From Corallococcus macrosporus (GTDB lineage: Bacteria; Myxococcota; Myxococcia; Myxococcales; Myxococcaceae), in NCBI RefSeq assembly GCF_017302985.1, contig NZ_JAFIMU010000017.1, positions 496,001 through 560,000 of the forward strand: 64,000 nucleotides of DNA, read 5' to 3'. How positions within the stretch are numbered: position 1 is the first letter of the stretch; every line of letters starts with the position of its first letter. The notes below the pieces were generated by a model, which saw nothing but the letters and a program-made list of their open reading frames with translations, was not told the origin of the DNA and ran no database searches. Shown here one piece after another: positions 1 to 64,000 of the stretch. The position numbers were made by a program, and so were the translations under genes.

Positions 1-527
1 GGGGCCGAGGCGCTGGAGTAGTCCTGGAAGGACACGTCGCGGGCCAGCGCCATCCAGTACAGCTCCTCCATCTCCCCGGAGACCTCCAGTCCCGCGAACG
101 CGGGGGCGGGAGCGATGGCGAGCGCATGCGAGTCCGCGCCCTCCAACTGGTAGGCCTGCGCGGCCTGCGGGTTGACGAACTTGCGGCTGCCGCCCAACGG
201 AACGGCCTCGAAGAAGTCGGGGACTCCGCTGACGATGCTGCTCGCCAGGCGGCTGTAGTCGGCCGGGATGACGTCCCCGTAGGCGTCGTGCGGCAGTCCC
301 TTGGAGTAGTTGGCGAAGCGGCTGGTGTAGCGCACCTCATCGCCGTTGTCGGGGTGCTCGGGGAGGGGGACGCCGCGCTGGAAGGTGGCGGCATCCACCC
401 GGACCTTCAGCGCGTCGTCGGCGCGCTCGGGGCCCGGGTTGGGAACGGGACGAAGGGATTCGGTGTCCTCTGCAATGTCTGACTTTTCTTCCTGCTGGGG
501 CGTGGCTGCGGAAGCTTGGGATGACAT
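1..527 (-). CDS. Vanadium-dependent haloperoxidase-like protein, N-terminal part
   Basis: The gene runs off the left edge, so only about 175 N-terminal residues are visible. The segments LPHDAYGDVIPADY, then a VNPQAAQAY-like stretch, then PAPAFAGLEVSGEMEELYW match the N-terminal region of bacterial vanadium haloperoxidase/PAP2-type acid phosphatase proteins. These use bound vanadate to oxidise halides or act as phosphatases. The vanadate-binding Arg/His residues lie in the missing C-terminal half, so activity cannot be judged. The start is the ATG at 527, preceded by ACGGAG about eight bases upstream. No signal peptide is evident: the first 40 residues are polar and acidic. It is divergent from the collagen-like lipoprotein gene, with a Fur-like palindrome in the gap. 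The family call rests on remembered motifs. Confidence 0.8.
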   Translation of the reverse strand, partial: MSSQASAATPQQEEKSDIAEDTESLRPVPNPGPERADDALKVRVDAATFQRGVPLPEHPDNGDEVRYTSRFANYSKGLPHDAYGDVIPADYSRLASSIVSGVPDFFEAVPLGGSRKFVNPQAAQAYQLEGADSHALAIAPAPAFAGLEVSGEMEELYWMALARDVSFQDYSSASA

Positions 528-573
528 GCACGGCTCCGTTGCAAGGTTGCGCGTGCATCCTGCGGGAGGGGTC

Positions 574-588
574 TGACAATGATTGTCT
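574..588. promoter_or_regulatory. Fur-like palindromic operator candidate
   Basis: The sequence TGACAATGATTGTCT contains GACAAT, a central G and ATTGTC, a perfect 6-1-6 inverted repeat. It matches 12 of 15 positions of the 7-1-7 Fur motif TGATAATNATTATCA. It lies 47 bp upstream of the haloperoxidase-like start and about 150 bp upstream of the collagen-like gene. Another metal- or stress-responsive regulator could equally use it. Confidence 0.35.
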
Positions 589-738
589 GTGTTTGTTGAT
601 GGACTGTCTTTGGGTAGGGAATGCACTGCGTGGGGTCACCCGGGACTTGCGCGCTGGGAGAGGGATGTCCCGCCCCGGCGAGTCCACTGGCGAACAGCGG
701 GCTACTGCGGGCAGAATGCGCGCCCTGGGGGAGGAATC

Positions 739-2217
739 ATGCGCATCCATTTCGCGACAGGTGTTCTTCGTTCACACGTGCTTCGGGCCACGCTCTCGGC
801 GGGGCTGCTCGGCGTCGCCGCGTGCAAGGGCTCGGCGGGTTCGGAGGGCTCGCAGGGCCCCGCGGGACCTCAGGGGCCGCCGGGTGCCCAGGGGCCTCAG
901 GGGCCCGCGGGTCCCGAGGGCGGCCCGCCGGGTCCACAGGGGCTGAGTGCCCTGCTGCTCACCACGCCCGAGCCCGCGGGCGCCAACTGCGGCTTCGGTG
1001 GCGTCAAGCTGGAGTCCGGCATCGACCGCAACGGCGACGGCGACCTGCTGGATGACGGCGAGGTGAACGCGTCCGCCACGAAGTACCTCTGCAACGGCGC
1101 CCAGGGCCCCAAGGGCGACACCGGCGCGGTGGGCGCGGTGGGGGAGACGGGGCCCCAGGGGCCCCAGGGCGATACCGGCGCCACGGGCCCGACGGGTCCG
1201 CAGGGGCCCAAGGGCGACACGGGCTCGCAAGGGGCCCAGGGGGAGTCCGGAGCGCTCGCGCTCGCCTACGGCGACGGCTCCGCGGGGGACTTCAACCTCC
1301 CCGCCTTCTCGAATACGCGGTTCTTCACGGCCGGGAACTTCCCGGCCGCTGGCGCCAACCTGATGTTCCACGACGTGACCATCGACGGCATGCTCATCGT
1401 GTCGAGCGGGACGATGATTCGCGCCACGGGTGACATCGTCATCGGTCAGGGCGGCAGCATCATCGTCAGCCCCGACTTCCAGATCCAGACCCTGAACCCG
1501 TCCCAGAAGGGCATCGCCATGTCCGCCTCCTTCAACCACCTGGGGGGCAGGGGGCTGGACCGGGGGCGCACGTCCCTGGTCACCCGCGCCGACGTGTTGG
1601 GGGGCGGCAGCGGGTTCCGCTCCACGACGAACCCCGACATCCTCGGCGGCGACGGGGGTGGGCGGCTCATCCTCGCCGCCAGGGGCAACATCATCATCCG
1701 CGGCACCGTCGAGGCGAACGCCTACCAGGGCATCAACAACAGCATTTCCACCATCAACCGCCCCGGCGGTTCGCCGACCCCCGTGGCGGGTGGCGGCGGT
1801 GGAGGTGGCGGTGTCATCAGCCTCATCTCCCGCGGCACCATCACCGTGGAGAGCACCGGCAAGGTCCTGGCCAATGGAGGCAATGGCGCCGTGGGCTGGA
1901 ATGGCGCCACTCCGGTCGCGGGGCAGATGTATGGCGGCGGCGGGGGTGGCGGAGGAGGCATCATCCAGTTCCTCGGCGCGAACACGCCCGTCATCGTGAA
2001 CCCCGCCAACGTCCAGGTGAACGGCGGCACCGCGGGCGCGTCGGCGGTCTCTGGAACGGCCACGACGCTGGTCCAGACCGGCGGTGGCGGCGGCGCCTGC
2101 GCGGGCAATGGCGGAGAGGGCACGAAGTCCATCCTGGGCGCTGACGCCTCCAAGGCCGGCGATCCGGGAGACCTCATCACCGTCAAGGCTGCCCAGCCGG
2201 AGCTGCTCTTCTACTGA
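739..2217 (+). CDS. Collagen-like repeat lipoprotein with glycine-rich C-terminal domain
   Basis: This is a 492-aa predicted lipoprotein, with a lipobox ending in Cys29. Two Gly-X-Y blocks, at about residues 31-66 and 120-171, look like collagen triple-helix segments (GPKGDTG, GPQGPQG). They flank a short acidic module (about residues 68-118) containing [16 protein letters not shown], which resembles the myxobacterial module I know as DUF7151. Residues 180-492 are glycine-rich and repetitive, with polyglycine runs between beta-strand-like stretches ([22 protein letters not shown]). The start is the ATG at 739 behind GGGGGAGGAATC. It ends at a strong hairpin shared with the convergent neighbour. 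It is probably a surface adhesin or matrix filament; the role is inference. Confidence 0.85.
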
Positions 2218-2231
2218 CCGCGGCCCGCACA

Positions 2232-2260
2232 GGAGGCCCACGCGTTGGGCGTGGGCCTCC
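2232..2260. terminator. Bidirectional terminator hairpin
   Basis: A perfect 12-bp stem, GGAGGCCCACGC pairing with GCGTGGGCCTCC across a 5-nt loop, sits between the convergent genes ending at 2217 and 2277. It lacks a clear T-run, as is common in GC-rich genomes. Confidence 0.7.
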
Positions 2261-2276
2261 GGTGCTTCGCTTCAGG

Positions 2277-3629
2277 CTACGGCAGCGTGTTCACGTTGAC
2301 GCCGAAGATGACGGGCACCGTGGAGGTGGAGGTCGCGGTGATGGTGAGTCCGGACGAGGACCGCGTCCACGAGTTCTGCGAGCCGCCCGACGTGCCGCCG
2401 AAATCGAACGGCCCCACGGAGAAGCCCGCCGCCACCTGCCACTGCTGCTGGAAGCTGTTGAAGGTGGATTGGCTCATGGTGACGCTGACCGTGGGCTGGT
2501 AGCCCACCAGCATGCCCGTCTTGAGCACGGGCACCACGCCGCCCTCGCCAAACATGTTCGTCTGGCCCGTCGAGGGGAACGCGCTGAAGCCCGGCAGGAA
2601 CGGACCGTTCTTGAACTGGGTGACGCCCGAGTACCAGGGCCCCGGGGTGATGGGGATGGTGTCCCAGGCCTTGAACGAGACGGTGCACTGCAGGCTGCTG
2701 TCGGTCTCGAACTCCGTCAGCCGGCTCCACTGGCCGCCGACGTTGACCTGCCAGAACCAGCTCCCCACCGACATGGAGCCCTGCGCCCAGGTCTTGTTCA
2801 GGTCGAACTGCGACTGGCTGTTGGAAAAGCTGATGGAGCCCGGCGTCCCTCCCTGCCCCTGCACGTTGTTCACCCAGTTCTGCATGGTGGTGTTGATGCT
2901 CCAGAGCGCGACGGGGGGATTGCCCGACAGGCCGGGGTCCTGCAGCTTCGTGTAGTACGCGGGGTTCACGACCGCGGCCAGCGCGTTGGTGAGGTTGGGG
3001 TTCTTCGCCTGCGCGACCAGGTTGTTGTAGTTGGCCTGCGCCTGGATCACGTTCCCGCTGTCCGCCTGGAGCTTGATGCCGAAGGGGAAGCCGGCTCCGC
3101 CCGTCAGCCAGGTGGTGAAGTTCGGGACGTTGTTCACCACGCTCGAGTCCGTGCTGTAGGCCTGCTGCGCCTGGCTGTAGTCGGTCGAGTACTGGTTCGA
3201 CGCCTGGGTGAGGTCGTTGTAGGCCGCCGTGATCTTCGCCTGCAGGTTGGGGTCGGGGGTGTACGTCGCGACGTCGTTGAGGAACTGCTGGTACGCCCCG
3301 TCGAAGGTCTGCCCCGACGAGCTGTACTGCCCGATGGCGCTCCACTGCGGGATGGTGGCCAGGAAGTCGTACTGGGCCGACGTCGTGTAGCCATTGTTGG
3401 GCGTGGGCCAGGTCCACTGCATGAAGGGATAGATGAGCTGGAAGGTCTGCGGGTTGACCCCCAGCCCCGTCACCATCGCGCCGTACAGCAGGTCCCAGCC
3501 GGAGGGCTGCGTCCCCGGGTCCGTCAGTTGGGAGAGCACATTGGTGGAGCTGTTCGGAGCCTTGAGGCCTCCCGTGGCACGGGGGAGGACGTGGCGGGAG
3601 GCGTTCGGAGCGCTGCGCGGCAGGGACAT
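2277..3629 (-). CDS. Unrecognised 450-aa protein, probably sigma-54 controlled
   Basis: I do not recognise this 450-aa protein. It has no obvious signal peptide or membrane segment. Residues 1-45 are Ser/Pro/Thr-rich. The middle is rich in Gln, Asn, Ala, Tyr and Ser and looks helical (SQAQQAYSTDSSV, AKITAAYNDLTQ). The C-terminal half has many aromatic residues (VGSWFWQVNVGGQWSRL, PITPGPWYSG) and a Ser/Thr-rich final strand region. The ATG at 3629 is chosen because the frame upstream runs into the divergent regulator. It lies about 35 nt downstream of the start site implied by the -24/-12 promoter at 3674-3689. The divergent sigma-54 activator is therefore its likely regulator. Confidence 0.7.
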   Translation of the reverse strand: MSLPRSAPNASRHVLPRATGGLKAPNSSTNVLSQLTDPGTQPSGWDLLYGAMVTGLGVNPQTFQLIYPFMQWTWPTPNNGYTTSAQYDFLATIPQWSAIGQYSSSGQTFDGAYQQFLNDVATYTPDPNLQAKITAAYNDLTQASNQYSTDYSQAQQAYSTDSSVVNNVPNFTTWLTGGAGFPFGIKLQADSGNVIQAQANYNNLVAQAKNPNLTNALAAVVNPAYYTKLQDPGLSGNPPVALWSINTTMQNWVNNVQGQGGTPGSISFSNSQSQFDLNKTWAQGSMSVGSWFWQVNVGGQWSRLTEFETDSSLQCTVSFKAWDTIPITPGPWYSGVTQFKNGPFLPGFSAFPSTGQTNMFGEGGVVPVLKTGMLVGYQPTVSVTMSQSTFNSFQQQWQVAAGFSVGPFDFGGTSGGSQNSWTRSSSGLTITATSTSTVPVIFGVNVNTLP

Positions 3630-3673
3630 GTCTGGCTCACTGGCTGGGGTTGGATGTGACGGATGCAAGTCAT

Positions 3674-3689
3674 TGCAACGGGCAGGCCA
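3674..3689 (-). promoter_or_regulatory. Sigma-54 (-24/-12) promoter for the 2277-3629 gene
   Basis: Read on the minus strand, TGGCCTGCCCGTTGCA matches the sigma-54 consensus TGGCACG-N4-TTGC. The -24 GG (3688-3687) and -12 GC (3676-3675) are exactly ten bases apart. Transcription would start near 3664, ahead of the ATG at 3629. The divergent gene encodes a sigma-54 activator, which supports the call. Confidence 0.65.
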
Positions 3690-3723
3690 TCCCTCTTTCG
3701 ATGTGTGAGATAGAGTCACGCCA

Positions 3724-5358
3724 ATGCCCCGTCCTGGTGCCGACGTCCCCCCTGCCCCCGTGCCCACGGCGGACGTGTCCACCGCCGCCGAGTCGATGCC
3801 GCGCGGCGCTCCCGCCTCCACGCGCCCCATCCCGGCGCTGACGCTCGTCGCGCACCCCACCGCCACCCGCATCGGGGAGCGGCTGCTGCTCCACGGGCTG
3901 CTCGCCGGCCGGGAGGTGACGCTCTCGCGCAACGCGCCGGACTTCACGCGTCCGGGGGAACCGCTGGGCCTGCCCCTGGGCGACCCCTTCATGAGCCGCA
4001 AGCCCTTGCGCTTCACTCCGGCGGGGGAGGGCGTCCGCGTCCTTCCTCCGGAAGAGGGGCGCTGCACCTGCGCGGGCGAGCCGCTTCCTGCCAGCGGCCG
4101 CGAGTTCGGCCCCGAGGCGCTGGCGCGGGGCGTCCTGCTCGAGTTCTCCGGGCGGACGGTGGTGCTGCTGCACCTGGCCCCCGCGCCCGGGCCCGGCGCG
4201 CCGGCCTCCCTGGGCATGGTGGGGGAGAGCGCCCCCCTCCAGGCCCTGCGACGGCACATCGAGCGCGTGGCCGACCTGGACGTGCCGGTCCTCATCCGGG
4301 GGGAGACCGGCACGGGAAAGGAGCTGGTGGCCCAGGCCCTCCATTCCCGGAGCCGGCGCGGGGGCCCCTTCGTCAGCGTCAACCTGGGCGCCATCCCCAA
4401 GGAGCTGGCGGCCGCGGAGCTCTTCGGCAGCGTCCGGGGCGCCTTCACCGGCTCCCAGCGCGACCGCGAGGGCTTCTTCCGGGCCGCGCAGGGGGGCACC
4501 CTGTTCCTGGACGAGGTGGGAGAGGCCTCGCCGGAGGTGCAGGTCATGCTCCTGCGGGTGCTGGAGACGGGGGAGCTGTACCCGGTGGGGGCCAGCCGGC
4601 CCGTGGCCACGGACGTCCGCCTCGTCGCGGCCACGGACGCGGACCTGGAGGCGCAGATTGAAGAGGGGCGCTTCCGGGCCCCGCTCCTCCACCGGCTGGC
4701 CGGCTATGAGCTGCGGCTGCCGCCCCTGCGCGAGCGCCGCGAGGACATTGGTCCGCTGTTCCTCCACTTCGCGCGCCAGGAGCTGGAGGCGCTCGGAGAG
4801 GCCCACCACCTCACCCCCAGCGACCCCTACGCGCCACCATGGCTGCCCGCCGCGCTGGCGGTGCGCCTGGTGCTGCACCCCTGGCCGGGCAACATCCGCC
4901 AGCTCCGGAACGTGGCCCGGCAGCTCGTCATCAGCAGCCGGGGCCAGCCCTTCCTGGAGCTGGATGCGCGCCTTGCCCAGGAGCTGCGGCTCCCCCTGGC
5001 GCCGGCTCCGAAGCCGGCTCCGGCGCCGGCTCCAGAGGCCACACCCGAGCCCGAGGCCGCGGCCCGCCGCAAGTCCACGGAGGTGGGGGAGCCGGAGCTG
5101 CTCGCCGCCCTGCGCGCGCACGACTGGGACGTCAAGCGGGCCGCCCTCCACCTGGGGATTGCCCGCTCCTCCATCTACGACCTCATCGAGCGCAGCCCCA
5201 GCCTCCGTCTGGCGGGCGACCTGAGCGTGGAGGAGCTCACCCGCTGCTTCCACGCCTGCGAGGGCAACCTGGACGAGATGGTGAAGCGCCTGGAGGTCTC
5301 CAGGCGGGCCTTGAACCGGCGCGTCAAGGAGCTGGGGCTGGTGCCGAAGGGGACCTGA
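3724..5358 (+). CDS. Sigma-54-dependent transcriptional activator
   Basis: This 544-aa enhancer-binding protein has no response-regulator receiver domain. Its N-terminal 150 residues may be a divergent FHA-like sensor (GERLLLHG, REVTLSRN), which is tentative. The central AAA+ domain carries Walker A GETGTGKE (about residue 193), the sigma-54-contacting GAFTG loop (about 239), and Walker B-type GGTLFLDEVGE. A Pro/Ala linker precedes two short Fis-like helical segments at the C-terminus (VKRAALHLGIARSSIYDLI; MVKRLEVSRRALNRRVKEL). The ATG at 3724 follows directly on the 94-bp divergent intergenic region. Myxobacteria often pair FHA-type activators with Ser/Thr kinases, and a kinase gene lies nearby on the other strand, but no direct link is shown. 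Confidence 0.9.
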   Translation: MPRPGADVPPAPVPTADVSTAAESMPRGAPASTRPIPALTLVAHPTATRIGERLLLHGLLAGREVTLSRNAPDFTRPGEPLGLPLGDPFMSRKPLRFTPAGEGVRVLPPEEGRCTCAGEPLPASGREFGPEALARGVLLEFSGRTVVLLHLAPAPGPGAPASLGMVGESAPLQALRRHIERVADLDVPVLIRGETGTGKELVAQALHSRSRRGGPFVSVNLGAIPKELAAAELFGSVRGAFTGSQRDREGFFRAAQGGTLFLDEVGEASPEVQVMLLRVLETGELYPVGASRPVATDVRLVAATDADLEAQIEEGRFRAPLLHRLAGYELRLPPLRERREDIGPLFLHFARQELEALGEAHHLTPSDPYAPPWLPAALAVRLVLHPWPGNIRQLRNVARQLVISSRGQPFLELDARLAQELRLPLAPAPKPAPAPAPEATPEPEAAARRKSTEVGEPELLAALRAHDWDVKRAALHLGIARSSIYDLIERSPSLRLAGDLSVEELTRCFHACEGNLDEMVKRLEVSRRALNRRVKELGLVPKGT

Positions 5359-5490
5359 GCGGTCGGCGGCATGTCGGCGGCATGTCGCGTGTCGCCGCGC
5401 TTCAGGTCCTCCCCGGCGCCATGGCTGGTATTGCGTTTGAATAGCCCGCCGCGTCCCTGGAACACGCCGGGGACAGACCTGGAGCGTCGC

Positions 5491-5892
5491 ATGTCATTCC
5501 GTCCAGACCTCGTCATCGACTTCGACCAACCCGCTGAACCCGGCATCCAACGCGATAGACGGAACTGCAAGGCCGAGCGAGGCAGCATCGTCGTGGCCCT
5601 GGTGAGGCCCCCTGCCGGCTTCAATGCGCCGGTCCCGACCCTGCGGGATTCGATCGGCGTCGTCTCCCAGACCGGGTCGGCCTACGGAGGCGAGGCCTCC
5701 TACCTCTTCATGCTCTACATCCCGGAGACCGCCGAGCCGGGGCCCTCCAGGTTTGACTTCACGACTTCGAGCAAGACGATTGGGATTGCCGAGACCAAGA
5801 CGGCCTCGGGCACCATCGACGTGTCGGGTGGGCCCGGGGACCCTCAGCCCCTGCCGCTCAGGGTGCAGCGGCGAGACGCCGTGTCTGGGTGA
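5491..5892 (+). CDS. Hypothetical 133-aa protein
   Basis: This small protein is not recognised. It begins MSFRPDLVIDFDQP and has a beta-rich pattern (GSIVVALVRPP, ASYLFMLYIPE), with no signal peptide or membrane segment. The ATG at 5491 is preferred over an upstream in-frame ATG because the intervening residues have the Arg/Pro/Ser composition of non-coding GC-rich sequence. No strong ribosome binding site is visible. Its last 35 bp overlap the end of the convergent kinase gene. It could be a minor or spurious gene, although the reading looks protein-like. Confidence 0.5.
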   Translation: MSFRPDLVIDFDQPAEPGIQRDRRNCKAERGSIVVALVRPPAGFNAPVPTLRDSIGVVSQTGSAYGGEASYLFMLYIPETAEPGPSRFDFTTSSKTIGIAETKTASGTIDVSGGPGDPQPLPLRVQRRDAVSG

Positions 5893-8800
5893 GCGTGTCG
5901 CCCCATTCGAACGCGAGGTTGGGATTGCGCAGCAGCGCCTGCGTCAGCTCCTCCAGGGCCTGCTGGCGAGCTCCGCGCCGCGCTTCGGGGGACGCGGTCT
6001 CCGCCCGCTCCAGACGCAGCCCGGCACGCAGGGCCTGGGCCACGGGCCAGTCGGGCCGGGCCTTCAGGACCTGCCCGGCCAGCGCCGTGCCCCGCTGGAG
6101 CCAGGGGCCGGCGTCCTGGCCCGCGCGCTTCTGGGCGGCAGCGCCCAGGCGGTAGAAGAGGCCCGCCTCCAGGCGGTACTCCGGTTCGTCGGGTGACAGC
6201 GTGAGGGCCTGCTCGAAGGACTTCGCCGCCGCCTCCAGGTCCCCGGACGGCGGCGGCCCGCTCCGCTCCTTCCAGCGGGCCTGGAGCACCTGGGCCTTGC
6301 CCAGCTGAAGCCACGGCTCCGCGTCCTGGGGGTTCTTCTCCCGCGCGGCGTGGAGGTCCTCCAGGGCCCGCGCGAGCTCCAGCTCCGGCGTGCGTCCGTG
6401 CTCCAGCTCGAAGCGGGCCTGGAGGACGTGCACCGTGCCCGTGAGCCCCCGGAGCCATGTGGCGCCCGGCATCCGCTCGGCGGCCCGTCCCAGCACCTCC
6501 AATGCCTCACGTCCGCTCGGACGCGGGTCCTCGCCCCGCGCGACCTGATAGCCACAACGCCTGACGAGCAGCGAGCCCAGATTGGCGTAGGCGAAGCCCT
6601 GTCCCGGCGCGACGGTGATGGCCTGCTCGAAGGCGGCGCGGGCCTGCGCGAGCACCGGGAGCGGGTCGCCGCCACGCTGCCAGGCCTCTTCTGCTTGCAG
6701 CAGGTGCACCACCCCGGTGCCGTTGTGGAGGTTCGGGATGCGCGGGTTGATGGCCAGGCCCCGCCGGTACTGCTCCAGGGCCGCCTCCAACTGGGGCCGT
6801 GGGTCGCCACCGCCGTTCCTCCGCCGGCGGGCCAGCTGCTCCTGGACCTGCCCCGCGTAGAAGTACGGCACCACGTGCTGGGGGTTGAGGCCGCGGGCCT
6901 TCTCGAACGCGTCCGCGGCCCGCCGCAGGTCCGCTTCCGCCTCCGCGTTGCGCGGGAGGGAGGCCCGGGCCAGCAGCGCGTTGCCCAGGTTGAGCCAGTC
7001 CTCCGGGATGCGAGGGTCGAGCGCGATGGCCGCCTCGTACGCCTGGATGGCCTTGTCCCGGTTGCCCCGGGAGTCCACGCCCACCTGGTCCTCGAAGTCC
7101 GCCCACGTCTTGAAGACCAGGCCGGACTCGCCGTGGTAGGCGCGGTCCCGGTCCTCCGCGCGGATGCTCGCGAACAGCGCGGCGGCCCTGCCGAGCAGCT
7201 CGCGCGGATCCTCGCCCTTGTCGATGCGATAGCGCGCCTGGAGCCAGGTGCTCCGCGCCAGGTTGAGCGTGGCCTCCGAGCGGGTGGGCTCCACCGACCG
7301 CGCGCTCTCCGCGGCGGTGATGGCCTTCGTCAGGAGTTCCGTCCCGTCCCCGCCCTGCGTGAGCCGGTACTCCGCCAGGCGGTGATGCACGCGCGCCGTC
7401 CGGTTGAGACAGGCCGCGTCCCCCGGTGCGACCGTGAGACATTTCCCGAGCGCCTCCAACGCGCGTTGATAGGCAGGCATCACGTCGCCCTTGCCATACA
7501 GCTCCATCACCATCGCGTCGTTTTCCAGGCGGGCCAGGGCCCGGTACACCGCGGGCTCGCTCTCCGCCGTGGCGGCGGCGGTGGCGTAGGCCTTCCGTCC
7601 GGCCTCGAAGTCCGCGCGGGCCCCTTCGACATCGCCTCCGTTCCAGCGCTGGAAGGCCCGGGCCTCCAGGATGTCCCCGCGCAGCATGGGCAGCTCATGG
7701 AGCCAGGGCAGCCGGCCCGCGGCGCCTTCCGACAGGGCCAGTGCCTCGTCGAGGCGGCCCTCGTGGAAGGCGATGAGCGCCGACACGTACTCCTGCGAGG
7801 GCACCTGGGCTCCCTCGCTCTGCTTGAACCACGCGAGCGCGGGATCCCGGCTGAGCCGCTCGGCGTCGCGCAGCGCGGCCTCCCGCAGCTTCGGATCGCG
7901 GATCCGCTGGGCCTCCAGCCGCTGCTGCTGGTAGCGCCGTCCGGTCACCAGCGCGAGCGCGTACGCGGCCCGGGGTGCATGAAAGCCATGGCGCCAGGCG
8001 GACTCGAGCAGCTCCAGGGCCTTCGCCTCGTCTCCCAGCGCGAGGTGGCCGCGCCCCAGCGCGTAGTGGCCGGGACCCAGCGCCCGGGGACCTGCCTGGC
8101 GGATCTCCTCCTCCAGCTCCGTCATCCGCGCCTGGAGGGCGCGGCGGTCCTCGCGCGTGTCGTGCAGGCGGGACAGCGCGGAGTAGCGCACCCTGGACTC
8201 GATGTGTTCCACCAGCTCGGTGAACCGCCGGGCGATGCGCTCGCGCTCGGAGGCTTCACGACGCTCCAGCGCGCCCCAGCCCAGGGCCACCGTCACCGCG
8301 ACCAGCGCGGCGGCGCTCACGGAGGCCAGGAGTCTGTGTTTGCGCAGGCGCTTGAGCAGCGGATACCCGAAGCCGGTGCGAGCCTTCACCGGCTCTCCGG
8401 AGAGGAAGCGCTCCAGGTCCTCCGCCAGCGCGCGCGCCGAGTCGTAGCGGGCGCCGCGCTCCTTCTCCAGACACTTGAGGGTGATGGCCTCCAGGTCCGC
8501 GGGCAGCCCGGGGACCAGCAGGTGCGGCGCTCGCGGCTCCTGGGTGGGGATGTGGCTGAGCACCTCCAGGCCGTTGCTGCCCGGGATGGGGACCTGTCCG
8601 GTGAGCAGGTAGTAGAGGCTGGCGCCCAGGCTGTAGACGTCCGCGCGGCGGTCGAGCCCGCTCACCTCGCCGCGAGCCTGCTCCGGGGCCATGTAGTGCG
8701 GCGTGCCCAGCACCGCGCCGGTGGCCGTGACGGATTCGTTCCACTCCCGCGCCAGCCCGAAGTCCATCACGTAGGGCCGCGGCGTTCCGTCCTCGGCGCG

Positions 8801-9472
8801 CTCGACCATGATGTTGGAGGGCTTGATGTCCCGGTGGATGAGCCCCACGCGATGGGCCTCATGGACGCCCAGGGCGGCCTCGCGCATCACCAGCGCCTTC
8901 TGCTCGAGGGTGAGCGAGCGCACCAGGGCGCTCAGCGGCTGACCGTCGATGTACTGCATCGCGATGAAGACCCGCCCCTCGACGTGGCCGACCTCGTACA
9001 CCTGGCACACGCGCTCGTGCCGCACCTTGGCCTGGGCCCGGGCTTCGGAGACGAAGCGGCGGGTGTGCGCTTCGTCGTCGTCGCGCACGAACTTGAGGGC
9101 CACCTGGCGGCGCAGCCGTGGATCCCACGCCAGGAACACGCGCCCCATCCCGCCCTGTCCCAGGAACCGCACGGGCTGGTACCGGTCCCATCCGGGAAGA
9201 GGGAAGGCCGGGGCCCCGGCGGACGCCGCTCCGACCCGCGCGGGATGGGCGGTGACGGTGGCGTCGTCGGCGGGCGGCGGCTCCCGTGGCGCGGGGGCCT
9301 CCTTCAACAGCGAGGCGAAGGTCTCCTCGGACATCAGCCCCCGCTCCCGCAGCAGCTCCAGGGGACTCCGGCCCAGGCGGCGGGCCTCCTCGAGCAGGGC
9401 CGGCGAGTCCTCGCCACGCAGCAGGCCCTCATCGATGGCGAGCCAGATCTCCGTCTCGTAGTCGCGATTCAT
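5858..9472 (-). CDS. Serine/threonine protein kinase with C-terminal TPR array
   Basis: This 1204-aa Hanks-type kinase has a short N-terminal region (about 95 residues). The catalytic domain shows Gly-loop GQGGMGRV (105-112), Lys127, the catalytic HRDIKPSN (213-220), DFG (237-239) and APE (262-264), all intact. A single membrane segment (about 381-400) leads to roughly 800 residues of tetratricopeptide-like helices. One stretch (YEAAIALDPRIPEDWLNLGNALL) is a textbook TPR. The kinase should be cytoplasmic, with the TPR domain across the membrane acting as a sensor or scaffold. The ATG at 9472 lies 30 bp after the 96-aa gene, so the two are probably one operon. Confidence 0.93.
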   Translation of the reverse strand: MNRDYETEIWLAIDEGLLRGEDSPALLEEARRLGRSPLELLRERGLMSEETFASLLKEAPAPREPPPADDATVTAHPARVGAASAGAPAFPLPGWDRYQPVRFLGQGGMGRVFLAWDPRLRRQVALKFVRDDDEAHTRRFVSEARAQAKVRHERVCQVYEVGHVEGRVFIAMQYIDGQPLSALVRSLTLEQKALVMREAALGVHEAHRVGLIHRDIKPSNIMVERAEDGTPRPYVMDFGLAREWNESVTATGAVLGTPHYMAPEQARGEVSGLDRRADVYSLGASLYYLLTGQVPIPGSNGLEVLSHIPTQEPRAPHLLVPGLPADLEAITLKCLEKERGARYDSARALAEDLERFLSGEPVKARTGFGYPLLKRLRKHRLLASVSAAALVAVTVALGWGALERREASERERIARRFTELVEHIESRVRYSALSRLHDTREDRRALQARMTELEEEIRQAGPRALGPGHYALGRGHLALGDEAKALELLESAWRHGFHAPRAAYALALVTGRRYQQQRLEAQRIRDPKLREAALRDAERLSRDPALAWFKQSEGAQVPSQEYVSALIAFHEGRLDEALALSEGAAGRLPWLHELPMLRGDILEARAFQRWNGGDVEGARADFEAGRKAYATAAATAESEPAVYRALARLENDAMVMELYGKGDVMPAYQRALEALGKCLTVAPGDAACLNRTARVHHRLAEYRLTQGGDGTELLTKAITAAESARSVEPTRSEATLNLARSTWLQARYRIDKGEDPRELLGRAAALFASIRAEDRDRAYHGESGLVFKTWADFEDQVGVDSRGNRDKAIQAYEAAIALDPRIPEDWLNLGNALLARASLPRNAEAEADLRRAADAFEKARGLNPQHVVPYFYAGQVQEQLARRRRNGGGDPRPQLEAALEQYRRGLAINPRIPNLHNGTGVVHLLQAEEAWQRGGDPLPVLAQARAAFEQAITVAPGQGFAYANLGSLLVRRCGYQVARGEDPRPSGREALEVLGRAAERMPGATWLRGLTGTVHVLQARFELEHGRTPELELARALEDLHAAREKNPQDAEPWLQLGKAQVLQARWKERSGPPPSGDLEAAAKSFEQALTLSPDEPEYRLEAGLFYRLGAAAQKRAGQDAGPWLQRGTALAGQVLKARPDWPVAQALRAGLRLERAETASPEARRGARQQALEELTQALLRNPNLAFEWGDTLTQTRRLAAAP

Positions 9473-9502
9473 CCGCGGGGTTCTCGGACGCGCGGGGCGG
9501 CT

Positions 9503-9793
9503 TCAGAGCCTCTCATCGAGAGGGACATACAGGCCGTCGTTGTCGCTCTCATCGGATTCCTGGATGTCCAGCGACACCCCTTCCGTCACGGGTTCGACGT
9601 CATGGGACGTCACGATTTCACCCAGTCCCAGCAGGCCCCGCTTGAGGACCTTCAAGTCCTCCCGGAACGTTCCCCCCAGCTCGGCGTCCTTGCCGGCGAA
9701 AGGGGTCCAGGTGTCGAGCCGGCCCGCGAAGGTGGCGCCGGACCGGGTTCTCACCTCGACCGCGTTCAACTCCACTTCGAATCCCAGCGACAT
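9503..9793 (-). CDS. 96-aa protein matching both ends of the 436-aa paralogue
   Basis: This small acidic protein begins MSLGFEVELNAVEV and ends GLYVPLDERL. Residues 1-24 align with residues 1-24 of the 436-aa protein encoded at 12187-13497. The rest aligns with that protein's last 75 or so residues (WTPFAGKD, LKRGL, LGEIVT). About 340 central residues are absent. The bases around the start codon are almost the same in both genes, including CCTTGGC before the ATG. It sits directly upstream of the TPR kinase on the same strand. Function is unknown; it could be a kinase partner or substrate. It is open throughout and shows no sign of decay. Confidence 0.75.
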   Translation of the reverse strand: MSLGFEVELNAVEVRTRSGATFAGRLDTWTPFAGKDAELGGTFREDLKVLKRGLLGLGEIVTSHDVEPVTEGVSLDIQESDESDNDGLYVPLDERL

Positions 9794-10118
9794 GCCAAGG
9801 CCTCTCCCGTGGGCGGCTCCACTCTAGACCAGCAGCGCCAGCGCGGCAGCAGCGCCTTGCCCATTCCTCGCGGGCTTCATGACGCACAGGTGCATCTCCG
9901 CCACGACGCGTGCCGCCTTCGGCGTGGGCGTGAGTCTTGGGGGGTTCACGCTCCGTGCGTGAAGGCGTGCACCGCGATGCGAGGGCAATGCCCATGATCA
10001 ACGCCGCGAAAAGTCATAGGCATTCGAAGTGGCTTCAATTCTACACCCCCTGCCGCGTCGGGAGTGCGGGTCTGCCATTGAAACCGGCCTGCTTGCGATC
10101 CTGGATTGGAAGGAATTC
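9794..10118. other. Divergent intergenic region
   Basis: This 325-bp gap separates the 96-aa gene (minus strand) from the SGNH hydrolase gene. I see no convincing promoter or open gene. A 7-bp inverted repeat (TTCACGC at 9945-9951 and GCGTGAA at 9957-9963) could be an operator. A less GC-rich stretch at about 10005-10055 may hold the hydrolase promoter. Confidence 0.4.
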
Positions 10119-10877
10119 ATGAAGGGGGGGCTTCTGATGCATCGCATGTGGAGAACGCTGGGGCTGGCGCTGCTGGGGATGCTTGGCTTCAGCGGTTCAG
10201 TGGAAGGGGCGTCGCTGGAGCCGTGGGGCACGCGGCCGGCGGGGAGCGCCCGGTGGGGGGTAAAGAAGGTGATGCCGCTGGGCGACTCCATCACCCAGGG
10301 GGCGGCGGGGCACGCCAGCTACCGGTGTCAGCTCTGGCGCAAGCTGATCTCCAATGGCTACAGGGCGGACTTCGTGGGCACCCTGTCGACGGGCTACCTG
10401 GGGGAGAACACCTGCTCCGCGCGCTGGTTCGACCGCGACCATGAGGGGCACTGGAGTTACCGGGCGGAACAGGTGCTCGCGAACATCTCCAACTGGGCCG
10501 CGAGCACACAGCCCGACCTGGTGCTCATCCATCTGGGCACCAACGACACGTACCATGACCAACCCGAGGACAGCACCGTGCTGGAGCTGGAGCAGATCAT
10601 CGACCGGCTGCGCGTGGTGAACCCACGGGTGAAGGTGTTCCTGGCCCAGCTCACTCCGACCTCGAGCGCCATCGCGTCGCTGAAGCTCCAGTCCCTCAAC
10701 CAGCGCATTCCCCTGCTGGCCGAGGCCAAGAGCACGGAGGAGTCACCGGTCTACGTCGTGGACCAGTGGACCGGCTTCGTCCCCTCGACGGACACGTATG
10801 ACGGGGTCCATCCGAACAGCCTCGGGGAGGAGAAGATGGCGGAGCGCTGGTATCAGGCCATCCGCGATCACCTCTGA
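10119..10877 (+). CDS. Secreted SGNH/GDSL-family hydrolase
   Basis: This is a 252-aa exported esterase-type enzyme. Block I is GDSITQG, with nucleophile Ser57; block III is GTND; block V is DGVHPN, with catalytic Asp228 and His231. A signal peptide covers about residues 8-31 (MWRTLGLALLGMLGF). The pattern is close to carbohydrate esterase-like SGNH enzymes such as CE3 acetylxylan esterases, but the substrate is not set by what is visible. The start is uncertain: the ATG at 10119 follows GGAAGGA, while the ATG at 10137 follows a G-run, and either keeps the signal peptide. It could help digest polysaccharides or prey envelopes. Confidence 0.88.
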   Translation: MKGGLLMHRMWRTLGLALLGMLGFSGSVEGASLEPWGTRPAGSARWGVKKVMPLGDSITQGAAGHASYRCQLWRKLISNGYRADFVGTLSTGYLGENTCSARWFDRDHEGHWSYRAEQVLANISNWAASTQPDLVLIHLGTNDTYHDQPEDSTVLELEQIIDRLRVVNPRVKVFLAQLTPTSSAIASLKLQSLNQRIPLLAEAKSTEESPVYVVDQWTGFVPSTDTYDGVHPNSLGEEKMAERWYQAIRDHL

Positions 10878-10914
10878 CTTGCCGCGTGCGTCCCGCGTGT
10901 TTCACACTTCAGTG

Positions 10915-12171
10915 ATGACACGCACCTCCCGGCCCTGCTTCTGGCTCGTGGCCCTCGCGGCGGCGGTCACGGCGTGCGGCATGCCAGGCGCCCAGGACCG
11001 GGAGGTGCTCACCTCGGACGACAGCCTCTACGCGGTGCTGGAGGTGGTGCCGCGCTCGGGCGTGCCGCTGGAGCACGACCGGATGGGCCCGACGCGCGTG
11101 GCCGCGGTGGACCTCACGCCTGCCCGGAAGCGCGGAGCGCCGCGCTTCTTCGCGGAGGGAGACTTCGAGTGCAGCGGAAGCCGCTTCAGTTGCGGCCGGC
11201 TGGCCGAGGCACGTGGCGCCCTGCTGCTGGGGACCCCCTTTCCAACGTCCCTGGAGACCGGCGCGCTGGCCACCTGGGAAGAGGGGACGACGCGCACCCT
11301 GGAGGGCTCGCGGTTCGACTTCCTTGCCTTGAGCGGCCTGCCCCTCATGCGCCTGACGTCGGAGCTGGATGGACGGCCGGCCCGGGTGGAGGTGCGGCTG
11401 GTGAAGAAGTGCCGCGCGCGCGCCGTGCGGGTGCATGAGACCCGCTGGGAGGGCACTGGCAGCGGCGTCATCGCCGTGCCCGCCCGCATGCACCACCGCT
11501 GGGTGGAGCTGGAGCGGCCGGACTGCTTCGCGCCGCAGGACCTGGAGTCGGTCATCCCGACGCCCGACGAGCAGCGGAGCGCCGCGGAGCATGCCGCCGA
11601 GGTGGAGCGCTACCGGCTCGCGGAGGTGAAGAAGGCGCAGGACCGGCTGAGCGCGGCCCTCGCCTACCGCGACGAGCGCTTCGCCGCCTTCGAGGCAGAG
11701 GCGGCGCGCCTCGCCCGGCAGCCGCCGCTCTCCACACTGCGTCCGGATGCGCTCTCCGAGGTCGAGCGCCTGCTGCACCCGCACACCGCCGCGCTGGCGC
11801 GGGCCGCCGGGCTGAAGTCGGTGGAGATGCAGCGCGTGTGCAAGCAGCGTCAGCCGCGCAAGAGCGGGAGCAAGCCTGGCGGCTGCAAGTCGTGGGGGTA
11901 CGCGATGGTGGTGACCTTCCGCGACGGAGAGGTCCAGCGCGTGATGCACCCGGGCAATGCCGAGCGTGCGCGGCACTTCTCGAAGGCCGCGCTGGACGCG
12001 GACGGCGTGCTGCGCGTGGAGGTTTCCTTGCCGGGGAGGTGGAAGCCCCCGCAGGTCGCCGAGCAGGTGCAGGCCACGCTGCGCTTCGCCGCGCGAGACC
12101 TCAAGCCCCGCGGAGACCCGGACCCGCGCGAGCTGCCGCGTCCCGACGGCTGGACCGTGTCGGCGCCCTGA
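10915..12171 (+). CDS. Hypothetical lipoprotein
   Basis: This 418-aa predicted lipoprotein has a signal peptide ending AAAVTAC at about residue 21. It shows no domain I recognise. A Glu/Ala/Arg-rich helical stretch, probably coiled coil, begins near residue 220 (EQRSAAEHAAEVERYRLAEV). Several Cys residues (ECSGSRFSCG, KKCRARAV) may form disulphides. The start is the ATG at 10915, next to an in-frame GTG at 10912. It ends 15 bp from the convergent 436-aa gene. Cell-surface location is inferred from the lipobox alone. Confidence 0.75.
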   Translation: MTRTSRPCFWLVALAAAVTACGMPGAQDREVLTSDDSLYAVLEVVPRSGVPLEHDRMGPTRVAAVDLTPARKRGAPRFFAEGDFECSGSRFSCGRLAEARGALLLGTPFPTSLETGALATWEEGTTRTLEGSRFDFLALSGLPLMRLTSELDGRPARVEVRLVKKCRARAVRVHETRWEGTGSGVIAVPARMHHRWVELERPDCFAPQDLESVIPTPDEQRSAAEHAAEVERYRLAEVKKAQDRLSAALAYRDERFAAFEAEAARLARQPPLSTLRPDALSEVERLLHPHTAALARAAGLKSVEMQRVCKQRQPRKSGSKPGGCKSWGYAMVVTFRDGEVQRVMHPGNAERARHFSKAALDADGVLRVEVSLPGRWKPPQVAEQVQATLRFAARDLKPRGDPDPRELPRPDGWTVSAP

Positions 12172-12186
12172 CGCCGTGGGCCCGCC

Positions 12187-13497
12187 TCAGAACCTCTCCT
12201 TGAGAGGAATCAACATGCCGTCGCCTTCATTTTCGCTGGCGTTCGGGATGTTCAGCACCACCTCGTCCTCGTCCGGCTGAGGCTCGTTGTCATACGCCGT
12301 CACGATTTCGCCCAGGCGCGTCAGGCCCCGCTTGAGTGCCTTCAGTTTCTCATGAGGCGTCATGTCCTCCAGGTCGGTGTCCTTACCGGCGAACGGGGTC
12401 CATTTGGCAAGCCGGCCCTCGAAGATGATGTTGTCCGCTCCTTTCACCCACTTGGGCGGGGTCGAATCGGGGACCCGCATGATGTTCTTGGTGACGACCT
12501 GCGGGTCGAGCCCTCCCAGGTCCCCGTGGAGCGCGGCGCGCAGGAACTCCTCGACCGTGTTCTTCACGGGAGAGCTCCCGATGCGGAGGGAGTTCTGGTA
12601 CGCCACGCTGAAGACGTCGGTCAGGCGAAGGTGCCCCTTCTCCGGCCGGAGCTTGGCGAAACCCTCGAGATCCAGTTCTCCCAGGCGCCTCCGGTCCTCG
12701 GAGTTCAGGCGTTTCTCACGGAGGGTCAGGAGGTTGAAGCGCGGCAGGAAGAGGAAGCGGTTCTTGCCTACCACCTTGCTTCCTTCGAACGTGAGGCGGT
12801 GCAGGACCAGGTACAGGTACCCCAGCAGCCGGCGGTGGTGGCGGAGATTGAGGGTCAGCCCCAGTTGGTAGATGGCTTTGACGACAGCGCGCTCGTGCTG
12901 CAGATGCATGTCATCCAGCAGCTCCTCGAAGGGATGCTGGTTGTTGAGCAGGCAGGCGCCCAGGTGGTCCAGGTTCGTGGAGAAGTTCACCTGGATGCAG
13001 TCACCCGTGAAGGGCGTGCCGCCGCAGACGAGCGTGGCGGACCGGACCTCCGTCACCCGTGTGTCTTCGGGAGGCCAGCAGCACCAGAGGCTCCGCAGGA
13101 AGGAGACTTCCTGGGCCCCCATGCGGAGCTGAATGTCCTTCGAGGTCCGCCTGGCGGAGAACTCGACCGGTGTGGTCTGGGTCCCCTTCACGAAGGAGTC
13201 GATGGACTCCGCTCGCGTGCATTGCGCGAGGGCCGCGGTGAGCGCCACGAGCTGGTCGACCTGGACCCTCCAGGTGGGAGAGGGAACGTAGGGATTGATG
13301 TCGACGCCGGAGACAAGCTCCAGGGTCGACGTGCCTCCTATCGTGGCTCCCAGCGTGCCTGTCTCGATGACCGCGTTCACTCCCGGCCGGAGCTGGGTCT
13401 TGAACAGGGTCACGCCCTTGTACGTATCCCCGAAGGAGGCACCGGACTGGGTGCTCACCTTGACCCCGTTCAACTCCAATTCGAATCCCAGCGACAT
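12187..13497 (-). CDS. Hypothetical 436-aa protein, long paralogue of the 96-aa protein
   Basis: I do not recognise this family. The N-terminus (MSLGFELELNGVKV) and the last 75 residues (WTPFAGKDTDLE ... LKRGLTRLGEIVTAY ... MLIPLKERF) match the separate 96-aa gene at 9503-9793. Between them is a unique core of about 340 residues with clustered Cys (RSLWCCWPPED, LVCGGTPFTGDC) and His (LRHHRRLLGYLYLVLHRL), which could bind a metal. There is no signal peptide. The ATG at 13497 follows GAGGGGCCTTGGC. The layout suggests shared end modules carrying different cores. Confidence 0.75.
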   Translation of the reverse strand: MSLGFELELNGVKVSTQSGASFGDTYKGVTLFKTQLRPGVNAVIETGTLGATIGGTSTLELVSGVDINPYVPSPTWRVQVDQLVALTAALAQCTRAESIDSFVKGTQTTPVEFSARRTSKDIQLRMGAQEVSFLRSLWCCWPPEDTRVTEVRSATLVCGGTPFTGDCIQVNFSTNLDHLGACLLNNQHPFEELLDDMHLQHERAVVKAIYQLGLTLNLRHHRRLLGYLYLVLHRLTFEGSKVVGKNRFLFLPRFNLLTLREKRLNSEDRRRLGELDLEGFAKLRPEKGHLRLTDVFSVAYQNSLRIGSSPVKNTVEEFLRAALHGDLGGLDPQVVTKNIMRVPDSTPPKWVKGADNIIFEGRLAKWTPFAGKDTDLEDMTPHEKLKALKRGLTRLGEIVTAYDNEPQPDEDEVVLNIPNASENEGDGMLIPLKERF

Positions 13498-13698
13498 GCC
13501 AAGGCCCCTCTCGTGCCGGGGTCCGTCAGGGGCCCGGCTGCCCGCCCACGCTACTCCTTCCCAAGGCAGTCCTCGCGGCTTCCCGTGCACACGGAGCCCG
13601 GCACGGCGCGGACGCCGTCTGGGCAGCGCATGCCTGGCGCCCGCCGGTGAGGTCTCGCACGTGCCTGGAGGGCTTCAGCGGTACGCTGCGAAGAGCCC

Positions 13699-14160
13699 AT
13701 GACCCTCAAGCAATTCTTCACGCCCTTTCGCTGCGCCGCCTACCTCCTGGTCCTGTACTGCCTCGCGCACACCGCGGGCGGCATGCTGGGACAGGCGAGC
13801 CTGGGCCCGGAGGCCGACGCCGTGTTCGCCCAGATGAAGTCGGTGTCGTTCGACTTCAACGGGGCGACCAGCAGTTGGTACGGCTTCTGGTTCGGCTTCG
13901 GGATGATGGTGTCGGTCTTCCTGCTGCTGTCCGCCGTCCTGGCATGGCAGCTCGACTCCGTGCCCCTGACTTCGTGGCGCGCGGTCTCCGGCATGGGCTG
14001 GGCCCTCGCGGCCGCGCACGCGGTGACGACGCTCCTCAGCGGGAGGTACTTCTTCATCGGACCGACCGTCTTCGGCATCGCCATCACGCTGCTGATGGGT
14101 GTTGGCACCTGGCGAAAGGGTGTGCGAGCGACTGCCGCACCGGCCGAATTGCGTGGATGA
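13699..14160 (+). CDS. Small four-helix membrane protein (LIC_13387-like)
   Basis: This 153-aa integral membrane protein has four predicted transmembrane helices: AAYLLVLYCLAHTAGG near the start, WFGFGMMVSVFLLLSAVLAW, GWALAAAHAVTTLLSG and VFGIAITLLMGVGTW. The His-Thr-Ala-Gly-Gly motif and the loop between helices 1 and 2 recall the small family called LIC_13387 in leptospiral and myxobacterial annotations; this is from memory. The ATG at 13699 has no strong ribosome binding site. It lies 8 bp before the histidine kinase gene, so co-transcription is possible. Function is unknown. Confidence 0.75.
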   Translation: MTLKQFFTPFRCAAYLLVLYCLAHTAGGMLGQASLGPEADAVFAQMKSVSFDFNGATSSWYGFWFGFGMMVSVFLLLSAVLAWQLDSVPLTSWRAVSGMGWALAAAHAVTTLLSGRYFFIGPTVFGIAITLLMGVGTWRKGVRATAAPAELRG

Positions 14161-14167
14161 TGGGCGC

Positions 14168-15835
14168 ATGTCGTCGCCCCCGGCCCATCCCTCCCTGACC
14201 TCTCTCGTCCCTCCACCGGGCGAGCTTCTGCGCACGCAGAGGAAGGCGGGCCGGTCCGCCGTGGTCGGTCTGATGCTCCTCTGGGGCGCCGCCTTCGTGA
14301 GCCCCTTCCTGGCCTACCGGGAGGACGTGAAGGCGGCGGAGGGCGAGCTGCTCATCCACCTGTCGGATCGCGCGAGCCTCCAGGCCCAGGCGCTCGGCGC
14401 GCATCTGGGACTGCTGCGCTCGGAGCTCCAGCGGATGGCGGATCACCCGTCGCTCAGACCCGAGGACGGCGCATCCGGCGCCGAGGTCGCGCTCCTCGAG
14501 AACGCCTTTGGCCACACCTCGCTCTTCTCCGGGGGCGTCGCGCTGGTGTCCGCGGACGGCAGCCGCATGTGGAGCGACCCGGTGAACATGCCGCTCGGGC
14601 GCACACCGCTCGCGTTGCGCTCGTGGTTCCGTCGGATGGTGGAGGAGCGGAGCGCTTCGGTCGGATTGCTGGACGAGGAGGGTGGGGGACTCGTCGCGGT
14701 CGCCGTCCCCATCGTGCGTGACGAGCGGGTCGTGGGCCTGCTCGTGGGCGAGCTCGCGACGGCGAACGAGCTGCTGCCGAACCCTCGCGGGAAGAGCGAG
14801 TCCATGGTCGCCCTGCTCGGCGAGCGCGGCCGGCTCCTCCTCCCGGCGACGCCTCCGCCCCTGCTGCGCCAGCGGGAGCTGGCCTCACATCTCCGCCCGC
14901 TGGTGGACGCGCCCGGGGCCGTCACGCTCGGGAGCACGCGGCTGCTCGGCGCGGGGGCGCTCGTTCCCGGGACCGGGATGCTGCTCGCCGTGCTCGAGGA
15001 CGAGGCGCAGGACCGCGCGCTGCTCAAGAGCCGCTACCTCGGCCAGCTCGGCTTCCACACCGCGCTGCTCGGCGGCGTGCTGCTGCTCTTCACGGTGCTG
15101 CTGCGCCGCTCCTACCGTTCGCTGATGGCCGCCGAGGAACAGCTGCGGCGCCAGGAGACGATGGCGGCGCTCGGCACGGCCTCCTCGCTCATCGCCCACG
15201 AGGTGAAGAACGCGCTCAACAGCATGCAGGCCGCGCTCAGCATGATCCGCGCGAAGGGAGGGGAGACGACCCTGCCCGTGCAGGCGCTGCGCTCCCAGGC
15301 GGACCGGCTGGGCCACCTCGCGCGGTCCCTCTTGAGCTTCGCTTCTCCCCAGAGCACGCAGCGGCGCAGCTGTGAGATGCACCTGCTGGTCCAGGACGCG
15401 CTCCAGGCGGTGCGGCTGCTGCCGGAGGCCGCGGACGTCGTCATCGAGACCACGCTGCAGGAGGGACTCTTCGTGAAGGGAGACCCCACGCTGCTGGTGT
15501 CCGCCGTGGACAACCTCATGCGCAACGCCGTCGAGGCCGGCGCCGTGGCGCACGACACGGGCCAGCAGCCCACGCCCCGCGTGGAGGTCCGGCTGCTCCG
15601 GCAGGGCGCGGAGGTGGTGCTCGTCGTGGAGGACAACGCGGGCGGAGTGCCCCCGGCCTTCGAGCCGAGGCTCTGGGAGCCCTTCGCGGTGGGCCGCTCG
15701 AGGGGCATCGGGCTCGGGCTTCCGATGGTACGCACGGCCATCCGTGCGCATGATGGAGGAAGCGTTTCCTATACCCGCGTGCCCGGAGGCAGCCGCTTCA
15801 CGGTCCGCCTTCCGCTCGAGAAAATGGCTTCATGA
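14168..15835 (+). CDS. Membrane sensor histidine kinase
   Basis: This 555-aa sensor kinase has one transmembrane helix at about residues 30-50, a periplasmic sensing region of roughly 250 residues with PAS/Cache-like strands (SVGLLDEEGGGLVAVAVPI), and a second helix near residue 300. The dimerisation box is IAHEVKNALNSMQ, with phospho-acceptor His344. The ATPase has an N-box (DNLMRNAVEA), a G1 box (VEDNAGGVP) and a G2 box (GIGLGLPMVR). The start is the ATG at 14168. Its TGA overlaps the regulator's ATG as ATGA, so the two are translationally coupled. The signal is unknown; the SulP/carbonic anhydrase genes just downstream suggest an inorganic-carbon or anion cue. Confidence 0.92.
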   Translation: MSSPPAHPSLTSLVPPPGELLRTQRKAGRSAVVGLMLLWGAAFVSPFLAYREDVKAAEGELLIHLSDRASLQAQALGAHLGLLRSELQRMADHPSLRPEDGASGAEVALLENAFGHTSLFSGGVALVSADGSRMWSDPVNMPLGRTPLALRSWFRRMVEERSASVGLLDEEGGGLVAVAVPIVRDERVVGLLVGELATANELLPNPRGKSESMVALLGERGRLLLPATPPPLLRQRELASHLRPLVDAPGAVTLGSTRLLGAGALVPGTGMLLAVLEDEAQDRALLKSRYLGQLGFHTALLGGVLLLFTVLLRRSYRSLMAAEEQLRRQETMAALGTASSLIAHEVKNALNSMQAALSMIRAKGGETTLPVQALRSQADRLGHLARSLLSFASPQSTQRRSCEMHLLVQDALQAVRLLPEAADVVIETTLQEGLFVKGDPTLLVSAVDNLMRNAVEAGAVAHDTGQQPTPRVEVRLLRQGAEVVLVVEDNAGGVPPAFEPRLWEPFAVGRSRGIGLGLPMVRTAIRAHDGGSVSYTRVPGGSRFTVRLPLEKMAS

Positions 15836-17184
15836 GCACCTCCCTGCTGCTCGTCGATGACGACAGGACCTTCGCCTCGCTCGCGGCCTCCATGCTGAGC
15901 CAGGAGGGATTCCGCGTCCGGGTCGCGCGCTCGCTGCACGAGACCCGCGCCGCGCTCGCCGCCGAGGCCCCGGACCTCGTCGTGCTGGACCGGAGGCTGC
16001 CGGACGGGGATGGGCTCGTCTTCCTGCCCGAGCTGCGGGCCCAGCTTCCGGCGACCGTCGTCTTGATGGTGACCGCGCACGGCGACATCGAGAGCGCGGT
16101 CGAGGCCATCCGGGCGGGGGCTCGCGACTACCTCAGCAAGCCCGTCGAGATCGACGACCTGGTGATGCGCGCCCGCCGCGCGGCCAGCGACCTCCAGCTC
16201 CAGGAGCGGCTGCGCCAGGCCGAGAGCGTCCTCGAAGGACAGCATCGGATGGCGGAGCCCCGCTCGCTGGCGATGCGCAAGACGCTCGAGATGCTGGAGC
16301 GCATCGCCACCACGCCGCGAAGCCCCGTGCTGCTGCTGGGAGAGACGGGAACGGGCAAGGCGGTGCTCGCCCGCCATCTCCACGCCCTGCGCCAGAAGCA
16401 GGGGGCCTTCGTGCAGATCAACTGCGCCGCGCTCCCGGACACGATGATGGAGAGCGAGCTCTTCGGGCACGAGCGCGGCGCCTTCACGGACGCGAAGACG
16501 GCGCGGCGCGGGCTCGTGGAGCTCGCGAACGAGGGGCTCCTCTTCCTCGATGAAGTGGGGGAGCTGCCGCTCGCGCTCCAGGCGAAGCTGCTCACGTTCC
16601 TGGACAAGGGCGCGTTCCGGCGGCTCGGTGGCACGTCGGAGCTCACGAGCACCGCGCGCATCGTGGCGGCCACCAACAAGGACCTGGAAGCGGAGGTCGC
16701 CGCCGGGCGCTTCCGCGAGGACCTCTTCTTCCGGCTCAGCGTGTTCCGCGTGGACGTGCCCCCCTTGCGCGAGCGTCGCGAGGACGTGCTGCCGCTCGCA
16801 AGGACGCTCGTGCTGGAGCTCTGCTCGGAGCTCGGCCGCCGCCCGGTTCCCTTCTCGCCCGCCGCGGAGGAGCGCCTGCTGAGCTATCCCTTCCCCGGCA
16901 ACGTCCGCGAGCTGCGCAACGTGCTCGAGCGGGCGCTCGTGCTCGAAGGCGGGCCCGCGCTCGAGCTCCAGTCGCTCGCCAAGGGGGGCGGAACGCCAGC
17001 GGCGGTCGACCCGAACGCCTTCTCCGTGTCGGGTCCGCCCCGGCCGCTCGATGAAGTGGAGCGGCTCTATGTCCGGCACGTGCTCGAGCAGTTGGGCGGC
17101 AGGCGCATGGAGGCGGCCCGCGCGCTGGGCCTCTCCTACCCGACCTTCCTCCGCCGCCTGGAGGAGAATTCCTCCTCGGAGTGA
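15832..17184 (+). CDS. NtrC-family sigma-54 response regulator
   Basis: This 450-aa response regulator has a receiver domain with phospho-acceptor Asp53 (VVLDRRLPDGDG) and Lys103 (YLSKPVE). The AAA+ domain has Walker A GETGTGK (about 170), a sigma-54 loop reading GAFTD (216-220) instead of GAFTG, and GLLFLDEVGELP. The C-terminus is a Fis-type helix-turn-helix (RMEAARALGLSYPTFLRRL). It is cognate to the histidine kinase immediately upstream. A sigma-54 promoter with two upstream direct repeats follows within 130 bp, ahead of the transporter operon, which is its probable target. Confidence 0.93.
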   Translation: MSTSLLLVDDDRTFASLAASMLSQEGFRVRVARSLHETRAALAAEAPDLVVLDRRLPDGDGLVFLPELRAQLPATVVLMVTAHGDIESAVEAIRAGARDYLSKPVEIDDLVMRARRAASDLQLQERLRQAESVLEGQHRMAEPRSLAMRKTLEMLERIATTPRSPVLLLGETGTGKAVLARHLHALRQKQGAFVQINCAALPDTMMESELFGHERGAFTDAKTARRGLVELANEGLLFLDEVGELPLALQAKLLTFLDKGAFRRLGGTSELTSTARIVAATNKDLEAEVAAGRFREDLFFRLSVFRVDVPPLRERREDVLPLARTLVLELCSELGRRPVPFSPAAEERLLSYPFPGNVRELRNVLERALVLEGGPALELQSLAKGGGTPAAVDPNAFSVSGPPRPLDEVERLYVRHVLEQLGGRRMEAARALGLSYPTFLRRLEENSSSE

Positions 17185-17193
17185 CGGACTTAA

Positions 17194-17237
17194 AAGTTCT
17201 TTCATCGCTTGAGGCGCGGGCTTCAAGTTTCTTTCAT
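17194..17237 (+). promoter_or_regulatory. Candidate enhancer: paired direct repeats upstream of a sigma-54 promoter
   Basis: AAGTTCTTTCAT (17194-17205) and AAGTTTCTTTCAT (17225-17237) are near-identical AT-rich direct repeats in GC-rich surroundings. Their ends are 32 bp apart, about three helical turns. They lie 50-95 bp upstream of the -24 element, a usual place for enhancer-binding protein sites. The regulator encoded just upstream is the natural candidate to bind here. Confidence 0.55.
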
Positions 17238-17286
17238 TCCCTCGTGAGGACCGTCCGCGCCCCCGTCGGAAAGGGCCTGGATCAGG

Positions 17287-17304
17287 TCGGCACGGCGCTT
17301 GCGT
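17287..17304 (+). promoter_or_regulatory. Sigma-54 promoter of the SulP/carbonic anhydrase operon
   Basis: TCGGCACGGCGCTTGCGT carries GGCACG and TTGC. The -24 GG (17289-17290) and -12 GC (17301-17302) are separated by ten bases. Transcription would start near 17313, leaving a leader of about 50 nt before the ATG at 17366. Confidence 0.65.
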
Positions 17305-17365
17305 AGCCCTGGCTGTCACGTCGAGCCCGGTGTGTGGCCCGGCAGATGTCAGGGGAGCTCAAGCA

Positions 17366-18940
17366 ATGACTTCGGATGTAAAGGCTGCGGAGACGAGACC
17401 GTCGTTGAAGACGATCCTCGCCTCGGATTTGCCGGCTTCGCTGGTGGTGTTCCTGGTGGCGCTGCCCCTCTGTATGGGCATCGCGCTCGCCTCGGGTGCG
17501 CCCATCATGGCGGGACTCATCGCCGGCGTCGTGGGCGGCATGGTGGTGGGCTTGCTGGGGGGCGTGCCGCTGCTCGTGAGCGGGCCCGCCGCGGGCCTCG
17601 CGGTGATGGTGTTTGGCTTCATCCAGCAGCTGGGCTTCGCCGTGACGTGCGCGGCGGTGGCCGCGGCGGGCCTCGTGCAGGTGGCGCTCGGTGCGCTCAA
17701 GGTGGCGCGCTCCGCGCTGGCCATCTCGCCCGCGGTGATCCACGGCATGCTCGCGGGCATCGGCATCCTCATCGTGCTGGGGCAGGTGCACATCGTCCTG
17801 GGCGGCTCTCCGCAGAGCAACGCCTGGAACAACCTGCGGGAGCTGCCCGGGCAGATCCTGGACCTGCATGGCCCGGCCACGCTGCTGGGGCTGCTCACGC
17901 TGGGCATCCTCATCGCGTGGCAGTTCCTGCCCAACGGGAAGCTGAAGAAGGTCCCCGGGCCGCTGGTCGCGGTCGTGGGCGGCACGGTGGTCGCGGCGGT
18001 GATGAACGCGGACGTGGCGCGGGTGAAGCTGGCCGCGGACGCGCTGTCGGCCATCAACCTGCCTTCGCTTCCGGAAGGGTCCATGTGGGGCGCCTTCTTC
18101 GTGGCGGTCTTCTCCCTCGCGCTCGTGGCGAGCGCTGAGTCGCTCCTGAGCGCGGTGGCGACGGACAAGCTGCACACGGGCCCGCGCGCGAACCTGGACC
18201 GCGAGCTGCTCGCGCAGGGCGTGGCGAACACCGTCTCCGGTCTGGTCGGTGGTCTGCCCATCACGGGCGTCATCGTGCGCAGCGCGGCGAACATCAACGC
18301 GGGCGCGAAGACGCGCTGGTCGGCGGTGATGCACGCGGTGTGGATGCTGGCCTTCGTGACGCTGCTGGGAGGTCTGGCCTCCTACGTGCCGCTGACGGTG
18401 CTCGCCGGTCTGCTCGTGCACGTGGGCATGAAGCTCGTGAACCTCGCGCACATCCGCGAGCTGCGGCACCGGGGCGAGCTGCCCGTGTACCTCATCACCG
18501 TCTTCGGTGTCGTGGGCATCAACCTGCTCGCGGGCATCGGGCTGGGCCTTGGCGCGGCCATCCTCCGGCTGCTGTGGCAGCTGGGGCAGGTGCGCGTGGA
18601 GATCCAGCAGTCCAATGGCATCCACCAGGTCTGCATCAGCGGCGCGCTGACGTTCGTCGGTGTGCCGAAGCTGTCGACGGCGCTCGCGAAGATTCCCTCG
18701 GGCTCGCGGGTTGACGTGGACGTGGCGGTGAACACGCTGGACCACTCCGGCTTCGAGGCACTCGAGAGCTGGGCCGACACGTATCGCAAGACGGGTGGCA
18801 CCGTGACCATGGAGCCGCTCGAAGACGTCTGGAGTCGCCGCAGCGCGCGTGCGCGCCCCGTTCCGGGGACCGATGCCGCGCTTTCCCCTTCCTCCCCCGT
18901 TCATCACGTTTCGTCTCTCGCTTCCGGAGGTGTGCAGTGA
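17366..18940 (+). CDS. SulP-family inorganic anion transporter, probably for bicarbonate
   Basis: This 524-aa transporter has about ten hydrophobic helices and typical SulP segments: GPAAGLAVMVFGF in the first half and DRELLAQGVANTVSGLVGG later. It ends with a shortened STAS-like domain (about residues 410-495; VCISGALTFVGVPKL). SulP proteins exchange or co-transport sulfate, bicarbonate or other anions across the inner membrane. The next gene, overlapping as GTGA, encodes a carbonic anhydrase, and such pairs are usually read as bicarbonate uptake systems. The ATG at 17366 follows AGGGGAGC. Confidence 0.92.
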   Translation: MTSDVKAAETRPSLKTILASDLPASLVVFLVALPLCMGIALASGAPIMAGLIAGVVGGMVVGLLGGVPLLVSGPAAGLAVMVFGFIQQLGFAVTCAAVAAAGLVQVALGALKVARSALAISPAVIHGMLAGIGILIVLGQVHIVLGGSPQSNAWNNLRELPGQILDLHGPATLLGLLTLGILIAWQFLPNGKLKKVPGPLVAVVGGTVVAAVMNADVARVKLAADALSAINLPSLPEGSMWGAFFVAVFSLALVASAESLLSAVATDKLHTGPRANLDRELLAQGVANTVSGLVGGLPITGVIVRSAANINAGAKTRWSAVMHAVWMLAFVTLLGGLASYVPLTVLAGLLVHVGMKLVNLAHIRELRHRGELPVYLITVFGVVGINLLAGIGLGLGAAILRLLWQLGQVRVEIQQSNGIHQVCISGALTFVGVPKLSTALAKIPSGSRVDVDVAVNTLDHSGFEALESWADTYRKTGGTVTMEPLEDVWSRRSARARPVPGTDAALSPSSPVHHVSSLASGGVQ

Positions 18941-19635
18941 AGAAGCTCATCCGCGGTCTGCTGGATTTCCGCCGTCACACCCTGCCCTCGTACCGCGCGA
19001 CCTTCGCGCGGCTCGCGAAGGGCCAGTCCCCTGACTGCCTCTTCATCAGCTGCTCGGACAGCCGCGTGGTGCCGAACCTGCTCGTGTCCACGGACCCCGG
19101 TGACCTCTTCACCGTGCGCAACGTGGGCAACCTCGTCCCGCCCGCGGCGAACGACGGTCACTCCGCGGGGGACCGCGGCGAGGCGGCGGCCATCGAGTTC
19201 TCCCTGGGCTTCCTGCCCATCGAGGACGTCGTGGTCTGCGGCCACTCGAGCTGCGGCGCGATGAAGGCCATCCTGGCCGGCGGCAACGTGGACGGCGCGC
19301 CGAACCTGGAGAAGTGGCTCGCGCACGGCGCGCCCTCGCTCAAGACGCTGAAGGAGAGCAACTCCCAGGTGGGCGTGGGGCTGCCGGACGCGGATCGCCT
19401 CGCCCAGCTGAACGTGCTCGAGCAGCTGGAGCACCTGAAGACCTACCCCATCGTGCGCGAGCGGCTGGCGGCGGGGACGCTGCGGCTGCACGGCTGGTGG
19501 TTCGACATCGGCGCGGCGCAGGTCCACGCCTACCGCGCGGACCTCGGCCGCTTCGTGCCCATCGATGAGACCGAGGGTGAGCGCCTGCTGGCGGGGATGT
19601 CGGACGAGCAGCCCGCGCTGCGCGCCGTGCAGTAA
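18937..19635 (+). CDS. Beta-class carbonic anhydrase
   Basis: This 232-aa cytoplasmic zinc enzyme interconverts CO2 and bicarbonate. The zinc ligands and catalytic dyad of the beta class are all present: Cys39-Ser-Asp41-Ser-Arg43, then His103 and Cys106 in CGHSSCGAMKA. The start is a GTG at 18937 whose bases overlap the transporter's stop, with CCGGAGG upstream. Overlap and shared promoter imply that transport and hydration work together: bicarbonate brought in by SulP is equilibrated with CO2, or the reverse. Confidence 0.96.
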   Translation: MKKLIRGLLDFRRHTLPSYRATFARLAKGQSPDCLFISCSDSRVVPNLLVSTDPGDLFTVRNVGNLVPPAANDGHSAGDRGEAAAIEFSLGFLPIEDVVVCGHSSCGAMKAILAGGNVDGAPNLEKWLAHGAPSLKTLKESNSQVGVGLPDADRLAQLNVLEQLEHLKTYPIVRERLAAGTLRLHGWWFDIGAAQVHAYRADLGRFVPIDETEGERLLAGMSDEQPALRAVQ

Positions 19636-19698
19636 GGCGGCCTGGCACCCCGGCGCTCCCGCGTGGATCGCCGGGGCGCTGCTTCAGCCCCGGGGCCG

Positions 19699-20970
19699 GT
19701 GAGCAACCAGCCCCGGGGGCAGCGTCCGTATCCGTTCGTGGAGCCCCGCCCCTCCGGGCCAGCGGGCATCGCCACGGAGACGCCGTTGCAGACGTACGAC
19801 CTGTTCGCCCCCACCACCGAGGCCGAGCGCCACGCCCTGTATGCGCGCATGCGCGCGGAGTCCGGGCTCTGCCGCATCGCGCCCTTCGGCGCCTACGCCG
19901 CCGCCCGGTACGAGGACGTGCGCACCGTCCAGAAGGACGCGCAGCGGTTCTCCTCTGAAGCGCTCGCGACGACGGCGGAGCCGCCCTGGCTGGGACCCAA
20001 CCCGGTGTCGCAATCGCTCGTCACCCGGGATCCGCCGCGCCACACGCAGCTTCGCGCCATGGTCAACCGGGCCTTCGGTGCCAGCGGCATGGCGCGGCTG
20101 GAGGCCCAGGTGCGCCACGAGGCCCAGACGCTGGCCGAGGCCGCCGTCCATCAGCGCGAGGTGGACCTGGTGGACGCGTTCTCCTTCGTGCTGCCGCGCA
20201 ACATCATCGGGCAGATGCTGGGCCTGGAGCCGTCCACCTTCACCGAGTTCAAGCGCTGGTCGGTGAACATGGGCCTCATCACCTCGGCGGTGCCGGCGCA
20301 GCACGCGGGCATCCGCGACACGGTGAAGGAGATGGAGGACTACCTCGGGGGCGTCATCGCCGCGCGTCGCCGGCAGCCGGGGGAGGACATGGTGAGCGAC
20401 CTGCTGCGCGCGGAGGTGGAGGGGCAGCGGCTCACCGACGCGGAGGTCCTGTCCTTCCTGTTCCTCTTGCTGCCCGCGGGCATGGAGACGACGGCGCAGC
20501 TCATCGGCAACGCGGCCATCCTGCTCGCGCGCCATCCCGAGCAACTGGAGCAGGCGCGGGCGGACCGCGCGCACATCCCGCGTTTCATCGAGGAGGTGCT
20601 CCGCTGCGAGCCCCCCGCGCAGTTCGCCTTCCGCGTCGCGACGTCGGACGTGGAGCTGGCCGGGACGCCCATTCCGGCGGGCAGCCTGGTCATGGGGCTG
20701 GTGGCGAGCGCCAACCGCGACGAGCGCATCTTCGAACAGCCGGACGCGTTCCTGCCCGGCCGGGACAAGGCAAGCCAGCACCTCGCGTTCGGCCACGGCA
20801 TCCACTTCTGCCTGGGCGCGCAGCTCGCGAGGATGGAGGCACGGCTGGCGCTGGAGGCGCTCGTGCCACGCATCAGCGCCCTGCGGCTCCGCACGCCGGA
20901 CGTGGAATGGCTCCCGGGGCTCACCATCCACGGGCCCCGGACGCTCCCGGTGGAACTGCTCCCTGCGTGA
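19699..20970 (+). CDS. Cytochrome P450
   Basis: This soluble bacterial P450 is about 423 aa. The haem-binding signature FGHGIHFCLGAQLAR places the proximal Cys at residue 371, the I-helix has AGMETT, and the K-helix ExxR is EEVLR. The start is uncertain: GTG at 19663, 19699 and 19738 are all in frame and none has a clear ribosome binding site. The conserved region begins at YDLFAP, so the first 20-35 residues matter little. The next gene, 25 bp downstream, is an ABM-domain protein. The pair may modify a secondary metabolite, but no biosynthetic cluster surrounds it. Substrate and redox partner are unknown. Confidence 0.93.
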   Translation: MSNQPRGQRPYPFVEPRPSGPAGIATETPLQTYDLFAPTTEAERHALYARMRAESGLCRIAPFGAYAAARYEDVRTVQKDAQRFSSEALATTAEPPWLGPNPVSQSLVTRDPPRHTQLRAMVNRAFGASGMARLEAQVRHEAQTLAEAAVHQREVDLVDAFSFVLPRNIIGQMLGLEPSTFTEFKRWSVNMGLITSAVPAQHAGIRDTVKEMEDYLGGVIAARRRQPGEDMVSDLLRAEVEGQRLTDAEVLSFLFLLLPAGMETTAQLIGNAAILLARHPEQLEQARADRAHIPRFIEEVLRCEPPAQFAFRVATSDVELAGTPIPAGSLVMGLVASANRDERIFEQPDAFLPGRDKASQHLAFGHGIHFCLGAQLARMEARLALEALVPRISALRLRTPDVEWLPGLTIHGPRTLPVELLPA

Positions 20971-20995
20971 GACCGGGCTGCCCTATCCTCAGCGG

Positions 20996-21334
20996 ATGGC
21001 GCTCCTGGTGCAGTGTGAGTTTCGGGTGAAGCAGTCTGACCATGAGCCGGAGTTCATCCGGCTCGCCCGGGCGTTGGCTTCCGCCGCCGCGACCGAACCG
21101 GGAACGCTGCGTTACCAGTGGTTCGTCGCGCAGCGCCCGGGGCACTACTCCATCCTCGAGGAGTACGTCGACGCCGCCGCGGCCGAAACCCACAACGCGA
21201 ACGTGGGAGCGCTGCTCGTCGAACTCTTCTCCGTGGCCGAGCTGGTGTCGATATCGTTCTACGGAGCGCTCAATAAGTACCTGCGCGACTGGGCCACCGG
21301 ACGGGACGGAGTCTCCGTCCATGTCCCGTTGTGA
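20996..21334 (+). CDS. Antibiotic biosynthesis monooxygenase (ABM) domain protein
   Basis: This 112-aa protein has the dimeric ferredoxin-like ABM fold pattern: an N-terminal strand (ALLVQCEFRV), a helix (FIRLARALASAAATEPGTLRY), a second strand (QWFVAQRPGHYSILEEY), then His in ETHNANV. Members include cofactor-free monooxygenases such as ActVA-Orf6 and haem-degrading enzymes, but many have unknown roles. It lies 25 bp after the P450 gene on the same strand and is probably co-transcribed. Confidence 0.82.
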   Translation: MALLVQCEFRVKQSDHEPEFIRLARALASAAATEPGTLRYQWFVAQRPGHYSILEEYVDAAAAETHNANVGALLVELFSVAELVSISFYGALNKYLRDWATGRDGVSVHVPL

Positions 21335-21359
21335 ATCCAGCCTTCGAAGGGTGAGACGG

Positions 21360-22349
21360 CTACTCCCGCCGGCGGCGCCAGAGCCGCAGCGTGGCGAGGA
21401 GTCCCAGCATCGTCAGGCCTCCTCCCGCCTGCGTGCAGCCGCCTTTGGATGGATTGCTGATGGGCTCCACATCCTGAGTGCCCGCGTCTGGCGTCCCCGC
21501 GTCCACGGACTGCGTGGCGCAGCTCAGCTCGAAGTCCACGCTCAGCGGCGGCAGCTCGATGCTTGCGTGCTCCAGCGTCCCCTTGAGCGTCGCCTGGTGG
21601 CGCCCCGGCGTGAGGCCCAGGCCGGGCGGCGACGGGTTGCCCGGCGTGCAGACCGTGTAGAGGAACAGCAGCTGCCGGTTGTACTCGTACTGGTGGCTCT
21701 CGTAGTTGTCCGCGCCCGTCGACGTCAGCCCGTGGTGATTGCTGAAGGACCAGGGCTGGCCGTCCACCTCCACCGTCCAGTGCACCCACGGCAGGAAGGG
21801 CACCAGCTCCGCTGACGGCGTGAAGCGCAGCGTGGTGGAGTCGCCCTCCTGGGGGCTCCCGCAGTTCGCGTCTCCGTACACCGCGAACGTCCCCCGGCTC
21901 GGCGTGTCCGCGCTCAGCGTGCCCAGGGTCGTGGGCAGGGGCCGCTCCGGGCCCGCGGTGAAGGTCGCGGACTGCGTCTGCGTCTCCTGGTGCTGGCAAT
22001 TGCCCTTCGCTTCGATGCGGTACTGCGTGCCCGGCACGAGCGGCGCCTTGGGCACCACGACATGCGTCGCGCGAGCGCCGTTCGCCAACGTGAAGGGCAC
22101 CGGCGTGCCGTCCGACTGGAGCAGCCGGAGGGTGGAGACATCCGTGTTCTCCAGCAGCGGCGGCCTCACCACCAACCCGGGGACGTTCGCGGGAACCGTT
22201 CCCCCGTCCTCGGGGAGCGGGAAGCGAACGTCGATGAGGCAGTTGGGCGCGACGCAGGCCTCCGCCGACGGGGGCGCGAGCATCCCCGCCCCCAGGAGGA
22301 ACATCCCCACCGCGCCCCATGTCCAAGCGTGTCCGTGCATTTGCTTCAT
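21360..22349 (-). CDS. MYXO-CTERM-like exported protein, third of three tandem paralogues
   Basis: This 329-aa exported protein has an N-terminal signal segment (WGAVGMFLLGAGML), then PSAEAC at the probable cleavage site. The body has Ig-like strands shared with the two upstream genes (VPANVPGLVV, APLVPGTQYRIEAKG, LVPFLPWVHWTVEVDGQPW). The C-terminus GGCTQAGGGLTMLGLLATLRLWRRRRE has the Cys, hydrophobic helix and Arg cluster of MYXO-CTERM sorting signals, which anchor proteins at the myxobacterial surface. The ATG at 22349 is chosen by alignment with the first paralogue; 22340 is possible. It follows the second paralogue by 33 bp. Confidence 0.85.
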   Translation of the reverse strand: MKQMHGHAWTWGAVGMFLLGAGMLAPPSAEACVAPNCLIDVRFPLPEDGGTVPANVPGLVVRPPLLENTDVSTLRLLQSDGTPVPFTLANGARATHVVVPKAPLVPGTQYRIEAKGNCQHQETQTQSATFTAGPERPLPTTLGTLSADTPSRGTFAVYGDANCGSPQEGDSTTLRFTPSAELVPFLPWVHWTVEVDGQPWSFSNHHGLTSTGADNYESHQYEYNRQLLFLYTVCTPGNPSPPGLGLTPGRHQATLKGTLEHASIELPPLSVDFELSCATQSVDAGTPDAGTQDVEPISNPSKGGCTQAGGGLTMLGLLATLRLWRRRRE

Positions 22350-22382
22350 CAGACACCGGGGCCCGGCGCAGTGGGACATCGC

Positions 22383-23351
22383 TCAGGAACGGCGCCGCCA
22401 GAGCCGGAGCGTGGCGAGGAGCCCGAACGCCGTGAGGCCTCCGCCCGCTTGCGAGCATCCGTCATCACGCGGGTCTTCGGGCCCGATGTCTGGCGCGGGG
22501 GCGGGCTCCTCCTGGGGGCACGCCAGCTCGAAGGAGACCTCCATGGGCGGAAGCGGCGTGCCGGACTGCTCGAGCACCGGGCGCAGCGTGGCCACATGCC
22601 TTCCCGAGGGAAGGCCCTGGTCCGAAGGCGACTGCTCATTGGGCAGCACCTGGCAGACCGAGTAGACGATGAGCAGGTCATGCGCGTACGCGAACCGGTT
22701 CGGGGGCATGACGTTGCCCGCGGCGTCCACCGCACCGTGCGGCGCCGTGGCCCAGGTCTGCCCATCCACCTCCAACGTCCAGTGCACCCACGGGAGGAAC
22801 GGCACCAGCTCCGGCGAGGGCGTGAAGCCCAGCGTCACCTGGCGGCCTTCCACGCCCACGGAGCAGGTCGAGCCACCCCAGACCTGGAAGGTCGCCTGCT
22901 GCTCCGGAGCCGCTCGCAGGGTGCCGGACGTCGCAGGCAACGTGACCGCCGGACCCGCCGTGAACGACACCTCCGCCGTGCCGGGCTCCTGCGGATAACC
23001 TGCGCAGAGGTCGCGGGCCTCCAGGCGATAGCGGGTCCCAGGAACGAGTGGCGCGGCCGGAACGACGAGCCCGCTCCGGTGGGGACCTGTCAGGAAGGTT
23101 GCCTCCACGTCGGCGCCGTCCTCCGTGCGCAGGCTCAGGTTCTCGGATTCCATGCCGTACAGGGGCGACGGCAGCACCACCAGGGCCGGCACGTTCGCGG
23201 GCACGACCGCGTCCGAGGGCAGCGGGGCGCTGAACTTCGTGGGGTCGCACACGGGACCGCCGCACGCCTCCGCGGAAGGGGGCAGGGCCAGTCCCCCTCC
23301 CACCATGAACGTTCCCACCGCCACCAGGGCCTTCCATTCACGAGTCGTCAT
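22383..23351 (-). CDS. MYXO-CTERM-like exported protein, second of three tandem paralogues
   Basis: This 322-aa paralogue of its two neighbours shows PSAEACGGPVC after the signal peptide, VPANVPALVVLPS, PLVPGTRYRLEARDLC, LVPFLPWVHWTLEVDGQTW, and a C-terminal GCSQAGGGLTAFGLLATLRLWRRRS sorting tail. Paired Cys residues suggest disulphides in an Ig-like exported fold. The ATG at 23351 follows CAAGGTC and overlaps the stop of the upstream paralogue (ATGA), so the two are translationally coupled. The function of the family is not known to me. Confidence 0.85.
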   Translation of the reverse strand: MTTREWKALVAVGTFMVGGGLALPPSAEACGGPVCDPTKFSAPLPSDAVVPANVPALVVLPSPLYGMESENLSLRTEDGADVEATFLTGPHRSGLVVPAAPLVPGTRYRLEARDLCAGYPQEPGTAEVSFTAGPAVTLPATSGTLRAAPEQQATFQVWGGSTCSVGVEGRQVTLGFTPSPELVPFLPWVHWTLEVDGQTWATAPHGAVDAAGNVMPPNRFAYAHDLLIVYSVCQVLPNEQSPSDQGLPSGRHVATLRPVLEQSGTPLPPMEVSFELACPQEEPAPAPDIGPEDPRDDGCSQAGGGLTAFGLLATLRLWRRRS

Positions 23352-24391
23352 GACCTTGAGACACGCGAGCCCCGCACGTTGGGACAGGGGCATGGGGTCC
23401 GGCGGCGCCAGAGGCGGAGGGCCGCCAGCAGGCCCAGCACCGACAGGCCGCCTCCGGCCTGCGTGCATCCCTTGGCCTTCACTGGAACCTCGTCATCCGG
23501 ACCGGAGCCTGTGCCGGGGCCCGGGCCGTAGCCGCCGTCGCCGCCGGTGTGAGGGCAGTACACTTCGAAGGCGACCTCCAGCGCGGGCAGCGCGGTCCCT
23601 GCTTGTTCGAGCACCGGGCGCAGCGTGGCCGTGTGCGGGCCCTCGGAGACGCCCCTGGCCGAGGCGGGCATGCCGGGGGGCTCGTTGTCACAGAGCGTAT
23701 AGACGGTCAGCAGGTCCCGCATCGTCCTGAACCCATCCGCGGGCCTGGCACCGCCGCTGGCGTCCACCGCGCCGTGCGGAGCCGTGGCCCATGTCTGTCC
23801 ATCCACCTCCAGCGTCCAGTGCACCCACGGAAGGAAAGGCACCAGCCCGGGGGCGGGAGTGAACTCCAGCTTCGCCCACCCGCCCGTGTAGTTCGCCGCG
23901 CAGGATGCGCCGCCGTCCCAGACCCTGAGGATTCCTGCCTCACGGTCTCCCATTTTCAGCACGCCGGTCGCCGTGGGCAGCCCGACAGCCGGGCCCGCGG
24001 TGAAGTCCGCCATCGCGACGAAGGGCTGTCCCGTGCGGCCTTCGGAGCAGGGGACGCTGCCCTCCAGGCGGTAGCGCGTTCCGGGAACGAGCGGCGCGGC
24101 CGGGACGAGGATGCCACTGTTGTCTGGACCCTTGAGGACGCGGGCCTCCACGCCGGTGCCGTCCTCCGTGCGCAGGCGCAGGCTCTGCTCCTCCACCCAT
24201 TCATAGGCAGGCGGCACCACCACCAGGGCGGGCACGTTGGCCGGGACGATCGCGTTCGGGGGCAGGGGAACGCGGCTGCCCTCCACGCTGCACAGGGGGC
24301 GCCCACACGCCTCCGCCGAGAGAGGCCTCACCAGGCCAAAGCCTCCCAGGAACACTCCAATTGTCAGGGCCGTCCATCCGCATGTCTTCAT
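23348..24391 (-). CDS. MYXO-CTERM-like exported protein, first of three tandem paralogues
   Basis: This 347-aa protein is first in transcription order. The signal peptide is MKTCGWTALTIGVFLGG followed by PLSAEAC. The body matches the paralogues (VPANVPALVVVPP, PLVPGTRYRLEGSVPC, LVPFLPWVHWTLEVDG). The sorting tail GCTQAGGGLSVLGLLAALRLWRRR is followed by 16 extra residues read from what is leader sequence in the paralogues. The stop appears to have been lost after duplication, creating the overlap with the next gene. Those extra residues could affect processing of the tail. The ATG at 24391 follows CAAGGGCC. Confidence 0.85.
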   Translation of the reverse strand: MKTCGWTALTIGVFLGGFGLVRPLSAEACGRPLCSVEGSRVPLPPNAIVPANVPALVVVPPAYEWVEEQSLRLRTEDGTGVEARVLKGPDNSGILVPAAPLVPGTRYRLEGSVPCSEGRTGQPFVAMADFTAGPAVGLPTATGVLKMGDREAGILRVWDGGASCAANYTGGWAKLEFTPAPGLVPFLPWVHWTLEVDGQTWATAPHGAVDASGGARPADGFRTMRDLLTVYTLCDNEPPGMPASARGVSEGPHTATLRPVLEQAGTALPALEVAFEVYCPHTGGDGGYGPGPGTGSGPDDEVPVKAKGCTQAGGGLSVLGLLAALRLWRRRTPCPCPNVRGSRVSRS

Positions 24392-24517
24392 GGCCCTTGA
24401 GACACGCGGGCCCTTGACGCTGGGACATGGCGCATGCGCGACCGTTCAGCGCACGGGAGCGACCGTCCGGCGCATGGACCCGGGAGGCAGCCTCGCGGCG
24501 AGCCGATACTGCCGGGC

Positions 24518-25663
24518 ATGCGACGCAAACTCGTGCTGCTGGTGCTGGCCGTGGCGGTGTGGCTGCCATCACTCCAGTTCCTGTTCCGGCCCCGGAATCC
24601 AGAGGCCCTGGCCGCGGCACTGGCCTTCCGCCAGCGCACGTTCTCGCTTCAGGAGCAGAGCGCGGACCGAGACGTGCTCCAGCGCACGAACCCGGAGTGG
24701 GACCTGATGGTGCGCACCTTCTCCGCGTTGTCGTTCGCGAACCTCGCGCTGTCGGAGCCCGCGCGAAGGGCGGAGCACCTGGCCGTGGTGGACGCGCTCA
24801 TCGCCCGGACGCGGCGCGACGAACGACGGGCACACGATGCCTTCTTCCTGCCCTACGTGAGCGCGGGGGCTTTCAAGGACCCCGCCGGGCGCAGCCTCTT
24901 CGTGGACGGTGAGCTGGCGTTGATGCTCGCCGCGCGCCAACTGGTGGAGCCGCGCTCGGACTACGCGCCGCTCCTGCGCGAGCGCGTGGACCTCATCACC
25001 GGACAACTGGAGCGGGCGCCGGTGCTCGCGGCGGAGAGCTATCCCGACGAGGGCTGGACCTTCTGCAACACGGTGGCGCTCGCCGCGCTGCGCCTGTCGG
25101 ACAGGGTGGATGGGCGGGACCACGGGGCACTGCTGCGCCGGTGGGTGGCCTCGGCGCGGGAGAACCTGTCCGACAGTCGGACAGGTTTGCTCGTGTCGAG
25201 CTTCACCTACGACGGCGTGACGAAGGACGGACCCGAGGGCTCGACGCTGTGGCTCGCGGCGCACATGCTCCAGGTGGTGGACGCGGACTTCGCGCGCGAC
25301 CAGTACCAGCGTGCACGCGCCGCGCTCCTGGGACAGGCGCTGGGCTTCACGTGGGCGGGGGAGTGGCCCGAGGCGCAGGCAGTGGCGGTGCAGGACATCG
25401 ACTCCGGGCCCACGATTCCGTGGGTGAACGCGAACGCGGGTTCCAGCGGGCTCGCGCTCGTGGGCGCGGCGGCGTTCGATGACGAGGAGGCGCTGGACGG
25501 GCTGCTCACCAGCCTCCACTTCGCGGCCTTCCCCGTGCATGACGACAAAGGCCTGCGCTTCGCGGCGGGCAACCCGCTCGCGGACGCGGTGCTGCTGTAC
25601 GCGCTCGTCGAAGGACCCCTCTGGCGCCTCGCGCAGGCGCCGCGGCTGGAGGCACACCGATGA
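24518..25663 (+). CDS. Membrane-anchored alpha/alpha-barrel-like protein (linalool dehydratase/isomerase-like, tentative)
   Basis: This 381-aa protein has one N-terminal hydrophobic anchor (LVLLVLAVAVWLPSLQFLF). The rest is helical with repeated aromatic/acidic motifs: FVDGELALMLAARQLV, ESYPDEGWTFCNTVALAAL, and GLLVSSFTYDGVTKDGPEGSTLW. The ordering recalls the linalool dehydratase/isomerase-like alpha6/alpha6 fold, recognised from memory without a search. The ATG at 24518 follows TGCCGGGC, a weak ribosome site. Codons for residues ENLSDSRTG are written by a perfect copy of the 25-bp palindrome found in the array near 36 kb. The stop overlaps the next gene (ATGA). Confidence 0.65.
   Translation: MRRKLVLLVLAVAVWLPSLQFLFRPRNPEALAAALAFRQRTFSLQEQSADRDVLQRTNPEWDLMVRTFSALSFANLALSEPARRAEHLAVVDALIARTRRDERRAHDAFFLPYVSAGAFKDPAGRSLFVDGELALMLAARQLVEPRSDYAPLLRERVDLITGQLERAPVLAAESYPDEGWTFCNTVALAALRLSDRVDGRDHGALLRRWVASARENLSDSRTGLLVSSFTYDGVTKDGPEGSTLWLAAHMLQVVDADFARDQYQRARAALLGQALGFTWAGEWPEAQAVAVQDIDSGPTIPWVNANAGSSGLALVGAAAFDDEEALDGLLTSLHFAAFPVHDDKGLRFAAGNPLADAVLLYALVEGPLWRLAQAPRLEAHR
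25163..25187. repeat. Palindrome copy inside a coding sequence
   Basis: This is a perfect copy of the 25-bp palindrome: arm AACCTGTCCGAC, a central A, then the complementary arm. Here it lies wholly within the gene at 24518-25663 and encodes part of ENLSDSRTG without interrupting the frame. It is identical to array copies 1 to 3 and to the copy at 44891. Confidence 0.95.
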
Positions 25664-25905
25664 TGCGTCACCCGTTCGTCATCGCGGCGTTGGGCATCGC
25701 CGCGCTCTTCCTCGTGCTGCACCTGGGCGGAGGCCGCGAGTCCGTGGGCCTGCTGTCCGGGACCGTCGTGGGCGGTCCCTGGCAGATGGGCCTGGGCATC
25801 GTCTACGCGCTGGCCTGGTTCGGCACGGTGCTGGTGGCGCCGGTGCTCCTGTTGGCAGGGCTCGCGGACACCGCGCTCGGCCGCTTCCGCCGTGAGAAGA
25901 CCTGA
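25660..25905 (+). CDS. Small membrane protein
   Basis: This 81-aa protein has two predicted transmembrane helices (HPFVIAALGIAALFLVLHL; GIVYALAWFGTVLVAPVLLLAGL) and a basic tail. The ATG at 25660 overlaps the preceding stop (ATGA), so it is translationally coupled to the putative alpha/alpha-barrel protein and may act with it at the membrane. No family is recognised. Confidence 0.7.
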   Translation: MMRHPFVIAALGIAALFLVLHLGGGRESVGLLSGTVVGGPWQMGLGIVYALAWFGTVLVAPVLLLAGLADTALGRFRREKT

Positions 25906-25908
25906 GCC

Positions 25909-27189
25909 TCAGCGCCGGTACAGCGTGCCGCCCTTCATCACCAGCCGCACCTGCCGCACGGCGGCGATGTCCTGCGTGGGGTCGCCCTCCACGGCGACGA
26001 GGTCCGCGTAGAGCCCGGCCTTCACCTGCCCGATGCGGTCCTCCCAGTGCAACATGCGCGCGTTGCCGGAGGTGGCCGCCTGGAGCGCCTGCGCGGGCGT
26101 CACGCCGCTGGCCACCAGCAGCTCCAGCTCGCGCGCGTTCTCCCCGTGCGTGAAGACCCCCGAGTCCCCACCCACGCACAGCGGCACTCCCGCCGCCAGC
26201 GCGGCCTTGAGGCCCTCGCGCTTCTTCTTCGCGGACTCGGGCTCCGGATCCACGCCGCGCTTCCAGCCCCGGTACTGGAGCATGGCGTCGCCCGCCGCCA
26301 GCGTGGGGCACAGGAACACGCCCCGCTGCGCCATCAGCTTCCACACCTCCGGAGTGCCCGCGTCGCCATGCTCGATGCTCTCCGCACCGGCCAGCACCGC
26401 GCGCTTCATGCCCTCCGGCGTGCTGGCGTGCACGGCCACCGGACGCCCGCCGCTGCGAGCCGTCTCCACGATGAGCCGCATCTCCTCCTGGGAGAACGTG
26501 GGCAGCGCCTCACCCCGCGGGCCCCAGCGGTAGTCGCCGTAGACCTTGATCCAGTCCGCGCCGCGCCCCATCTGCCCGCGCACCACGCGCGTGAGTCCGT
26601 CCACGCCGTCCGCCTCCTCCGCGCCCTGCGGCACCGTCCATTCCGACGCGAAGCCCTTGGGGCCATAGCTGCCGGTGGCGACGATGGCGCGCGTGGTGAC
26701 GACCATGCGGGGGCCCGGGATGATGCCCTGGTCGATGGCCTGCTTGAGGCCCACGTCCGCGTCCCCCGCGCCCTCCGTGCCCAGGTCGCGCGTGGTGGTG
26801 AAGCCCGCCAGCAGCGCCGCCTTCGCGTGGTTCGTGGCCCTCGCCACGCGCAGCGCCAGGGACTCCTTGAGCACCTGGTCGTCCCACTTCGCCTCGTTGT
26901 ACGGATGCAGGAACAGGTGCGAGTGGCCCTCGATGAGCCCGGGCAGCAGCGTCGCGCCGGGCAGGTCGATGACCTCCGCGCCCTCCGGGGCCTTCACACC
27001 CTGCGCGGGCCCCGCGGAGACGATGCGCTCACCGGTGACGACCACCACCCAGCCCGCATGGGGCTTCGCGGTGGTGCCGTCGAAGACGCGTGCCGGGCGC
27101 AGCACGTAGGAACGGGCAGGGGCCTGGGCCCGCGCGGACGCGGAGCCGAGGACCATGGACAGGGCGGTGGCAAGGAGCAGGGCGCGCAT
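25909..27189 (-). CDS. Exported metal-dependent amidohydrolase
   Basis: This 426-aa protein has a signal peptide ([19 protein letters not shown]). The amidohydrolase TIM-barrel features are [13 protein letters not shown] with metal ligands His89 and His91, VAVHAS and SIEHGD with further His ligands, and GGDSG with the catalytic Asp. Close relatives are annotated as imidazolonepropionase-like or Xaa-Pro dipeptidase-like exported hydrolases. It probably cleaves cyclic amides or dipeptides in the periplasm or outside the cell. The ATG at 27189 is chosen because it starts a clean signal peptide. It converges with the small membrane protein gene, ending 3 bp from it. Confidence 0.92.
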
Positions 27190-27345
27190 GTGGGCGCACA
27201 GTCTGCTCGCGCCCCGCCGCCCGGGACCATCGGTTTGTAGGACAGGTCCCATGGAGTGCTTTTCTTCGCACGGGATGTCAGCCTGCGTGCATCCGTGCGT
27301 CGGGGGCCGGTCCTGAACGCCGCGTTGCTTCCCTGGGGACCTGAC

Positions 27346-28662
27346 TTGCATCGACTGATTGCACTCGCCGTGCTGCTGTGTGTCGCCTGTGGCGACAAGA
27401 CCGAACCGCCTCCCGAGCCCACCCCGGACGCGGGCACGGAAGTCCGCGAGGCGACCCTCATCGTCCACTCGGACTGGTGGAACCTCGAATCCACCTTCGG
27501 CGTCGTGAAGGGCATCACCGTCCTCCTGGGGGACGGCAGCCGCTTCCGCCAGCCCCTGGGCCGTGACGGCATCGCGCGCTTCGAGGACCCGGCCATCACC
27601 GGCCCGCAGGACATCACCGTCGTCATCGCGGGGGAGAACAAGGTGGTGGCCAGCACGACGCTGGCCATGGAGGGCAAGGAGGTGTGGATCCGCGCCGGCG
27701 TTGGCCTCCTGACGAGCGTCCCGTCCAGCCTGCAGGCCACGCTCACCGGCCGCGTGACGAACCTTCGCGGGAGTCCCGCGGAGCTGCGCGTGGTGGGCGA
27801 GGGCTTCCACAACCTGACGACCTACACGACGGTGGATGGAACCTTCCGCCTCGACGTCCTGGGCGCCAACCCCGGCAAGGTGGCGCTGTTCGTCCTTGGC
27901 AGCACCGGCGGGGTCCGGACCTACGGGCTGCTGCGGGACATCGCCGTGGGAGGGGCGCGGACCGTCAGCGACCTGGTCATCCCCATGGACCGCGTGATGG
28001 ACCAGCGGCTGCCCGTGGAGGTGACGAACGTGCAGCCCTATGAAGCCGTGAAGAGCGTCGTCGCCTTCCACAGGCTCGGCTCGACGCACTTGTGGAGCGC
28101 GGTCGGCACCGCGACCCCGCCCTTCGAGGTCCCGACCCTGGCCCGGACGCCGCCATTCGACACCGTGGAGCTCGTGCTGTCCGTGTCGGCGGGCGCCTAC
28201 GAGCGGGTCTCTTCCGGCTTTGTGGCCGCGACCACGCCGATGGTGGACGGAGGCCTCACCACCCTGGCCCTGCCGGCGCCCATGTCGCTCACCTCGCCCA
28301 CGCCGGGCACATTTGCCGCGCCCGGCTCGGCGCCTCGCTCCGGGCTGACCCTGGGCTGGAGCACGGACCCCGCCGCCCATGTCGTGACGGTGCGTCTGAC
28401 GCCCCTGCCGCTGGAGGGCGAGCCGAGGCTGCACTGGTACCTCACCGCGCCCGCGACGGTCAGCGGCTTCGCCCCCTTCACCCTGCCAGCGGAGGTTTCC
28501 GAGCTGCGGGAGCTGAGCGCGGGCCACTACCGCCTTGAGTGGAGCTCGCACTTCCTGGGAACGGGGCACGGCTACCCGGAGTTCCTCGCCCCGGCGCCTC
28601 CGCCGACAGGCCCGGACGCCTGGTTCACGAGCACCTACGGCAGCGTCATCCTCCAGGACTGA
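27346..28662 (+). CDS. Hypothetical lipoprotein with carboxypeptidase-regulatory-like strands
   Basis: This 438-aa predicted lipoprotein has signal [17 protein letters not shown] with the lipid-accepting Cys near residue 15, then a Pro/Glu linker. The body is beta-rich, and a segment [19 protein letters not shown] ... [13 protein letters not shown] resembles carboxypeptidase regulatory-like repeats. No catalytic motif is visible. The start is inferred as TTG at 27346, because it begins the signal peptide and follows GGGGACC; a TTG at 27325 is also in frame. It is divergent from the amidohydrolase gene. A surface location is likely. Confidence 0.75.
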
Positions 28663-28700
28663 GGCACCCTTCGCCTTCCGCGTGCTGGTGCCGCTTCGCG

Positions 28701-30641
28701 CTACGGCGCCAGCGCGCGGAACACCTTGGTGTCGCCGTCGTAGTTGCCCGGGTTCCAGTACACCTTGTCCGCGCCGTCCCGGCCGTCGATGTCCGCGAAG
28801 AAGAAGCCGGTGTTCTCCGAGTTGCTGAAGCCGGTGTTGTCCATCACCGGGCTGCCCGCGAAGTTTGTGCCGGTGCTGGGGTACACCTGCATGCGGCCCT
28901 CGCGGAAGCCCGGCCGCCAGAAGACCTTGTCCGCCTTGCCGTCGCCGTCCACGTCCGCGAAGTAGAAGCGGGACGTGTCCACGCCGCTGGTGCCCGCCTC
29001 GTGCAGGAAGAACAGCGCGAAGGCCCCCGCGCCGGTGGAGCGGTACACGCGCGTGCGGCCCCCTTCCTGGTCGGGGTTCCACAGCACGCGGTCCGCCTTG
29101 CCGTCGCCGTCCACGTCCGCGAAGTACACGCGCGTATTGCCGCTGGTGTTCGCTCCCGTGGTGCTCGTCACCGCGGCGCCGAAGGACACCGTGCCGTTGC
29201 ACTTCGATACGAAGGTGTCGAAGGCGCCGGACTTCTGCGTCGGGTTCCAGCGCACCATGTCCGCGCAACCATCCCCGGTGACGTCCGCGAAGAAGAAGCG
29301 CGTGGCGTCGCTCGTGCTGGCCGCCTGCGTGACGTCCACGCGGCTGTTGAAGGTGCCGTCGCACTTCGCGGGGTAGATGCGCACCTCGCCGTCACCCAGG
29401 GTGGGCCGCCAGAGGACCTTGTCCGCGCAGCCGTCGCCGGTGACGTCGGAGAAGAAGAAGCGCGTGGTGGCGACACCGCTCGTCGCGCCCGTGTTCTTCA
29501 CCGCCGCCTCGAAGCCGCCGTCGCACTTCGACTTCGCCACCCACGTCTCGCCCTCGCCCACCGCGGAGTTCCAACTGATGCGGTCCGCGCAGCCATCCCC
29601 CGTGACGTCCGCGAAGAACAGCTGCGTGCCCGTGGACGTGCCGCTGGGCGTGGGGGAGAGGGTGGAGCCCGCGGAGAAGAGGGTGGGGCGGATGGTGGCG
29701 AGCACCGGGTAGTGGTCCGACGGGGAGAGGCCGTCGACTTCCGTCCGGTCGATGGCGGGCGCGGACGAAGTGAGCGCGCCGCCGTTGTGGAAGATGTAGT
29801 CCAGCCGGTTGTACTTCGTGGACGTGGAGCCATTCCACGCGTTGTTGAACGTGGCGTCGTCCAGCCCCGTCACGCCGTCGAAGCGCGCGGTGCGGAACAG
29901 CCGGGCCCCGGCCTCCAGGTTCGCGATGGTGGCCTCTCCCGGCGTGGACTGGCCCTGCGCGTCGGCGTTGAAGTCCCCCATGGCGATGACCGGCAGCCCG
30001 CCGGGCTTCGAGGCGAGGAACGACGCCATCTGCTCCGCTTCCTTGAGCCGCCCCAGCGAGCACTCGGCCGCGTAGGCGAAGTGCGTGTTGGCCACGAAGT
30101 ACACCTGGCCCGACGTCAGGTCGCGCAGGCCCACCCAGGAGATCTTCTTTCCTTCCGCGTGGCTGAAGCACGTGGCGGTGGAGGCGTAGGGATTCACGAG
30201 CGCCTCGTTGCCCTGGCCCACCTCGGAGGCGATCTCGAAGCGGCTCTTCTTGAAGAAGATGAGCTTCGGGCTGCCACCGCCCGGGTTGTGGACGCCGTAG
30301 GGCTTGTCCGTGCCCGTCAGCCCCGCGATGAGGTCCGCGGGGATGCTGGGCCCACCCGAGGGCGCCTGGGCCTCCTGCACGCCGACGATGTCCGCGTTGT
30401 TCGCGAGGATGCGCTGGAGGACCGCCGCCTTGCGGTTGGGCCACGCGCGCACGCCCGTGTCCAGCGGACCCCGCACGTTGTACGTCATCACCCGGAACGC
30501 CTTGTGGCCCGTCGCCGCCAGCGCCCGCGACTGTCCGAGCAACACCTCACTGGAGGGCGGCTCCCCTCCCTCCGGCCCGCAGGCCAGCAGCAGCGCGGTG
30601 GACACCGAGGACAGCGCGAGACGCAGACGAAAGCTTCGCAT
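28701..30641 (-). CDS. Lipoprotein with endonuclease/exonuclease/phosphatase domain and six VCBS-type repeats
   Basis: This 646-aa protein has lipobox LLLAC with Cys21. Residues about 48-325 form an EEP-fold hydrolase with the whole catalytic set: TYNVR (Asn55), GVQEAQ (Glu90), ANTHFA, GDFNAD, RLDYIF and PSDHYPV. Substrates in this superfamily include DNA, RNA, phosphoinositides and sphingomyelin. Residues about 335-646 contain six repeats with D-(V/I)-x-G-D/R-G-x-A-D calcium-binding loops followed by VxWxP, a VCBS/FG-GAP-like propeller. A surface-anchored nuclease or lipid phosphodiesterase used on prey is plausible but inferred. The ATG at 30641 has no ribosome binding site and is probably leaderless. 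Confidence 0.93.
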
Positions 30642-30648
30642 GATTGCG

Positions 30649-30679
30649 ATTATACACGTAAAACGAGAAATAACATCAA
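30649..30679 (-). promoter_or_regulatory. Sigma-70-like promoter, probable leaderless transcript
   Basis: On the minus strand, TATAAT (30654-30649) is a perfect -10 element. TTGATG (30679-30674) is a weaker -35, 19 bp away. The -10 ends seven bases before the ATG at 30641, so the mRNA would begin at or next to the start codon. The segment is strikingly AT-rich for this genome. Confidence 0.55.
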
Positions 30680-30782
30680 ATCCTTATCCGTGTGAGAGTT
30701 CGCCGGAATGTCTCACGGCGGACGCAGGACCGCGCCCGGCGTGGATGCCGGACGCGGCCTGGGGACTGACTGCGATTGCGTG

Positions 30783-32414
30783 CTACTGGCGCACGACGCG
30801 CTTGAGCTTGAAGGGCGAGGGAGACTCGCTCATCGTGTAATAGGCCGTGCCGGTCGGGTCGTACTCGATGGCCTCGCCCTGGCCCTCCACGGTGTCCGTC
30901 AGGGAGACGGGCGTGGCGGCGAAGGCGGTCTCGAAGCCAGCGCCGGTGGCGGCGCGGAACTCATACACCTTGCGGTAGGTGCGCAGGATGAAGCGGTTGG
31001 CGCACGGGTGGATGGCGCCGGACGTGGCCGCGCCGTAGTTGGTGTCCGTGGTGGTGGGCAGCTGCAGGTTGGCCACGAACACGAGCGTGCTCATGGTGCC
31101 CGGCGCGGGCAGCGGCTGGGGGAACTTGTAGACCTTGCTCGCGCCCGCGTAGGACTTGGTGACGATGTAGATGTCGCCCGTGGTGGGGTGGACCATGAGG
31201 GTCTCCGCGTCCTTGGGCGTGTCCGGGTACTGGAACGGGAAGGCCTCGGCGGTGAGGTTGCCGCTCGTCTGGCCCGCGCCGATGTTGGGCTCCGGGATGC
31301 GGTAGACGGCGAAGGTGGACGGCGGCGTGGGGAAGTTGGCGCTCGCGCGGCCGATGTCGCCCATGTAGATGCACTGGCCGGCGGGGCACGGGCCGCTGGC
31401 GACGTCCTCCCAGTCCGCGGGCGTCACGTTGGACACGTTGAAGGTGCCCTTCGTGCTCGCGTCCGCGGTGCTGATGGCGACGATGGCGGTGGTGTCCTCG
31501 TTGTGCGCGTAGATGACGCCCGGGGTGAGGCGGCTGGCGGCCAGGCCGGACGGCTCCACCAGCGCGGTGGCCGTCACGGTGCCCTGCGTGGTGTACGCGG
31601 TGGAGAACGTGTCCCCCACGGTGCAGGACACGGGGGCGTTGGCCGCGCGCAGCGCGACGACCTGCGCGATGTTCGTCTCCGCGTAGGGGGACGAGCCGTT
31701 GAACGAGCCCTGCGCGCCCGCGGCGCCCAGATCCTTGTGGGCCACGTCGTAGATGACGCCGGTGGACGAGGACACGAGACAGGTGTCCACGGGCTCGGTG
31801 AAGCCGGTGGGCGGGACGATGGGGCTCGCCGGGCACGCGGCGCCGGTCCACAGCTGCGAGCCGAACCACACCGCGACGCCGTTGGCGGTGTTGGTGGTGA
31901 GCGCGGGCGTGTTGAAGCTGGCGGTGAGGCCGTTCTTCTGACCCGTCTGCGCATCGATGGGGTTGGCCGTGTCCACGCCGGAGAACGCGGAGATGCTGCC
32001 GGCCATGTAGCTGGCGATGTCGATGTTGAACGCGTACGAGGCCGGCTCGGAGGCGGTGGCCACCTTGTAGAAGACCCACGCCTTGATCTGCGACGCGCTC
32101 TGGTCCGAGCGCAGCAGCGTCCAGCCCGCGGGCGGCGTCGCCACCGCGGCCACGTTGTTGCGGTTGATGATGCGCGCGAGCAGCACGTCACCCGCCGCCG
32201 TGCCCGTGGGCTTCGCGATGCTCAGCGACGTGCGCGTGCTGCCGCCCGCCGTGGCGCTGCTCCGGTACGCGATGGTGGACACCGCCTGCCGGGCGGAAGC
32301 GACCTCCTGCTCGGGGAGGGACGGGGCGTCCGCGTCCAGCGGCCCGCATCCCGCGAGCGCGAACAGCGACACCGAGCACAGCATGCGTGAAACATTCCGG
32401 TTGAAGAACGTCAA
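30783..32414 (-). CDS. Lipoprotein with an N-terminal beta domain and a C-terminal propeller-like region
   Basis: This 543-aa predicted lipoprotein has signal LCSVSLFALAGC. Residues about 37-230 form a beta-sandwich-like domain (AAGDVLLARIINRNN, TPPAGWTLLRSD, SYMAGSISAFSGVD) often found in large exported bacterial proteins. Residues about 275-543 look like a beta-propeller (PSGLAASRLTPGVIYAHNED, WEDVASGPC ... CIYMGDIGRA, DAETLMVHPTTGDIYIVTK). TTG at 32414 is taken as the start because AGGAG sits five bases before it; the ATG at 32384 has no such site. Ligand and role are unknown. Confidence 0.8.
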   Translation of the reverse strand: MTFFNRNVSRMLCSVSLFALAGCGPLDADAPSLPEQEVASARQAVSTIAYRSSATAGGSTRTSLSIAKPTGTAAGDVLLARIINRNNVAAVATPPAGWTLLRSDQSASQIKAWVFYKVATASEPASYAFNIDIASYMAGSISAFSGVDTANPIDAQTGQKNGLTASFNTPALTTNTANGVAVWFGSQLWTGAACPASPIVPPTGFTEPVDTCLVSSSTGVIYDVAHKDLGAAGAQGSFNGSSPYAETNIAQVVALRAANAPVSCTVGDTFSTAYTTQGTVTATALVEPSGLAASRLTPGVIYAHNEDTTAIVAISTADASTKGTFNVSNVTPADWEDVASGPCPAGQCIYMGDIGRASANFPTPPSTFAVYRIPEPNIGAGQTSGNLTAEAFPFQYPDTPKDAETLMVHPTTGDIYIVTKSYAGASKVYKFPQPLPAPGTMSTLVFVANLQLPTTTDTNYGAATSGAIHPCANRFILRTYRKVYEFRAATGAGFETAFAATPVSLTDTVEGQGEAIEYDPTGTAYYTMSESPSPFKLKRVVRQ

Positions 32415-32576
32415 GGTTGCTCCTGCGAGGGGGATGAAGCGAGTACGGCAGGAGGTTGTCGGCGGGACGCGGAAAGTGTTGCGGACCCCGCGCGCGGACG
32501 GTCCATGCGTTGGTTGTGATTGCAAACTTCCGCGAGCGGCCTTTCCTTGCGTGCGCGGGTGTGGAAGAGGGTGGGC

Positions 32577-33167
32577 ATGAAGCGCCACGCGCCCGCCACC
32601 GAACGCAATCGTGAACCATTGCTCGCCGTCCTCCGGGAGGTGCTGCCCCCGTCGGGCACGCTGCTGGAGGTGGCGAGCGGTACGGGCCAGCACGCGGCCT
32701 TCTTCGCGCGGGCCTTCCCGGGGCTGACCTGGCAGCCGACGGACGGGGACGCGGCGGCGCTGGAGAGCATCGACGCGTGGCGTGCGGAGGAGGGGCTGCC
32801 CAACGTGCTGCCTGCCCGCCTGCTGGATGCGAGCTCGGACACGTGGCCGGTGGCGCACGCGGACGCCATGCTCTGCGTGAACATGATCCACATCGCGCCG
32901 TGGTCGGCCTGCCAGGGCTTGATGCGGGGCGCGGCGCGGGTGCTGCGGCCGGGCGGACGGCTGGTGCTGTACGGGCCCTACTTCGTGGAGGGGAAGGAGA
33001 CCGCGCCAGGCAACCTCGCGTTCGACGAATCGCTCCGGGCGCGCGACCCGGCGTGGGGCGTGCGCGAGCTGGGCGCGGTGACCGCCGAGGCCGCGCGCCA
33101 CGGGCTCCAGCGCGAGCGCGTGGTGGAGATGCCCAGCAACAACCTCACGGTGGTGTTCAGCCGCTAG
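32577..33167 (+). CDS. DUF938-family SAM-dependent methyltransferase-like protein
   Basis: This 196-aa protein begins RHAPATERNREPLLAVL and has a SAM-binding motif LLEVASGTGQHAAFFA. DAMLCVNMIHIAPWSA and GPYFVEGKETAPGNLAFDESLRARDP are characteristic of the DUF938 family. The family has a Rossmann methyltransferase fold, but the substrate is not established. The ATG at 32577 follows GAGGGTGGGC. It ends at a strong hairpin facing a convergent lipoprotein gene. Confidence 0.9.
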   Translation: MKRHAPATERNREPLLAVLREVLPPSGTLLEVASGTGQHAAFFARAFPGLTWQPTDGDAAALESIDAWRAEEGLPNVLPARLLDASSDTWPVAHADAMLCVNMIHIAPWSACQGLMRGAARVLRPGGRLVLYGPYFVEGKETAPGNLAFDESLRARDPAWGVRELGAVTAEAARHGLQRERVVEMPSNNLTVVFSR

Positions 33168-33173
33168 GGCTTC

Positions 33174-33204
33174 CGCCGGGACGGTGCCCGCCGCCGTCCC
33201 GGCG
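33174..33204. terminator. Bidirectional terminator hairpin
   Basis: A perfect 11-bp stem, CGCCGGGACGG pairing with CCGTCCCGGCG across a 9-nt loop, lies between the convergent genes ending at 33167 and 33217. No T-run follows. Confidence 0.7.
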
Positions 33205-33216
33205 TCTGGCACGTGG

Positions 33217-33795
33217 CTACATGCCGGGGCAGTGGCCGCCCTTCATCTGACGGGCCGTCTCATGGACCTCGTCGATGAGCTGGCGCTTCTGCATCTGGTC
33301 CTGGGCGGAGTAGGTGATGGTGATGCCCTGCGGCGTGTCGGTCGCGATGGCCTTGGAGGGGACGGTGGGCGCTCCGGCCGAGCCCTGGCCGCCGCCGCCA
33401 CCGGTGCCGCTCTCGTCACTGCCGTCCTGGACCTCCATGGAGGTGTCGCCCAGGTCCTCCTCCTGTGCCAGGTCCATGGCGGTCTCGGAGCTGGTGCGCC
33501 GGCCCTGCTCGTCCAGCATCCGCCGCGCGCGCGTCTGGAGGTCGGCCACCTGGGCGGGGTCGGACGTGGTGAACATGAGCGCCACGCCGTCCGACGTGTC
33601 CTGCGTCTGGACCTGCGTGCCCGGCACCGACATGGGGCAGCGTTGATCCGTCGAGGCCGGCATCGCGGCGGACTGGGCGGAGCCGGGCAGTGGGTGCTTC
33701 GACTCCTCCTTGTGCATTCCCTTCTTGGAGCAACCGGCGGAGAAACAAAGCGCCGCGGCCGCGGCGAGCGTCAATGGCAGTCGAAACATGGGCAT
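33217..33795 (-). CDS. Hypothetical lipoprotein
   Basis: This 192-aa predicted lipoprotein has signal MPMFRLPLTLAAAAALCFSAGC followed by SKKG. The mature part is hydrophilic, with an acidic Ser/Gly-rich linker (about residues 128-150) between two short regions. One holds VALMFTTSDPAQVADLQTRARRM and the other ITITYSAQDQMQKRQLIDEVHETARQM; the similarity in pattern suggests a divergent duplicated strand-helix unit. The ATG at 33795 follows GAGGAGGCACACC. Function is unknown. Confidence 0.8.
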   Translation of the reverse strand: MPMFRLPLTLAAAAALCFSAGCSKKGMHKEESKHPLPGSAQSAAMPASTDQRCPMSVPGTQVQTQDTSDGVALMFTTSDPAQVADLQTRARRMLDEQGRRTSSETAMDLAQEEDLGDTSMEVQDGSDESGTGGGGGQGSAGAPTVPSKAIATDTPQGITITYSAQDQMQKRQLIDEVHETARQMKGGHCPGM

Positions 33796-33927
33796 GGTGT
33801 GCCTCCTCGTGCGGCAAGGTGCGGAGGTGATTCCCGCTTCGCAACGCGCCCTCTCCGCCGCGATGCCTGAAGGCCCCACCCCCTGGATGGAGGCCTTCAT
33901 CGTGGAGCCGACACGCCGGTGCGCGGC

Positions 33928-35715
33928 TCACCACACGGCTTCGAGCTGGAGCATCACGCCGTGCTTCTCGTAGTTGCCGTTCGTGGCGTCGTACGCGTGG
34001 CAGAGGTGCGCCGAGCCCTCGCAGGCCGCGGCGTCGTCGTCCGCCAGGCGCGTGTCGATGTTGGAGCGGTTCACCAGCAATTCGTAGCGCGCGGTGAGCC
34101 GCAGGCGGGTCGACAGCCGGGTGCTCACGGTAGGGCTCAGCACGAAGCGTGTGTCGTGGCGGCGGCGGGCGTTCCACGTCTCGGTGTCGCCACCGGCCGT
34201 CACGACGCGCAGCGAGTGCTCCTCCAGGTAGCGGCGCCACTCCACGTCCGCGTCCAGGGTGGCGGTGAGCCAGGGCAGGGGTCGCCACCGGCCGGAGGCG
34301 CCCACGGCGTGGCTCGCGAAGCCGAATGGAATGACATACGTCTGTGATGCGAGGGTGGGGTCCTCGCTGGTGAAGGACTGCTCCAGCGTGCCGATGCGGT
34401 CCTGCCGGTAGCGGTACCACGCCGTGACGTTCGCGATGCCCAGGCGCCATTCCTGCGACAGCGTCGCGTCCAGGCGCGGGCCGGTGAGGTAGGCGAACTC
34501 CTCGCCGAGCCCGTCCTTGCCGGCGGCGCCCAGGTCCAGCCGCGTGGTGGTGTGTTCGGTTTCATCCCAGGCGAGCCAGGCGTTGGCGTTCACGGAGGCC
34601 TGGAGCCCCCGGAAGTCCGCCAGGCCGGTGAAGAAGATGTCTCCCCCCGCGAGCAGTCCCACGCGCACCCGTCGCGCGGCCTCCCACTCCACGGCCGCCG
34701 TCGCGCGGTGCAACTGGAGCGAGTAGTCCCGCACGGAGGACTCGGAGTAGGCGCGCTGGCTGCCGCCGTAGGACAGGGCCGCGAAGAGCCTGTCGGACAG
34801 GCGGAGGCGCGCGATGACGCCCACGCTGGCCTCGGCGAAGGCGCTCGAGGTCACCACGTCCGCGTTCGCGCCGGACACGTCGCGGGCCGCGACGCCCACC
34901 TGGAGCACGTTGCTGTCGAAGCCCGGCCCCACGCTGGCGGAAGCCCAGACGCCCGGGCCGCTGGAGCGCAGGCCGTAGGAGAGCAGGTCCAGGTACTGGT
35001 GCGCCGTCTTGCGGTCGAGCGGGCTCAGCGTCAGCGCGAGCGCCGCCGTGAGGTCTTCACGGGCCGCCGTGCGCGAGCCCAGGCGCCAGGCGGACGCGCC
35101 CGCCATGAGCCGGGCCCTGCCGGAGTCGGGCTGCTGCGTCGCCGCGCGTAGGAAGTGCGCACGGGCCTCGTCGAAGCGGCCGGCGTCGAAGGAAGCGAGT
35201 CCCTGGCGGTAGGCCTCATCCCCGTCGTTCGTGGCGGGCCTGATCAGCGCACGCAGTTCCTCCACCTGGAGGGCTTCTTCCTTGGATGCGCCCGGAGCAG
35301 CGCGATCCGCCCATTGCGACGCGCGGTCCAGGGCACCCGCATCGAACGCGGCGAAGCCCGCGTTGATCCACGCCGCACGGGCAAGCGGGGCCCCTTCACG
35401 GACGCGAGCGAAGGCCTCCTCCGCTTCCACGAAGCGCCCCAGTGCATAGAGACAAGCGCCCCGGTTGAAGTTCCAGGCATCGGGCTCCGGAGCATCCGGC
35501 GCGAGTCCCGCCGCATCCAGGGCCTCGAGCGCCTCAGCGGGGCGGCCGGTGCGGAATCGCGCCAGACCCACGAGGTACAGCGAGGCGCCGGACGGCGGGG
35601 CCTGGAGCGCCAGTTGTTCGGCCTCCGAGTACCGGCCCGCCGCGAAGGACTCGCGCGCGTCCGTCAACGGCTCCCCGGCCGCGAGTGCCACCAGGAGCAG
35701 CAGGCCCGTCCACAC
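33928..35715 (-). CDS. Outer-membrane protein with TPR-like N-terminus and beta-barrel C-terminus
   Basis: This 595-aa protein has a short signal peptide (LLLLVALAAGE). Residues about 18-245 have tetratricopeptide-like helices (AAGRYSEAEQLAL, ALGRFVEAEEAFARV, DAGRFDEARAHFLRA). From about residue 265 to the end, alternating amphipathic strands and a terminal aromatic residue (LQLEAVW) indicate an outer-membrane beta-barrel. The start is a GTG at 35715 after CAGGG. Such architectures appear in export or assembly proteins, but no specific partner is encoded next to it. Its upstream side is the 1.1-kb palindrome-array region. Confidence 0.82.
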   Translation of the reverse strand: MWTGLLLLVALAAGEPLTDARESFAAGRYSEAEQLALQAPPSGASLYLVGLARFRTGRPAEALEALDAAGLAPDAPEPDAWNFNRGACLYALGRFVEAEEAFARVREGAPLARAAWINAGFAAFDAGALDRASQWADRAAPGASKEEALQVEELRALIRPATNDGDEAYRQGLASFDAGRFDEARAHFLRAATQQPDSGRARLMAGASAWRLGSRTAAREDLTAALALTLSPLDRKTAHQYLDLLSYGLRSSGPGVWASASVGPGFDSNVLQVGVAARDVSGANADVVTSSAFAEASVGVIARLRLSDRLFAALSYGGSQRAYSESSVRDYSLQLHRATAAVEWEAARRVRVGLLAGGDIFFTGLADFRGLQASVNANAWLAWDETEHTTTRLDLGAAGKDGLGEEFAYLTGPRLDATLSQEWRLGIANVTAWYRYRQDRIGTLEQSFTSEDPTLASQTYVIPFGFASHAVGASGRWRPLPWLTATLDADVEWRRYLEEHSLRVVTAGGDTETWNARRRHDTRFVLSPTVSTRLSTRLRLTARYELLVNRSNIDTRLADDDAAACEGSAHLCHAYDATNGNYEKHGVMLQLEAVW

Positions 35716-36822
35716 GCACCCTGACGTACCCCATTCCCCTCAAGTGAGCGAGGACCGCGCACCGCGCCAACGGCCACGGGTTGAACGAGGGAGCCCCCCG
35801 GTGCGCACCGACCCGGCCCGCCTCCACAGAGCCTGTCCGTGAGTGGCCCCGGTCCGCGGCGCACCGCGCGAACCTGTCCGACAGTCGGACAGGTTTTGGG
35901 CTACCGCACCGGGCGCCCCTGCGCTGACACGCTCCGGCTGGCGTTCCCCGGGCCTGCCTCGTCACCCACCGTGGCCGGGCTTCTCCAGCCAGGGAGGATG
36001 AACCTGTCCGACAGTCGGACAGGTTTGGGACCACCGCACCGAGCCCCCTGTGCTGACGTACCCGCGCTGGCTTTTCCCGCGCATGCCTCGTCGCCCACCG
36101 TGGCCGGAGGCTTCTCCAGCCAGGCAGCGGAAACCTGTCCGACAGTCGGACAGGTTTGGGGCCACCGCTCGCCAAGGCCGGTGCTGACGTATCCCCGCTG
36201 GCGTTCCCGGGCCTGCCTCGTCACCCACCGTGGCCGGGAGGCTCCGGTTTCGTCCAGGCAGCGGGAACTGGTCCGACAGTCGGACAGGTTGGGGCCACCG
36301 CTCGCCAGGCCCTGAGTTGGCGAACTTCCGCTGGCCTCCTCAATCGAGCCCGCCTCGTCACGCTCGATGGCCGGACCGCTTCCGTTCCCTCCAGGCCTCG
36401 GAAGCCGGTCCGACAGTCGGACCGGTTTGGACCACTGCGGTAGGTCCCTTGCGCCGACGCGCTTCCGCTGGCGGTCCCCGTGGATCTGCTTCGTCATCCA
36501 CTGCTGCCGGGAGGCTTCCGGTTCATCCCAGCAGCGGGAACTGGTCCGACAGTCGGACAGGTTTGGACCCGGCGCGGGCCGACCCTGTGCTGACGAACTC
36601 CGCCGAGGTTCTCCACCGGGCCAGCCCCGTCACGCTTGGTGGCTGGGAGGTTTCCGTTTCAACCATGCAGCTTGAACCTGCCCGACAGTCGGACAGGTTC
36701 TTCATCCGAGAGGCTGAACGTGGATGCGCAGGAGCAGTTCGCGGAGACCTGACCCGGTGTCTGGCAAGGGGCACCGGATGCGGCTTCGGTGGTGTGCCGC
36801 TCCGTGCCTTTCATGGCGGGCT
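35716..36822. other. 1.1-kb intergenic region holding the palindrome array
   Basis: There is no credible gene here. The open frames that cross it change with unit length (130 to 137 bp) and encode only the repeat read in different frames. Positions 35871-36699 are the tandem array described separately. The flanks 35716-35870 and 36700-36822 show no clear promoter or hairpin. The region lies upstream of the barrel-protein gene and downstream of the ECF operon, all on the minus strand. Confidence 0.8.
35871..36699. repeat. Tandem array of seven palindrome-bearing repeat units
   Basis: Seven copies of a 25-bp palindrome (arm AACCTGTCCGAC, a central A, complementary arm) start at 35871, 36001, 36132, 36266, 36403, 36539 and 36675. 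Spacing is 130, 131, 134, 137, 136 and 136 bp. Copies 1-3 are perfect; copies 4 and 6 have AACTGG in the left arm; copy 7 has one C for T; copy 5 is changed on both sides to keep pairing. The spacers are also homologous (TTGGG-CCACCG, TGCTGACG, GCCTGCCTCGTC-ACC, GTGGCCGG, CCAG) but diverge far more than the palindromes. As RNA each copy would form a 10-bp stem with loop ACAGU. Confidence 0.95.
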
Positions 36823-37269
36823 TCAGCGCCGGGGCTGCTGCGGGGGCGGTTGCTGGTTGGGCGGCGGTGGCGCGCCGTCGGTCCTGGGGGACGGCGAGCG
36901 CATGCGGCCTTCATCCCCTGGCGGACGCGACCCGTTGGGGCGGCCCTCGTGTCCAGGCCCCCCGGACGGTCCCCTGGCGTCAGGTCCCGGGGGCGGGCGG
37001 ACCGTGTCACCTCGGGGCGGCGGGGCAGGGCGCTCCGCGTTCCTGCGCCCCAGGATGGTGTCCACCTGCTCCCCTGGCGCGATGACGTCCACCGTGTGCG
37101 AGCTGCGCACGTGCGGCGTCTGCTGCGCGCCGGAGGGCGGAGGCACGGGCGCTTCAGGTGGCCTCGCGGCCTCCGTTGGCGGAGGTGCCGGGGCCTGCTG
37201 CGCTTGCGCGGGTCCGCCTCCCCACCACAGGAGCACGGCGACGGCCGGTGTCGAGAGCCAGGTCTTCAT
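36823..37269 (-). CDS. Exported proline-rich protein
   Basis: This 148-aa protein has signal KTWLSTPAVAVLLWWGGGPAQAQ. The mature part is dominated by Pro, Gly and Arg (APAPPPTEAARPPEAPVPPP; ends NQQPPPQQPRR) and is probably disordered. A short non-repetitive core, HVRSSHTVDVIAPGEQVDTILGRR, may be the functional piece. The ATG at 37269 overlaps the stop of the anti-sigma-like gene (ATGA). It is the third gene of a tightly overlapped operon with an ECF sigma factor, so it may take part in envelope stress signalling; this is inference. Confidence 0.72.
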   Translation of the reverse strand: MKTWLSTPAVAVLLWWGGGPAQAQQAPAPPPTEAARPPEAPVPPPSGAQQTPHVRSSHTVDVIAPGEQVDTILGRRNAERPAPPPRGDTVRPPPGPDARGPSGGPGHEGRPNGSRPPGDEGRMRSPSPRTDGAPPPPNQQPPPQQPRR

Positions 37270-37865
37270 CCGCCCGTGACCTCCAGCACCACGTCGTGCT
37301 CGATGCGCTGGTCGCCCGCGCGCGCCAGCGCCGTGACCAGATAGCGCCCCGGCCGCTGCCCACGCACCGCGATGGGGATCACGTTGCTGCCCGCGCTCAA
37401 CGGCTGCGTCCATTGATAGGAACGCAGCGGCAGCTCCTCTCCGTCCGCCCAGAAGGACAGCCCCTCCGGCAGACTCACCTGGAAGTCCGCCTGCTCCACG
37501 GCCACGTCCGCCGTGAAGTCCAGCTTGATGACCGCCACCTTGCTCACCGGCACCTGCGTACCGGGCCGCTCGAGCTCCGCCATTCCCGGCGCTTCCGTCC
37601 CGGTGGCTCCAGGCGTCCCGCGCACCGCGCCCAGCACCAGGAAGGTGGCCACGCCCATGGCGACGCCCACCGCCGGCCAGAGCACCGGCGCGCGCCGCCT
37701 CCAGAAGTCCCGCACCGCATCCCACCCCGACGCCGGTGTGGGAGGACCGGCCTCCACCAGCCGACGGTGGAGCAGGGCCTGGAAGTCGGGCCCGGGCGCG
37801 TCGTCCCGCAGCGCCGCCAGACGCTCGCGCAGCGCGCGGTCCTCCCTGTCCTCGGGCTCACTCAT
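37266..37865 (-). CDS. Putative anti-sigma factor (membrane protein)
   Basis: This 199-aa single-pass membrane protein has a cytoplasmic N-terminal segment of about 58 residues (LRERLAALRDDAPGPDFQALLHRRL), one transmembrane helix (LWPAVGVAMGVATFLVLGAV) and a periplasmic beta-rich domain (KVAVIKLDFTADVAVEQADFQVSLPEGL). Position directly after an ECF sigma gene, with a 4-bp overlap, makes an anti-sigma role likely. The HxxxCxxC motif of zinc anti-sigma proteins is absent. The ATG at 37865 overlaps the sigma factor's stop. Confidence 0.75.
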   Translation of the reverse strand: MSEPEDREDRALRERLAALRDDAPGPDFQALLHRRLVEAGPPTPASGWDAVRDFWRRRAPVLWPAVGVAMGVATFLVLGAVRGTPGATGTEAPGMAELERPGTQVPVSKVAVIKLDFTADVAVEQADFQVSLPEGLSFWADGEELPLRSYQWTQPLSAGSNVIPIAVRGQRPGRYLVTALARAGDQRIEHDVVLEVTGG

Positions 37866-38497
37866 TTCCTGCTCCTTGCCGCATGCGACGTAATGTCCGG
37901 CCCGGATGTTCCATCCAGGCCCGCTTCCTGCGGGCCGTCAGGGCCCTGGCCCCCCGCCAGCAGGGCCTTCAGGTGCGCCCGGCCCCGCGACAGGCGCGAC
38001 TTCACGGTGCCCACCGGCACCCCTTCAATGGCCGCCACCTCTTCATAGCTGTGCCCTTCCACGTCGAAGAGCACCACCGCCGTACGGAACTCCGGCGGCA
38101 GCCGCCGGAGCGCCCGCCACAGCCGGTCCCGCTCCTGGGCCCGCATGAGCCCTTCGTCCGCGGACTCGGCGTCCGACGCCGCCTTCGCGTGCTCCTGCTC
38201 CAGCGGCTCCTCGCGCGAGCGCTCGCGGCCGGCGCGGCTGCGGGTGGCGTCGTAGAACGCGTTGCGCACCACCGAATAGAGCCACGTCTGGAACTCGGAC
38301 TGGAAGCGGAACGAGCGCAGATTCTTGTAGACCTTCACCAGCGCTTCCTGCGCCAGGTCGTCCACGTCCGAGTCCGACGCGGCGAAGGCTCGCGCGAAGC
38401 GGCGCACGCGCGGCAGGTGCGAGGACACGAGCAGTTCAAAGGCACGCACGCTGCCGTCCTGGGCTTCGAGGATGAGTGCGCGCAGCTCGTCGTTCAC
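37862..38497 (-). CDS. ECF-type RNA polymerase sigma factor
   Basis: This 211-aa sigma factor has region 2 (FELLVSSHLPRVRRFARAFA ... DVDDLAQEALVKVYKNLRSF, then FQTWLYSVVRNAFYD) and region 4 (LRRLPPEFRTAVVLFDVEGHSYEEVA ... GTVKSRLSRGRAHL), both typical of the RpoE-like ECF group. A short Gly/Pro tail follows. The start is inferred as the GTG at 38497, because upstream residues look non-coding; no strong ribosome binding site is visible. It is first in an operon with an anti-sigma-like protein and a Pro-rich exported protein, and it is divergent from a lipoprotein gene. Confidence 0.93.
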   Translation of the reverse strand: MNDELRALILEAQDGSVRAFELLVSSHLPRVRRFARAFAASDSDVDDLAQEALVKVYKNLRSFRFQSEFQTWLYSVVRNAFYDATRSRAGRERSREEPLEQEHAKAASDAESADEGLMRAQERDRLWRALRRLPPEFRTAVVLFDVEGHSYEEVAAIEGVPVGTVKSRLSRGRAHLKALLAGGQGPDGPQEAGLDGTSGPDITSHAARSRK

Positions 38498-38640
38498 GGT
38501 CGGCCGGCACTCTATCCGGCCCCGGTGCTCGCTCAAAAAGCCACGGGAAATTCCCGCCGGGAACACGGCGGAAATCCGTTTCGTCTCACGGGGGCAGACG
38601 GACAGCGGCCGGGCACCGGATGACAAGGGAGCACGCACTC

Positions 38641-39663
38641 ATGAGGCACTCGAGCAGGGGCAGTCAGTGGCTGGGAGCAGTCGCGCTGGTGGTGGGCACC
38701 ATGACGGTCGGCTGTGGCAGCGCTTCGCAGACGTCGACCACGGACGCCACATCGGATGTGTCCCAGGCGGTGGAGGCCACGTCGGACTCGAGCGACGCGG
38801 TGGAGGTGTCCAGCCTCCTGCGCGGCCTGGACAAGCTGCGCCCCCAGGCCATCGAAGGCTTCCACTGTGACGCGAGCCCCGACGTCACCACCGTGGACGT
38901 GTGCGGCAAGACGCTGCCCGCCACCGTGCACCTGGAGTGGACCGACTGCGCGGCCCCCGAGCGCCCCGAAGGCCGCGGTGGCGGCGGCCAGCGTCCCGGT
39001 GGCGGCGGCGCGCCTCCTCCTCCTCAGGAGGGCACGGATTCGCAGGTGGGTGGTCAGTCCTTCGATGGGGGCGGTGGCGGCGGCGGCCGGCCGGGCGGAC
39101 CGGGGCCGCGTGGTCCCTCCAGCGGCACGGTGGACATCGTGAACGCGTACGAAGCCTCCGCGGACTGCACGGGCGCGGTGACCCAGAGCCAGACCGTCAC
39201 CTTCGAGGTCTCCAGCACCAACGCCGACGGTGAGGTCTCCACCGTGAAGGGCACCACCGCCTCCACGTCGGAGCTGGTGGACGGCGCTCCGCCCCTTCAG
39301 AAGAGCACGCAGGCGGACGTGACTCGCACGCGCACGGATGCGGACGGCACGGTGGTGAAGTCCGTGCGGCTGGAGGGTGCGCTGTCCGTCGCGTTCTCCA
39401 CCGACACGCCTCCGGTGCGAACCATCGACGGCGCGTACACGGAGACGGCGCTCGACGGCACGCAGGGCACCATCACGCTGGCGGGCATCGTCCGGCCGTC
39501 GCGCGACGTGTGCCCCTGGCCCACGGGCGGCACGCTCACGCGCACCACCGCGGATGGGGAGAGCCACGTGCTCACCTTCGGTCCGGAGTGCGGCGACGGC
39601 ACGCTCGACGGCGCGGTGCTGAGCCTGCCCGACCGCTGCGAGCGCGGCGGCGGCCGCCACTAG
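38641..39663 (+). CDS. Hypothetical lipoprotein with Gly/Pro-rich linker
   Basis: This 340-aa predicted lipoprotein has signal QWLGAVALVVGTMTVGC. The mature region has paired Cys (FHCDASPDVTTVDVCG, EWTDCAAPERP), a long Gly/Pro/Gln-rich linker (about residues 115-160), then a beta-rich region (SQTVTFEVSSTNADGEVSTVKG, IDGAYTETALDGTQGTITLAG). It ends Arg/Gly-rich. The ATG at 38641 follows AAGGGAGC. It is divergent from the ECF sigma gene and could be a target of that sigma factor, though I see no clear promoter motif. Confidence 0.75.
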   Translation: MRHSSRGSQWLGAVALVVGTMTVGCGSASQTSTTDATSDVSQAVEATSDSSDAVEVSSLLRGLDKLRPQAIEGFHCDASPDVTTVDVCGKTLPATVHLEWTDCAAPERPEGRGGGGQRPGGGGAPPPPQEGTDSQVGGQSFDGGGGGGGRPGGPGPRGPSSGTVDIVNAYEASADCTGAVTQSQTVTFEVSSTNADGEVSTVKGTTASTSELVDGAPPLQKSTQADVTRTRTDADGTVVKSVRLEGALSVAFSTDTPPVRTIDGAYTETALDGTQGTITLAGIVRPSRDVCPWPTGGTLTRTTADGESHVLTFGPECGDGTLDGAVLSLPDRCERGGGRH

Positions 39664-39676
39664 CTTCACGAGGCGT

Positions 39677-39727
39677 CGCGGTCCGGGGGCATCCCCAGAC
39701 CCCTCCCCCGAACGTCCCCGGGCCGCG
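39677..39727. terminator. Probable bidirectional terminator hairpin
   Basis: CGCGGTCCGGGG (39677-39688) pairs with CCCCGGGCCGCG (39716-39727) as a 12-bp stem with one G-T wobble and a 27-nt loop. It sits between the convergent genes ending at 39663 and 39732. Confidence 0.5.
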
Positions 39728-39731
39728 AGCC

Positions 39732-40490
39732 TCAGCCCCGCTTCGTCATGTCGAACAGCGCGCGGGCCTGCGGCCCCAGGAACCCGTCGAACCCTCCCGA
39801 GCGCTGGGCGATCTCGAAGTACGCATACGGCCACGCGCGCGTGCCTCCGCCCCGGAGCGTCAGGGGCAGCGGGGCCGCGTGCGTGGCTGTCTGTCTCAGT
39901 GCCGTGCCGGGCGCGCCCTCGATGTCCGCCTTCATGGGCACGCCCGCCTCGCGCATGCGCCGCTGCCACGCCTCCACGTCGTCCACCGCGCCGGTGAAGT
40001 GATTCACCTTGCGGCCGAAGGCCAGCAGCCACGCGCCGTACTGGGTCTCCTTCTCCAGCTCCAGCAGCGCGGCTTCCTCCGGCGGCGCCGGTGCCGTGAA
40101 CCACGCCGCGAGCGACTCCACGTCCTCCGGCGGCGGCGGATCCACCGGCAGCGCGGCGAGCAGCTCACGGGCTCGCGGCGACAGTTCCTCCGACTTCAGC
40201 TCGGACAGGAAGACGCGCGGCAGCCCCTCCGGGTGCGACAGGTAGATGGCGGACAGGTGCGCGTCCGGGAACGTGTACGCGCCGGCGGGCTTCCAGCCGA
40301 ACCGCTCGAACACGCGGGAGAAGAGGGCGATGCCTCCCTCCGGCCGCGCGAGCGTGCGGAACGCGACGTGGTCGTTGCGGAAGCGTCCTCCGGACAGCGC
40401 CACGAAGGTGCGCGCGAAGGGGACTTCGGAGGCGTAGCGCTCCCACAGCAGGTCCAGCAGCCGCGAGGCGTCGGAGGCGGAGGTCGTCAT
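39732..40490 (-). CDS. DUF1338 protein, 2-oxoadipate dioxygenase/decarboxylase (HglS)-like
   Basis: This 252-aa cytoplasmic protein belongs to the DUF1338 family. Metal-site residues are recognisable: His41 in RNDHVAFRT, His in GRKVNHFTG, and Glu in YFEIAQR. Characterised members (HglS) are iron enzymes that convert 2-oxoadipate to D-2-hydroxyglutarate in lysine breakdown; plant relatives act in grain development. No other lysine-catabolic gene lies nearby, so the substrate here is inferred. The ATG at 40490 (MTTSAS) is preferred; an ATG at 40499 is in frame. Confidence 0.82.
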   Translation of the reverse strand: MTTSASDASRLLDLLWERYASEVPFARTFVALSGGRFRNDHVAFRTLARPEGGIALFSRVFERFGWKPAGAYTFPDAHLSAIYLSHPEGLPRVFLSELKSEELSPRARELLAALPVDPPPPEDVESLAAWFTAPAPPEEAALLELEKETQYGAWLLAFGRKVNHFTGAVDDVEAWQRRMREAGVPMKADIEGAPGTALRQTATHAAPLPLTLRGGGTRAWPYAYFEIAQRSGGFDGFLGPQARALFDMTKRG

Positions 40491-40672
40491 GCGCGGCATC
40501 CTATGCCGCGGGTCCTTCGCCTCAAGGGCCACGCAGCGTGTCAGCGCGTGACGCCGTCAGCCTGTGGATGTCTCGCTGAAACATCCGCGACGACCCATCT
40601 TCATGCGTCGGTGCGTATCGGGAAGTGACTCCACGCGGGACGCCCTTCGTCCCACCACAGGGGGACCTTCTC

Positions 40673-42382
40673 ATGACCCATGATTCCATCCAGCGCCTGG
40701 GGCGCTGGCTCCGCGTCATTGCCCTGGGGGCGACCGCGACGCTCGCCTCCACCGCCGCGGCCCAGGTCGCCAACGTCCGCGGGGACGACCCCGTCATCAG
40801 CGCGGGCGCGTACCACGGCTGTGGCCTGAAGCTGGACGGCACGCTGGGTTGTTGGGGCAATGGCTGGCATGGCCAGAACGTGGCCCCGTCCGGCACCTTC
40901 ACGCAGGTGAGCGGCGGCTACTTCCACACCTGCGGTGTGAAGTCGGACGGCTCGGTGGCGTGCTGGGGCGCCAACGACGGCGGGCAGACGGCCGCGCCCT
41001 CGGGGACGTTCAAGCAGGTCACCAGCGGTGGGCACTTCTCCTGCGGGCTGCGCACGGACGACACGGTGGCGTGCTGGGGCGCCAACGACAACGGCCAGGC
41101 CACGGCGCCCTCCGGCACGTTCCGCCAGCTGAGCGCGGGCGTGTGGCACGCGTGCGGTGTGAAGACGGACGGCACTGCGGCGTGCTGGGGCGGGAACTGG
41201 GCGGGCCAGGCGCTGGCGCCCACCGGCGCCTTCACGCAGGTGACCTCGGGCGAGCTGCACAGCTGCGGCCTCAAGAGCGACGGCACGGGGGTCTGCTGGG
41301 GAGACACCAGTCAGGGGCGGGCCTCGGTGCCGGCGGGCACGTTCGTGCAGATCAACGCGGGCGACCACCACACCTGCGGCGTGAACACGACGGGGACCTT
41401 GTCGTGCTGGGGCTCCAACGCGAAGGGCGAGGCCACGCCTCCCACGGGGACCTTCGTCCAGGTGGCGGCGGGCTATGACAACACCTGCGCGCTGAAGTCC
41501 GACGGCAGCGTGGTGTGCTGGGGCAGCACGGAGTACGGCCAGGGCACCAACCTGCCGACGACGCCCGTGTTCGGCAACAACCCGGGGCTGAACCTGACGC
41601 CCACGCGCCACATCAGCGCGGGCTACCGGGGCATGTTCTGCGGGGTGACCTCGGCGGGCAGCCTGTCGTGCTGGTCGAAGCACTACGTGCCGGAGTACGC
41701 CCCGGTGGGCACGTTCGCGCAGGTGAGCGTGTCCGACGGCGGCGTGTGCGCGCTGCGCACGGACGGCTCGCCGGTGTGCTGGGGGCTCTCCCTCTACGTG
41801 CCCAACACCAACACCGACCGCTTCGTGCAACTGGCCACGGGCCAGTACCACGTCTGCGGCCGCCGGACCGACGGTACCGTGAAGTGCTGGGGCAATGGCT
41901 ACTACGGCCAGCTCGCCGTGCCGCTCGCCACCTTCACGCAGATTGACGCGGGCGGCAGCCACACCTGCGGCGTGAAGGCGGATGGCACCGCGGTGTGCTG
42001 GGGGGATGACTTCGGCGGGCAGAGCAGCGCCACGCCGGCGGGGGCCTTCACCTCCGTGGCCGCGAGCTGCAACAGCAGTTGCGGCATCCGTCCGGATGGC
42101 AGCGTGGTGTGCTGGGGCTTCAACGGCATGGGCCAGAACAACGCGCCCGCGGGTGTCTTCACCCAGGTGGACCTGGGCTGCAACCTGAGCTGCGCGCTGA
42201 AGGCGGACGGCACCTCGCAGTGCTGGGCGGGCTACTCCCTCAGCCCGCTGGTGCGCACGGATGGCCCCTTCAGCCAGATCGTCACCGGCATGGATGAGGC
42301 ATGCGTGCTGCGCCCCTCGGGCGCGGTGAGCTGCTGGGACCGGGACGGCACCTGGCCCGGTGCACCGGCCAGCTTCCCGTAG
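40673..42382 (+). CDS. Secreted RCC1-repeat protein
   Basis: This 569-aa exported protein has a signal peptide ending ATLASTAAAQV and then fourteen repeats of about 37 residues. Each carries the core C-G-x-K/R-x-D-G-(T/S)-x-x-C-W-G, so each has two Cys bracketing the turn and a Trp-Gly. The repeats match the RCC1/BLIP-II type and should form two seven-bladed propellers or one long one. Repeats 8, 13 and 14 are the most degenerate. The paired Cys probably form a disulphide in each blade. The ATG at 40673 follows GGGGGACC. Bacterial relatives bind proteins or surfaces; the ligand is unknown. Confidence 0.92.
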   Translation: MTHDSIQRLGRWLRVIALGATATLASTAAAQVANVRGDDPVISAGAYHGCGLKLDGTLGCWGNGWHGQNVAPSGTFTQVSGGYFHTCGVKSDGSVACWGANDGGQTAAPSGTFKQVTSGGHFSCGLRTDDTVACWGANDNGQATAPSGTFRQLSAGVWHACGVKTDGTAACWGGNWAGQALAPTGAFTQVTSGELHSCGLKSDGTGVCWGDTSQGRASVPAGTFVQINAGDHHTCGVNTTGTLSCWGSNAKGEATPPTGTFVQVAAGYDNTCALKSDGSVVCWGSTEYGQGTNLPTTPVFGNNPGLNLTPTRHISAGYRGMFCGVTSAGSLSCWSKHYVPEYAPVGTFAQVSVSDGGVCALRTDGSPVCWGLSLYVPNTNTDRFVQLATGQYHVCGRRTDGTVKCWGNGYYGQLAVPLATFTQIDAGGSHTCGVKADGTAVCWGDDFGGQSSATPAGAFTSVAASCNSSCGIRPDGSVVCWGFNGMGQNNAPAGVFTQVDLGCNLSCALKADGTSQCWAGYSLSPLVRTDGPFSQIVTGMDEACVLRPSGAVSCWDRDGTWPGAPASFP

Positions 42383-42410
42383 CCGCGGCACCGCGAGCCC
42401 ATGTGTCCAG

Positions 42411-42440
42411 GAGGGCCCGTTCCGGGAGGGACGGGCCCTC
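42411..42440. terminator. Rho-independent terminator after the RCC1-repeat gene
   Basis: GAGGGCCCGT pairs with ACGGGCCCTC as a perfect 10-bp stem with a 10-nt loop, followed by TGTCTTT. It lies 28 bp after the stop codon at 42382. Confidence 0.75.
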
Positions 42441-42515
42441 TGTCTTTGAGCGCCGACCGCCTTCCGTATTAACAAGCGTAGGCCCGCTTAGGGTGGAAGA
42501 CCGGAAGGCAAGGAC

Positions 42516-43091
42516 ATGCACATGAGTGGTATGAAGATGGGGCTCCTGGCCCTGGTGTCGGGCCTGCTGCTGGCGTGCGGAGGGACGGTGGAGGCGGAGT
42601 CGCCGGAGCCTTCACAGCAGGCGGCGGCGCTGTGTGGCAGTTGCGGTGACAGCGTCTGTGACCCCAGCACGGAGAACCGCTTCAACTGTCCGCAGGACTG
42701 CGCGGGCTTCACCTGCGGAGACCGCCGGTGCTGTGACGGCGAGACGCCGGACAGCTGCGCCCAGGACTGCCCCTTCGCGTCGGACTTCTGCTACGTCACG
42801 CCGGACTGGTTCTCGGCTCCTGTGTCCGCCCGGCTGTGTGCCGTCTGTGGCGACAGCATCTGTGATGCCAGCTCCGAGAACAGCACCAACTGCCCGCAGG
42901 ACTGCGGCGCCCCCAGCTACTGCGGCGACAGTGTCTGCGACCCGAACACGGAGAACCGCTTCAACTGCCCGCAGGACTGTGGCGGCTTCACGTGTGGTGA
43001 TCACCGCTGCTGCGACGGTGAGACGGCGGACAGCTGCCCGCAGGACTGCCCCTTCACTTCGGACTTCTGCTACGTCACGCCGGAGTTCTGA
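42516..43091 (+). CDS. Cys-rich tandem-repeat lipoprotein
   Basis: This 191-aa predicted lipoprotein has signal KMGLLALVSGLLLAC. The mature protein is built of repeats of C-G-D-S-x-C-D-x-x-x-E-N-x-x-N-C-P-Q-D-C (three copies) alternating with F-T-C-G-D-x-R/H-C-C-D-G-E-T-x-D-S-C-x-Q-D-C-P-F (two copies), each of those followed by S-D-F-C-Y-V-T-P. More than 30 Cys residues imply a disulphide-knotted extracellular fold. The Asp-rich spacing could also bind calcium. The ATG at 42516 follows AAGGCAAGGAC. It lies between two strong terminators, so it is a single-gene unit. Confidence 0.85.
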   Translation: MHMSGMKMGLLALVSGLLLACGGTVEAESPEPSQQAAALCGSCGDSVCDPSTENRFNCPQDCAGFTCGDRRCCDGETPDSCAQDCPFASDFCYVTPDWFSAPVSARLCAVCGDSICDASSENSTNCPQDCGAPSYCGDSVCDPNTENRFNCPQDCGGFTCGDHRCCDGETADSCPQDCPFTSDFCYVTPEF

Positions 43092-43146
43092 GCTGGCGTG
43101 ACGGCGCGCGGCGCGCTTCCGTGACCGCAAGCACTGGCGAACCGTT

Positions 43147-43182
43147 CAGGGGCCTGTTCCCGGAAGGGGGGACGGGCCCCTG
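43147..43182. terminator. Terminator after the Cys-rich repeat gene
   Basis: CAGGGGCC pairs perfectly with GGCCCCTG and the stem continues inward with wobble pairs, to about 14 bp with an 8-nt loop. It is followed by TCTT. It sits between the convergent genes ending at 43091 and 43242. Confidence 0.65.
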
Positions 43183-43241
43183 TCTTCAAGGACCGCCCCT
43201 CGCCCGTCAACGGAAGGCCCCTTCCGGGCGCCTGGCTGGGT

Positions 43242-44798
43242 TCAGCGCAGCTCCACGCCGAGCCCACCGAAGGTCATGGCCTCCACGTGGCCGCCGTCTC
43301 CGGAGTGCGTCATTGGCGCCTCCGCGAGCCCCACCGCCACCAGCGAGTCCCCGTCCGCGTCCACGCCCAGCAGGTGGAAGTGGCGGTCCTGTCCCCTGGG
43401 GCCGGGCTGCTGCGTGCGCACCGTCTGGCCATCGGTGGACGCGAGCGCGAGCAGCGCCCCGGCGCCGCGCGAGATGCTCATGCCGCCGTCCCACCGGTCC
43501 CACCCGGAGGCGCCCACGGCGACCAGCCCCGCGTCCGTCCAGCGCAGCGCGGAGAAGTGGTCCGCGCGGCCCGTGTCCACGCGGTGCTCGAAGCGCAGGG
43601 CGCCCGAGTCGAGCGACAGCACGCCCAGGTAGCCGTCGTAGGGCGTCATCCGGTCCTGCATGCCCGGCGCGGACGGGTAGTAGGAAACGGTGCCATCCAC
43701 GCCCTCCGTCACCACCGTGCCCGCGAGCGCCACTTCGCCGCCGCGCACCGCCATGTCGAAGACGACGAACTCCGCTGCCCGGGCAGGCACGAAGACGTGC
43801 GTCCCGATGCGCGTCCCCACGGGCGTGAAGGCCGTCAGGGCGAAGGGCTGGCGTTCGGTGTCCACCGTGCTGGTGACGTCTTCGCCGGAGCGGCAGTGCA
43901 CGGCGGTGAAGTCGTTGAACGTGCGGCTGGAGGCCATGCAGCGGGAGCTGTTCCAGGTGCGGCCCACCACCAGCTGGCCCTCGGCGTCCACGGCGAGCAG
44001 GGGCCGGAGCGGGGCCTCGCGCCAGCGGAACTCGTCGTAGGCCCAGGCGGCCGGCTGCGTGGAGTGACGCCCGTCGACGACGCGGGTCCACTGCTCGGCG
44101 TAGCGCCCGTCCTTCCACTGGAGCGTCATCAGCCCTGACGCCAGGTCCTGCGTGTTGGGCGCCTCCTCCGAGGGGGCCGCGAGCGACAGGAAGGCCACCG
44201 CCAGGTCCTCGCCTCGCGCCTGCGTGCGCAGCCAGCCGTCGGTGAGGGCATGGACCCAGGGGGACTTCATGCGGAACGCAGGGGAGGGCAGGGTGCCGCC
44301 CAGGTCGGAGTCGGGCATCGTCGCGGGCGCGGGGAGCGGCTGCCTCGACAGCACCTGTCCTTCCGCGGACAGGCGCACCAGGTCGTAGGCCTCCGCCGTC
44401 GCGCCGGTGCGCTCGACGCCCAGGGTGAGCTCTCCGGACGGGTGCACGGTGAAGTCGCTGAGGTGCTCTCCGGCCGCGGCGTCGAACCGCCACAGCAGGG
44501 TGCCGTCCTGGGCGGACGCGGTGAGCCGGCGGGTGTCCCGGCCTGCCGCGTCGCGCGTCGTCTCCAGCACGAAGGTGCGCCCGGAAGCCCGCCGCACCTT
44601 GAGTCCACCGAAGCCCGTGCGCGGCTGCACCGCCGAGGACGGCGTGCCACTCTCGAACGCCCGGACGAGCCCGGGGACCGCGCAGTCCGTGCCCTCGCAA
44701 GGCGACGTGGGCCCATCCGTCCCGTGGCAGGCGGAGGCGCCCCACGACAACAGGGCGCCCAGCAGGTACCGCGTCCGACGGAGGTTCAAGGCTCGCAT
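43242..44798 (-). CDS. Hypothetical lipoprotein with propeller-like repeats
   Basis: This 518-aa predicted lipoprotein has signal LLGALLSWGASAC. The body is beta-rich, with recurring strand-turn units such as QDGTLLWRFDAAAGEHLSDFTVHPSGEL, PLLAVDAEGQLVVGRTW and HFSALRWTDAGLVAVGASGWDRW. These resemble blades of a PQQ/WD-like propeller, but no family signature is clear. A CRSGED segment and other Cys may form disulphides. The ATG at 44798 has only a weak ribosome site. Its promoter region contains the solitary palindrome at 44891-44915. Confidence 0.75.
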   Translation of the reverse strand: MRALNLRRTRYLLGALLSWGASACHGTDGPTSPCEGTDCAVPGLVRAFESGTPSSAVQPRTGFGGLKVRRASGRTFVLETTRDAAGRDTRRLTASAQDGTLLWRFDAAAGEHLSDFTVHPSGELTLGVERTGATAEAYDLVRLSAEGQVLSRQPLPAPATMPDSDLGGTLPSPAFRMKSPWVHALTDGWLRTQARGEDLAVAFLSLAAPSEEAPNTQDLASGLMTLQWKDGRYAEQWTRVVDGRHSTQPAAWAYDEFRWREAPLRPLLAVDAEGQLVVGRTWNSSRCMASSRTFNDFTAVHCRSGEDVTSTVDTERQPFALTAFTPVGTRIGTHVFVPARAAEFVVFDMAVRGGEVALAGTVVTEGVDGTVSYYPSAPGMQDRMTPYDGYLGVLSLDSGALRFEHRVDTGRADHFSALRWTDAGLVAVGASGWDRWDGGMSISRGAGALLALASTDGQTVRTQQPGPRGQDRHFHLLGVDADGDSLVAVGLAEAPMTHSGDGGHVEAMTFGGLGVELR

Positions 44799-44890
44799 GC
44801 CACCTCATACGGACCCACGTCGCCCGGCGGGTCGTGCCCGCCGGTCCTACCGCATGGCTGGAGGGCACCACCCCGGGGGCAGGTGGAGCA

Positions 44891-44915
44891 AACCTGTCCG
44901 ACAGTCGGACAGGTT
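44891..44915. repeat. Solitary copy of the 25-bp palindrome
   Basis: This is a perfect copy, flanked by A on the left and TTTT on the right. It lies 33 bp beyond the stop of the M16 protease gene (minus strand) and about 90 bp upstream of the next minus-strand gene. In this position the hairpin, followed by TTTG when read on the minus strand, could terminate the protease transcript. Confidence 0.95.
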
Positions 44916-44948
44916 TTGAGCCAAGGGCTCCCGGCCGGGGGCCACCCG

Positions 44949-47702
44949 TTACGGCACCGACACCGCCTGGAGGGCGGCGCGGCTGGGGGCTTCATCCCCC
45001 GTGACGTTCACCACGAGGCGCTGGAGGCAGCCCGCGAACTCCTGCTTCACCGCTTCCGCCGTCACCGCCTGGAGGTGCGTGGGGCGCTGGGCCACCGCCT
45101 CCACCGGGAAGCCTCGCACGCGCGCCTCGAGCAGCGCCGCCACCCAGGCATCCGTGGAGATGAACGACACCGCCTGCCGCGCCAGCAGCCGCGCCCGGGC
45201 GTGCTCCAGGTCCTTCGCGGACACGTCCTTGGAGAACGCCGCCAGCGTCTCCCGCAGCGACCCCACGCCCTCGCGCAGCCGCTGCGCGTCCAGGCTGCCC
45301 TCCAGCACCAGGTGCGCCGCGCCGCCACGCCCAATCCAGGGCCGCGCCCAGAAGCCATACGACGCCCCCGTCCCGGAGCGCGTCCGCTCGTAGACGTCCA
45401 CCTCCAGCAGCTCCGCCATCAGCGCGTAGCGCGCCTCCAGCTCCGGCGTGGCCGTGGGCAGCCGGCAGGCCAGCTGCACCTGACCCTGGCTGGCCCCGGG
45501 GCGCGCGGTGAAGAGCGTGCTCACGTTCGCGGACGCGGCGGGCAGCACCGGCGCCGGCGGCACCACCACCGGCTGCGGCTTGCCCCGGCTCCAGTCGCCC
45601 AGGTACTTGCGCACCATCGGCTCGACCTCCTTCTCGTCGAACTCACCGGCCACCACCACCACCGTGTTGCCAGGCCGGTAGACGTCCTCCAGCCACGCCT
45701 GCGCCTCCGACCAGGACACCTTGCCCATCTGCGCCCCCGTCGCCTCGTGGGCATAGGGGTGCGTGCCGTACAGCGCGTGCATCAGGTTCCGGTGCGCCAG
45801 CACCTCCGGCCGCGTGTCCACCGCCTCACGCCACGGCTGCACCTGCTCGCGCCAGTAGCGCACCACGTCCTCCGACGTGCGCGTGGTGGACAGGTCCTCG
45901 GCGAGCATCGCCAGCATGTTCCCCACGTTGCCCGCCGTGCCGGCCAGGTGCACCTGCACGTGGTCCAGCTCCGTGCGCGTGACCTCGTGCAGGCCCCAGT
46001 CGCTCGGGCGGCCCTCGAAGAAGGACTCGCGGAAGGCGCCCCACTTCGCCAGGTCCGCCACGCCCGGCTTCTCCCCGTGCGCCGTCCCTCCGCCCAGCGC
46101 CGCGCCCACGCGCACCACGGGCAGGCCCGGCCGGGGCACCAGCAGCACCTCCATGCCGTTCTCCAGCTTCAGCGTCCGCACGGCGGCCGAGGTCGCCGAC
46201 AGCATGGACGGCGTGACGCGCTCGCCGCCCTCCACCGCGGGCTCGCCCCCGGGCAGCTTCGCCAGCACGGGCGCCGCCGTCGGACCGCCGCTCTCCCCGG
46301 GCCGCACCAGGATGGCGTGCGCCCGGTCGCGCTGGAGCCACCGGTACGCGAAGTCCGTCACCTTGCCGCCGTCCAGCCCCATCAGCGCCATCTGCGAGCG
46401 CGTGTACGAGCGCACGTCCGTCGTGAAGTGGGTGAGCAGCGCGCGGCTCTTCGTGCGCGCCAGCAGCCGCTCCGACTCCAGCACCATGCTGGTCACCACC
46501 TGGCGGCGCAGGGACTGGAAGTTGAACTCCTGGCCCAGCACGTTGCCGGCCGCGGCCTCCGCGGACCACGTCTTGTACACCTGGTCCAGGACCTTCTCCG
46601 CCGAGCGCTCCGGGTGGTCCCCGCGCGACAGGTTCACGCGCACGATGAGCAGCGACGCGCGGGTGCCGGACACCAGGCTGGTGGAGATGCCCGCGATGTC
46701 GCCGTCGTTGCGCACCGCCTCCCAGAGCTTGCTGTCCAGGCTGACCTCCACGAAGTCGTGCAGGGCGCTGGCCTCGTCGAAGGCGCGCGGCAGCACCCAC
46801 GACAGGTACAGCTCCGGCGACGGCACCGCCGCCGCGTACACCGGCAGCGTCTTGCTGACCGGCGCGACCGGAGGCTCCGAGCGCTGCGCGGGCATGCGCG
46901 CATCCTGGGCCAGCGGGGCGCCGGTGCCCACCCACGCGGGCGGCAGGTTCTGCTGGAGCGTGGCCTCCACCTGCGCCAGGTCCACGTCCCCGGAGATGAC
47001 CAGGGTGACGTTGTCCGGACGGTAGTGGGCGCGCGCGAAGCGGTGCGCGTCCGCCAGCGTGAGGGCGGACAGCGACTCGTGCGAACCCACCACGGGCCGC
47101 GAGTACGGGTCCCCCGCCGGGAACGACGCCGCGTGCACCCAACTGTACACCTGGCCCACGTAGCCCGTCTCGTTGCGCTGGCGCAGCTCGTTGCGCACCA
47201 CCTCGCGCTCCACCGCGAAGACCTCCGGGCTGACGTTGGAGAGCGGCGACGACAGCCGCTCGCCCTCCAGCTTCACCAGCGTGGCCAGCGACTCCTTCGG
47301 GGCCAGCTCCTCATAGGCCGTGTAGTCCAGGCTGGTGGAGGCATTGGAGTGGCCCGCGCCCGTGGCGTTGAGCCGCGCCTGCACGGAAGGCCCGTTGCCA
47401 GGACGCGCGCGGAAGGCCAGGTGCTCCACCAGGTGCGCCAGCCCCTCCTTGCCGCCGGGGTCGCTGGAGCCGCCCGCGCCCACCACCGCGACCACCGCCA
47501 CCACGGGCGCGCGCGCGTCGCGCTCCACCACCACGCGCAGGCCGGACGGCATGCGGAAGTCGCGCAAGGGGAAGGACACGTCGCGCATGACGACCTGTCC
47601 GCGCGGCGGAAGCGTGGCGCAGCCGCCCAGCGTCAAGGACAGGGAGGCCAGCGCGGCCATGGCCAGACGCGAGGCGCGAAGGGGACCCGACGGGAAGGAC
47701 AT
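44949..47702 (-). CDS. M16-family metalloprotease lipoprotein, tandem-domain
   Basis: This 917-aa protein has lipobox LTLGGC. The first M16 (insulinase/pitrilysin-like) half carries the inverted zinc motif HLVEH (His90, Glu93, His94) and the downstream acidic stretch EVFAVEREVVRNE that supplies the third ligand. The second half, from about residue 475 (LENGMEVLLVPRPGLPVVRVGAAL), has the fold but lacks HxxEH, reading GVADLAKWG at that position. One active and one inactive half is the usual arrangement in this family. It probably degrades peptides in the periplasm or at the surface. The ATG at 47702 follows GGAGTCGT. Confidence 0.93.
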   Translation of the reverse strand: MSFPSGPLRASRLAMAALASLSLTLGGCATLPPRGQVVMRDVSFPLRDFRMPSGLRVVVERDARAPVVAVVAVVGAGGSSDPGGKEGLAHLVEHLAFRARPGNGPSVQARLNATGAGHSNASTSLDYTAYEELAPKESLATLVKLEGERLSSPLSNVSPEVFAVEREVVRNELRQRNETGYVGQVYSWVHAASFPAGDPYSRPVVGSHESLSALTLADAHRFARAHYRPDNVTLVISGDVDLAQVEATLQQNLPPAWVGTGAPLAQDARMPAQRSEPPVAPVSKTLPVYAAAVPSPELYLSWVLPRAFDEASALHDFVEVSLDSKLWEAVRNDGDIAGISTSLVSGTRASLLIVRVNLSRGDHPERSAEKVLDQVYKTWSAEAAAGNVLGQEFNFQSLRRQVVTSMVLESERLLARTKSRALLTHFTTDVRSYTRSQMALMGLDGGKVTDFAYRWLQRDRAHAILVRPGESGGPTAAPVLAKLPGGEPAVEGGERVTPSMLSATSAAVRTLKLENGMEVLLVPRPGLPVVRVGAALGGGTAHGEKPGVADLAKWGAFRESFFEGRPSDWGLHEVTRTELDHVQVHLAGTAGNVGNMLAMLAEDLSTTRTSEDVVRYWREQVQPWREAVDTRPEVLAHRNLMHALYGTHPYAHEATGAQMGKVSWSEAQAWLEDVYRPGNTVVVVAGEFDEKEVEPMVRKYLGDWSRGKPQPVVVPPAPVLPAASANVSTLFTARPGASQGQVQLACRLPTATPELEARYALMAELLEVDVYERTRSGTGASYGFWARPWIGRGGAAHLVLEGSLDAQRLREGVGSLRETLAAFSKDVSAKDLEHARARLLARQAVSFISTDAWVAALLEARVRGFPVEAVAQRPTHLQAVTAEAVKQEFAGCLQRLVVNVTGDEAPSRAALQAVSVP

Positions 47703-47977
47703 ACGACTCCAGGTACGAACCCGGAGGCAGCCCACGCAGGGCGGCATGGCCCCACGCCTCCCCCCGGGCGGGAAATGATTGGATGCAGGTGGTGGAACGG
47801 CCGGGGAGACAACGCCCGACGGGAGTCAGGCCGGAGCGGCAAAGGCAGACGGCGGCGCGTTCATAGCATCTCCTTCTGTTCCCCGTCATCCCCACCCCCC
47901 TCCAGGGAAGGGATGACAGGAATTGCAGGGAGCCCGGGCTCCGCCGCGTCCACGGTCCTCCCGCTAGGATGCGGGCC

Positions 47978-48511
47978 ATGTCCCGTCCGCCGCGCACCCT
48001 GCTGCTGCTGGTCTGCGCCCTCTGTGTCTCTTCCTGCTACTGGCTCGACAACCTGCCCCGGGCCACGGGCGAGTGCGTGGGCACGCATGAGGGACGGCGC
48101 GTGCACTGGCCGCTCCAGGAGCGCTCCTCGCTGGTGCACCGCTCCGTGCAGGGCGAGCTTCCGGACACCTTCATCGACCTGGACTACACGCCGGACGGCG
48201 AGCCGGTGCTGGAGGGCTTCGGCGTGGACATCCACCTGGTGGAGGGCGCCCGGGTGAAGGAGGACCGCACCGTGGGCCTCCAGCCCCGGCAGGGCCAGCT
48301 GGTGCCCGTGGAGCCGTCGCTGGTGACGCGGTGGGTGGGGAACATCGGCGGGGCGTCTGGCTATCTCTCCTCGGCCGGGGTCCCGGTGGAGGGCTCGGTG
48401 ACGCTGGACGAGGTGTCGGCGTCGGCCGCGGAGGGGCGCTTCGTCTACCGCTACGCCGACGGCGGCGCGCTGACGTGTACGTTCGAGGTGATCGTCGCCC
48501 CCAGCGAATGA
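47978..48511 (+). CDS. Small lipoprotein, first of a tandem paralogue pair
   Basis: This 177-aa predicted lipoprotein has signal LLLLVCALCVSSC. The mature part has GECVGTHEGRRVHWPL near the start, GFGVDIHLVEG in the middle, and GVPVEGSVTLDEV ... EGRFVYRYADGGALTCTFEV at the end. These align with the next gene. The ATG at 47978 follows AGGATGCGGGCC, the same layout as the paralogue's start; an ATG at 47969 is also in frame. Function is unknown. Confidence 0.78.
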   Translation: MSRPPRTLLLLVCALCVSSCYWLDNLPRATGECVGTHEGRRVHWPLQERSSLVHRSVQGELPDTFIDLDYTPDGEPVLEGFGVDIHLVEGARVKEDRTVGLQPRQGQLVPVEPSLVTRWVGNIGGASGYLSSAGVPVEGSVTLDEVSASAAEGRFVYRYADGGALTCTFEVIVAPSE

Positions 48512-48559
48512 CGCGGTGGGACTGACGGGACGGGTGGGGGCCCTGGTTAGGATGGACGG

Positions 48560-49156
48560 ATGTTCCGACTCCTGTCCCGCACCGCGCTGCCGCTGCTGGC
48601 GTGCGCCCTGTCCATCACCGGTTGTGACTCCGTTCCCAAGCCCGAGGGCGAATGCCGGGGCGCGTATGGCGCCCAGAGCGTGGTGTGGCCCATCGACGAA
48701 AACTCCGTGATGTCCGGGTTCCTCCCCTTCGACGGCACCCAGGGCACGCAGCTGCACCTGGCCTACGTCGCGGACGGCGCCCCGGAGCTGGCGTCCTTCG
48801 GGGTGGACATCCACATTCCGGGGGAGCCCACGGTGGCAGGTGCGCCCTGGACCGTGGAGCTCCTGCGGCAGGGGGACGCGCTGGTGTCCCAGGACACGTC
48901 CCGGGTCAGCGAGTGGGGCGCGTTCACCGACCTGGGCCGGGATGGCTTCTCCTCCGTCACCGGCGTCCCGGTGGAGGGGACGCTGACGCTGGACCGGCTC
49001 ATCCAGGGGGATGGCCAGGCCCAGGGCCGGTTCGTCTACCGCTACGAAACCGGAGGCGAGCTGACGTGCACCTTCAACATCACGGACCGGCTCTACTTCG
49101 ATGACAGCGATTGGGACAGTGGCGGTGGTGGCGGTGGTGACGATGACGACGACTGA
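48560..49156 (+). CDS. Small lipoprotein, second of a tandem paralogue pair
   Basis: This 198-aa predicted lipoprotein has signal LPLLACALSITGC. It shares GECRGAYGAQSVVWPI, SFGVDIHIPGE and GVPVEGTLTLDRL ... QGRFVYRYETGGELTCTF with the preceding gene, 48 bp upstream, so the two arose by duplication. It ends in a polyglycine run followed by five Asp, an extension absent from its partner that could bind a divalent cation. The ATG at 48560 follows AGGATGGACGG. Function is unknown. Confidence 0.78.
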   Translation: MFRLLSRTALPLLACALSITGCDSVPKPEGECRGAYGAQSVVWPIDENSVMSGFLPFDGTQGTQLHLAYVADGAPELASFGVDIHIPGEPTVAGAPWTVELLRQGDALVSQDTSRVSEWGAFTDLGRDGFSSVTGVPVEGTLTLDRLIQGDGQAQGRFVYRYETGGELTCTFNITDRLYFDDSDWDSGGGGGGDDDDD

Positions 49157-49188
49157 GCCGCGCGGCGCGGTCTGCTAGCGTTCCGGCC

Positions 49189-49767
49189 ATGGGCGTCCAC
49201 GACTACCGATGCAGCGTCTGCGGTCCTCCGTCGTCGTACGTGTGCGGTGAGAAGACCGGCGAGGAGTGCGAGGAGGAGGGGTTTGGCGACGACCAGGCCA
49301 TCCTGGACCTGTTCTTCTTCGCCGCGGACGAAGCGCCGGAGGACGCCGACGACTTCGAGAAGGCCCGGGGCCGCGCGCGGCGCACGCGGACGCAGCCCTT
49401 CGGCTACGACTGGGGAGAATGGGAGTTCGTTCCCAGCCTCAACTACCGCGAGCTGCTCATGGATGACGACGACGCCACGGGCGTCTGGCGCATCGAGCCG
49501 TTCGACGAGGACGCAAGCGACGGCAATCCCGTCTCGCTGGAGATTCCAGAGGACGAGCGCGTCTGGGTGGTCAACTACTGCTCCAACTGCCATCCGCTGT
49601 TCGCCGAAGGCAAGCCGCCCGCGGACGAGCCCTGTCTGGAATACCTCCGGGCCGTCGCGGAGAACCTGGACCTGGACTTCGACGGCGTGAAGGGGAGCGC
49701 GGACAAGCCCGCCTTCATCGCCACGGTGCGGGAGCGGGTCGCGCGAAGGCGGCCCGTGTCCCGCTGA
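49189..49767 (+). CDS. Hypothetical acidic protein with Cys pairs
   Basis: This 192-aa acidic protein has no signal peptide. It begins GVHDYRCSVCGPPSSYVCGEKTGEEC, a CxxC ... C ... C arrangement that looks like a zinc-ribbon half. A second Cys pair (NYCSNCHPLF) lies near residue 130. The middle is rich in Asp and Glu (LLMDDDDATGVW). It probably binds zinc in the cytoplasm. The ATG at 49189 follows TTCCGGCC, so the ribosome site is weak. It is on the same strand as the lipoprotein pair but 32 bp away. No family is recognised. Confidence 0.72.
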   Translation: MGVHDYRCSVCGPPSSYVCGEKTGEECEEEGFGDDQAILDLFFFAADEAPEDADDFEKARGRARRTRTQPFGYDWGEWEFVPSLNYRELLMDDDDATGVWRIEPFDEDASDGNPVSLEIPEDERVWVVNYCSNCHPLFAEGKPPADEPCLEYLRAVAENLDLDFDGVKGSADKPAFIATVRERVARRRPVSR

Positions 49768-49883
49768 AGGCCCGCCAAGGGTCACCAGCCAGGCAGGGGG
49801 CGGGTTCCGTCGCGCTCCCAGCGTGTCCGGGGACACTAGGTTGACTCCCATGAGGCACGGACGGGCCGTGCCAGGGAGGACGG

Positions 49884-50642
49884 ATGCGCCACGTGAAGGT
49901 GCTGGGCGTGTGGATGCTGGTGCTCCTGGGCGGCAGTGGCTGTGGAGCCATCGCCCGGGACATGGCGAAGCAGGGCACCGAGGGGGCGCTGGAGTCCATC
50001 CAGGAGCAGAAGAACCAGAAGAGCGCCGAGGATCAGGCCACGGACGACGCCGTGGCCCGCCGCAACGCCGAGCAGGTGGCGCGCGGGATGATGGACGCCG
50101 TCACCCAACCGGAGCGCCCCGCCGCGACTGCCGCAGGGCCGGAGGGCGTGCCGCCGAGCGGCCCAGGCCCCAACGCCCCCTTGCCGGCGCCCCTGGCCTC
50201 GCTGGCTCCGGGGACGGGCGGTTCCGGGGCGTCGTTCTCCTCGGCGCTGGCCTCCCAGGTCGCGAAGGGGCTGAGCACGGAGCTGGAGCGGTAACTGGGG
50301 CCGGACGGCAAGGGCCCGCTGGGCCAGAGCCTGTCCGCCACCGCGGGCCGGATGGCGAGCACCATGGTGGAGCAGTCGCGCCAGGAGCTGGGCGCCGTCT
50401 TCCCTGAATGCGAGGGGCGCCAGGGCGCCGAGGCCGTGGCGTGCCGGGACGCGGCGCTGACGCGGCTGGGCGGGGCGTTCAGCCAGGGCGTCGCCGGTGG
50501 GCTGGTGCGCTCGTTCCAGCCGTGGCTGCTGGGGCTCGCCTTTGGTGGCGGGCTGCTGGTGGGGATGCTGGTGTTCCTCAGCCTCTCCGTGGCGCGGCTG
50601 CGCCGCGAGGTCGAACCCCTGCGGCAGCGGCGGCACGCCTGA
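49884..50642 (+). pseudogene. Lipoprotein/membrane gene split by an in-frame TAA
   Basis: One reading frame runs from the ATG at 49884 to the stop at 50642, interrupted by a single TAA at 50292-50294. The N-terminal part (136 aa) has lipobox VLLGGSGC and Gln/Ala-rich helices. The part after the stop resumes LGPDGKGPLGQSLSATAGRM without frame change. It continues with paired Cys (FPECEGRQGAEAVACRDAAL) and a transmembrane helix (LLGLAFGGGLLVGMLVFLSL) with a basic tail. A CAA-to-TAA change would explain it. Either the gene is newly inactivated, or two fragments are made (an ATG at 50352 could restart), or the base is a sequencing error. Confidence 0.7.
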
Positions 50643-50657
50643 GCGCGGGAGGCGCCA

Positions 50658-51413
50658 TCAGCCCGCGGAAGCCCGCGGGGCGGCGGCGCGGATGTCTTCG
50701 GGGAGGTTGGCCACCCAGTCCGTGACCTCTTCCAGGTGCAGCGTCTCCTCGCGCAGCACTTCGCGGAAGGCGTCCACCAGGTCGGGCGGGCCCAGCTCCT
50801 GGGCCAGGTCCACGAGCAGCGCCCAGCCGGCGTTGTTGAGGATCTCCGCGATGAGGACCGCGCGCAGCGCGTCCTGGAGCGTGGCGCACGGGTCGTCCAC
50901 GGCCCGCAGGAGGCCGTGCGTCCGGGGATCGGCGGTGTTCCCGGACGCCATCATCTGGGGCGCGTCCATCCCGAGCCGGTAGATGCACTCGCGGATGAGG
51001 TTCAGGTGGTCCAGCTCCTGGTTGTGCAGCTCCACCAGCCGCTCCGGCGTGGGGCCACCCGGGTAGCTGCCCAGGGCATGGGTCTTCACCAGCAGGCCCG
51101 CGTAGAGCCGCGAGCTGGTCCGCTCGAAGCCGAGCCGCTCCCGCAGCTGGGCGACGAAGAGCAGCGGCGTGGGCTGCTCCGCGGCCTGGATGGCGCCGCC
51201 CACCACCTCCTTGAAGTCCGGCAGGTGCAGCTCGCCCAGGTGCCCGGCGATGCGCATGAGGTGCACGCGCAGGAACCGCACGGCGCTGCCCGAGCGGGGC
51301 AGGACGGAGTCCCGGAACGGCTCCTCGTGGGCCAGCTGCTCCAGCTCCCCGGCGCTGAGTTGCGTCGCCGTGTGCTTCAGTCCCCAGTCACCACCTTCAC
51401 CCGAAGACATCAT
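50658..51413 (-). CDS. Ferritin-like domain protein
   Basis: This protein of about 251 aa has a four-helix ferritin-like core. The di-metal ligands are suggested by two E-x-x-H pairs: QELDHLNLI and REETLHLEEV. SSRLYAGLLVKTHALGSYPGG and AVLIAEILNNAGWALL supply the other helices. There is no signal peptide. Related proteins bind iron or handle oxidative stress, but the exact subfamily is not clear. The start is either ATG at 51413 or 51410, behind GGGGGAGGGGC. It is convergent with the split lipoprotein gene. Confidence 0.78.
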   Translation of the reverse strand: MMSSGEGGDWGLKHTATQLSAGELEQLAHEEPFRDSVLPRSGSAVRFLRVHLMRIAGHLGELHLPDFKEVVGGAIQAAEQPTPLLFVAQLRERLGFERTSSRLYAGLLVKTHALGSYPGGPTPERLVELHNQELDHLNLIRECIYRLGMDAPQMMASGNTADPRTHGLLRAVDDPCATLQDALRAVLIAEILNNAGWALLVDLAQELGPPDLVDAFREVLREETLHLEEVTDWVANLPEDIRAAAPRASAG

Positions 51414-51506
51414 GCCCCTCCCCCTGGGTAGGTCTTCCGGGCGATGGCTCCGGAAGGGGGGCACAACGTGGAAACGGGGGGCCGCCCCCGCCATCGGCCC
51501 CAGGGA

Positions 51507-52445
<939 letters not shown>

Positions 52446-52469
52446 GCGCGCCCGTCATAACTCCAATGG

Positions 52470-52482
52470 GGGCACGGTGCCC
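52470..52482. promoter_or_regulatory. Operator candidate between the AraC and SDR genes
   Basis: GGGCAC, a central G, then GTGCCC form a perfect 6-1-6 inverted repeat 25 bp upstream of the AraC-type gene's start. It could be an autoregulatory site, although AraC-type sites are more often direct repeats. Confidence 0.3.
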
Positions 52483-52556
52483 GTGCAGGAATGGGCAAGA
52501 GTCCGCGAGCATCCGGATACCGCCCTCGCCCCCGTCCTTGAGAGGGTGCGTTCATC

Positions 52557-52579
52557 CCCGGCGCCCTCTTCGCGCCGGG
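52557..52579 (+). promoter_or_regulatory. Leader hairpin upstream of the SDR gene
   Basis: CCCGGCGC pairs perfectly with GCGCCGGG across a 7-nt loop, ending 22 bases before the ATG at 52602 and just before the AGGGGAC ribosome site. It could attenuate or protect the transcript. No T-run follows. Confidence 0.35.
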
Positions 52580-52601
52580 CCTTCAACAGGGGACGAAAGC
52601 G

Positions 52602-53342
52602 ATGACGACGGACATCCAGGGCAAGGTCGTGGCCATCACGGGAGCGAGCAGCGGCATTGGCGAGGCGACTGCACGCCTGCTCGCCAGTCAGGGGGCGAAG
52701 GTGGTGCTGGGCGCGCGCCGGGCGGACCGGCTGGAGGCGCTGACGGGCGAGCTGCGGTCGAAGGGCGGAGAGGCCCGCTACAAGGCGCTGGACGTGACGA
52801 AGCGCGAGGACGTGGACGCCTTCGTGGCCTTCACGCTGAAGGAGTACGGACGGCTGGACGTGCTCATCAACAACGCGGGCGTGATGCCGCTGTCCAAGCT
52901 GGAGGAGCTGAAAGTGGACGAGTGGAACCGGATGATCGACGTGAACATCCGGGGTGTGCTGCACGGCATCGCGGCGGGGCTGCCGGTGATGAAGCGCCAG
53001 AAGTCGGGGCAGTTCATCAACCTGTCTTCCATTGGCGGGCACTCGGTGGTCCCGACGGCGGCGGTCTACTGCGCCACGAAGTACGCGGTGATCGCCATTT
53101 CGGAAGGGCTTCGCCAGGAGGTGGGCGCGGACATCCGCGTGACGGTGATTTCTCCGGGAGTCACCCAGTCGGAGCTGGCGGAGAGCATCAGCGACCCGGC
53201 GTCGCGCGAGTACATGCGCGAGTTCCGCAAGGACGCCATTCCCGCGGACGCCATCGCCCGGGCCATCCGCTACGCCATCAGCCAGCCCGCGGACGTGGAC
53301 GTGAGTGAGATCATCATCCGCCCCACGTCCAGCGCCTACTGA
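52602..53342 (+). CDS. Short-chain dehydrogenase/reductase (SDR)
   Basis: This 246-aa classical SDR oxidoreductase has the cofactor motif TGASSGIG (residues 13-20), NNAG and the catalytic Tyr156 and Lys160 in YCATK, with the catalytic Ser in INLSSIGG. Arg residues after strand 2 (GARRADR) favour NADP(H). The ATG at 52602 follows AGGGGAC. It is divergent from an AraC-type regulator and probably controlled by it. The substrate is unknown; many such pairs act on small alcohols, aldehydes or ketones. Confidence 0.95.
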   Translation: MTTDIQGKVVAITGASSGIGEATARLLASQGAKVVLGARRADRLEALTGELRSKGGEARYKALDVTKREDVDAFVAFTLKEYGRLDVLINNAGVMPLSKLEELKVDEWNRMIDVNIRGVLHGIAAGLPVMKRQKSGQFINLSSIGGHSVVPTAAVYCATKYAVIAISEGLRQEVGADIRVTVISPGVTQSELAESISDPASREYMREFRKDAIPADAIARAIRYAISQPADVDVSEIIIRPTSSAY

Positions 53343-53407
53343 TGGTGCATTGGCCGGGTGTCAGACGTGGTATGGGGTGGGCGTCTTGCTGAGGGGGAGC
53401 CCATCCA

Positions 53408-54961
53408 ATGCCCGTGTTGAAACGCCCGCTGTCTGCCTTCATGCTCGGCGCCTGTCTGTTCGCGCTGAGCGCCTGTGATTCCGACTCCAACCCCACGCCT
53501 GACGCGGGATCCGGCGTGGACGCCGGTTCGGATGCGGGGACCGACGCCGGGACGGAACAACCGCCGCCTGTCATCCCGGAGGGCCACACGCTGCTGACGC
53601 CGTCCGCGACGGAGCTCCACACCGTTTCGTGGGAGGACGCGGGGGCCCCGCTCCGGTTCGCCTTCGTGGCCCAGGCCGGGCACCACTATGACCTCATCGT
53701 CGAGGCCGGCAGCGATGGCTACAGCCTGGAGATGCGGGACGGAGCCGGGAAGTCGCTCGACTACGGCATCCCGAGCCGGCGCGTCAGCTCCACCCCCTAT
53801 GCGTGGCATTGGTCCGGGTTCACGGCGGGCGCCGTCCATACGGTGGAGGTCACCTGGTTCTCCGAGTACTCCGAGGCTCCCGTAGCGCCCTTCTCCTTCC
53901 GCTTCGTGGACATGGGCCCGGACGACCACGGAGACCTCTATGCCACGGCGACGCCCTGGACTCCTTCGGAGCAGGTCCTGACGGGGAGCGGTGAGCACTG
54001 GGGAGAGCGGGACCTGCTCTCCTTCCAGAGCGTGGCGGACAATGTCTACGCACTCGAGTGCACCTTCCCCACGCCGTACTGGGACCTCTCCATCCTCAAC
54101 TTTCGCGGACAGCGCTACGGCGTCACCGACAACACCACCTTCGAGGAGACCCAGGCGGCCACGGCCTTCAAGTCTCCAGGGGGCGTGTTCTATGCCTCCA
54201 TCAAGGACCAGAAGGACAACACCTCCACCCAGCCGTACACCTGCGTCTTGAAGGACATGGGGAAGGAGGACCATGGGGACTCCGTGCAGACCGCCACCGT
54301 GCTCGCGGCGGGCACTGCGTCCGTGCAGGCGAAGTTTGAAACCTTCACGGACACGGATGTCTTCTCCCTGGGCGTCGTGTCCGGTCACCACTACCGGGTG
54401 TCGTGCACCATCGACGGCAACAAGCAATGCGGGGTCCGGACCGCCGCACCGGGCGGGGAGTTCGTCAGTCCGCAGGGTGACCGCACGAGGGCCACTTTCA
54501 AGGCGTCGCAGTCCACGCACTTCGTGAGCGTGAACACCTCCCCGGTCGTGCCGACACGTTGGGTGGAGGGCCGCTACACCCTCCAATTCGAGGACCTGGG
54601 CGCGGACGACCACGGGGACACGCTGGCAACGGCGACGCCGCTGACGGGCCCGACGCAGGCGGTGTCCGCCCGCATCCTGGACCCGGTCGACCACGACTTC
54701 TTCTCCTTCCAGGCCACCGCCGGTCAGCGCTACCAGTTCGCCTGTGATTGGAAGGACAGCCCGGGCCAGGTGCAGTTCCACGCGGACTTCCGCGACGCGC
54801 AGGGCAACTGGGTGTCGTACTCGCGCGAGCACGTGGGCGCGCGCTGGGTGCAGACCTTCGAGGCGCAGGGCTCCGGCACCTACGGCATCGACCTGTGGAC
54901 GGACCCCACGTTCACCGTCCTGGGTGACTCCACCTGCCAGTTCGACGTGCTGGCCCCCTGA
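53408..54961 (+). CDS. Lipoprotein with four pre-peptidase-like repeats
   Basis: This 517-aa predicted lipoprotein has signal FMLGACLFALSAC, then an Asp/Ala/Gly linker (DAGSDAGTDAGT). Four beta-sandwich repeats of about 110 residues follow; inner repeats open with D-(M/L)-G-x-(D/E)-D-H-G-D-x-x-x-T-A-T. The D-F-F-S-F-Q and Y-x-F/V-x-C elements resemble bacterial pre-peptidase C-terminal (PPC) domains. The Asp-His-Gly-Asp turns could bind calcium. There is no catalytic domain, so it may be an adhesin or binding protein. The ATG at 53408 follows GAGGGGGAGCCC. Confidence 0.8.
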   Translation: MPVLKRPLSAFMLGACLFALSACDSDSNPTPDAGSGVDAGSDAGTDAGTEQPPPVIPEGHTLLTPSATELHTVSWEDAGAPLRFAFVAQAGHHYDLIVEAGSDGYSLEMRDGAGKSLDYGIPSRRVSSTPYAWHWSGFTAGAVHTVEVTWFSEYSEAPVAPFSFRFVDMGPDDHGDLYATATPWTPSEQVLTGSGEHWGERDLLSFQSVADNVYALECTFPTPYWDLSILNFRGQRYGVTDNTTFEETQAATAFKSPGGVFYASIKDQKDNTSTQPYTCVLKDMGKEDHGDSVQTATVLAAGTASVQAKFETFTDTDVFSLGVVSGHHYRVSCTIDGNKQCGVRTAAPGGEFVSPQGDRTRATFKASQSTHFVSVNTSPVVPTRWVEGRYTLQFEDLGADDHGDTLATATPLTGPTQAVSARILDPVDHDFFSFQATAGQRYQFACDWKDSPGQVQFHADFRDAQGNWVSYSREHVGARWVQTFEAQGSGTYGIDLWTDPTFTVLGDSTCQFDVLAP

Positions 54962-55012
54962 TGCACTCGCGCCGGGGTCCCGGGACATCCGCCCGGGACC
55001 TCGGCGCTCGCG

Positions 55013-58000
55013 TCACATGTTGCGCCGGTACTGGCCGCCCACCTCGTACAGCGCGCGGGACAGCTGGCCCAGCGTGCACACCTTGCAGGCGTCCATCAGC
55101 GCGCCGAACACGTTGCCGTTGTCCAGGGCCGCGCGGCGCACCGCCTCCAGGGCCGCGGGCGCCGTCTTCGCGTTGCGCTTCCAGAAGGCGTCACGCGCGG
55201 TGATGGCGTAGTCCTTCTCCTCCTTCGTCGCGCGAATCACTTCCGGCGGCGTCACCGTGGGCGAGCCCTTCGGGTCCAGGAAGGTGTTCACGCCGATGAT
55301 GGGCAGCGTCCCGTCGTGCTTCTGCATCTCGTAGTAGAGCGACTCCTCCTGAATCTTGGAGCGCTGGTACATGCGCTCCATGGCGCCCAGCACGCCGCCG
55401 CGCTCGGAGATGGCGCGGAACTCGTTGAGCACCGCCGCCTCCACCAGGTCCGTCAGCTCCTCGATGATGAACGAGCCCTGGTTGGGGTTCTCGTTCTTGG
55501 ACAGGCCGAACTCCTTGTTGATGACCAGCTGGATGGCCAGCGCGCGCCGCACGCTCTCCTCCGTGGGCGTGGTGATGGCCTCGTCGTAGGCGTTCGTGTG
55601 CAACGAGTTGCAGTTGTCGTTGAGCGCCAGCAACGCCTGCAGCGTGGTGCGGATGTCGTTGAAGGCAATCTCCTGCGCGTGCAGGGACCGGCCGGACGTC
55701 TGGATGTGGTACTTCAGCTTCTGCGACCGGTCGTTGCCGCCGTACTTGTCCCGGATGGCCTTGGCCCAGATGCGGCGGGCCACGCGCCCCAGCACCGCGT
55801 ATTCCGGGTCCATGCCGTTGGAGAAGAAGAACGACAGGTTGGGCGCGAAGTCGTCGATGTGCATCCCGCGCGACAGGTAGTACTCGACGAAGGTGAAGCC
55901 GTTCGCCAGCGTGAAGGCCAGCTGGGAGATGGGGTTCGCCCCGGCCTCAGCGATGTGGTAGCCGCTGATGGACACCGAGTAGAAGTTCCGCACCTTCTGG
56001 TCGATGAAGTACTGCTGGATGTCGCCCATCACGCGCAGGGCGAACTCCGTGGAGAAGATGCAGGTGTTCTGCGCCTGGTCCTCCTTGAGGATGTCCGCCT
56101 GCACCGTGCCGCGCACCGCCTGGAGCGTGGACGCGCGAATCTTCGCGTAGACGTCCGCCGGCAGGACCTCATCACCTGACACGCCCAAGAGCAGCAGGCC
56201 CAGGCCGTCGTTGCCCTGGGGCAGCTCGCCCTGGTAGCGCGGACGCGGCAGGCCGCGCTCCTTGTAGAGCGCGTCGATGCGCTTCTCGACCTCGTCCACC
56301 TTGCCGTTGGCGCGGATCCACTTCTCGCACTGCTGATCCACCGCGGCGTTGAGGAAGAAGCCCAGCAGCATGGGGGCCGGGCCGTTGATGGTCATGGACA
56401 CGGAGGTGGACGGGTCCGCCAGGTCGAAGCCGGAGTAGAGCTTCTTCGCGTCGTCCACGTTCGCGATGGACACGCCCGAGTTGCCCACCTTGCCGTAGAT
56501 GTCCGGCCGGTGGTCCGGGTCCTCGCCGTACAGCGTCACCGAGTCGAACGCCGTGGACAGGCGCTTCGCCGGCAGGCCGCGCGACACGTAGTGGAAGCGC
56601 TTGTTGGTGCGCTCCGGGCCGCCCTCGCCCGCGAACATGCGCGCGGGGTCCTCGCCCTCGCGCTTGAGCGGGAAGACGCCCGCGGTGAACGGGAAGGCGC
56701 CCGGCGCGTTCTCCCGCAGCAGCCACGTCAGGATGTCGCCCCAGTCCTCATACTTCGGCAGGGCAATCTTGGGCACGCGCAGGTGCGACAGCGTCTCGCT
56801 GATGAGGTCCAGCTCGATGACCTTGTCGCGCACCTGGAACTGGTACTTGGACGCGGCGTAGCGCTTCTTCGTCGCGGGCCACTCGGCCAGCAGGCGCCGG
56901 CAGTCCGCGTGCAGGCGGCTTTCCAGGTCCTGGTACAGCGCCACCAGGTCGCCCAGGTACGCGGGCTCGCCCTCCACGCGCTCCGTCACCTGCACCACGT
57001 CGTCCGCGCTCTTCGGCTCGACGATTTCCAGCTTCTTCTTCCCCACGTTCTGGCGCAGGGCCTGGATGGTGCCGTGCAGTTGGTACATGCGCCGGGCGAT
57101 GGCGGCCTGGGCGCGCACGAAGCCGTCGTAGCCCTCGCAGGCTTCGACAATCTCCGCCAGGTAGCGCGTGCGCTCCGGGGGGATGATCCACTTCTTCTCG
57201 CTCATGCCGGGCGTGAGGGAGAACCGGCTGTCCAGCGTCGCGCCCGTCTTCTTCACCAGCGCGTCGACGATGGCCCGGTACAGCGTGTTCATGCCCGGGT
57301 CGTTGAACTGCGAAGCGATGGTGCCGTACACGGGCACCGCGTCATCGGCCAGGGTGAAGGCGTTGTGGTTGCGCTTCCACTGCTTCTTCACGTCGCGCAG
57401 CGCGTCCAGCGACCCGCGCTTGTCGAACTTGTTGATGGCGATGACGTCCGCGAAGTCGAGCATGTCGATCTTCTCGAGCTGCGTCGCCGCGCCGTACTCG
57501 GCCGTCATCACGTAGAGCGCCACGTCCGAGTGCTCGGTGATTTCCGTGTCCGACTGGCCGATGCCGGAAGTCTCCACCACGATGAGGTCGAAGCCCGCCG
57601 CCTTGCAGACCTCGATGGAGTGGGCGACGTGCCGGGACAGGGCCAGGTTGCTCTGGCGGGTGGCCATCGAGCGCATGTAGACGCGCGGGTTGTCGATGGC
57701 GTTCATGCGGATGCGGTCGCCCAGCAGCGCGCCGCCGGACTTGCGCTTGGACGGGTCCACGGAGAGCACCGCCAGCGTCTTGTCCGGGAAGTCCGCCAGG
57801 AAGCGGCGCACCAGCTCGTCCACGAGACTGGACTTGCCGGCGCCACCCGTGCCGGTGATGCCCAGCACGGGCACTCGCGGGGCCTCCACGCTGGCGGCCT
57901 GCAGCGCGGTGCGCAGCTCCTCGCCCGCGTCCGCGAAGTTCTCCGCGATGGTGATGAGCGACGCGATGCGCTCGGGCTCGCGCGGCAGCGGCGTCTTCAA

Positions 58001-58480
58001 GAGGCCCTTGTAGTCCGCCGGGCGCTTCTCGAAGTCACACTGGGAGATGAGGTCGTCAATCATCCCCTGGAGGCCCATGGCGCGGCCGTCGTCCGGGGAA
58101 TAGATGCGCGCGACGCCGTACTTGTGCAGCTCTTCAATCTCCGTGGGGAGGATGGTGCCGCCGCCGCCGCCGAACACCTTGATGTTCGCGCCGCGCTCGC
58201 GCAGCAAATCAATCATGTACTTGAAGTACTCGACGTGGCCGCCCTGGTAGGACGTGAGGGCGATGCCCTGGGCGTCCTCCTGGATGGCGCAGTCGACGAT
58301 CTCCGCCACGGACCGGTTGTGGCCCAGGTGGATGATCTCCGCGCCGGAGGACTGCATCAGGCGGCGCATCACGTTGATGGCCGCGTCGTGTCCGTCAAAG
58401 AGGCTGGCGGCCGTGACGATGCGGACGTGGTGGCGGGGCCGGTACGGCTGGGGAGCGGTGGTCGGTTGGGGGTGTCGCAC
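55013..58480 (-). CDS. icmF: Fused isobutyryl-CoA mutase
   Basis: This 1155-aa three-part enzyme rearranges isobutyryl-CoA and n-butyryl-CoA, and in some species isovaleryl/pivalyl-CoA, using adenosylcobalamin. The N-terminal B12-binding domain has DGHDAA with axial His31. The middle is a MeaB-like GTPase chaperone (P-loop GTGGAGKSS, about 210-217). The C-terminal half is the TIM-barrel mutase. Phe629 (KRFHY) and Gln804 (AQNTC) stand where methylmalonyl-CoA mutase has Tyr and Arg, the known mark of IcmF specificity. The start is a GTG at 58480 without a clear ribosome site. It lies downstream of mutA-mutB-meaB on the same strand, 75 bp from meaB. Confidence 0.95.
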
Positions 58481-58555
58481 GGGCGTACACTAGGAGTGCG
58501 GTGCAGGCCCGGCAAGCGATTGAGACAGGCGTTGCCCGTTGGACGACGCGGCTTG

Positions 58556-59539
58556 TCAGGCCTGGGATTGCGGCAGGAACGCGCCCAACACACGCAGTGC
58601 GGCGGAGGTGGGCGTCGCGCGCCCTTCGCGTACGGCCTGCTCCAGGACGGGCACCAGGGCGGCCACCTCGGGGTGCGCCCGCAGGGCTGCTCGGAGGCCG
58701 TCGTGCACCATGGCCCACATCCAGCCCACCTGCTGCTGGGTGCGCCGGTGCTGCAGTTCTCCAGAGGCCTCGCGCTTGCTGACGACGTCCACCACGGAGG
58801 CCCACAGCGTGTCGATGCCGGTGCCCTCCATGGCGCTGCACGTCGTGACGACCGGCTCCGCGCCGGGGCGCATGAGGTGCAGGGCGGCGCGGTACTCGGC
58901 GCGGGCCCGGGTGGCGCGGGGCAGGTTGTCGCCGTCCGCCTTGTTGATGGCCACCATGTCCGCCACTTCGAGGATGCCGCGCTTGATGCCCTGCAATTCG
59001 TCCCCGGCGCCCGCGAGCATCAGCACCAGGTAGAAGTCCACCAGGTCCGCGACCACCGTCTCGGACTGGCCCACGCCCACCGTCTCCACCAGCACCACGT
59101 CGAAGCCCGCGGCCTCGCACAGCAGCAGCGTCTCCCGCGTCTTGCGCGCGACGCCGCCCAGCGTGCCGCTGGAGGGGCTGGGGCGGATGTACGCGGAGGT
59201 TTCCCGCGCCAGCCGGTACATGCGCGTCTTGTCGCCCAGGATGCTGCCGCCCGTGATGCTGCTGGACGGGTCGATGGCGAGCACCGCCACCTTGTGGCCG
59301 CTGCCCACCAGGTGCATGCCCAGCGCGTCGATGAAGGTGCTCTTGCCCACGCCAGGCACGCCGCTGATGCCCACGCGGCGGCTCCTGCCGGTGTGGGGCA
59401 GGAGCTTCGTCAGCACCTCTTGCGCGAGCCCGGCGTGCTTCGGGTGCTCGCTCTCCACCAGGGTGATGGCGCGCGCGAGCACCGCCCTGTCGCCCGCGCG
59501 CACGCCTTCGACGTAGGTGTCCGCGGACAGCAGCTTCAC
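58556..59539 (-). CDS. meaB: MeaB/ArgK-type GTPase chaperone of methylmalonyl-CoA mutase
   Basis: This 327-aa G3E-family P-loop GTPase loads adenosylcobalamin into methylmalonyl-CoA mutase and protects it from inactivation. Motifs are P-loop GVPGVGKST (60-68), [20 protein letters not shown], the Walker B-like [10 protein letters not shown] and the NKAD base-recognition motif. The start is a GTG at 59539 behind AGGAGGCGGC, overlapping the mutB stop (GTGA). Operon position next to both mutase subunits supports the call. Confidence 0.96.
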
Positions 59540-61722
59540 GCCGCCTCCTGCTCGGCGGCCAGCTTGTCGAGCAGCTCGATGGCGGCCTTCGCGATGACGG
59601 TGCCCGGGCCGAAGATGGCGGCGGCGCCCGCGGCGCGCAGCGCGTCGTAGTCCTGGGGCGGGATGACGCCGCCCACCACGACCATGATGTCCTCGCGGCC
59701 CAGGGCCTTGAGGGCGTGCTTGAGCTGCGGCACCAGCGTGAGGTGGCCCGCGGCCAGGGACGACGCGCCCACCACGTGCACGTCGTTTTCCACCGCCTGG
59801 CGCGCGGACTCCTCGGGCGTCTGGAACAGCGGCCCGATGTCCACGTCGAAGCCCAGGTCCGCGAACGCGGTGGCGATGACCTTCTGTCCGCGGTCGTGGC
59901 CGTCCTGGCCCATCTTCGCGATGAGGATGCGCGGCCGGCGGCCGAAGCGCGCCAGGAAGTCATCCGCCTTCGCCCGCGCCTCCGCGATGCCCTGCGCCTG
60001 TCCCGCTTCCGCTGAGTACACGCCCGTCACCCCGCGCACCGTGGCCTCGTAGCGGCCGTAGACCTTCTCCAGCGCGTCGCTGATTTCGCCCACGGTGGCC
60101 TTCGCCCGCGCCGCGTCGATGGCCAGCGCCAGGAGATTCCCCTCGTTGCGCCGGCCCGCCTCCGTCAGCGCGTCCAGGCGGCGGCGGACCTCCTCGCCGT
60201 TGCGCTCCGCGCGCAGCTCGCGCAGGCGGGCAATCTGCGCCTCGCGCACGGCGGAGTTGTCCACCTTGAGGATCTCGATGTTGTCCGCGCGCTCCGGCGG
60301 GTACTTGTTCACGCCGATGATGGCCTGGCGTCCGGAGTCGATGCGCGCCTGGGTGCGCGCGGCGGCCTCCTCGATGCGCAGCTTGGGCAGGCCGGCTTCA
60401 ATGGCCTTGGTCATGCCACCCAGCGCTTCGACTTCCTGGATGTGGCCCCAGGCCTTCTGGGCCAGCTCGTGGGTGAGGCGCTCCACGTAGTAGCTGCCGC
60501 CCCACGGGTCGATGACGCGCGTGGTGCCGCTCTCCAACTGGAGGTAGAGCTGGGTGTTGCGGGCGATGCGCGCGCTGAAGTCCGTGGGCAGCGCGATGGC
60601 TTCGTCCAGCGAGTTGGTGTGCAGGCTCTGCGTGTGGCCCTGCGTCGCGGCCATGGCCTCCACGCAGGTGCGCACGACGTTGTTGTAGACGTCCTGCGCG
60701 GTGAGGCTCCAGCCGGACGTCTGGCAGTGGGTGCGCAGCGCCAGGCTCTTGTCGCTCTTGGGGTTGAAGCCCTTGATGAGGCGGGCCCACAGGAGGCGGG
60801 CCGCGCGCATCTTGGCCACCTCCATGAAGAAGTTCATCCCGATGGCCCAGAAGAACGACAGGCGCGGGGCGAACGCGTCCACGCCCAGGCCGGCGGCGAG
60901 GCCCGCGCGCACGTACTCCACGCCGTCCGCGAGCGTGTAGCCCAGCTCCAGGTCCTGCGTCGCGCCGGCCTCCTGCATGTGGTAGCCGCTGATGCTGATG
61001 CTGTTGAAGCGCGGCATCCGCTCCGCCGTGAACTTGAAGATGTCCCCGATGATCCGCATGGAGGGACCGGGCGGATAGATGTACGTGTTGCGGACCATGA
61101 ACTCCTTGAGGATGTCGTTCTGGATGGTCCCGCTGAGCTGCTCGGGCTTCACGCCCTGTTCCTCGGCCGCGACCACGTAGAGCGCGAGCACGGGGAGGAC
61201 GGCGCCGTTCATCGTCATCGACACGCTCATCTGGTCGAGCGGGATGCGGTCGAACAGGATGCGCATGTCCTTGATGGAGTCGATGGCGACGCCCGCCATG
61301 CCCACGTCACCGGCGACGCGCGGGTGGTCGCTGTCGTAGCCGCGGTGCGTGGCCAGGTCGAACGCGATGGACAGGCCCTTCTGACCGGCCGCGAGGTTGC
61401 GGCGGTAGAAGGCGTTGGACGCCTCCGCCGTGGAGAAGCCCGCGTACTGGCGCACCGTCCACGGCTGCTGCACGTACATGGTGGAGTAGGGGCCGCGCAC
61501 GAACGGAGGCAGGCCCGGCAGCGAGCCCAGGTGCGCCACGCCCTCCAGGTCCTCGCGGGTGTAGAGCGGCTTGACCGGGATGCCCTCGGGCGTGTCCCAG
61601 ACCTCCGCGGCGCGCGTGGCCTGGCTCGCGTGCGCGCGCTGCTTCTCGACGGCCGGCGCGGGCGTCTGGGTTTCGGGGGCGTCGAAGGCGACGCGGGAGA
61701 AGTCCGGAACGGTGGGGCGCAT
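59536..61722 (-). CDS. mutB: Methylmalonyl-CoA mutase, large (catalytic) subunit
   Basis: This 728-aa enzyme interconverts methylmalonyl-CoA and succinyl-CoA in propionate metabolism. The TIM barrel carries the succinyl-specific residues Tyr93 (RQYAGFS) and Arg211 ([10 protein letters not shown]), plus Tyr79 and Thr81 (PYSTMY). The C-terminal B12 domain has DGHDRG with axial His609, and GGVIPPQD. All diagnostic positions are intact, unlike the isobutyryl-type enzyme downstream. The ATG at 61722 shares one base with the mutA stop (TGATG), and its own stop overlaps meaB. Confidence 0.97.
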
Positions 61723-63605
61723 CAGGCCACTCCGAGCTGCGTGTGCAGCGTCTTCAGGAGCTGGAACAGGTCCGCTCCCGCGTAGAGGAAGAGGTCCACG
61801 CCGGCCGCGCGGAAGGCGGCCTCGTGTTCACCGGGGCGGCCCGCGACGGCGACCGTGCGGGCGCCCTTCGCCTTGAGGGCGGCGACGTAGGCGGGCACGG
61901 CCTCCGGGTAGAGGGCATCCGGGCCGGAGATGACGGCCAGCGTGGTGCCCGCCTTGGCGAACAGCTCCGCGGCGGCGTTCGCGTCCGCGAAGCCGTGGTG
62001 CTCGTCGGGCTCGATGCCGCCCACCGCGAGCACGTTGGCGATCCACGTGGAGCGCGCGGTGTGCTCCGCGACGGTGCCCAGGTTCGCCATGAAGGCGCGG
62101 GGACGCGCGCCGTGCGCCGCGTGGTAGCGGTCGCTCGCGTCGCGCAGGGACTCGAAGGCCTCCGCCACGCGGACGGGCTGGGGCGGCGTGACGGCGCCCT
62201 CGGCCTTCGCGGGCGCGGCGGCGCGGGCCTCGCGCTGCACGGGGGCCTCGTGGAGGTGGGGGAACTCGCTGACGCCCACGATGGGGAGCTTGCGCGTGCG
62301 CACGGCCTTGTCGCGCGCGGTGCGCGTCTCCGCGAGGACGCGGGCCACGTCGCCCTGCGCGATGGCGCGGGAGATGCCGCCCAGCGCCTCGATGCGCTGG
62401 AGCTCCGTCCAGGCCGCGCGGGCGAACTCGCCGGTGAGCTGCTCCAGGTAGTAGCTGCCGCCCGCGGGGTCCGCGACGCGGTTGAGGCTGGACTCGTCCC
62501 GCAGGATGAGCTGCGTGTTGCGCGCGAGGCGCCGGCCCAATTCATCCGGCGTGCCCAGGGGCTCGTCGAAGGGGGACGTGCTCACGCTGTCCGCGCCCGC
62601 GACGACGGCGGCGAAGGACTCCGCGGTGCCGCGCAGGATGTTCACCCACGGGTCGCGCCGCGTCTTGGTGGCGCTCGCCGTGCGCGCGTGCAGCGACATG
62701 GCCTGCGACTCCGGCGCGCCGCCCGAAGCGGCGACGACCTTGGCCCAGAGCAGCCGCGCCGCACGCAGCCTGGCGATCTCAGGGAAGAACTGCCCGCCCA
62801 CGGACAGGGCGAACTGCATGGACCGCGCGGCGTCACCCGGAGCCACGCCCGCGCGCTCCAGCTCGCGCAGGTACTCCACGCCGGTGGCGATGCTCCACGC
62901 CAGCTCGTGCACGGACGTGGCGCCCGCGTCCGCCCAGGGGCGCGACGACACCAGCAGCGCGCGCAGGCCCGGGGCGTCCTTGAGCAGCGACGTGATGAGG
63001 GGCGCGGCCTCCGTCAGCGTCCGGGCCACGTCCACCTTCGCGGCGCCGTGGCGCGCGAGGGCCGCGATGGGGTCGATGCCCAGGCTTCCGCGCAGGGCCG
63101 CCTTCGCGGCGCCGGCCTTCTTCGCCAGCAGCTCCAGCAGCAGCGAGGCGGGACGGAGCACGTCCGCCGTCGGCTCCAGGTGCACCGGCGTGCGGTCCAG
63201 GGGCACGTGCTGAAGCAGGCGCTCCAGCGTGGCCTCATCCCTCACGTCCAGGCCCAGCGGCGCGTCCAGCAGCAGCCAGACGCCCTGCGTGCCGCGCTCC
63301 AGGTCGTCGCGCAGCGCGTCGGAGGTCGCGGCCACGTCAGGGCCCGCGTACTCCTGGCACAGGAGCCAGCCACCCTCGGTGTGTCCCAGGGGCTGGGTGC
63401 CGCGTACGTAGGGCGCGACGCCGGGCGGTTCGGCCGGGGGTGGGGCGTCCTGGGGCGTGTAGAGGGGCTGGAGGGACAGGCCGCCCTCCAGGGGCGACTG
63501 GAGCACCGTGAAGGGCTTGCCCTTGAGGTCCTTGTCCACCAACCGGCGCCACTCCTCGACGGAAGGGGGCGGGAAGTCCGCTGCGGTAAGAGGCACGTCA
63601 GCCAT
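61722..63605 (-). CDS. mutA: Methylmalonyl-CoA mutase, small subunit
   Basis: This 627-aa partner of the catalytic subunit has the mutase barrel scaffold in diverged form: [51 protein letters not shown]. Its C-terminal cobalamin-type domain lacks the Asp-x-His-x-x-Gly motif ([15 protein letters not shown]), as expected for the non-catalytic subunit. It is first in the mutA-mutB-meaB operon. The ATG at 63605 follows GGGAGGGGC. The pair should form a heterodimer in the cytoplasm. Confidence 0.95.
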
Positions 63606-63689
63606 GCCCCTCCCATAGGCGCAATGCCCTCCCCGGGGCAATGGGCTGGTGACGCCCCTTCACCCCGAGTGCCCGGCAGTCTCCATGCG

Positions 63690-64000
63690 TTACCGGAGCG
63701 ACTTGGGAAACGTCCTGGTGATGCAGTGCAGGGAGCCCTGGCAGGGGATGAGGGTGTCCGAGCCCGCGCCGAACTCGCGGTCCAGCGCCCACTGGTAGGT
63801 GGCCAGGGTCTCCTGCTCCTGGCCGTGGTGCCGCCAGGCGGATGGGGTTGGCGCACGTGGCCCAGACGCGCGTGTTCGTGCCGTCGCACTCACGGATGCG
63901 CTCGGGCGTCCCCACGCAGGTGTCGCCGTCGTCCTGGCGGTAGGGGGTGGGCATGGGGATGCGCACGACGTCGTAGCCCAGGTTCGCAATCCGCCATCGC
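63690..64000 (-). pseudogene. Agmatine-deiminase-like C-terminal end, frameshifted
   Basis: The gene enters from the right edge. One frame reads NLGYDVVRIPMPTPYRQDDGD ... TNTRVWATCANPIRLA. Near 63830-63840 a different frame must be used to read HHGQEQETLATYQWALDREFG ... IPCQGSLHCITRTFPKSLR to the TAA at 63690. The ending, with Cys in GSLHCITRT, resembles the catalytic-Cys region of agmatine deiminase/peptidylarginine deiminase-type proteins. A one-base insertion near GGCGGCAC would explain the shift. The join also looks shorter than in relatives I recall, so a small deletion is possible. It is either a decayed gene or a sequence error. Confidence 0.6.

Follow-up and report, generated by a model that had tools for sequence, protein, structure and literature searches.

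An exact 25-bp palindrome, AACCTGTCCGACAGTCGGACAGGTT, lies at positions 25163-25187 of a 64-kb stretch of the Corallococcus macrosporus genome (the window), in frame within the ORF 24518-25663. The codons GAG AAC CTG TCC GAC AGT CGG ACA GGT TTG are read there as E N L S D S R T G L. Position, frame and codons confirm what a sequence-only reading of this DNA had reported, and the palindrome is no artefact. As the 25-mer contains no stop codon in any of its six frames when read directly, the open frame by itself says little about how well the palindrome fits the gene. The informative fact at this site is rather that the gene and its orthologues are of equal length.

A palindrome family dispersed in Corallococcus

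As listed in Table 1, the window holds nine copies of the palindrome (five exact and four with one to three mismatches), where 0.00 were expected by chance. The site of the lone intergenic copy (44891..44915) carries one mismatch in the relatives G002 and G011, and no palindrome is aligned with it in G003, G005 and G013. In the whole C. macrosporus genome we counted 112 sites with at most three mismatches to the entire palindrome and 76 sites with at most one mismatch to its 18-base core; other Corallococcus genomes contain between 6 and 285 copies each at the three-mismatch threshold. The backwards control pattern gave no site with at most three mismatches in the Corallococcus genomes, that of C. 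macrosporus included. These matches make the 25-mer a member of a REP-like palindrome family dispersed in Corallococcus. A literature search returned no description of this palindrome family in Corallococcus. Two further observations concern the window as a whole: no known RNA family was detected in its 64 kb, and three tandem paralogues on the minus strand (21360-24391) have a C-terminal segment resembling MYXO-CTERM (CTQAGGGL..LGLLATLRLWRRR), one of them with a weak NF041936 match under the cut-off.

Table 1. Host gene and palindrome copies in the 64-kb window
Feature	Position	Strand	Evidence or codons
Host gene, 381-aa linalool dehydratase/isomerase-like (Ldi) protein	24518..25663	+	PF18566, E 7e-9; orthologues
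In-frame exact 25-bp palindrome	25163..25187		AAC CTG TCC GAC AGT CGG ACA GGT T(TG)
Exact intergenic copy opening a 7-copy array with spacings of 130-137 bp	35871..35895		
Exact intergenic copy, same 7-copy array	36001..36025		
Exact intergenic copy, same 7-copy array	36132..36156		
Variant copy, 2 mismatches, same array	36266..36290		
Variant copy, 3 mismatches, among them a compensated pair change from T-A to G-C (CCGGTCC...GGACCGG), same array	36403..36427		
Variant copy, 2 mismatches, same array	36539..36563		
Variant copy, 1 mismatch, same array	36675..36699		
Exact lone intergenic copy between two minus-strand genes	44891..44915		

The consensus derived from 226 sites is (R)AACCTGTCCGAC[A/T]GTCGGACAGGTT(Y), with a stem of 11-12 bp and a loop of 1-3 bases, and at these sites no conserved tag or tetranucleotide, GTAG-type included, was found beside the palindrome. 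Compensatory changes occur in both arms, as expected of a constraint on pairing: of the double changes, 37 are paired and 14 unpaired, in tallies that count related copies more than once. In another genus of the same bacterial family (g8), a variant, AACTTGTCCAACWGTTGGACAAGTT, with two compensated pairs is present in up to 45 copies. The g8 genomes G081, G087, G093 and G075 contain 5-45 copies of a compensated sister family, AACTTGTCC[A/G]AC[A/T]GT[T/C]GGACAAGTT. Outside Corallococcus, a record from Hyalangium versicolor has a lone exact copy (L076:3598-3622).

Some palindromes carry a repeated tail of ~80-117 bp that is found at many other loci (e.g. L015:1496-1624). A longer element as the repeating unit was considered and rejected: the tail is variable and missing from the in-gene copies, so that the palindrome is the common unit. 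At L004, L009, L010 and L011 a second common motif, approximately TCCATGTCAGACCCC..TGGTTGGATG, was noticed within ~100 bp of the palindrome.

The sequence-only reading had argued that the palindrome is probably not a pure terminator, and an intrinsic transcription terminator is indeed scarcely credible. A 71-nt RNA with the palindrome folds into a strong hairpin (-49.9 kcal/mol, z -8.3), but it lacks a T-tract (GGTTTGCTCG), a scan gave no terminator-like site, and copies are found midway in long coding genes, seven of them within a single NRPS ORF.

Among 95 sites examined in the C. macrosporus genome, 88 are intergenic and 7 lie in ORFs, although the coding share of the DNA there is ~86%; these numbers are based on gene calls by a simple codon-usage ORF finder rather than an established annotator, with several low-scoring predicted ORFs that contain copies (L097, L156, L167, L100) set aside as probable mispredictions. 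The 40 intergenic regions with copies comprise 28 between tandem, 9 between convergent and 3 between divergent genes, with fewer divergent ones than their proportion of intergenic length (p = 5e-4) or of the number of intergenic regions (p = 0.02) would give. Spacings within arrays peak at 65-74 and 130-140 bp. Adjacent array palindromes are 89% identical and their spacers 72%, a comparison in which the detection threshold favours similar palindromes and which therefore points only mildly to constraint or homogenisation. At two intergenic sites (A and C), the palindrome is present in some species and not in others. At site A the species differ by a gap of ~25 bp, as an insertion would give, and the intergenic spread may thus work differently from the entry into genes. 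Within one branch of Corallococcus, the family would have gained its copies chiefly in intergenic DNA.

In-frame copies and their orthologues

Orthologues of Ldi are present in 12 of the 16 Corallococcus genomes, including that of C. macrosporus. Across 20 Ldi orthologues we found no indel at the palindrome site, which occupies the same columns throughout. The orthologues of Corallococcus clade A differ from the palindrome at 0, 2, 2, 2, 3, 3, 4, 4 and 8 positions (8 in G007), those of three sister species outside this clade at 13-14 and those of three other genera at 10-11. The protein motif HLxDxRTGLL is present in the other genera without the palindrome and predates it. A search of orthologues for the residues without the palindrome had been proposed in the sequence-only reading, and the result, with the motif in the same columns, fits its suggestion that a protein motif permitted the capture of a DNA site. 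Its alternative suggestion, an element that inserts or converts into genes and leaves them open, stands as far as conversion and the open genes are concerned, whereas plain insertion is contradicted by the indel-free orthologues. The alignment shows that the Ldi copy is not an insertion.

The final T of the palindrome, in the codon TTG, is unique to the C. macrosporus genome, and all other orthologues have a C (CTG). As the TTG codon is found in this genome only, one or more of the changes that led to the exact palindrome are recent, unless the T was lost everywhere else. The clade-A tree is star-like and poorly resolved, with the direction of change taken from tip states only, so that an origin in a single step and one in several steps are not separable. 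Congeners share nearly the same codons by descent, which is one half of what had been named as evidence against a mobile or selected element. The other half, a lack of further genomic copies, does not apply: with ~100 other copies in the genome, the Ldi copy is no isolated accident.

Could the Ldi palindrome have arisen by chance, the codons for L-S-D-R-R-T-G-L spelling a near-palindrome that drift then made exact in this genome? CTG TCC GAC are common codons, the motif is known in other genera, differences within clade A are mostly synonymous, and relatives hold forms with 2-4 mismatches by descent. Nevertheless, the sequence that is matched exactly has ~100 further copies in the genome, and the pattern is repeated in the monooxygenase and NRPS genes described below. 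Chance alone is unlikely because the backwards control gave no coding match with fewer than 7 mismatches in 0.85 Mb. Codon convergence by chance is retained as an explanation, albeit a rather improbable one.

A second in-frame copy was found in the gene for an FAD aromatic monooxygenase (PF01494). In five species, C. macrosporus included, the codons AAA CCT GTC CGA CTG TCG GAC AGG TTT form an exact 27-base palindrome, from which a sixth species differs by one base. The corresponding sequence of G002, AAG CCG TTC CGC CTG TTC GAC GCG TTC, has 8 mismatches, and those of six other species have 11-12, all at equal length. The residues K-P-x-R-L-x-D-x-F are largely retained across the two states. 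Codons ending in A or T account for 43% of the palindrome codons and for 10% in the gene. Within the nine codons, a single base varies among the six palindrome-bearing species, where the mean is 7; since equally low variation is seen in 20 of 503 windows, conservation of this copy at the DNA level is only suggestive.

The third case concerns a loop before the A3 motif (NLAYVIYTSGSTG) of an NRPS adenylation domain. Seven species have codons like GAA CGC GAG CGG CTG TCC ACC CTG CCC there, with 10-12 mismatches to the palindrome, and in G010 the loop contains the exact palindrome at the same length as in palindrome-less species. Two copies are present in G000, G003 and G009, and an NRPS ORF on the minus strand (L122:2295-2700) has seven copies just before the A3 motif in steps of 57/60 bp that keep the frame, where its orthologues have none, one or two. 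In contrast to the single copy, the arrays add length, in the same 57/60-bp steps. The order read from these alignments would be an equal-length replacement first and duplication in frame-keeping 57/60-bp units later. The pre-replacement state matches the palindrome at 12-14 of 24 positions only, so that guidance by homology would be weak at this site. In low-coding-score regions, one to three in-frame copies were also seen in each of the PKS ORFs L154 and L078, where KS and KR domains flank them, and in L244, an ORF with similar peptides.

Plain insertion of a mobile REP, in the manner of the Rickettsia palindromic elements, would agree with the ~25-bp difference between species at intergenic site A and with the multi-copy in-frame arrays in the NRPS and PKS genes. 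However, length was not gained at the Ldi, monooxygenase and single-copy NRPS sites, at two of which 6 of the 9 residues match a pre-existing motif, and a search for the Y1/RAYT transposase (PF01797) was negative in all 16 Corallococcus genomes, with positive controls. For the in-gene copies, we consider insertion very unlikely. Equal length in three unrelated genes, with the old state preserved in living relatives, shows by comparison that coding sequence was replaced at the Ldi, monooxygenase and NRPS sites rather than interrupted by an insertion. The in-gene copies belong to the family, keep the frame and the conserved residues, and are restricted to one branch of the genus.

Possible origin of the in-gene copies

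In the account we favour, at close to even odds, the palindrome took the place of partly matching coding sequence in Ldi and the two other genes, in register and through a copying mechanism that we infer. Either a short strand derived from the repeat or template switching at a stalled fork would anneal to a partial match and overwrite it. Arm-to-arm (quasipalindrome) correction may then restore symmetry and could explain the final steps to a perfect palindrome. Protein function would filter the surviving events, as NLSDSRTG fits HLxDxRTGL and KPVRLSDRF fits KPxRLxDxF, and it is unlikely that the encoded peptide brings a new function by itself. More tentatively, we propose that the palindrome spreads into genes by templated, RAYT-independent, length-neutral overwriting, by which unrelated proteins gain the same short peptide, and that in the NRPS domain the captured unit is subsequently amplified into a tandem array that keeps the frame. 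Neither a copying enzyme nor an intermediate was found. Two sources were examined and rejected: retrons, as the best match to the palindrome at 28 RT loci had 8 mismatches and none held a copy, and phages, with no match in IMG/VR.

The same alignments are predicted by the main rival of overwriting, in which a DNA site is selected step by step. The palindrome would be bound by a dimeric protein that organises the chromosome or regulates genes, and point mutations completing near-matches would be favoured, as in uptake or Chi-like motifs. Such selection would account for change at equal length, for the existing intermediates with 2-8 mismatches, for palindromes being more conserved than the array spacers (89% versus 72%) and for the near-perfect conservation of the monooxygenase copy, although the latter is only suggestive, as described above. 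It fits less well with 25 nearly invariant positions, far above what a protein site needs, with the scarcity of single half-sites beyond those within palindromes and with a copy number that varies from 6 to 285 inside one genus. Half-sites of the DNA uptake type were rejected, single arms being too few. Taken together, we regard selection for a DNA site as fairly unlikely.

The best, but unproven, reading is that the family is REP-like and unusual in how genes capture its copies, and the feature worth following is its length-neutral entry into genes. In-gene REPs tend to be interpreted as insertions, and the multiplication of REP-like repeats that lack a transposase is still to be explained. 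With three genes in one genus and both states in living species, a conversion or template-switch route is directly testable. The three genes also show a way in which unrelated proteins can obtain the same short peptide without insertion, and with the arrays in the NRPS loop there is a further case of a biosynthetic enzyme whose length varies through a repeat.

Comparison with known systems

DNA uptake sequences and Chi-like motifs are 8-12 bases long and occur as very many single copies. Like the in-gene copies described here, they arise in coding sequence without a change in length, but the unit in Corallococcus is a 25-bp palindrome. Short-patch double illegitimate recombination, in which chromosomal sequence is overwritten at microhomologies by short single strands from the same genome, resembles the overwriting of genes proposed for the palindrome. 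It is known from experiments with other bacteria and is not known to be tied to a repeat family.

REP and BIME elements with a RAYT (GTAG REPs, REPINs) resemble the Corallococcus family in being short palindromes with tens to hundreds of copies, mostly intergenic, with few between divergent genes, regular arrays and occasional in-gene copies (PMC3733652). The Corallococcus repeat is likewise a short, mainly intergenic palindrome of high copy number. It differs from GTAG REPs by the lack of a GTAG edge tag and of a Y1/RAYT gene (16 genomes), by its stem of 11-12 bp and loop of 1-3 bases, and by single in-gene copies that arose by equal-length replacement. In-gene REPs are known from both the GTAG and the CGTC families, Rickettsia elements included, as insertions inside ORFs (PMC3733652). 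CGTC families have no dedicated transposase and are characterised by a CGTC tag, stems of 8-9 bp, loops of 4-5 bases and rare clusters (PMC3733652). Those including Rickettsia RPE-4 and RPE-6 share with the Corallococcus family in-frame copies in genes and the lack of a known dedicated transposase (PMC3733652), but the CGTC tag, the 8-9-bp stem and the 4-5-base loop are not found in Corallococcus. As tag, stem-loop and transposase agree with neither group, the Corallococcus family is not filed as a GTAG or CGTC member, although it works like a REP. In-gene copies of CGTC REPs are described as interruptions or insertions, and the in-frame length that Rickettsia-type elements add is absent from the Ldi, monooxygenase and single-copy NRPS sites, where the single copies of Corallococcus are replacements.

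Follow-up and report, generated by a model that had tools for sequence, protein, structure and literature searches.

The closest described systems are the REP/BIME repeats of Enterobacteria and Pseudomonas (GTAG super-family, RAYT-associated): short hairpins, imperfect or perfect, with many dispersed extragenic copies, a preference for convergent and unidirectional gaps, co-varying stems and clusters of variable copy number. The Corallococcus palindrome family described here shares these traits, but it has no GTAG tag, no RAYT was detected in the genus, its arrays are mostly head-to-tail with 40-140-bp periods, and its loop base is polarised by replication. The intergenic mosaic elements of Neisseria consist of dRS3 inverted repeats with RS spacers between them. 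These too are intergenic arrays, built from a short conserved inverted repeat in alternation with spacers that vary more; their sequence is unrelated, however, and the spacers of any one Corallococcus array were copied from a single local unit. CGTC-tagged REPs have been reported without a dedicated transposase (PMC3733652). Like them, the Corallococcus family has a stem that starts with AA/TT pairs, and no dedicated transposase was detected for it. Unlike them, it does not have the required CGTC head/CCA tail order (the arrangement is CACG-stem-TGGA), it has a triloop rather than a loop of 4-5 nt and an 11-bp rather than an 8-9-bp stem, and clusters, which are rare in CGTC REPs, are common (PMC3733652).

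The window (the whole stretch of DNA analysed, 64,000 nucleotides) contains seven 25-bp palindromes at 35871-36699, which an earlier note on this sequence had reported; all seven positions were confirmed, with spacings of 130, 131, 134, 137, 136 and 136 bp. The region had been described as gene-free over 1.1 kb, and it is indeed bounded by gene ends at 35715 and 36823, the two flanking genes being co-directional on the minus strand. The features of the window are listed below.

25163..25187, plus strand: single exact palindrome within an Ldi-like coding sequence (24533-25660)
33928..35715, minus strand: TPR-repeat gene, its 5' end adjoining the gap
35716..36822, no strand: gene-free gap (1.1 kb) around the array; its counterpart in genomes G015 and G001 is 217-220 bp and palindrome-free
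35866..36699, plus strand: tandem array of 130-137-bp units; spacers mutually homologous, 33% diverged
35871..35895, plus strand: palindrome copy 1, exact, AACCTGTCCGACAGTCGGACAGGTT; element flanks ggcgcaccgcgcg...tttgggctacc
36001..36025, plus strand: palindrome copy 2, exact
36132..36156, plus strand: palindrome copy 3, exact
36266..36290, plus strand: palindrome copy 4, mixed arms AACTGG...CAGGTT
36403..36427, plus strand: palindrome copy 5, arms AGCCGG...CCGGTT
36539..36563, plus strand: palindrome copy 6, mixed arms AACTGG...CAGGTT
36675..36699, plus strand: palindrome copy 7, single core mismatch
36823..37269, minus strand: short proline-rich reading frame, its 3' end adjoining the gap; 4-bp overlap with 37266-37865
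37862..38497, minus strand: ECF-type sigma factor gene, upstream, first gene of a likely operon
44891..44915, plus strand: single exact palindrome, intergenic; present in G011 with one mismatch

Three of the seven palindromes are exact, and the remaining four are off by 2, 3, 2 and 1 positions, mostly variable arm positions. The 17-mer core is matched 18 times in the window with up to three mismatches, compared to 0.24 expected. Across the array, divergence is 1.7% at the 20 core positions and 33% in the spacers. The spacers are homologous to each other and TRF also called the array (131/137 bp), in agreement with the proposal that they are drifted copies of one unit. For the same reason a CRISPR array was rejected. 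The reading frame at 36823..37269 gave no Pfam match and is the last gene of an apparent ECF-sigma operon. An Rfam search of the window returned no match.

Outside the array, the site at 25163-25187 has orthologues of equal length with 3-5 mismatches in G011, G013 and G010, and looks like a near-palindrome turned perfect without insertion. At 44891..44915, the palindrome was not found in G013 or C. carmarthensis. The window also holds a coding tandem repeat at 40882-41301 (111-bp unit, 3.8 copies) and tandem repeats at 864-1215 whose unit resembles collagen-type G-x-y repeats.

Corallococcus is a soil predator, and the 9.8-Mb genome from which the window is taken has about 136 copies of AACNNGTCCGACWGTCGGACNNGTT (intact core) compared to 0 for a reversed control. 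The genome count that had been proposed as a check is thus far above chance. Among the fetched loci, copies with 0, 1, 2 and 3 core mismatches numbered 128, 30, 17 and 14, while the control gave none with fewer than four; the core is therefore intact in 128 of 189 recognisable copies. These group into 75 clusters of 1 to 18 copies each, with periods of about 40, 55, 66-74, 85, 100-114 and 127-137 bp, 66-74 bp being commonest. All 16 Corallococcus genomes carry the palindrome, at 1-136 copies each: copy-rich species have about 60-136 intact copies per ~10 Mb and five sister species 1-9. No intact copy was found in 27 genomes of g37 (taken as Myxococcus), whereas four of six genomes of g8 (taken as Archangium) and one of seven of g27 have 2-12 each. 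Among the matches listed were Corallococcus species, Archangium violaceum, Hyalangium versicolor and a Myxococcaceae MAG. Three g8 genomes yielded 60-89 copies of related stems when mismatches were allowed; some of the g8 variants have CCA/TGG or CAA/TTG loops, and in some a stem pair has changed at both positions, from G-C to A-T. No convincing neighbours common to the Archangium and Corallococcus copies were found. The window array represents a single local cluster of a repeat that forms hairpins and is dispersed between genes across Corallococcus.

The consensus is a 25-bp stem-loop, AAC-NN-GTCCGA-[CWG]-TCGGAC-NN-GTT, with 11 bp in the stem and 3 nt in the loop. Two arm types predominate (AACCTG...CAGGTT and AACTGG...CCAGTT), and rarer types coexist with them. 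Taking one copy per cluster, the arms match in 61 of 70 clusters, compared to 32 after permuting arms, and single-strand folding gave the 11-bp-stem/3-nt-loop hairpin in every case tried. The matched arms and the triloop variation in Archangium agree, and a stem-loop would fit both. Of 185 copies, 182 have A or T at the centre of the palindrome. The flanks of unlinked copies have a motif in common, CGGCGCACCGCACG before the palindrome and TGGA after it (log-likelihood 1785 compared to about 290 for shuffled flanks; consensus TCCA-palindrome-CNCGCGG), and the copied element must therefore be longer than the palindrome. It is loosely conserved over roughly 60-75 bp, its ends being approximate because the flanks are diverged. 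MITEs have defined ends that carry terminal inverted repeats, and a target-site duplication. An outer inverted repeat is clear in Archangium; in Corallococcus, where diverged flanks blur the element ends, the signal of a long outer inverted repeat is weak. In the orthologous gaps of G003 (L034) and G010 (L050), shortened palindromes such as AACCTGTCSGACAGGTT, with the central 8 bp missing, occur among full copies.

In the genome of the window, 71 of the 75 clusters are extragenic by the gene calls, which are approximate and were made with a purpose-made codon-usage caller that missed, for example, the reading frame 36823-37269. Gaps holding clusters are convergent in 28 cases and divergent in 6 (P = 2e-4), and in G005 and G013 in 24 and 4, respectively. 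In co-directional gaps, copies lie a median of 68 bp past the 3' end of the upstream gene, and the closest copy to a downstream start is at 71 bp. This placement, together with the symmetric arms, would suit RNA hairpins that end or protect mRNAs, the palindrome being kept for that reason and arrays strengthening the effect. The window array, however, sits between two co-directional genes and has neither a U-tract nor a terminator call, and the centre base shows no orientation relative to gene strand (16:13), so that we regard RNA hairpins as an unlikely explanation of the family. An intrinsic terminator was rejected for this array, with no T-tract or terminator-like site in 35600-36900, and the earlier suggestion of a chain of such terminators found no support in it.

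A few copies lie inside coding sequence, including in-frame arrays in an NRPS adenylation domain. There, two palindromes lie 60 bp apart just before YTSGSTGTPKG (L119:6053-6137, same genome as the window), and the orthologue (L230:2295-2680) has seven at 57- or 60-bp steps, an in-frame expansion. At L116:5874-6240, four palindromes are 114 bp (38 codons) apart within a 2221-aa reading frame, the orthologue of which (L174) has one.

At the gap orthologous to that of the window, two palindromes were found in G011, two in G013, nine in G010, at least three in G002, several on separate contigs in G003, and none in G015 or G001. Copy number also differed at other orthologous sites (18 versus 2, 7 versus 2, 6 versus 1, 11 versus none), although presence is over-represented here, many of the relatives' loci having been fetched for containing the palindrome. 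Where stretches were fetched by position, palindromes were present at every intergenic site compared in G011 and missing from several in G013. The patchy distribution of the family, and its large copy-number differences among sister species, could indicate neutral debris, that is, a recently spread, role-less repeat conserved merely through youth. Yet in 27 well-aligned orthologous pairs the flanks have diverged by 25% and arm positions by 32%, compared to 3.9% for the core, a value biased low since orthologous palindromes had to be recognisable. Within arrays, the core is slower than the spacer in 43 of 44 cases (0.115 versus 0.324), a comparison that takes in decayed units and agrees with the orthologues on core conservation. 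Both comparisons disfavour neutral debris, which we consider highly improbable. They also uphold the view that conservation resides in the palindrome itself, and at sister loci, which the earlier note had named as a check, the palindrome is kept while the spacers drift. Seven of the 27 pairs showed a joint change at all four arm positions. Of 24 well-aligned pairs with A/T centres, 9 had the centre flipped, as in the C7:64.9 kb region of the window's genome compared to L241, where the palindrome and near flanks are otherwise alike.

The centre base is polarised relative to replication. With the origin placed at dnaA and the terminus assumed opposite, the centre A is on the leading strand at 122 loci and on the lagging strand at 42 (122/164, four genomes; P = 3e-10). 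In three complete genomes, the leading-strand share starts at 88% and 87% for the first two Mb from the origin and is 55% near the terminus. The complete genomes G005 and G013 gave 47:8 clusters for centre A leading, whereas the element's own orientation relative to replication (30:26) and the centre relative to gene strand (16:13) were unbiased. The polarity thus belongs to the loop base and not to insertion direction or transcription. All nine palindromes of the window, seven in the array and two single, carry the central A on the plus strand. At the orthologous G013 site, in the left replichore, the window's plus strand is the leading one, in agreement with the general bias. The AACTGG-arm subfamily of the window's genome divides evenly (6:6 clusters).

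Several causes of the strand bias were rejected. Insertion polarity, at which a small G009 sample (13:3 against) had hinted, was not upheld by the flank orientation of 30:26. Gene direction fails on the same 16:13 count, genes in the sampled loci being 222:208 leading, and base-composition skew fails on a leading-strand intergenic A/(A+T) of 0.491. Nor was a general odd-palindrome effect seen: unrelated odd palindromes with arms of at least 7 gave 42:31, which is not significant.

Motif orientation tracks replication direction as KOPS- or Chi-like polar motifs require (122:42 loci; 47:8 clusters). A sequence-specific DNA-binding or translocating factor could read the palindrome, its centre base giving direction and selection keeping A on the leading strand. 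The core, invariant across species, the near-exclusive A/T centre, where unrelated odd palindromes have mostly G/C, and a bias strong near the origin and weak near the terminus are all consistent with such a system. Against it, about a quarter of loci are oriented the wrong way and centre flips are common at orthologous sites. Moreover, copy number reaches about 60-136 per ~10 Mb at most, falls to 1-9 in five sister species and is essentially nil in Myxococcus; so low and patchy a number argues against an essential chromosome-wide code. Altogether, we judge a polar binding-site system to be quite unlikely. Among the factors proposed in the earlier note, a partition or nucleoid factor may still act at the palindromes but has no direct support, and phase variation gained none.

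Polarity would also follow if a REP-associated tyrosine transposase moved the palindromes on lagging-strand single-stranded DNA. The repeat is palindromic, extragenic, clustered and replication-polarised, and Archangium relatives (genera g8 and g26; L304-L313) encode multi-copy RAYT-like proteins of ~310-420 aa with an NHFHLLV-type HUH motif, one of which matches NF047646 with an E of 1.5e-13, under the curated cut-off. However, neither PF01797 nor NF047646 had a match in the 16 Corallococcus genomes, and an Archangium RAYT-like query gave nothing convincing there beyond two marginal partial matches (E 0.03-0.07). The Corallococcus palindrome was not found within the ~3.2 kb fetched around the Archangium RAYT-like genes, no GTAG or CGTC tag adjoins the stem in the flank consensus, and only the centre base, not the orientation of the element flanks, is polarised. 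The classical REP/RAYT reading is already weakened by these results, and we find it very doubtful.

The behaviour of the family is nevertheless that of REPs. It consists of a 25-bp palindrome, within the 20-40 bp usual for REP elements, with about 136 intact copies and 71 of 75 clusters extragenic; its stems co-vary, both in the excess of symmetric clusters over permuted ones (61 of 70 versus 32) and in the G-C to A-T double change in Archangium; and it forms BIME-like clusters of up to 18 copies whose number varies at orthologous sites. The earlier statement that the palindrome matches no REP thus holds for sequence, no known REP being matched, but not for behaviour, as the copies are dispersed near gene 3' ends, co-vary in their arms and cluster. 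We conclude that the array is probably a local tandem amplification of a dispersed, non-autonomous, transposase-orphan REP-like hairpin element of Corallococcus (probability roughly 0.6). The element would have been spread by an enzyme since lost or of an unrecognised kind; no mobile copy was caught moving in the genomes compared. Single copies may then have become arrays by tandem duplication, as homologous spacers and differing copy numbers suggest, and the core would be maintained either through selection on the hairpin or because it is copied repeatedly. A role in the cell, as a 3'-end mRNA hairpin or a protein site, would be plausible. None of the papers searched described such repeats in Corallococcus or Archangium, and a RAYT-orphan REP-like family with an unusual, replication-polarised loop base appears to be new.

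For the centre-base polarity of this REP-like element, replication-coupled loop inversion is the cause we would favour. Template switching at inverted repeats evens out arms and inverts short spacers (PMC8604942), and reporters in E. coli show more of it on the leading strand (PMC6357072). Switching of this kind across the hairpin could even out the arms and invert the loop with a fork-direction bias. Compared to those studies (PMC8604942, PMC6357072), inversion in Corallococcus is deduced from between-species comparisons, and the biased end state is specific to the family. A pure flip process is symmetric; to end up biased, it would have to run at different rates on the two loops. Since unrelated odd palindromes have no significant bias, something specific to the palindrome sequence presumably takes part; this makes a general mutational cause doubtful, and a protein may recognise the sequence. 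Template switching alone leaves the constant core and the A/T-only centre unaccounted for, the former needing selection or repeated copying in addition. Tentatively, and with much less than even odds, the hairpin centre may be a replication mark, in which forks repeatedly invert or rewrite the loop base to place A on the leading strand, with a palindrome-specific host protein taking part.

If the REP-like reading is right, the family is relevant to the question of whether such repeats need a RAYT in order to spread or persist, none being found in the genus. The loop base would then let evolutionary comparison read replication-coupled hairpin events directly, at dozens of sites in each genome. 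Element orientation and gene strand provide built-in controls, and such events are otherwise studied in artificial reporters. Palindrome arrays of up to 18 copies at gene 3' ends should not be read as CRISPRs or regulons, and the copies in the NRPS adenylation domain indicate that the same process alters proteins. If the hairpin centre is indeed a replication mark, the family would naturally record the local direction of forks in Corallococcus, and the cell might read it as a polar signal.
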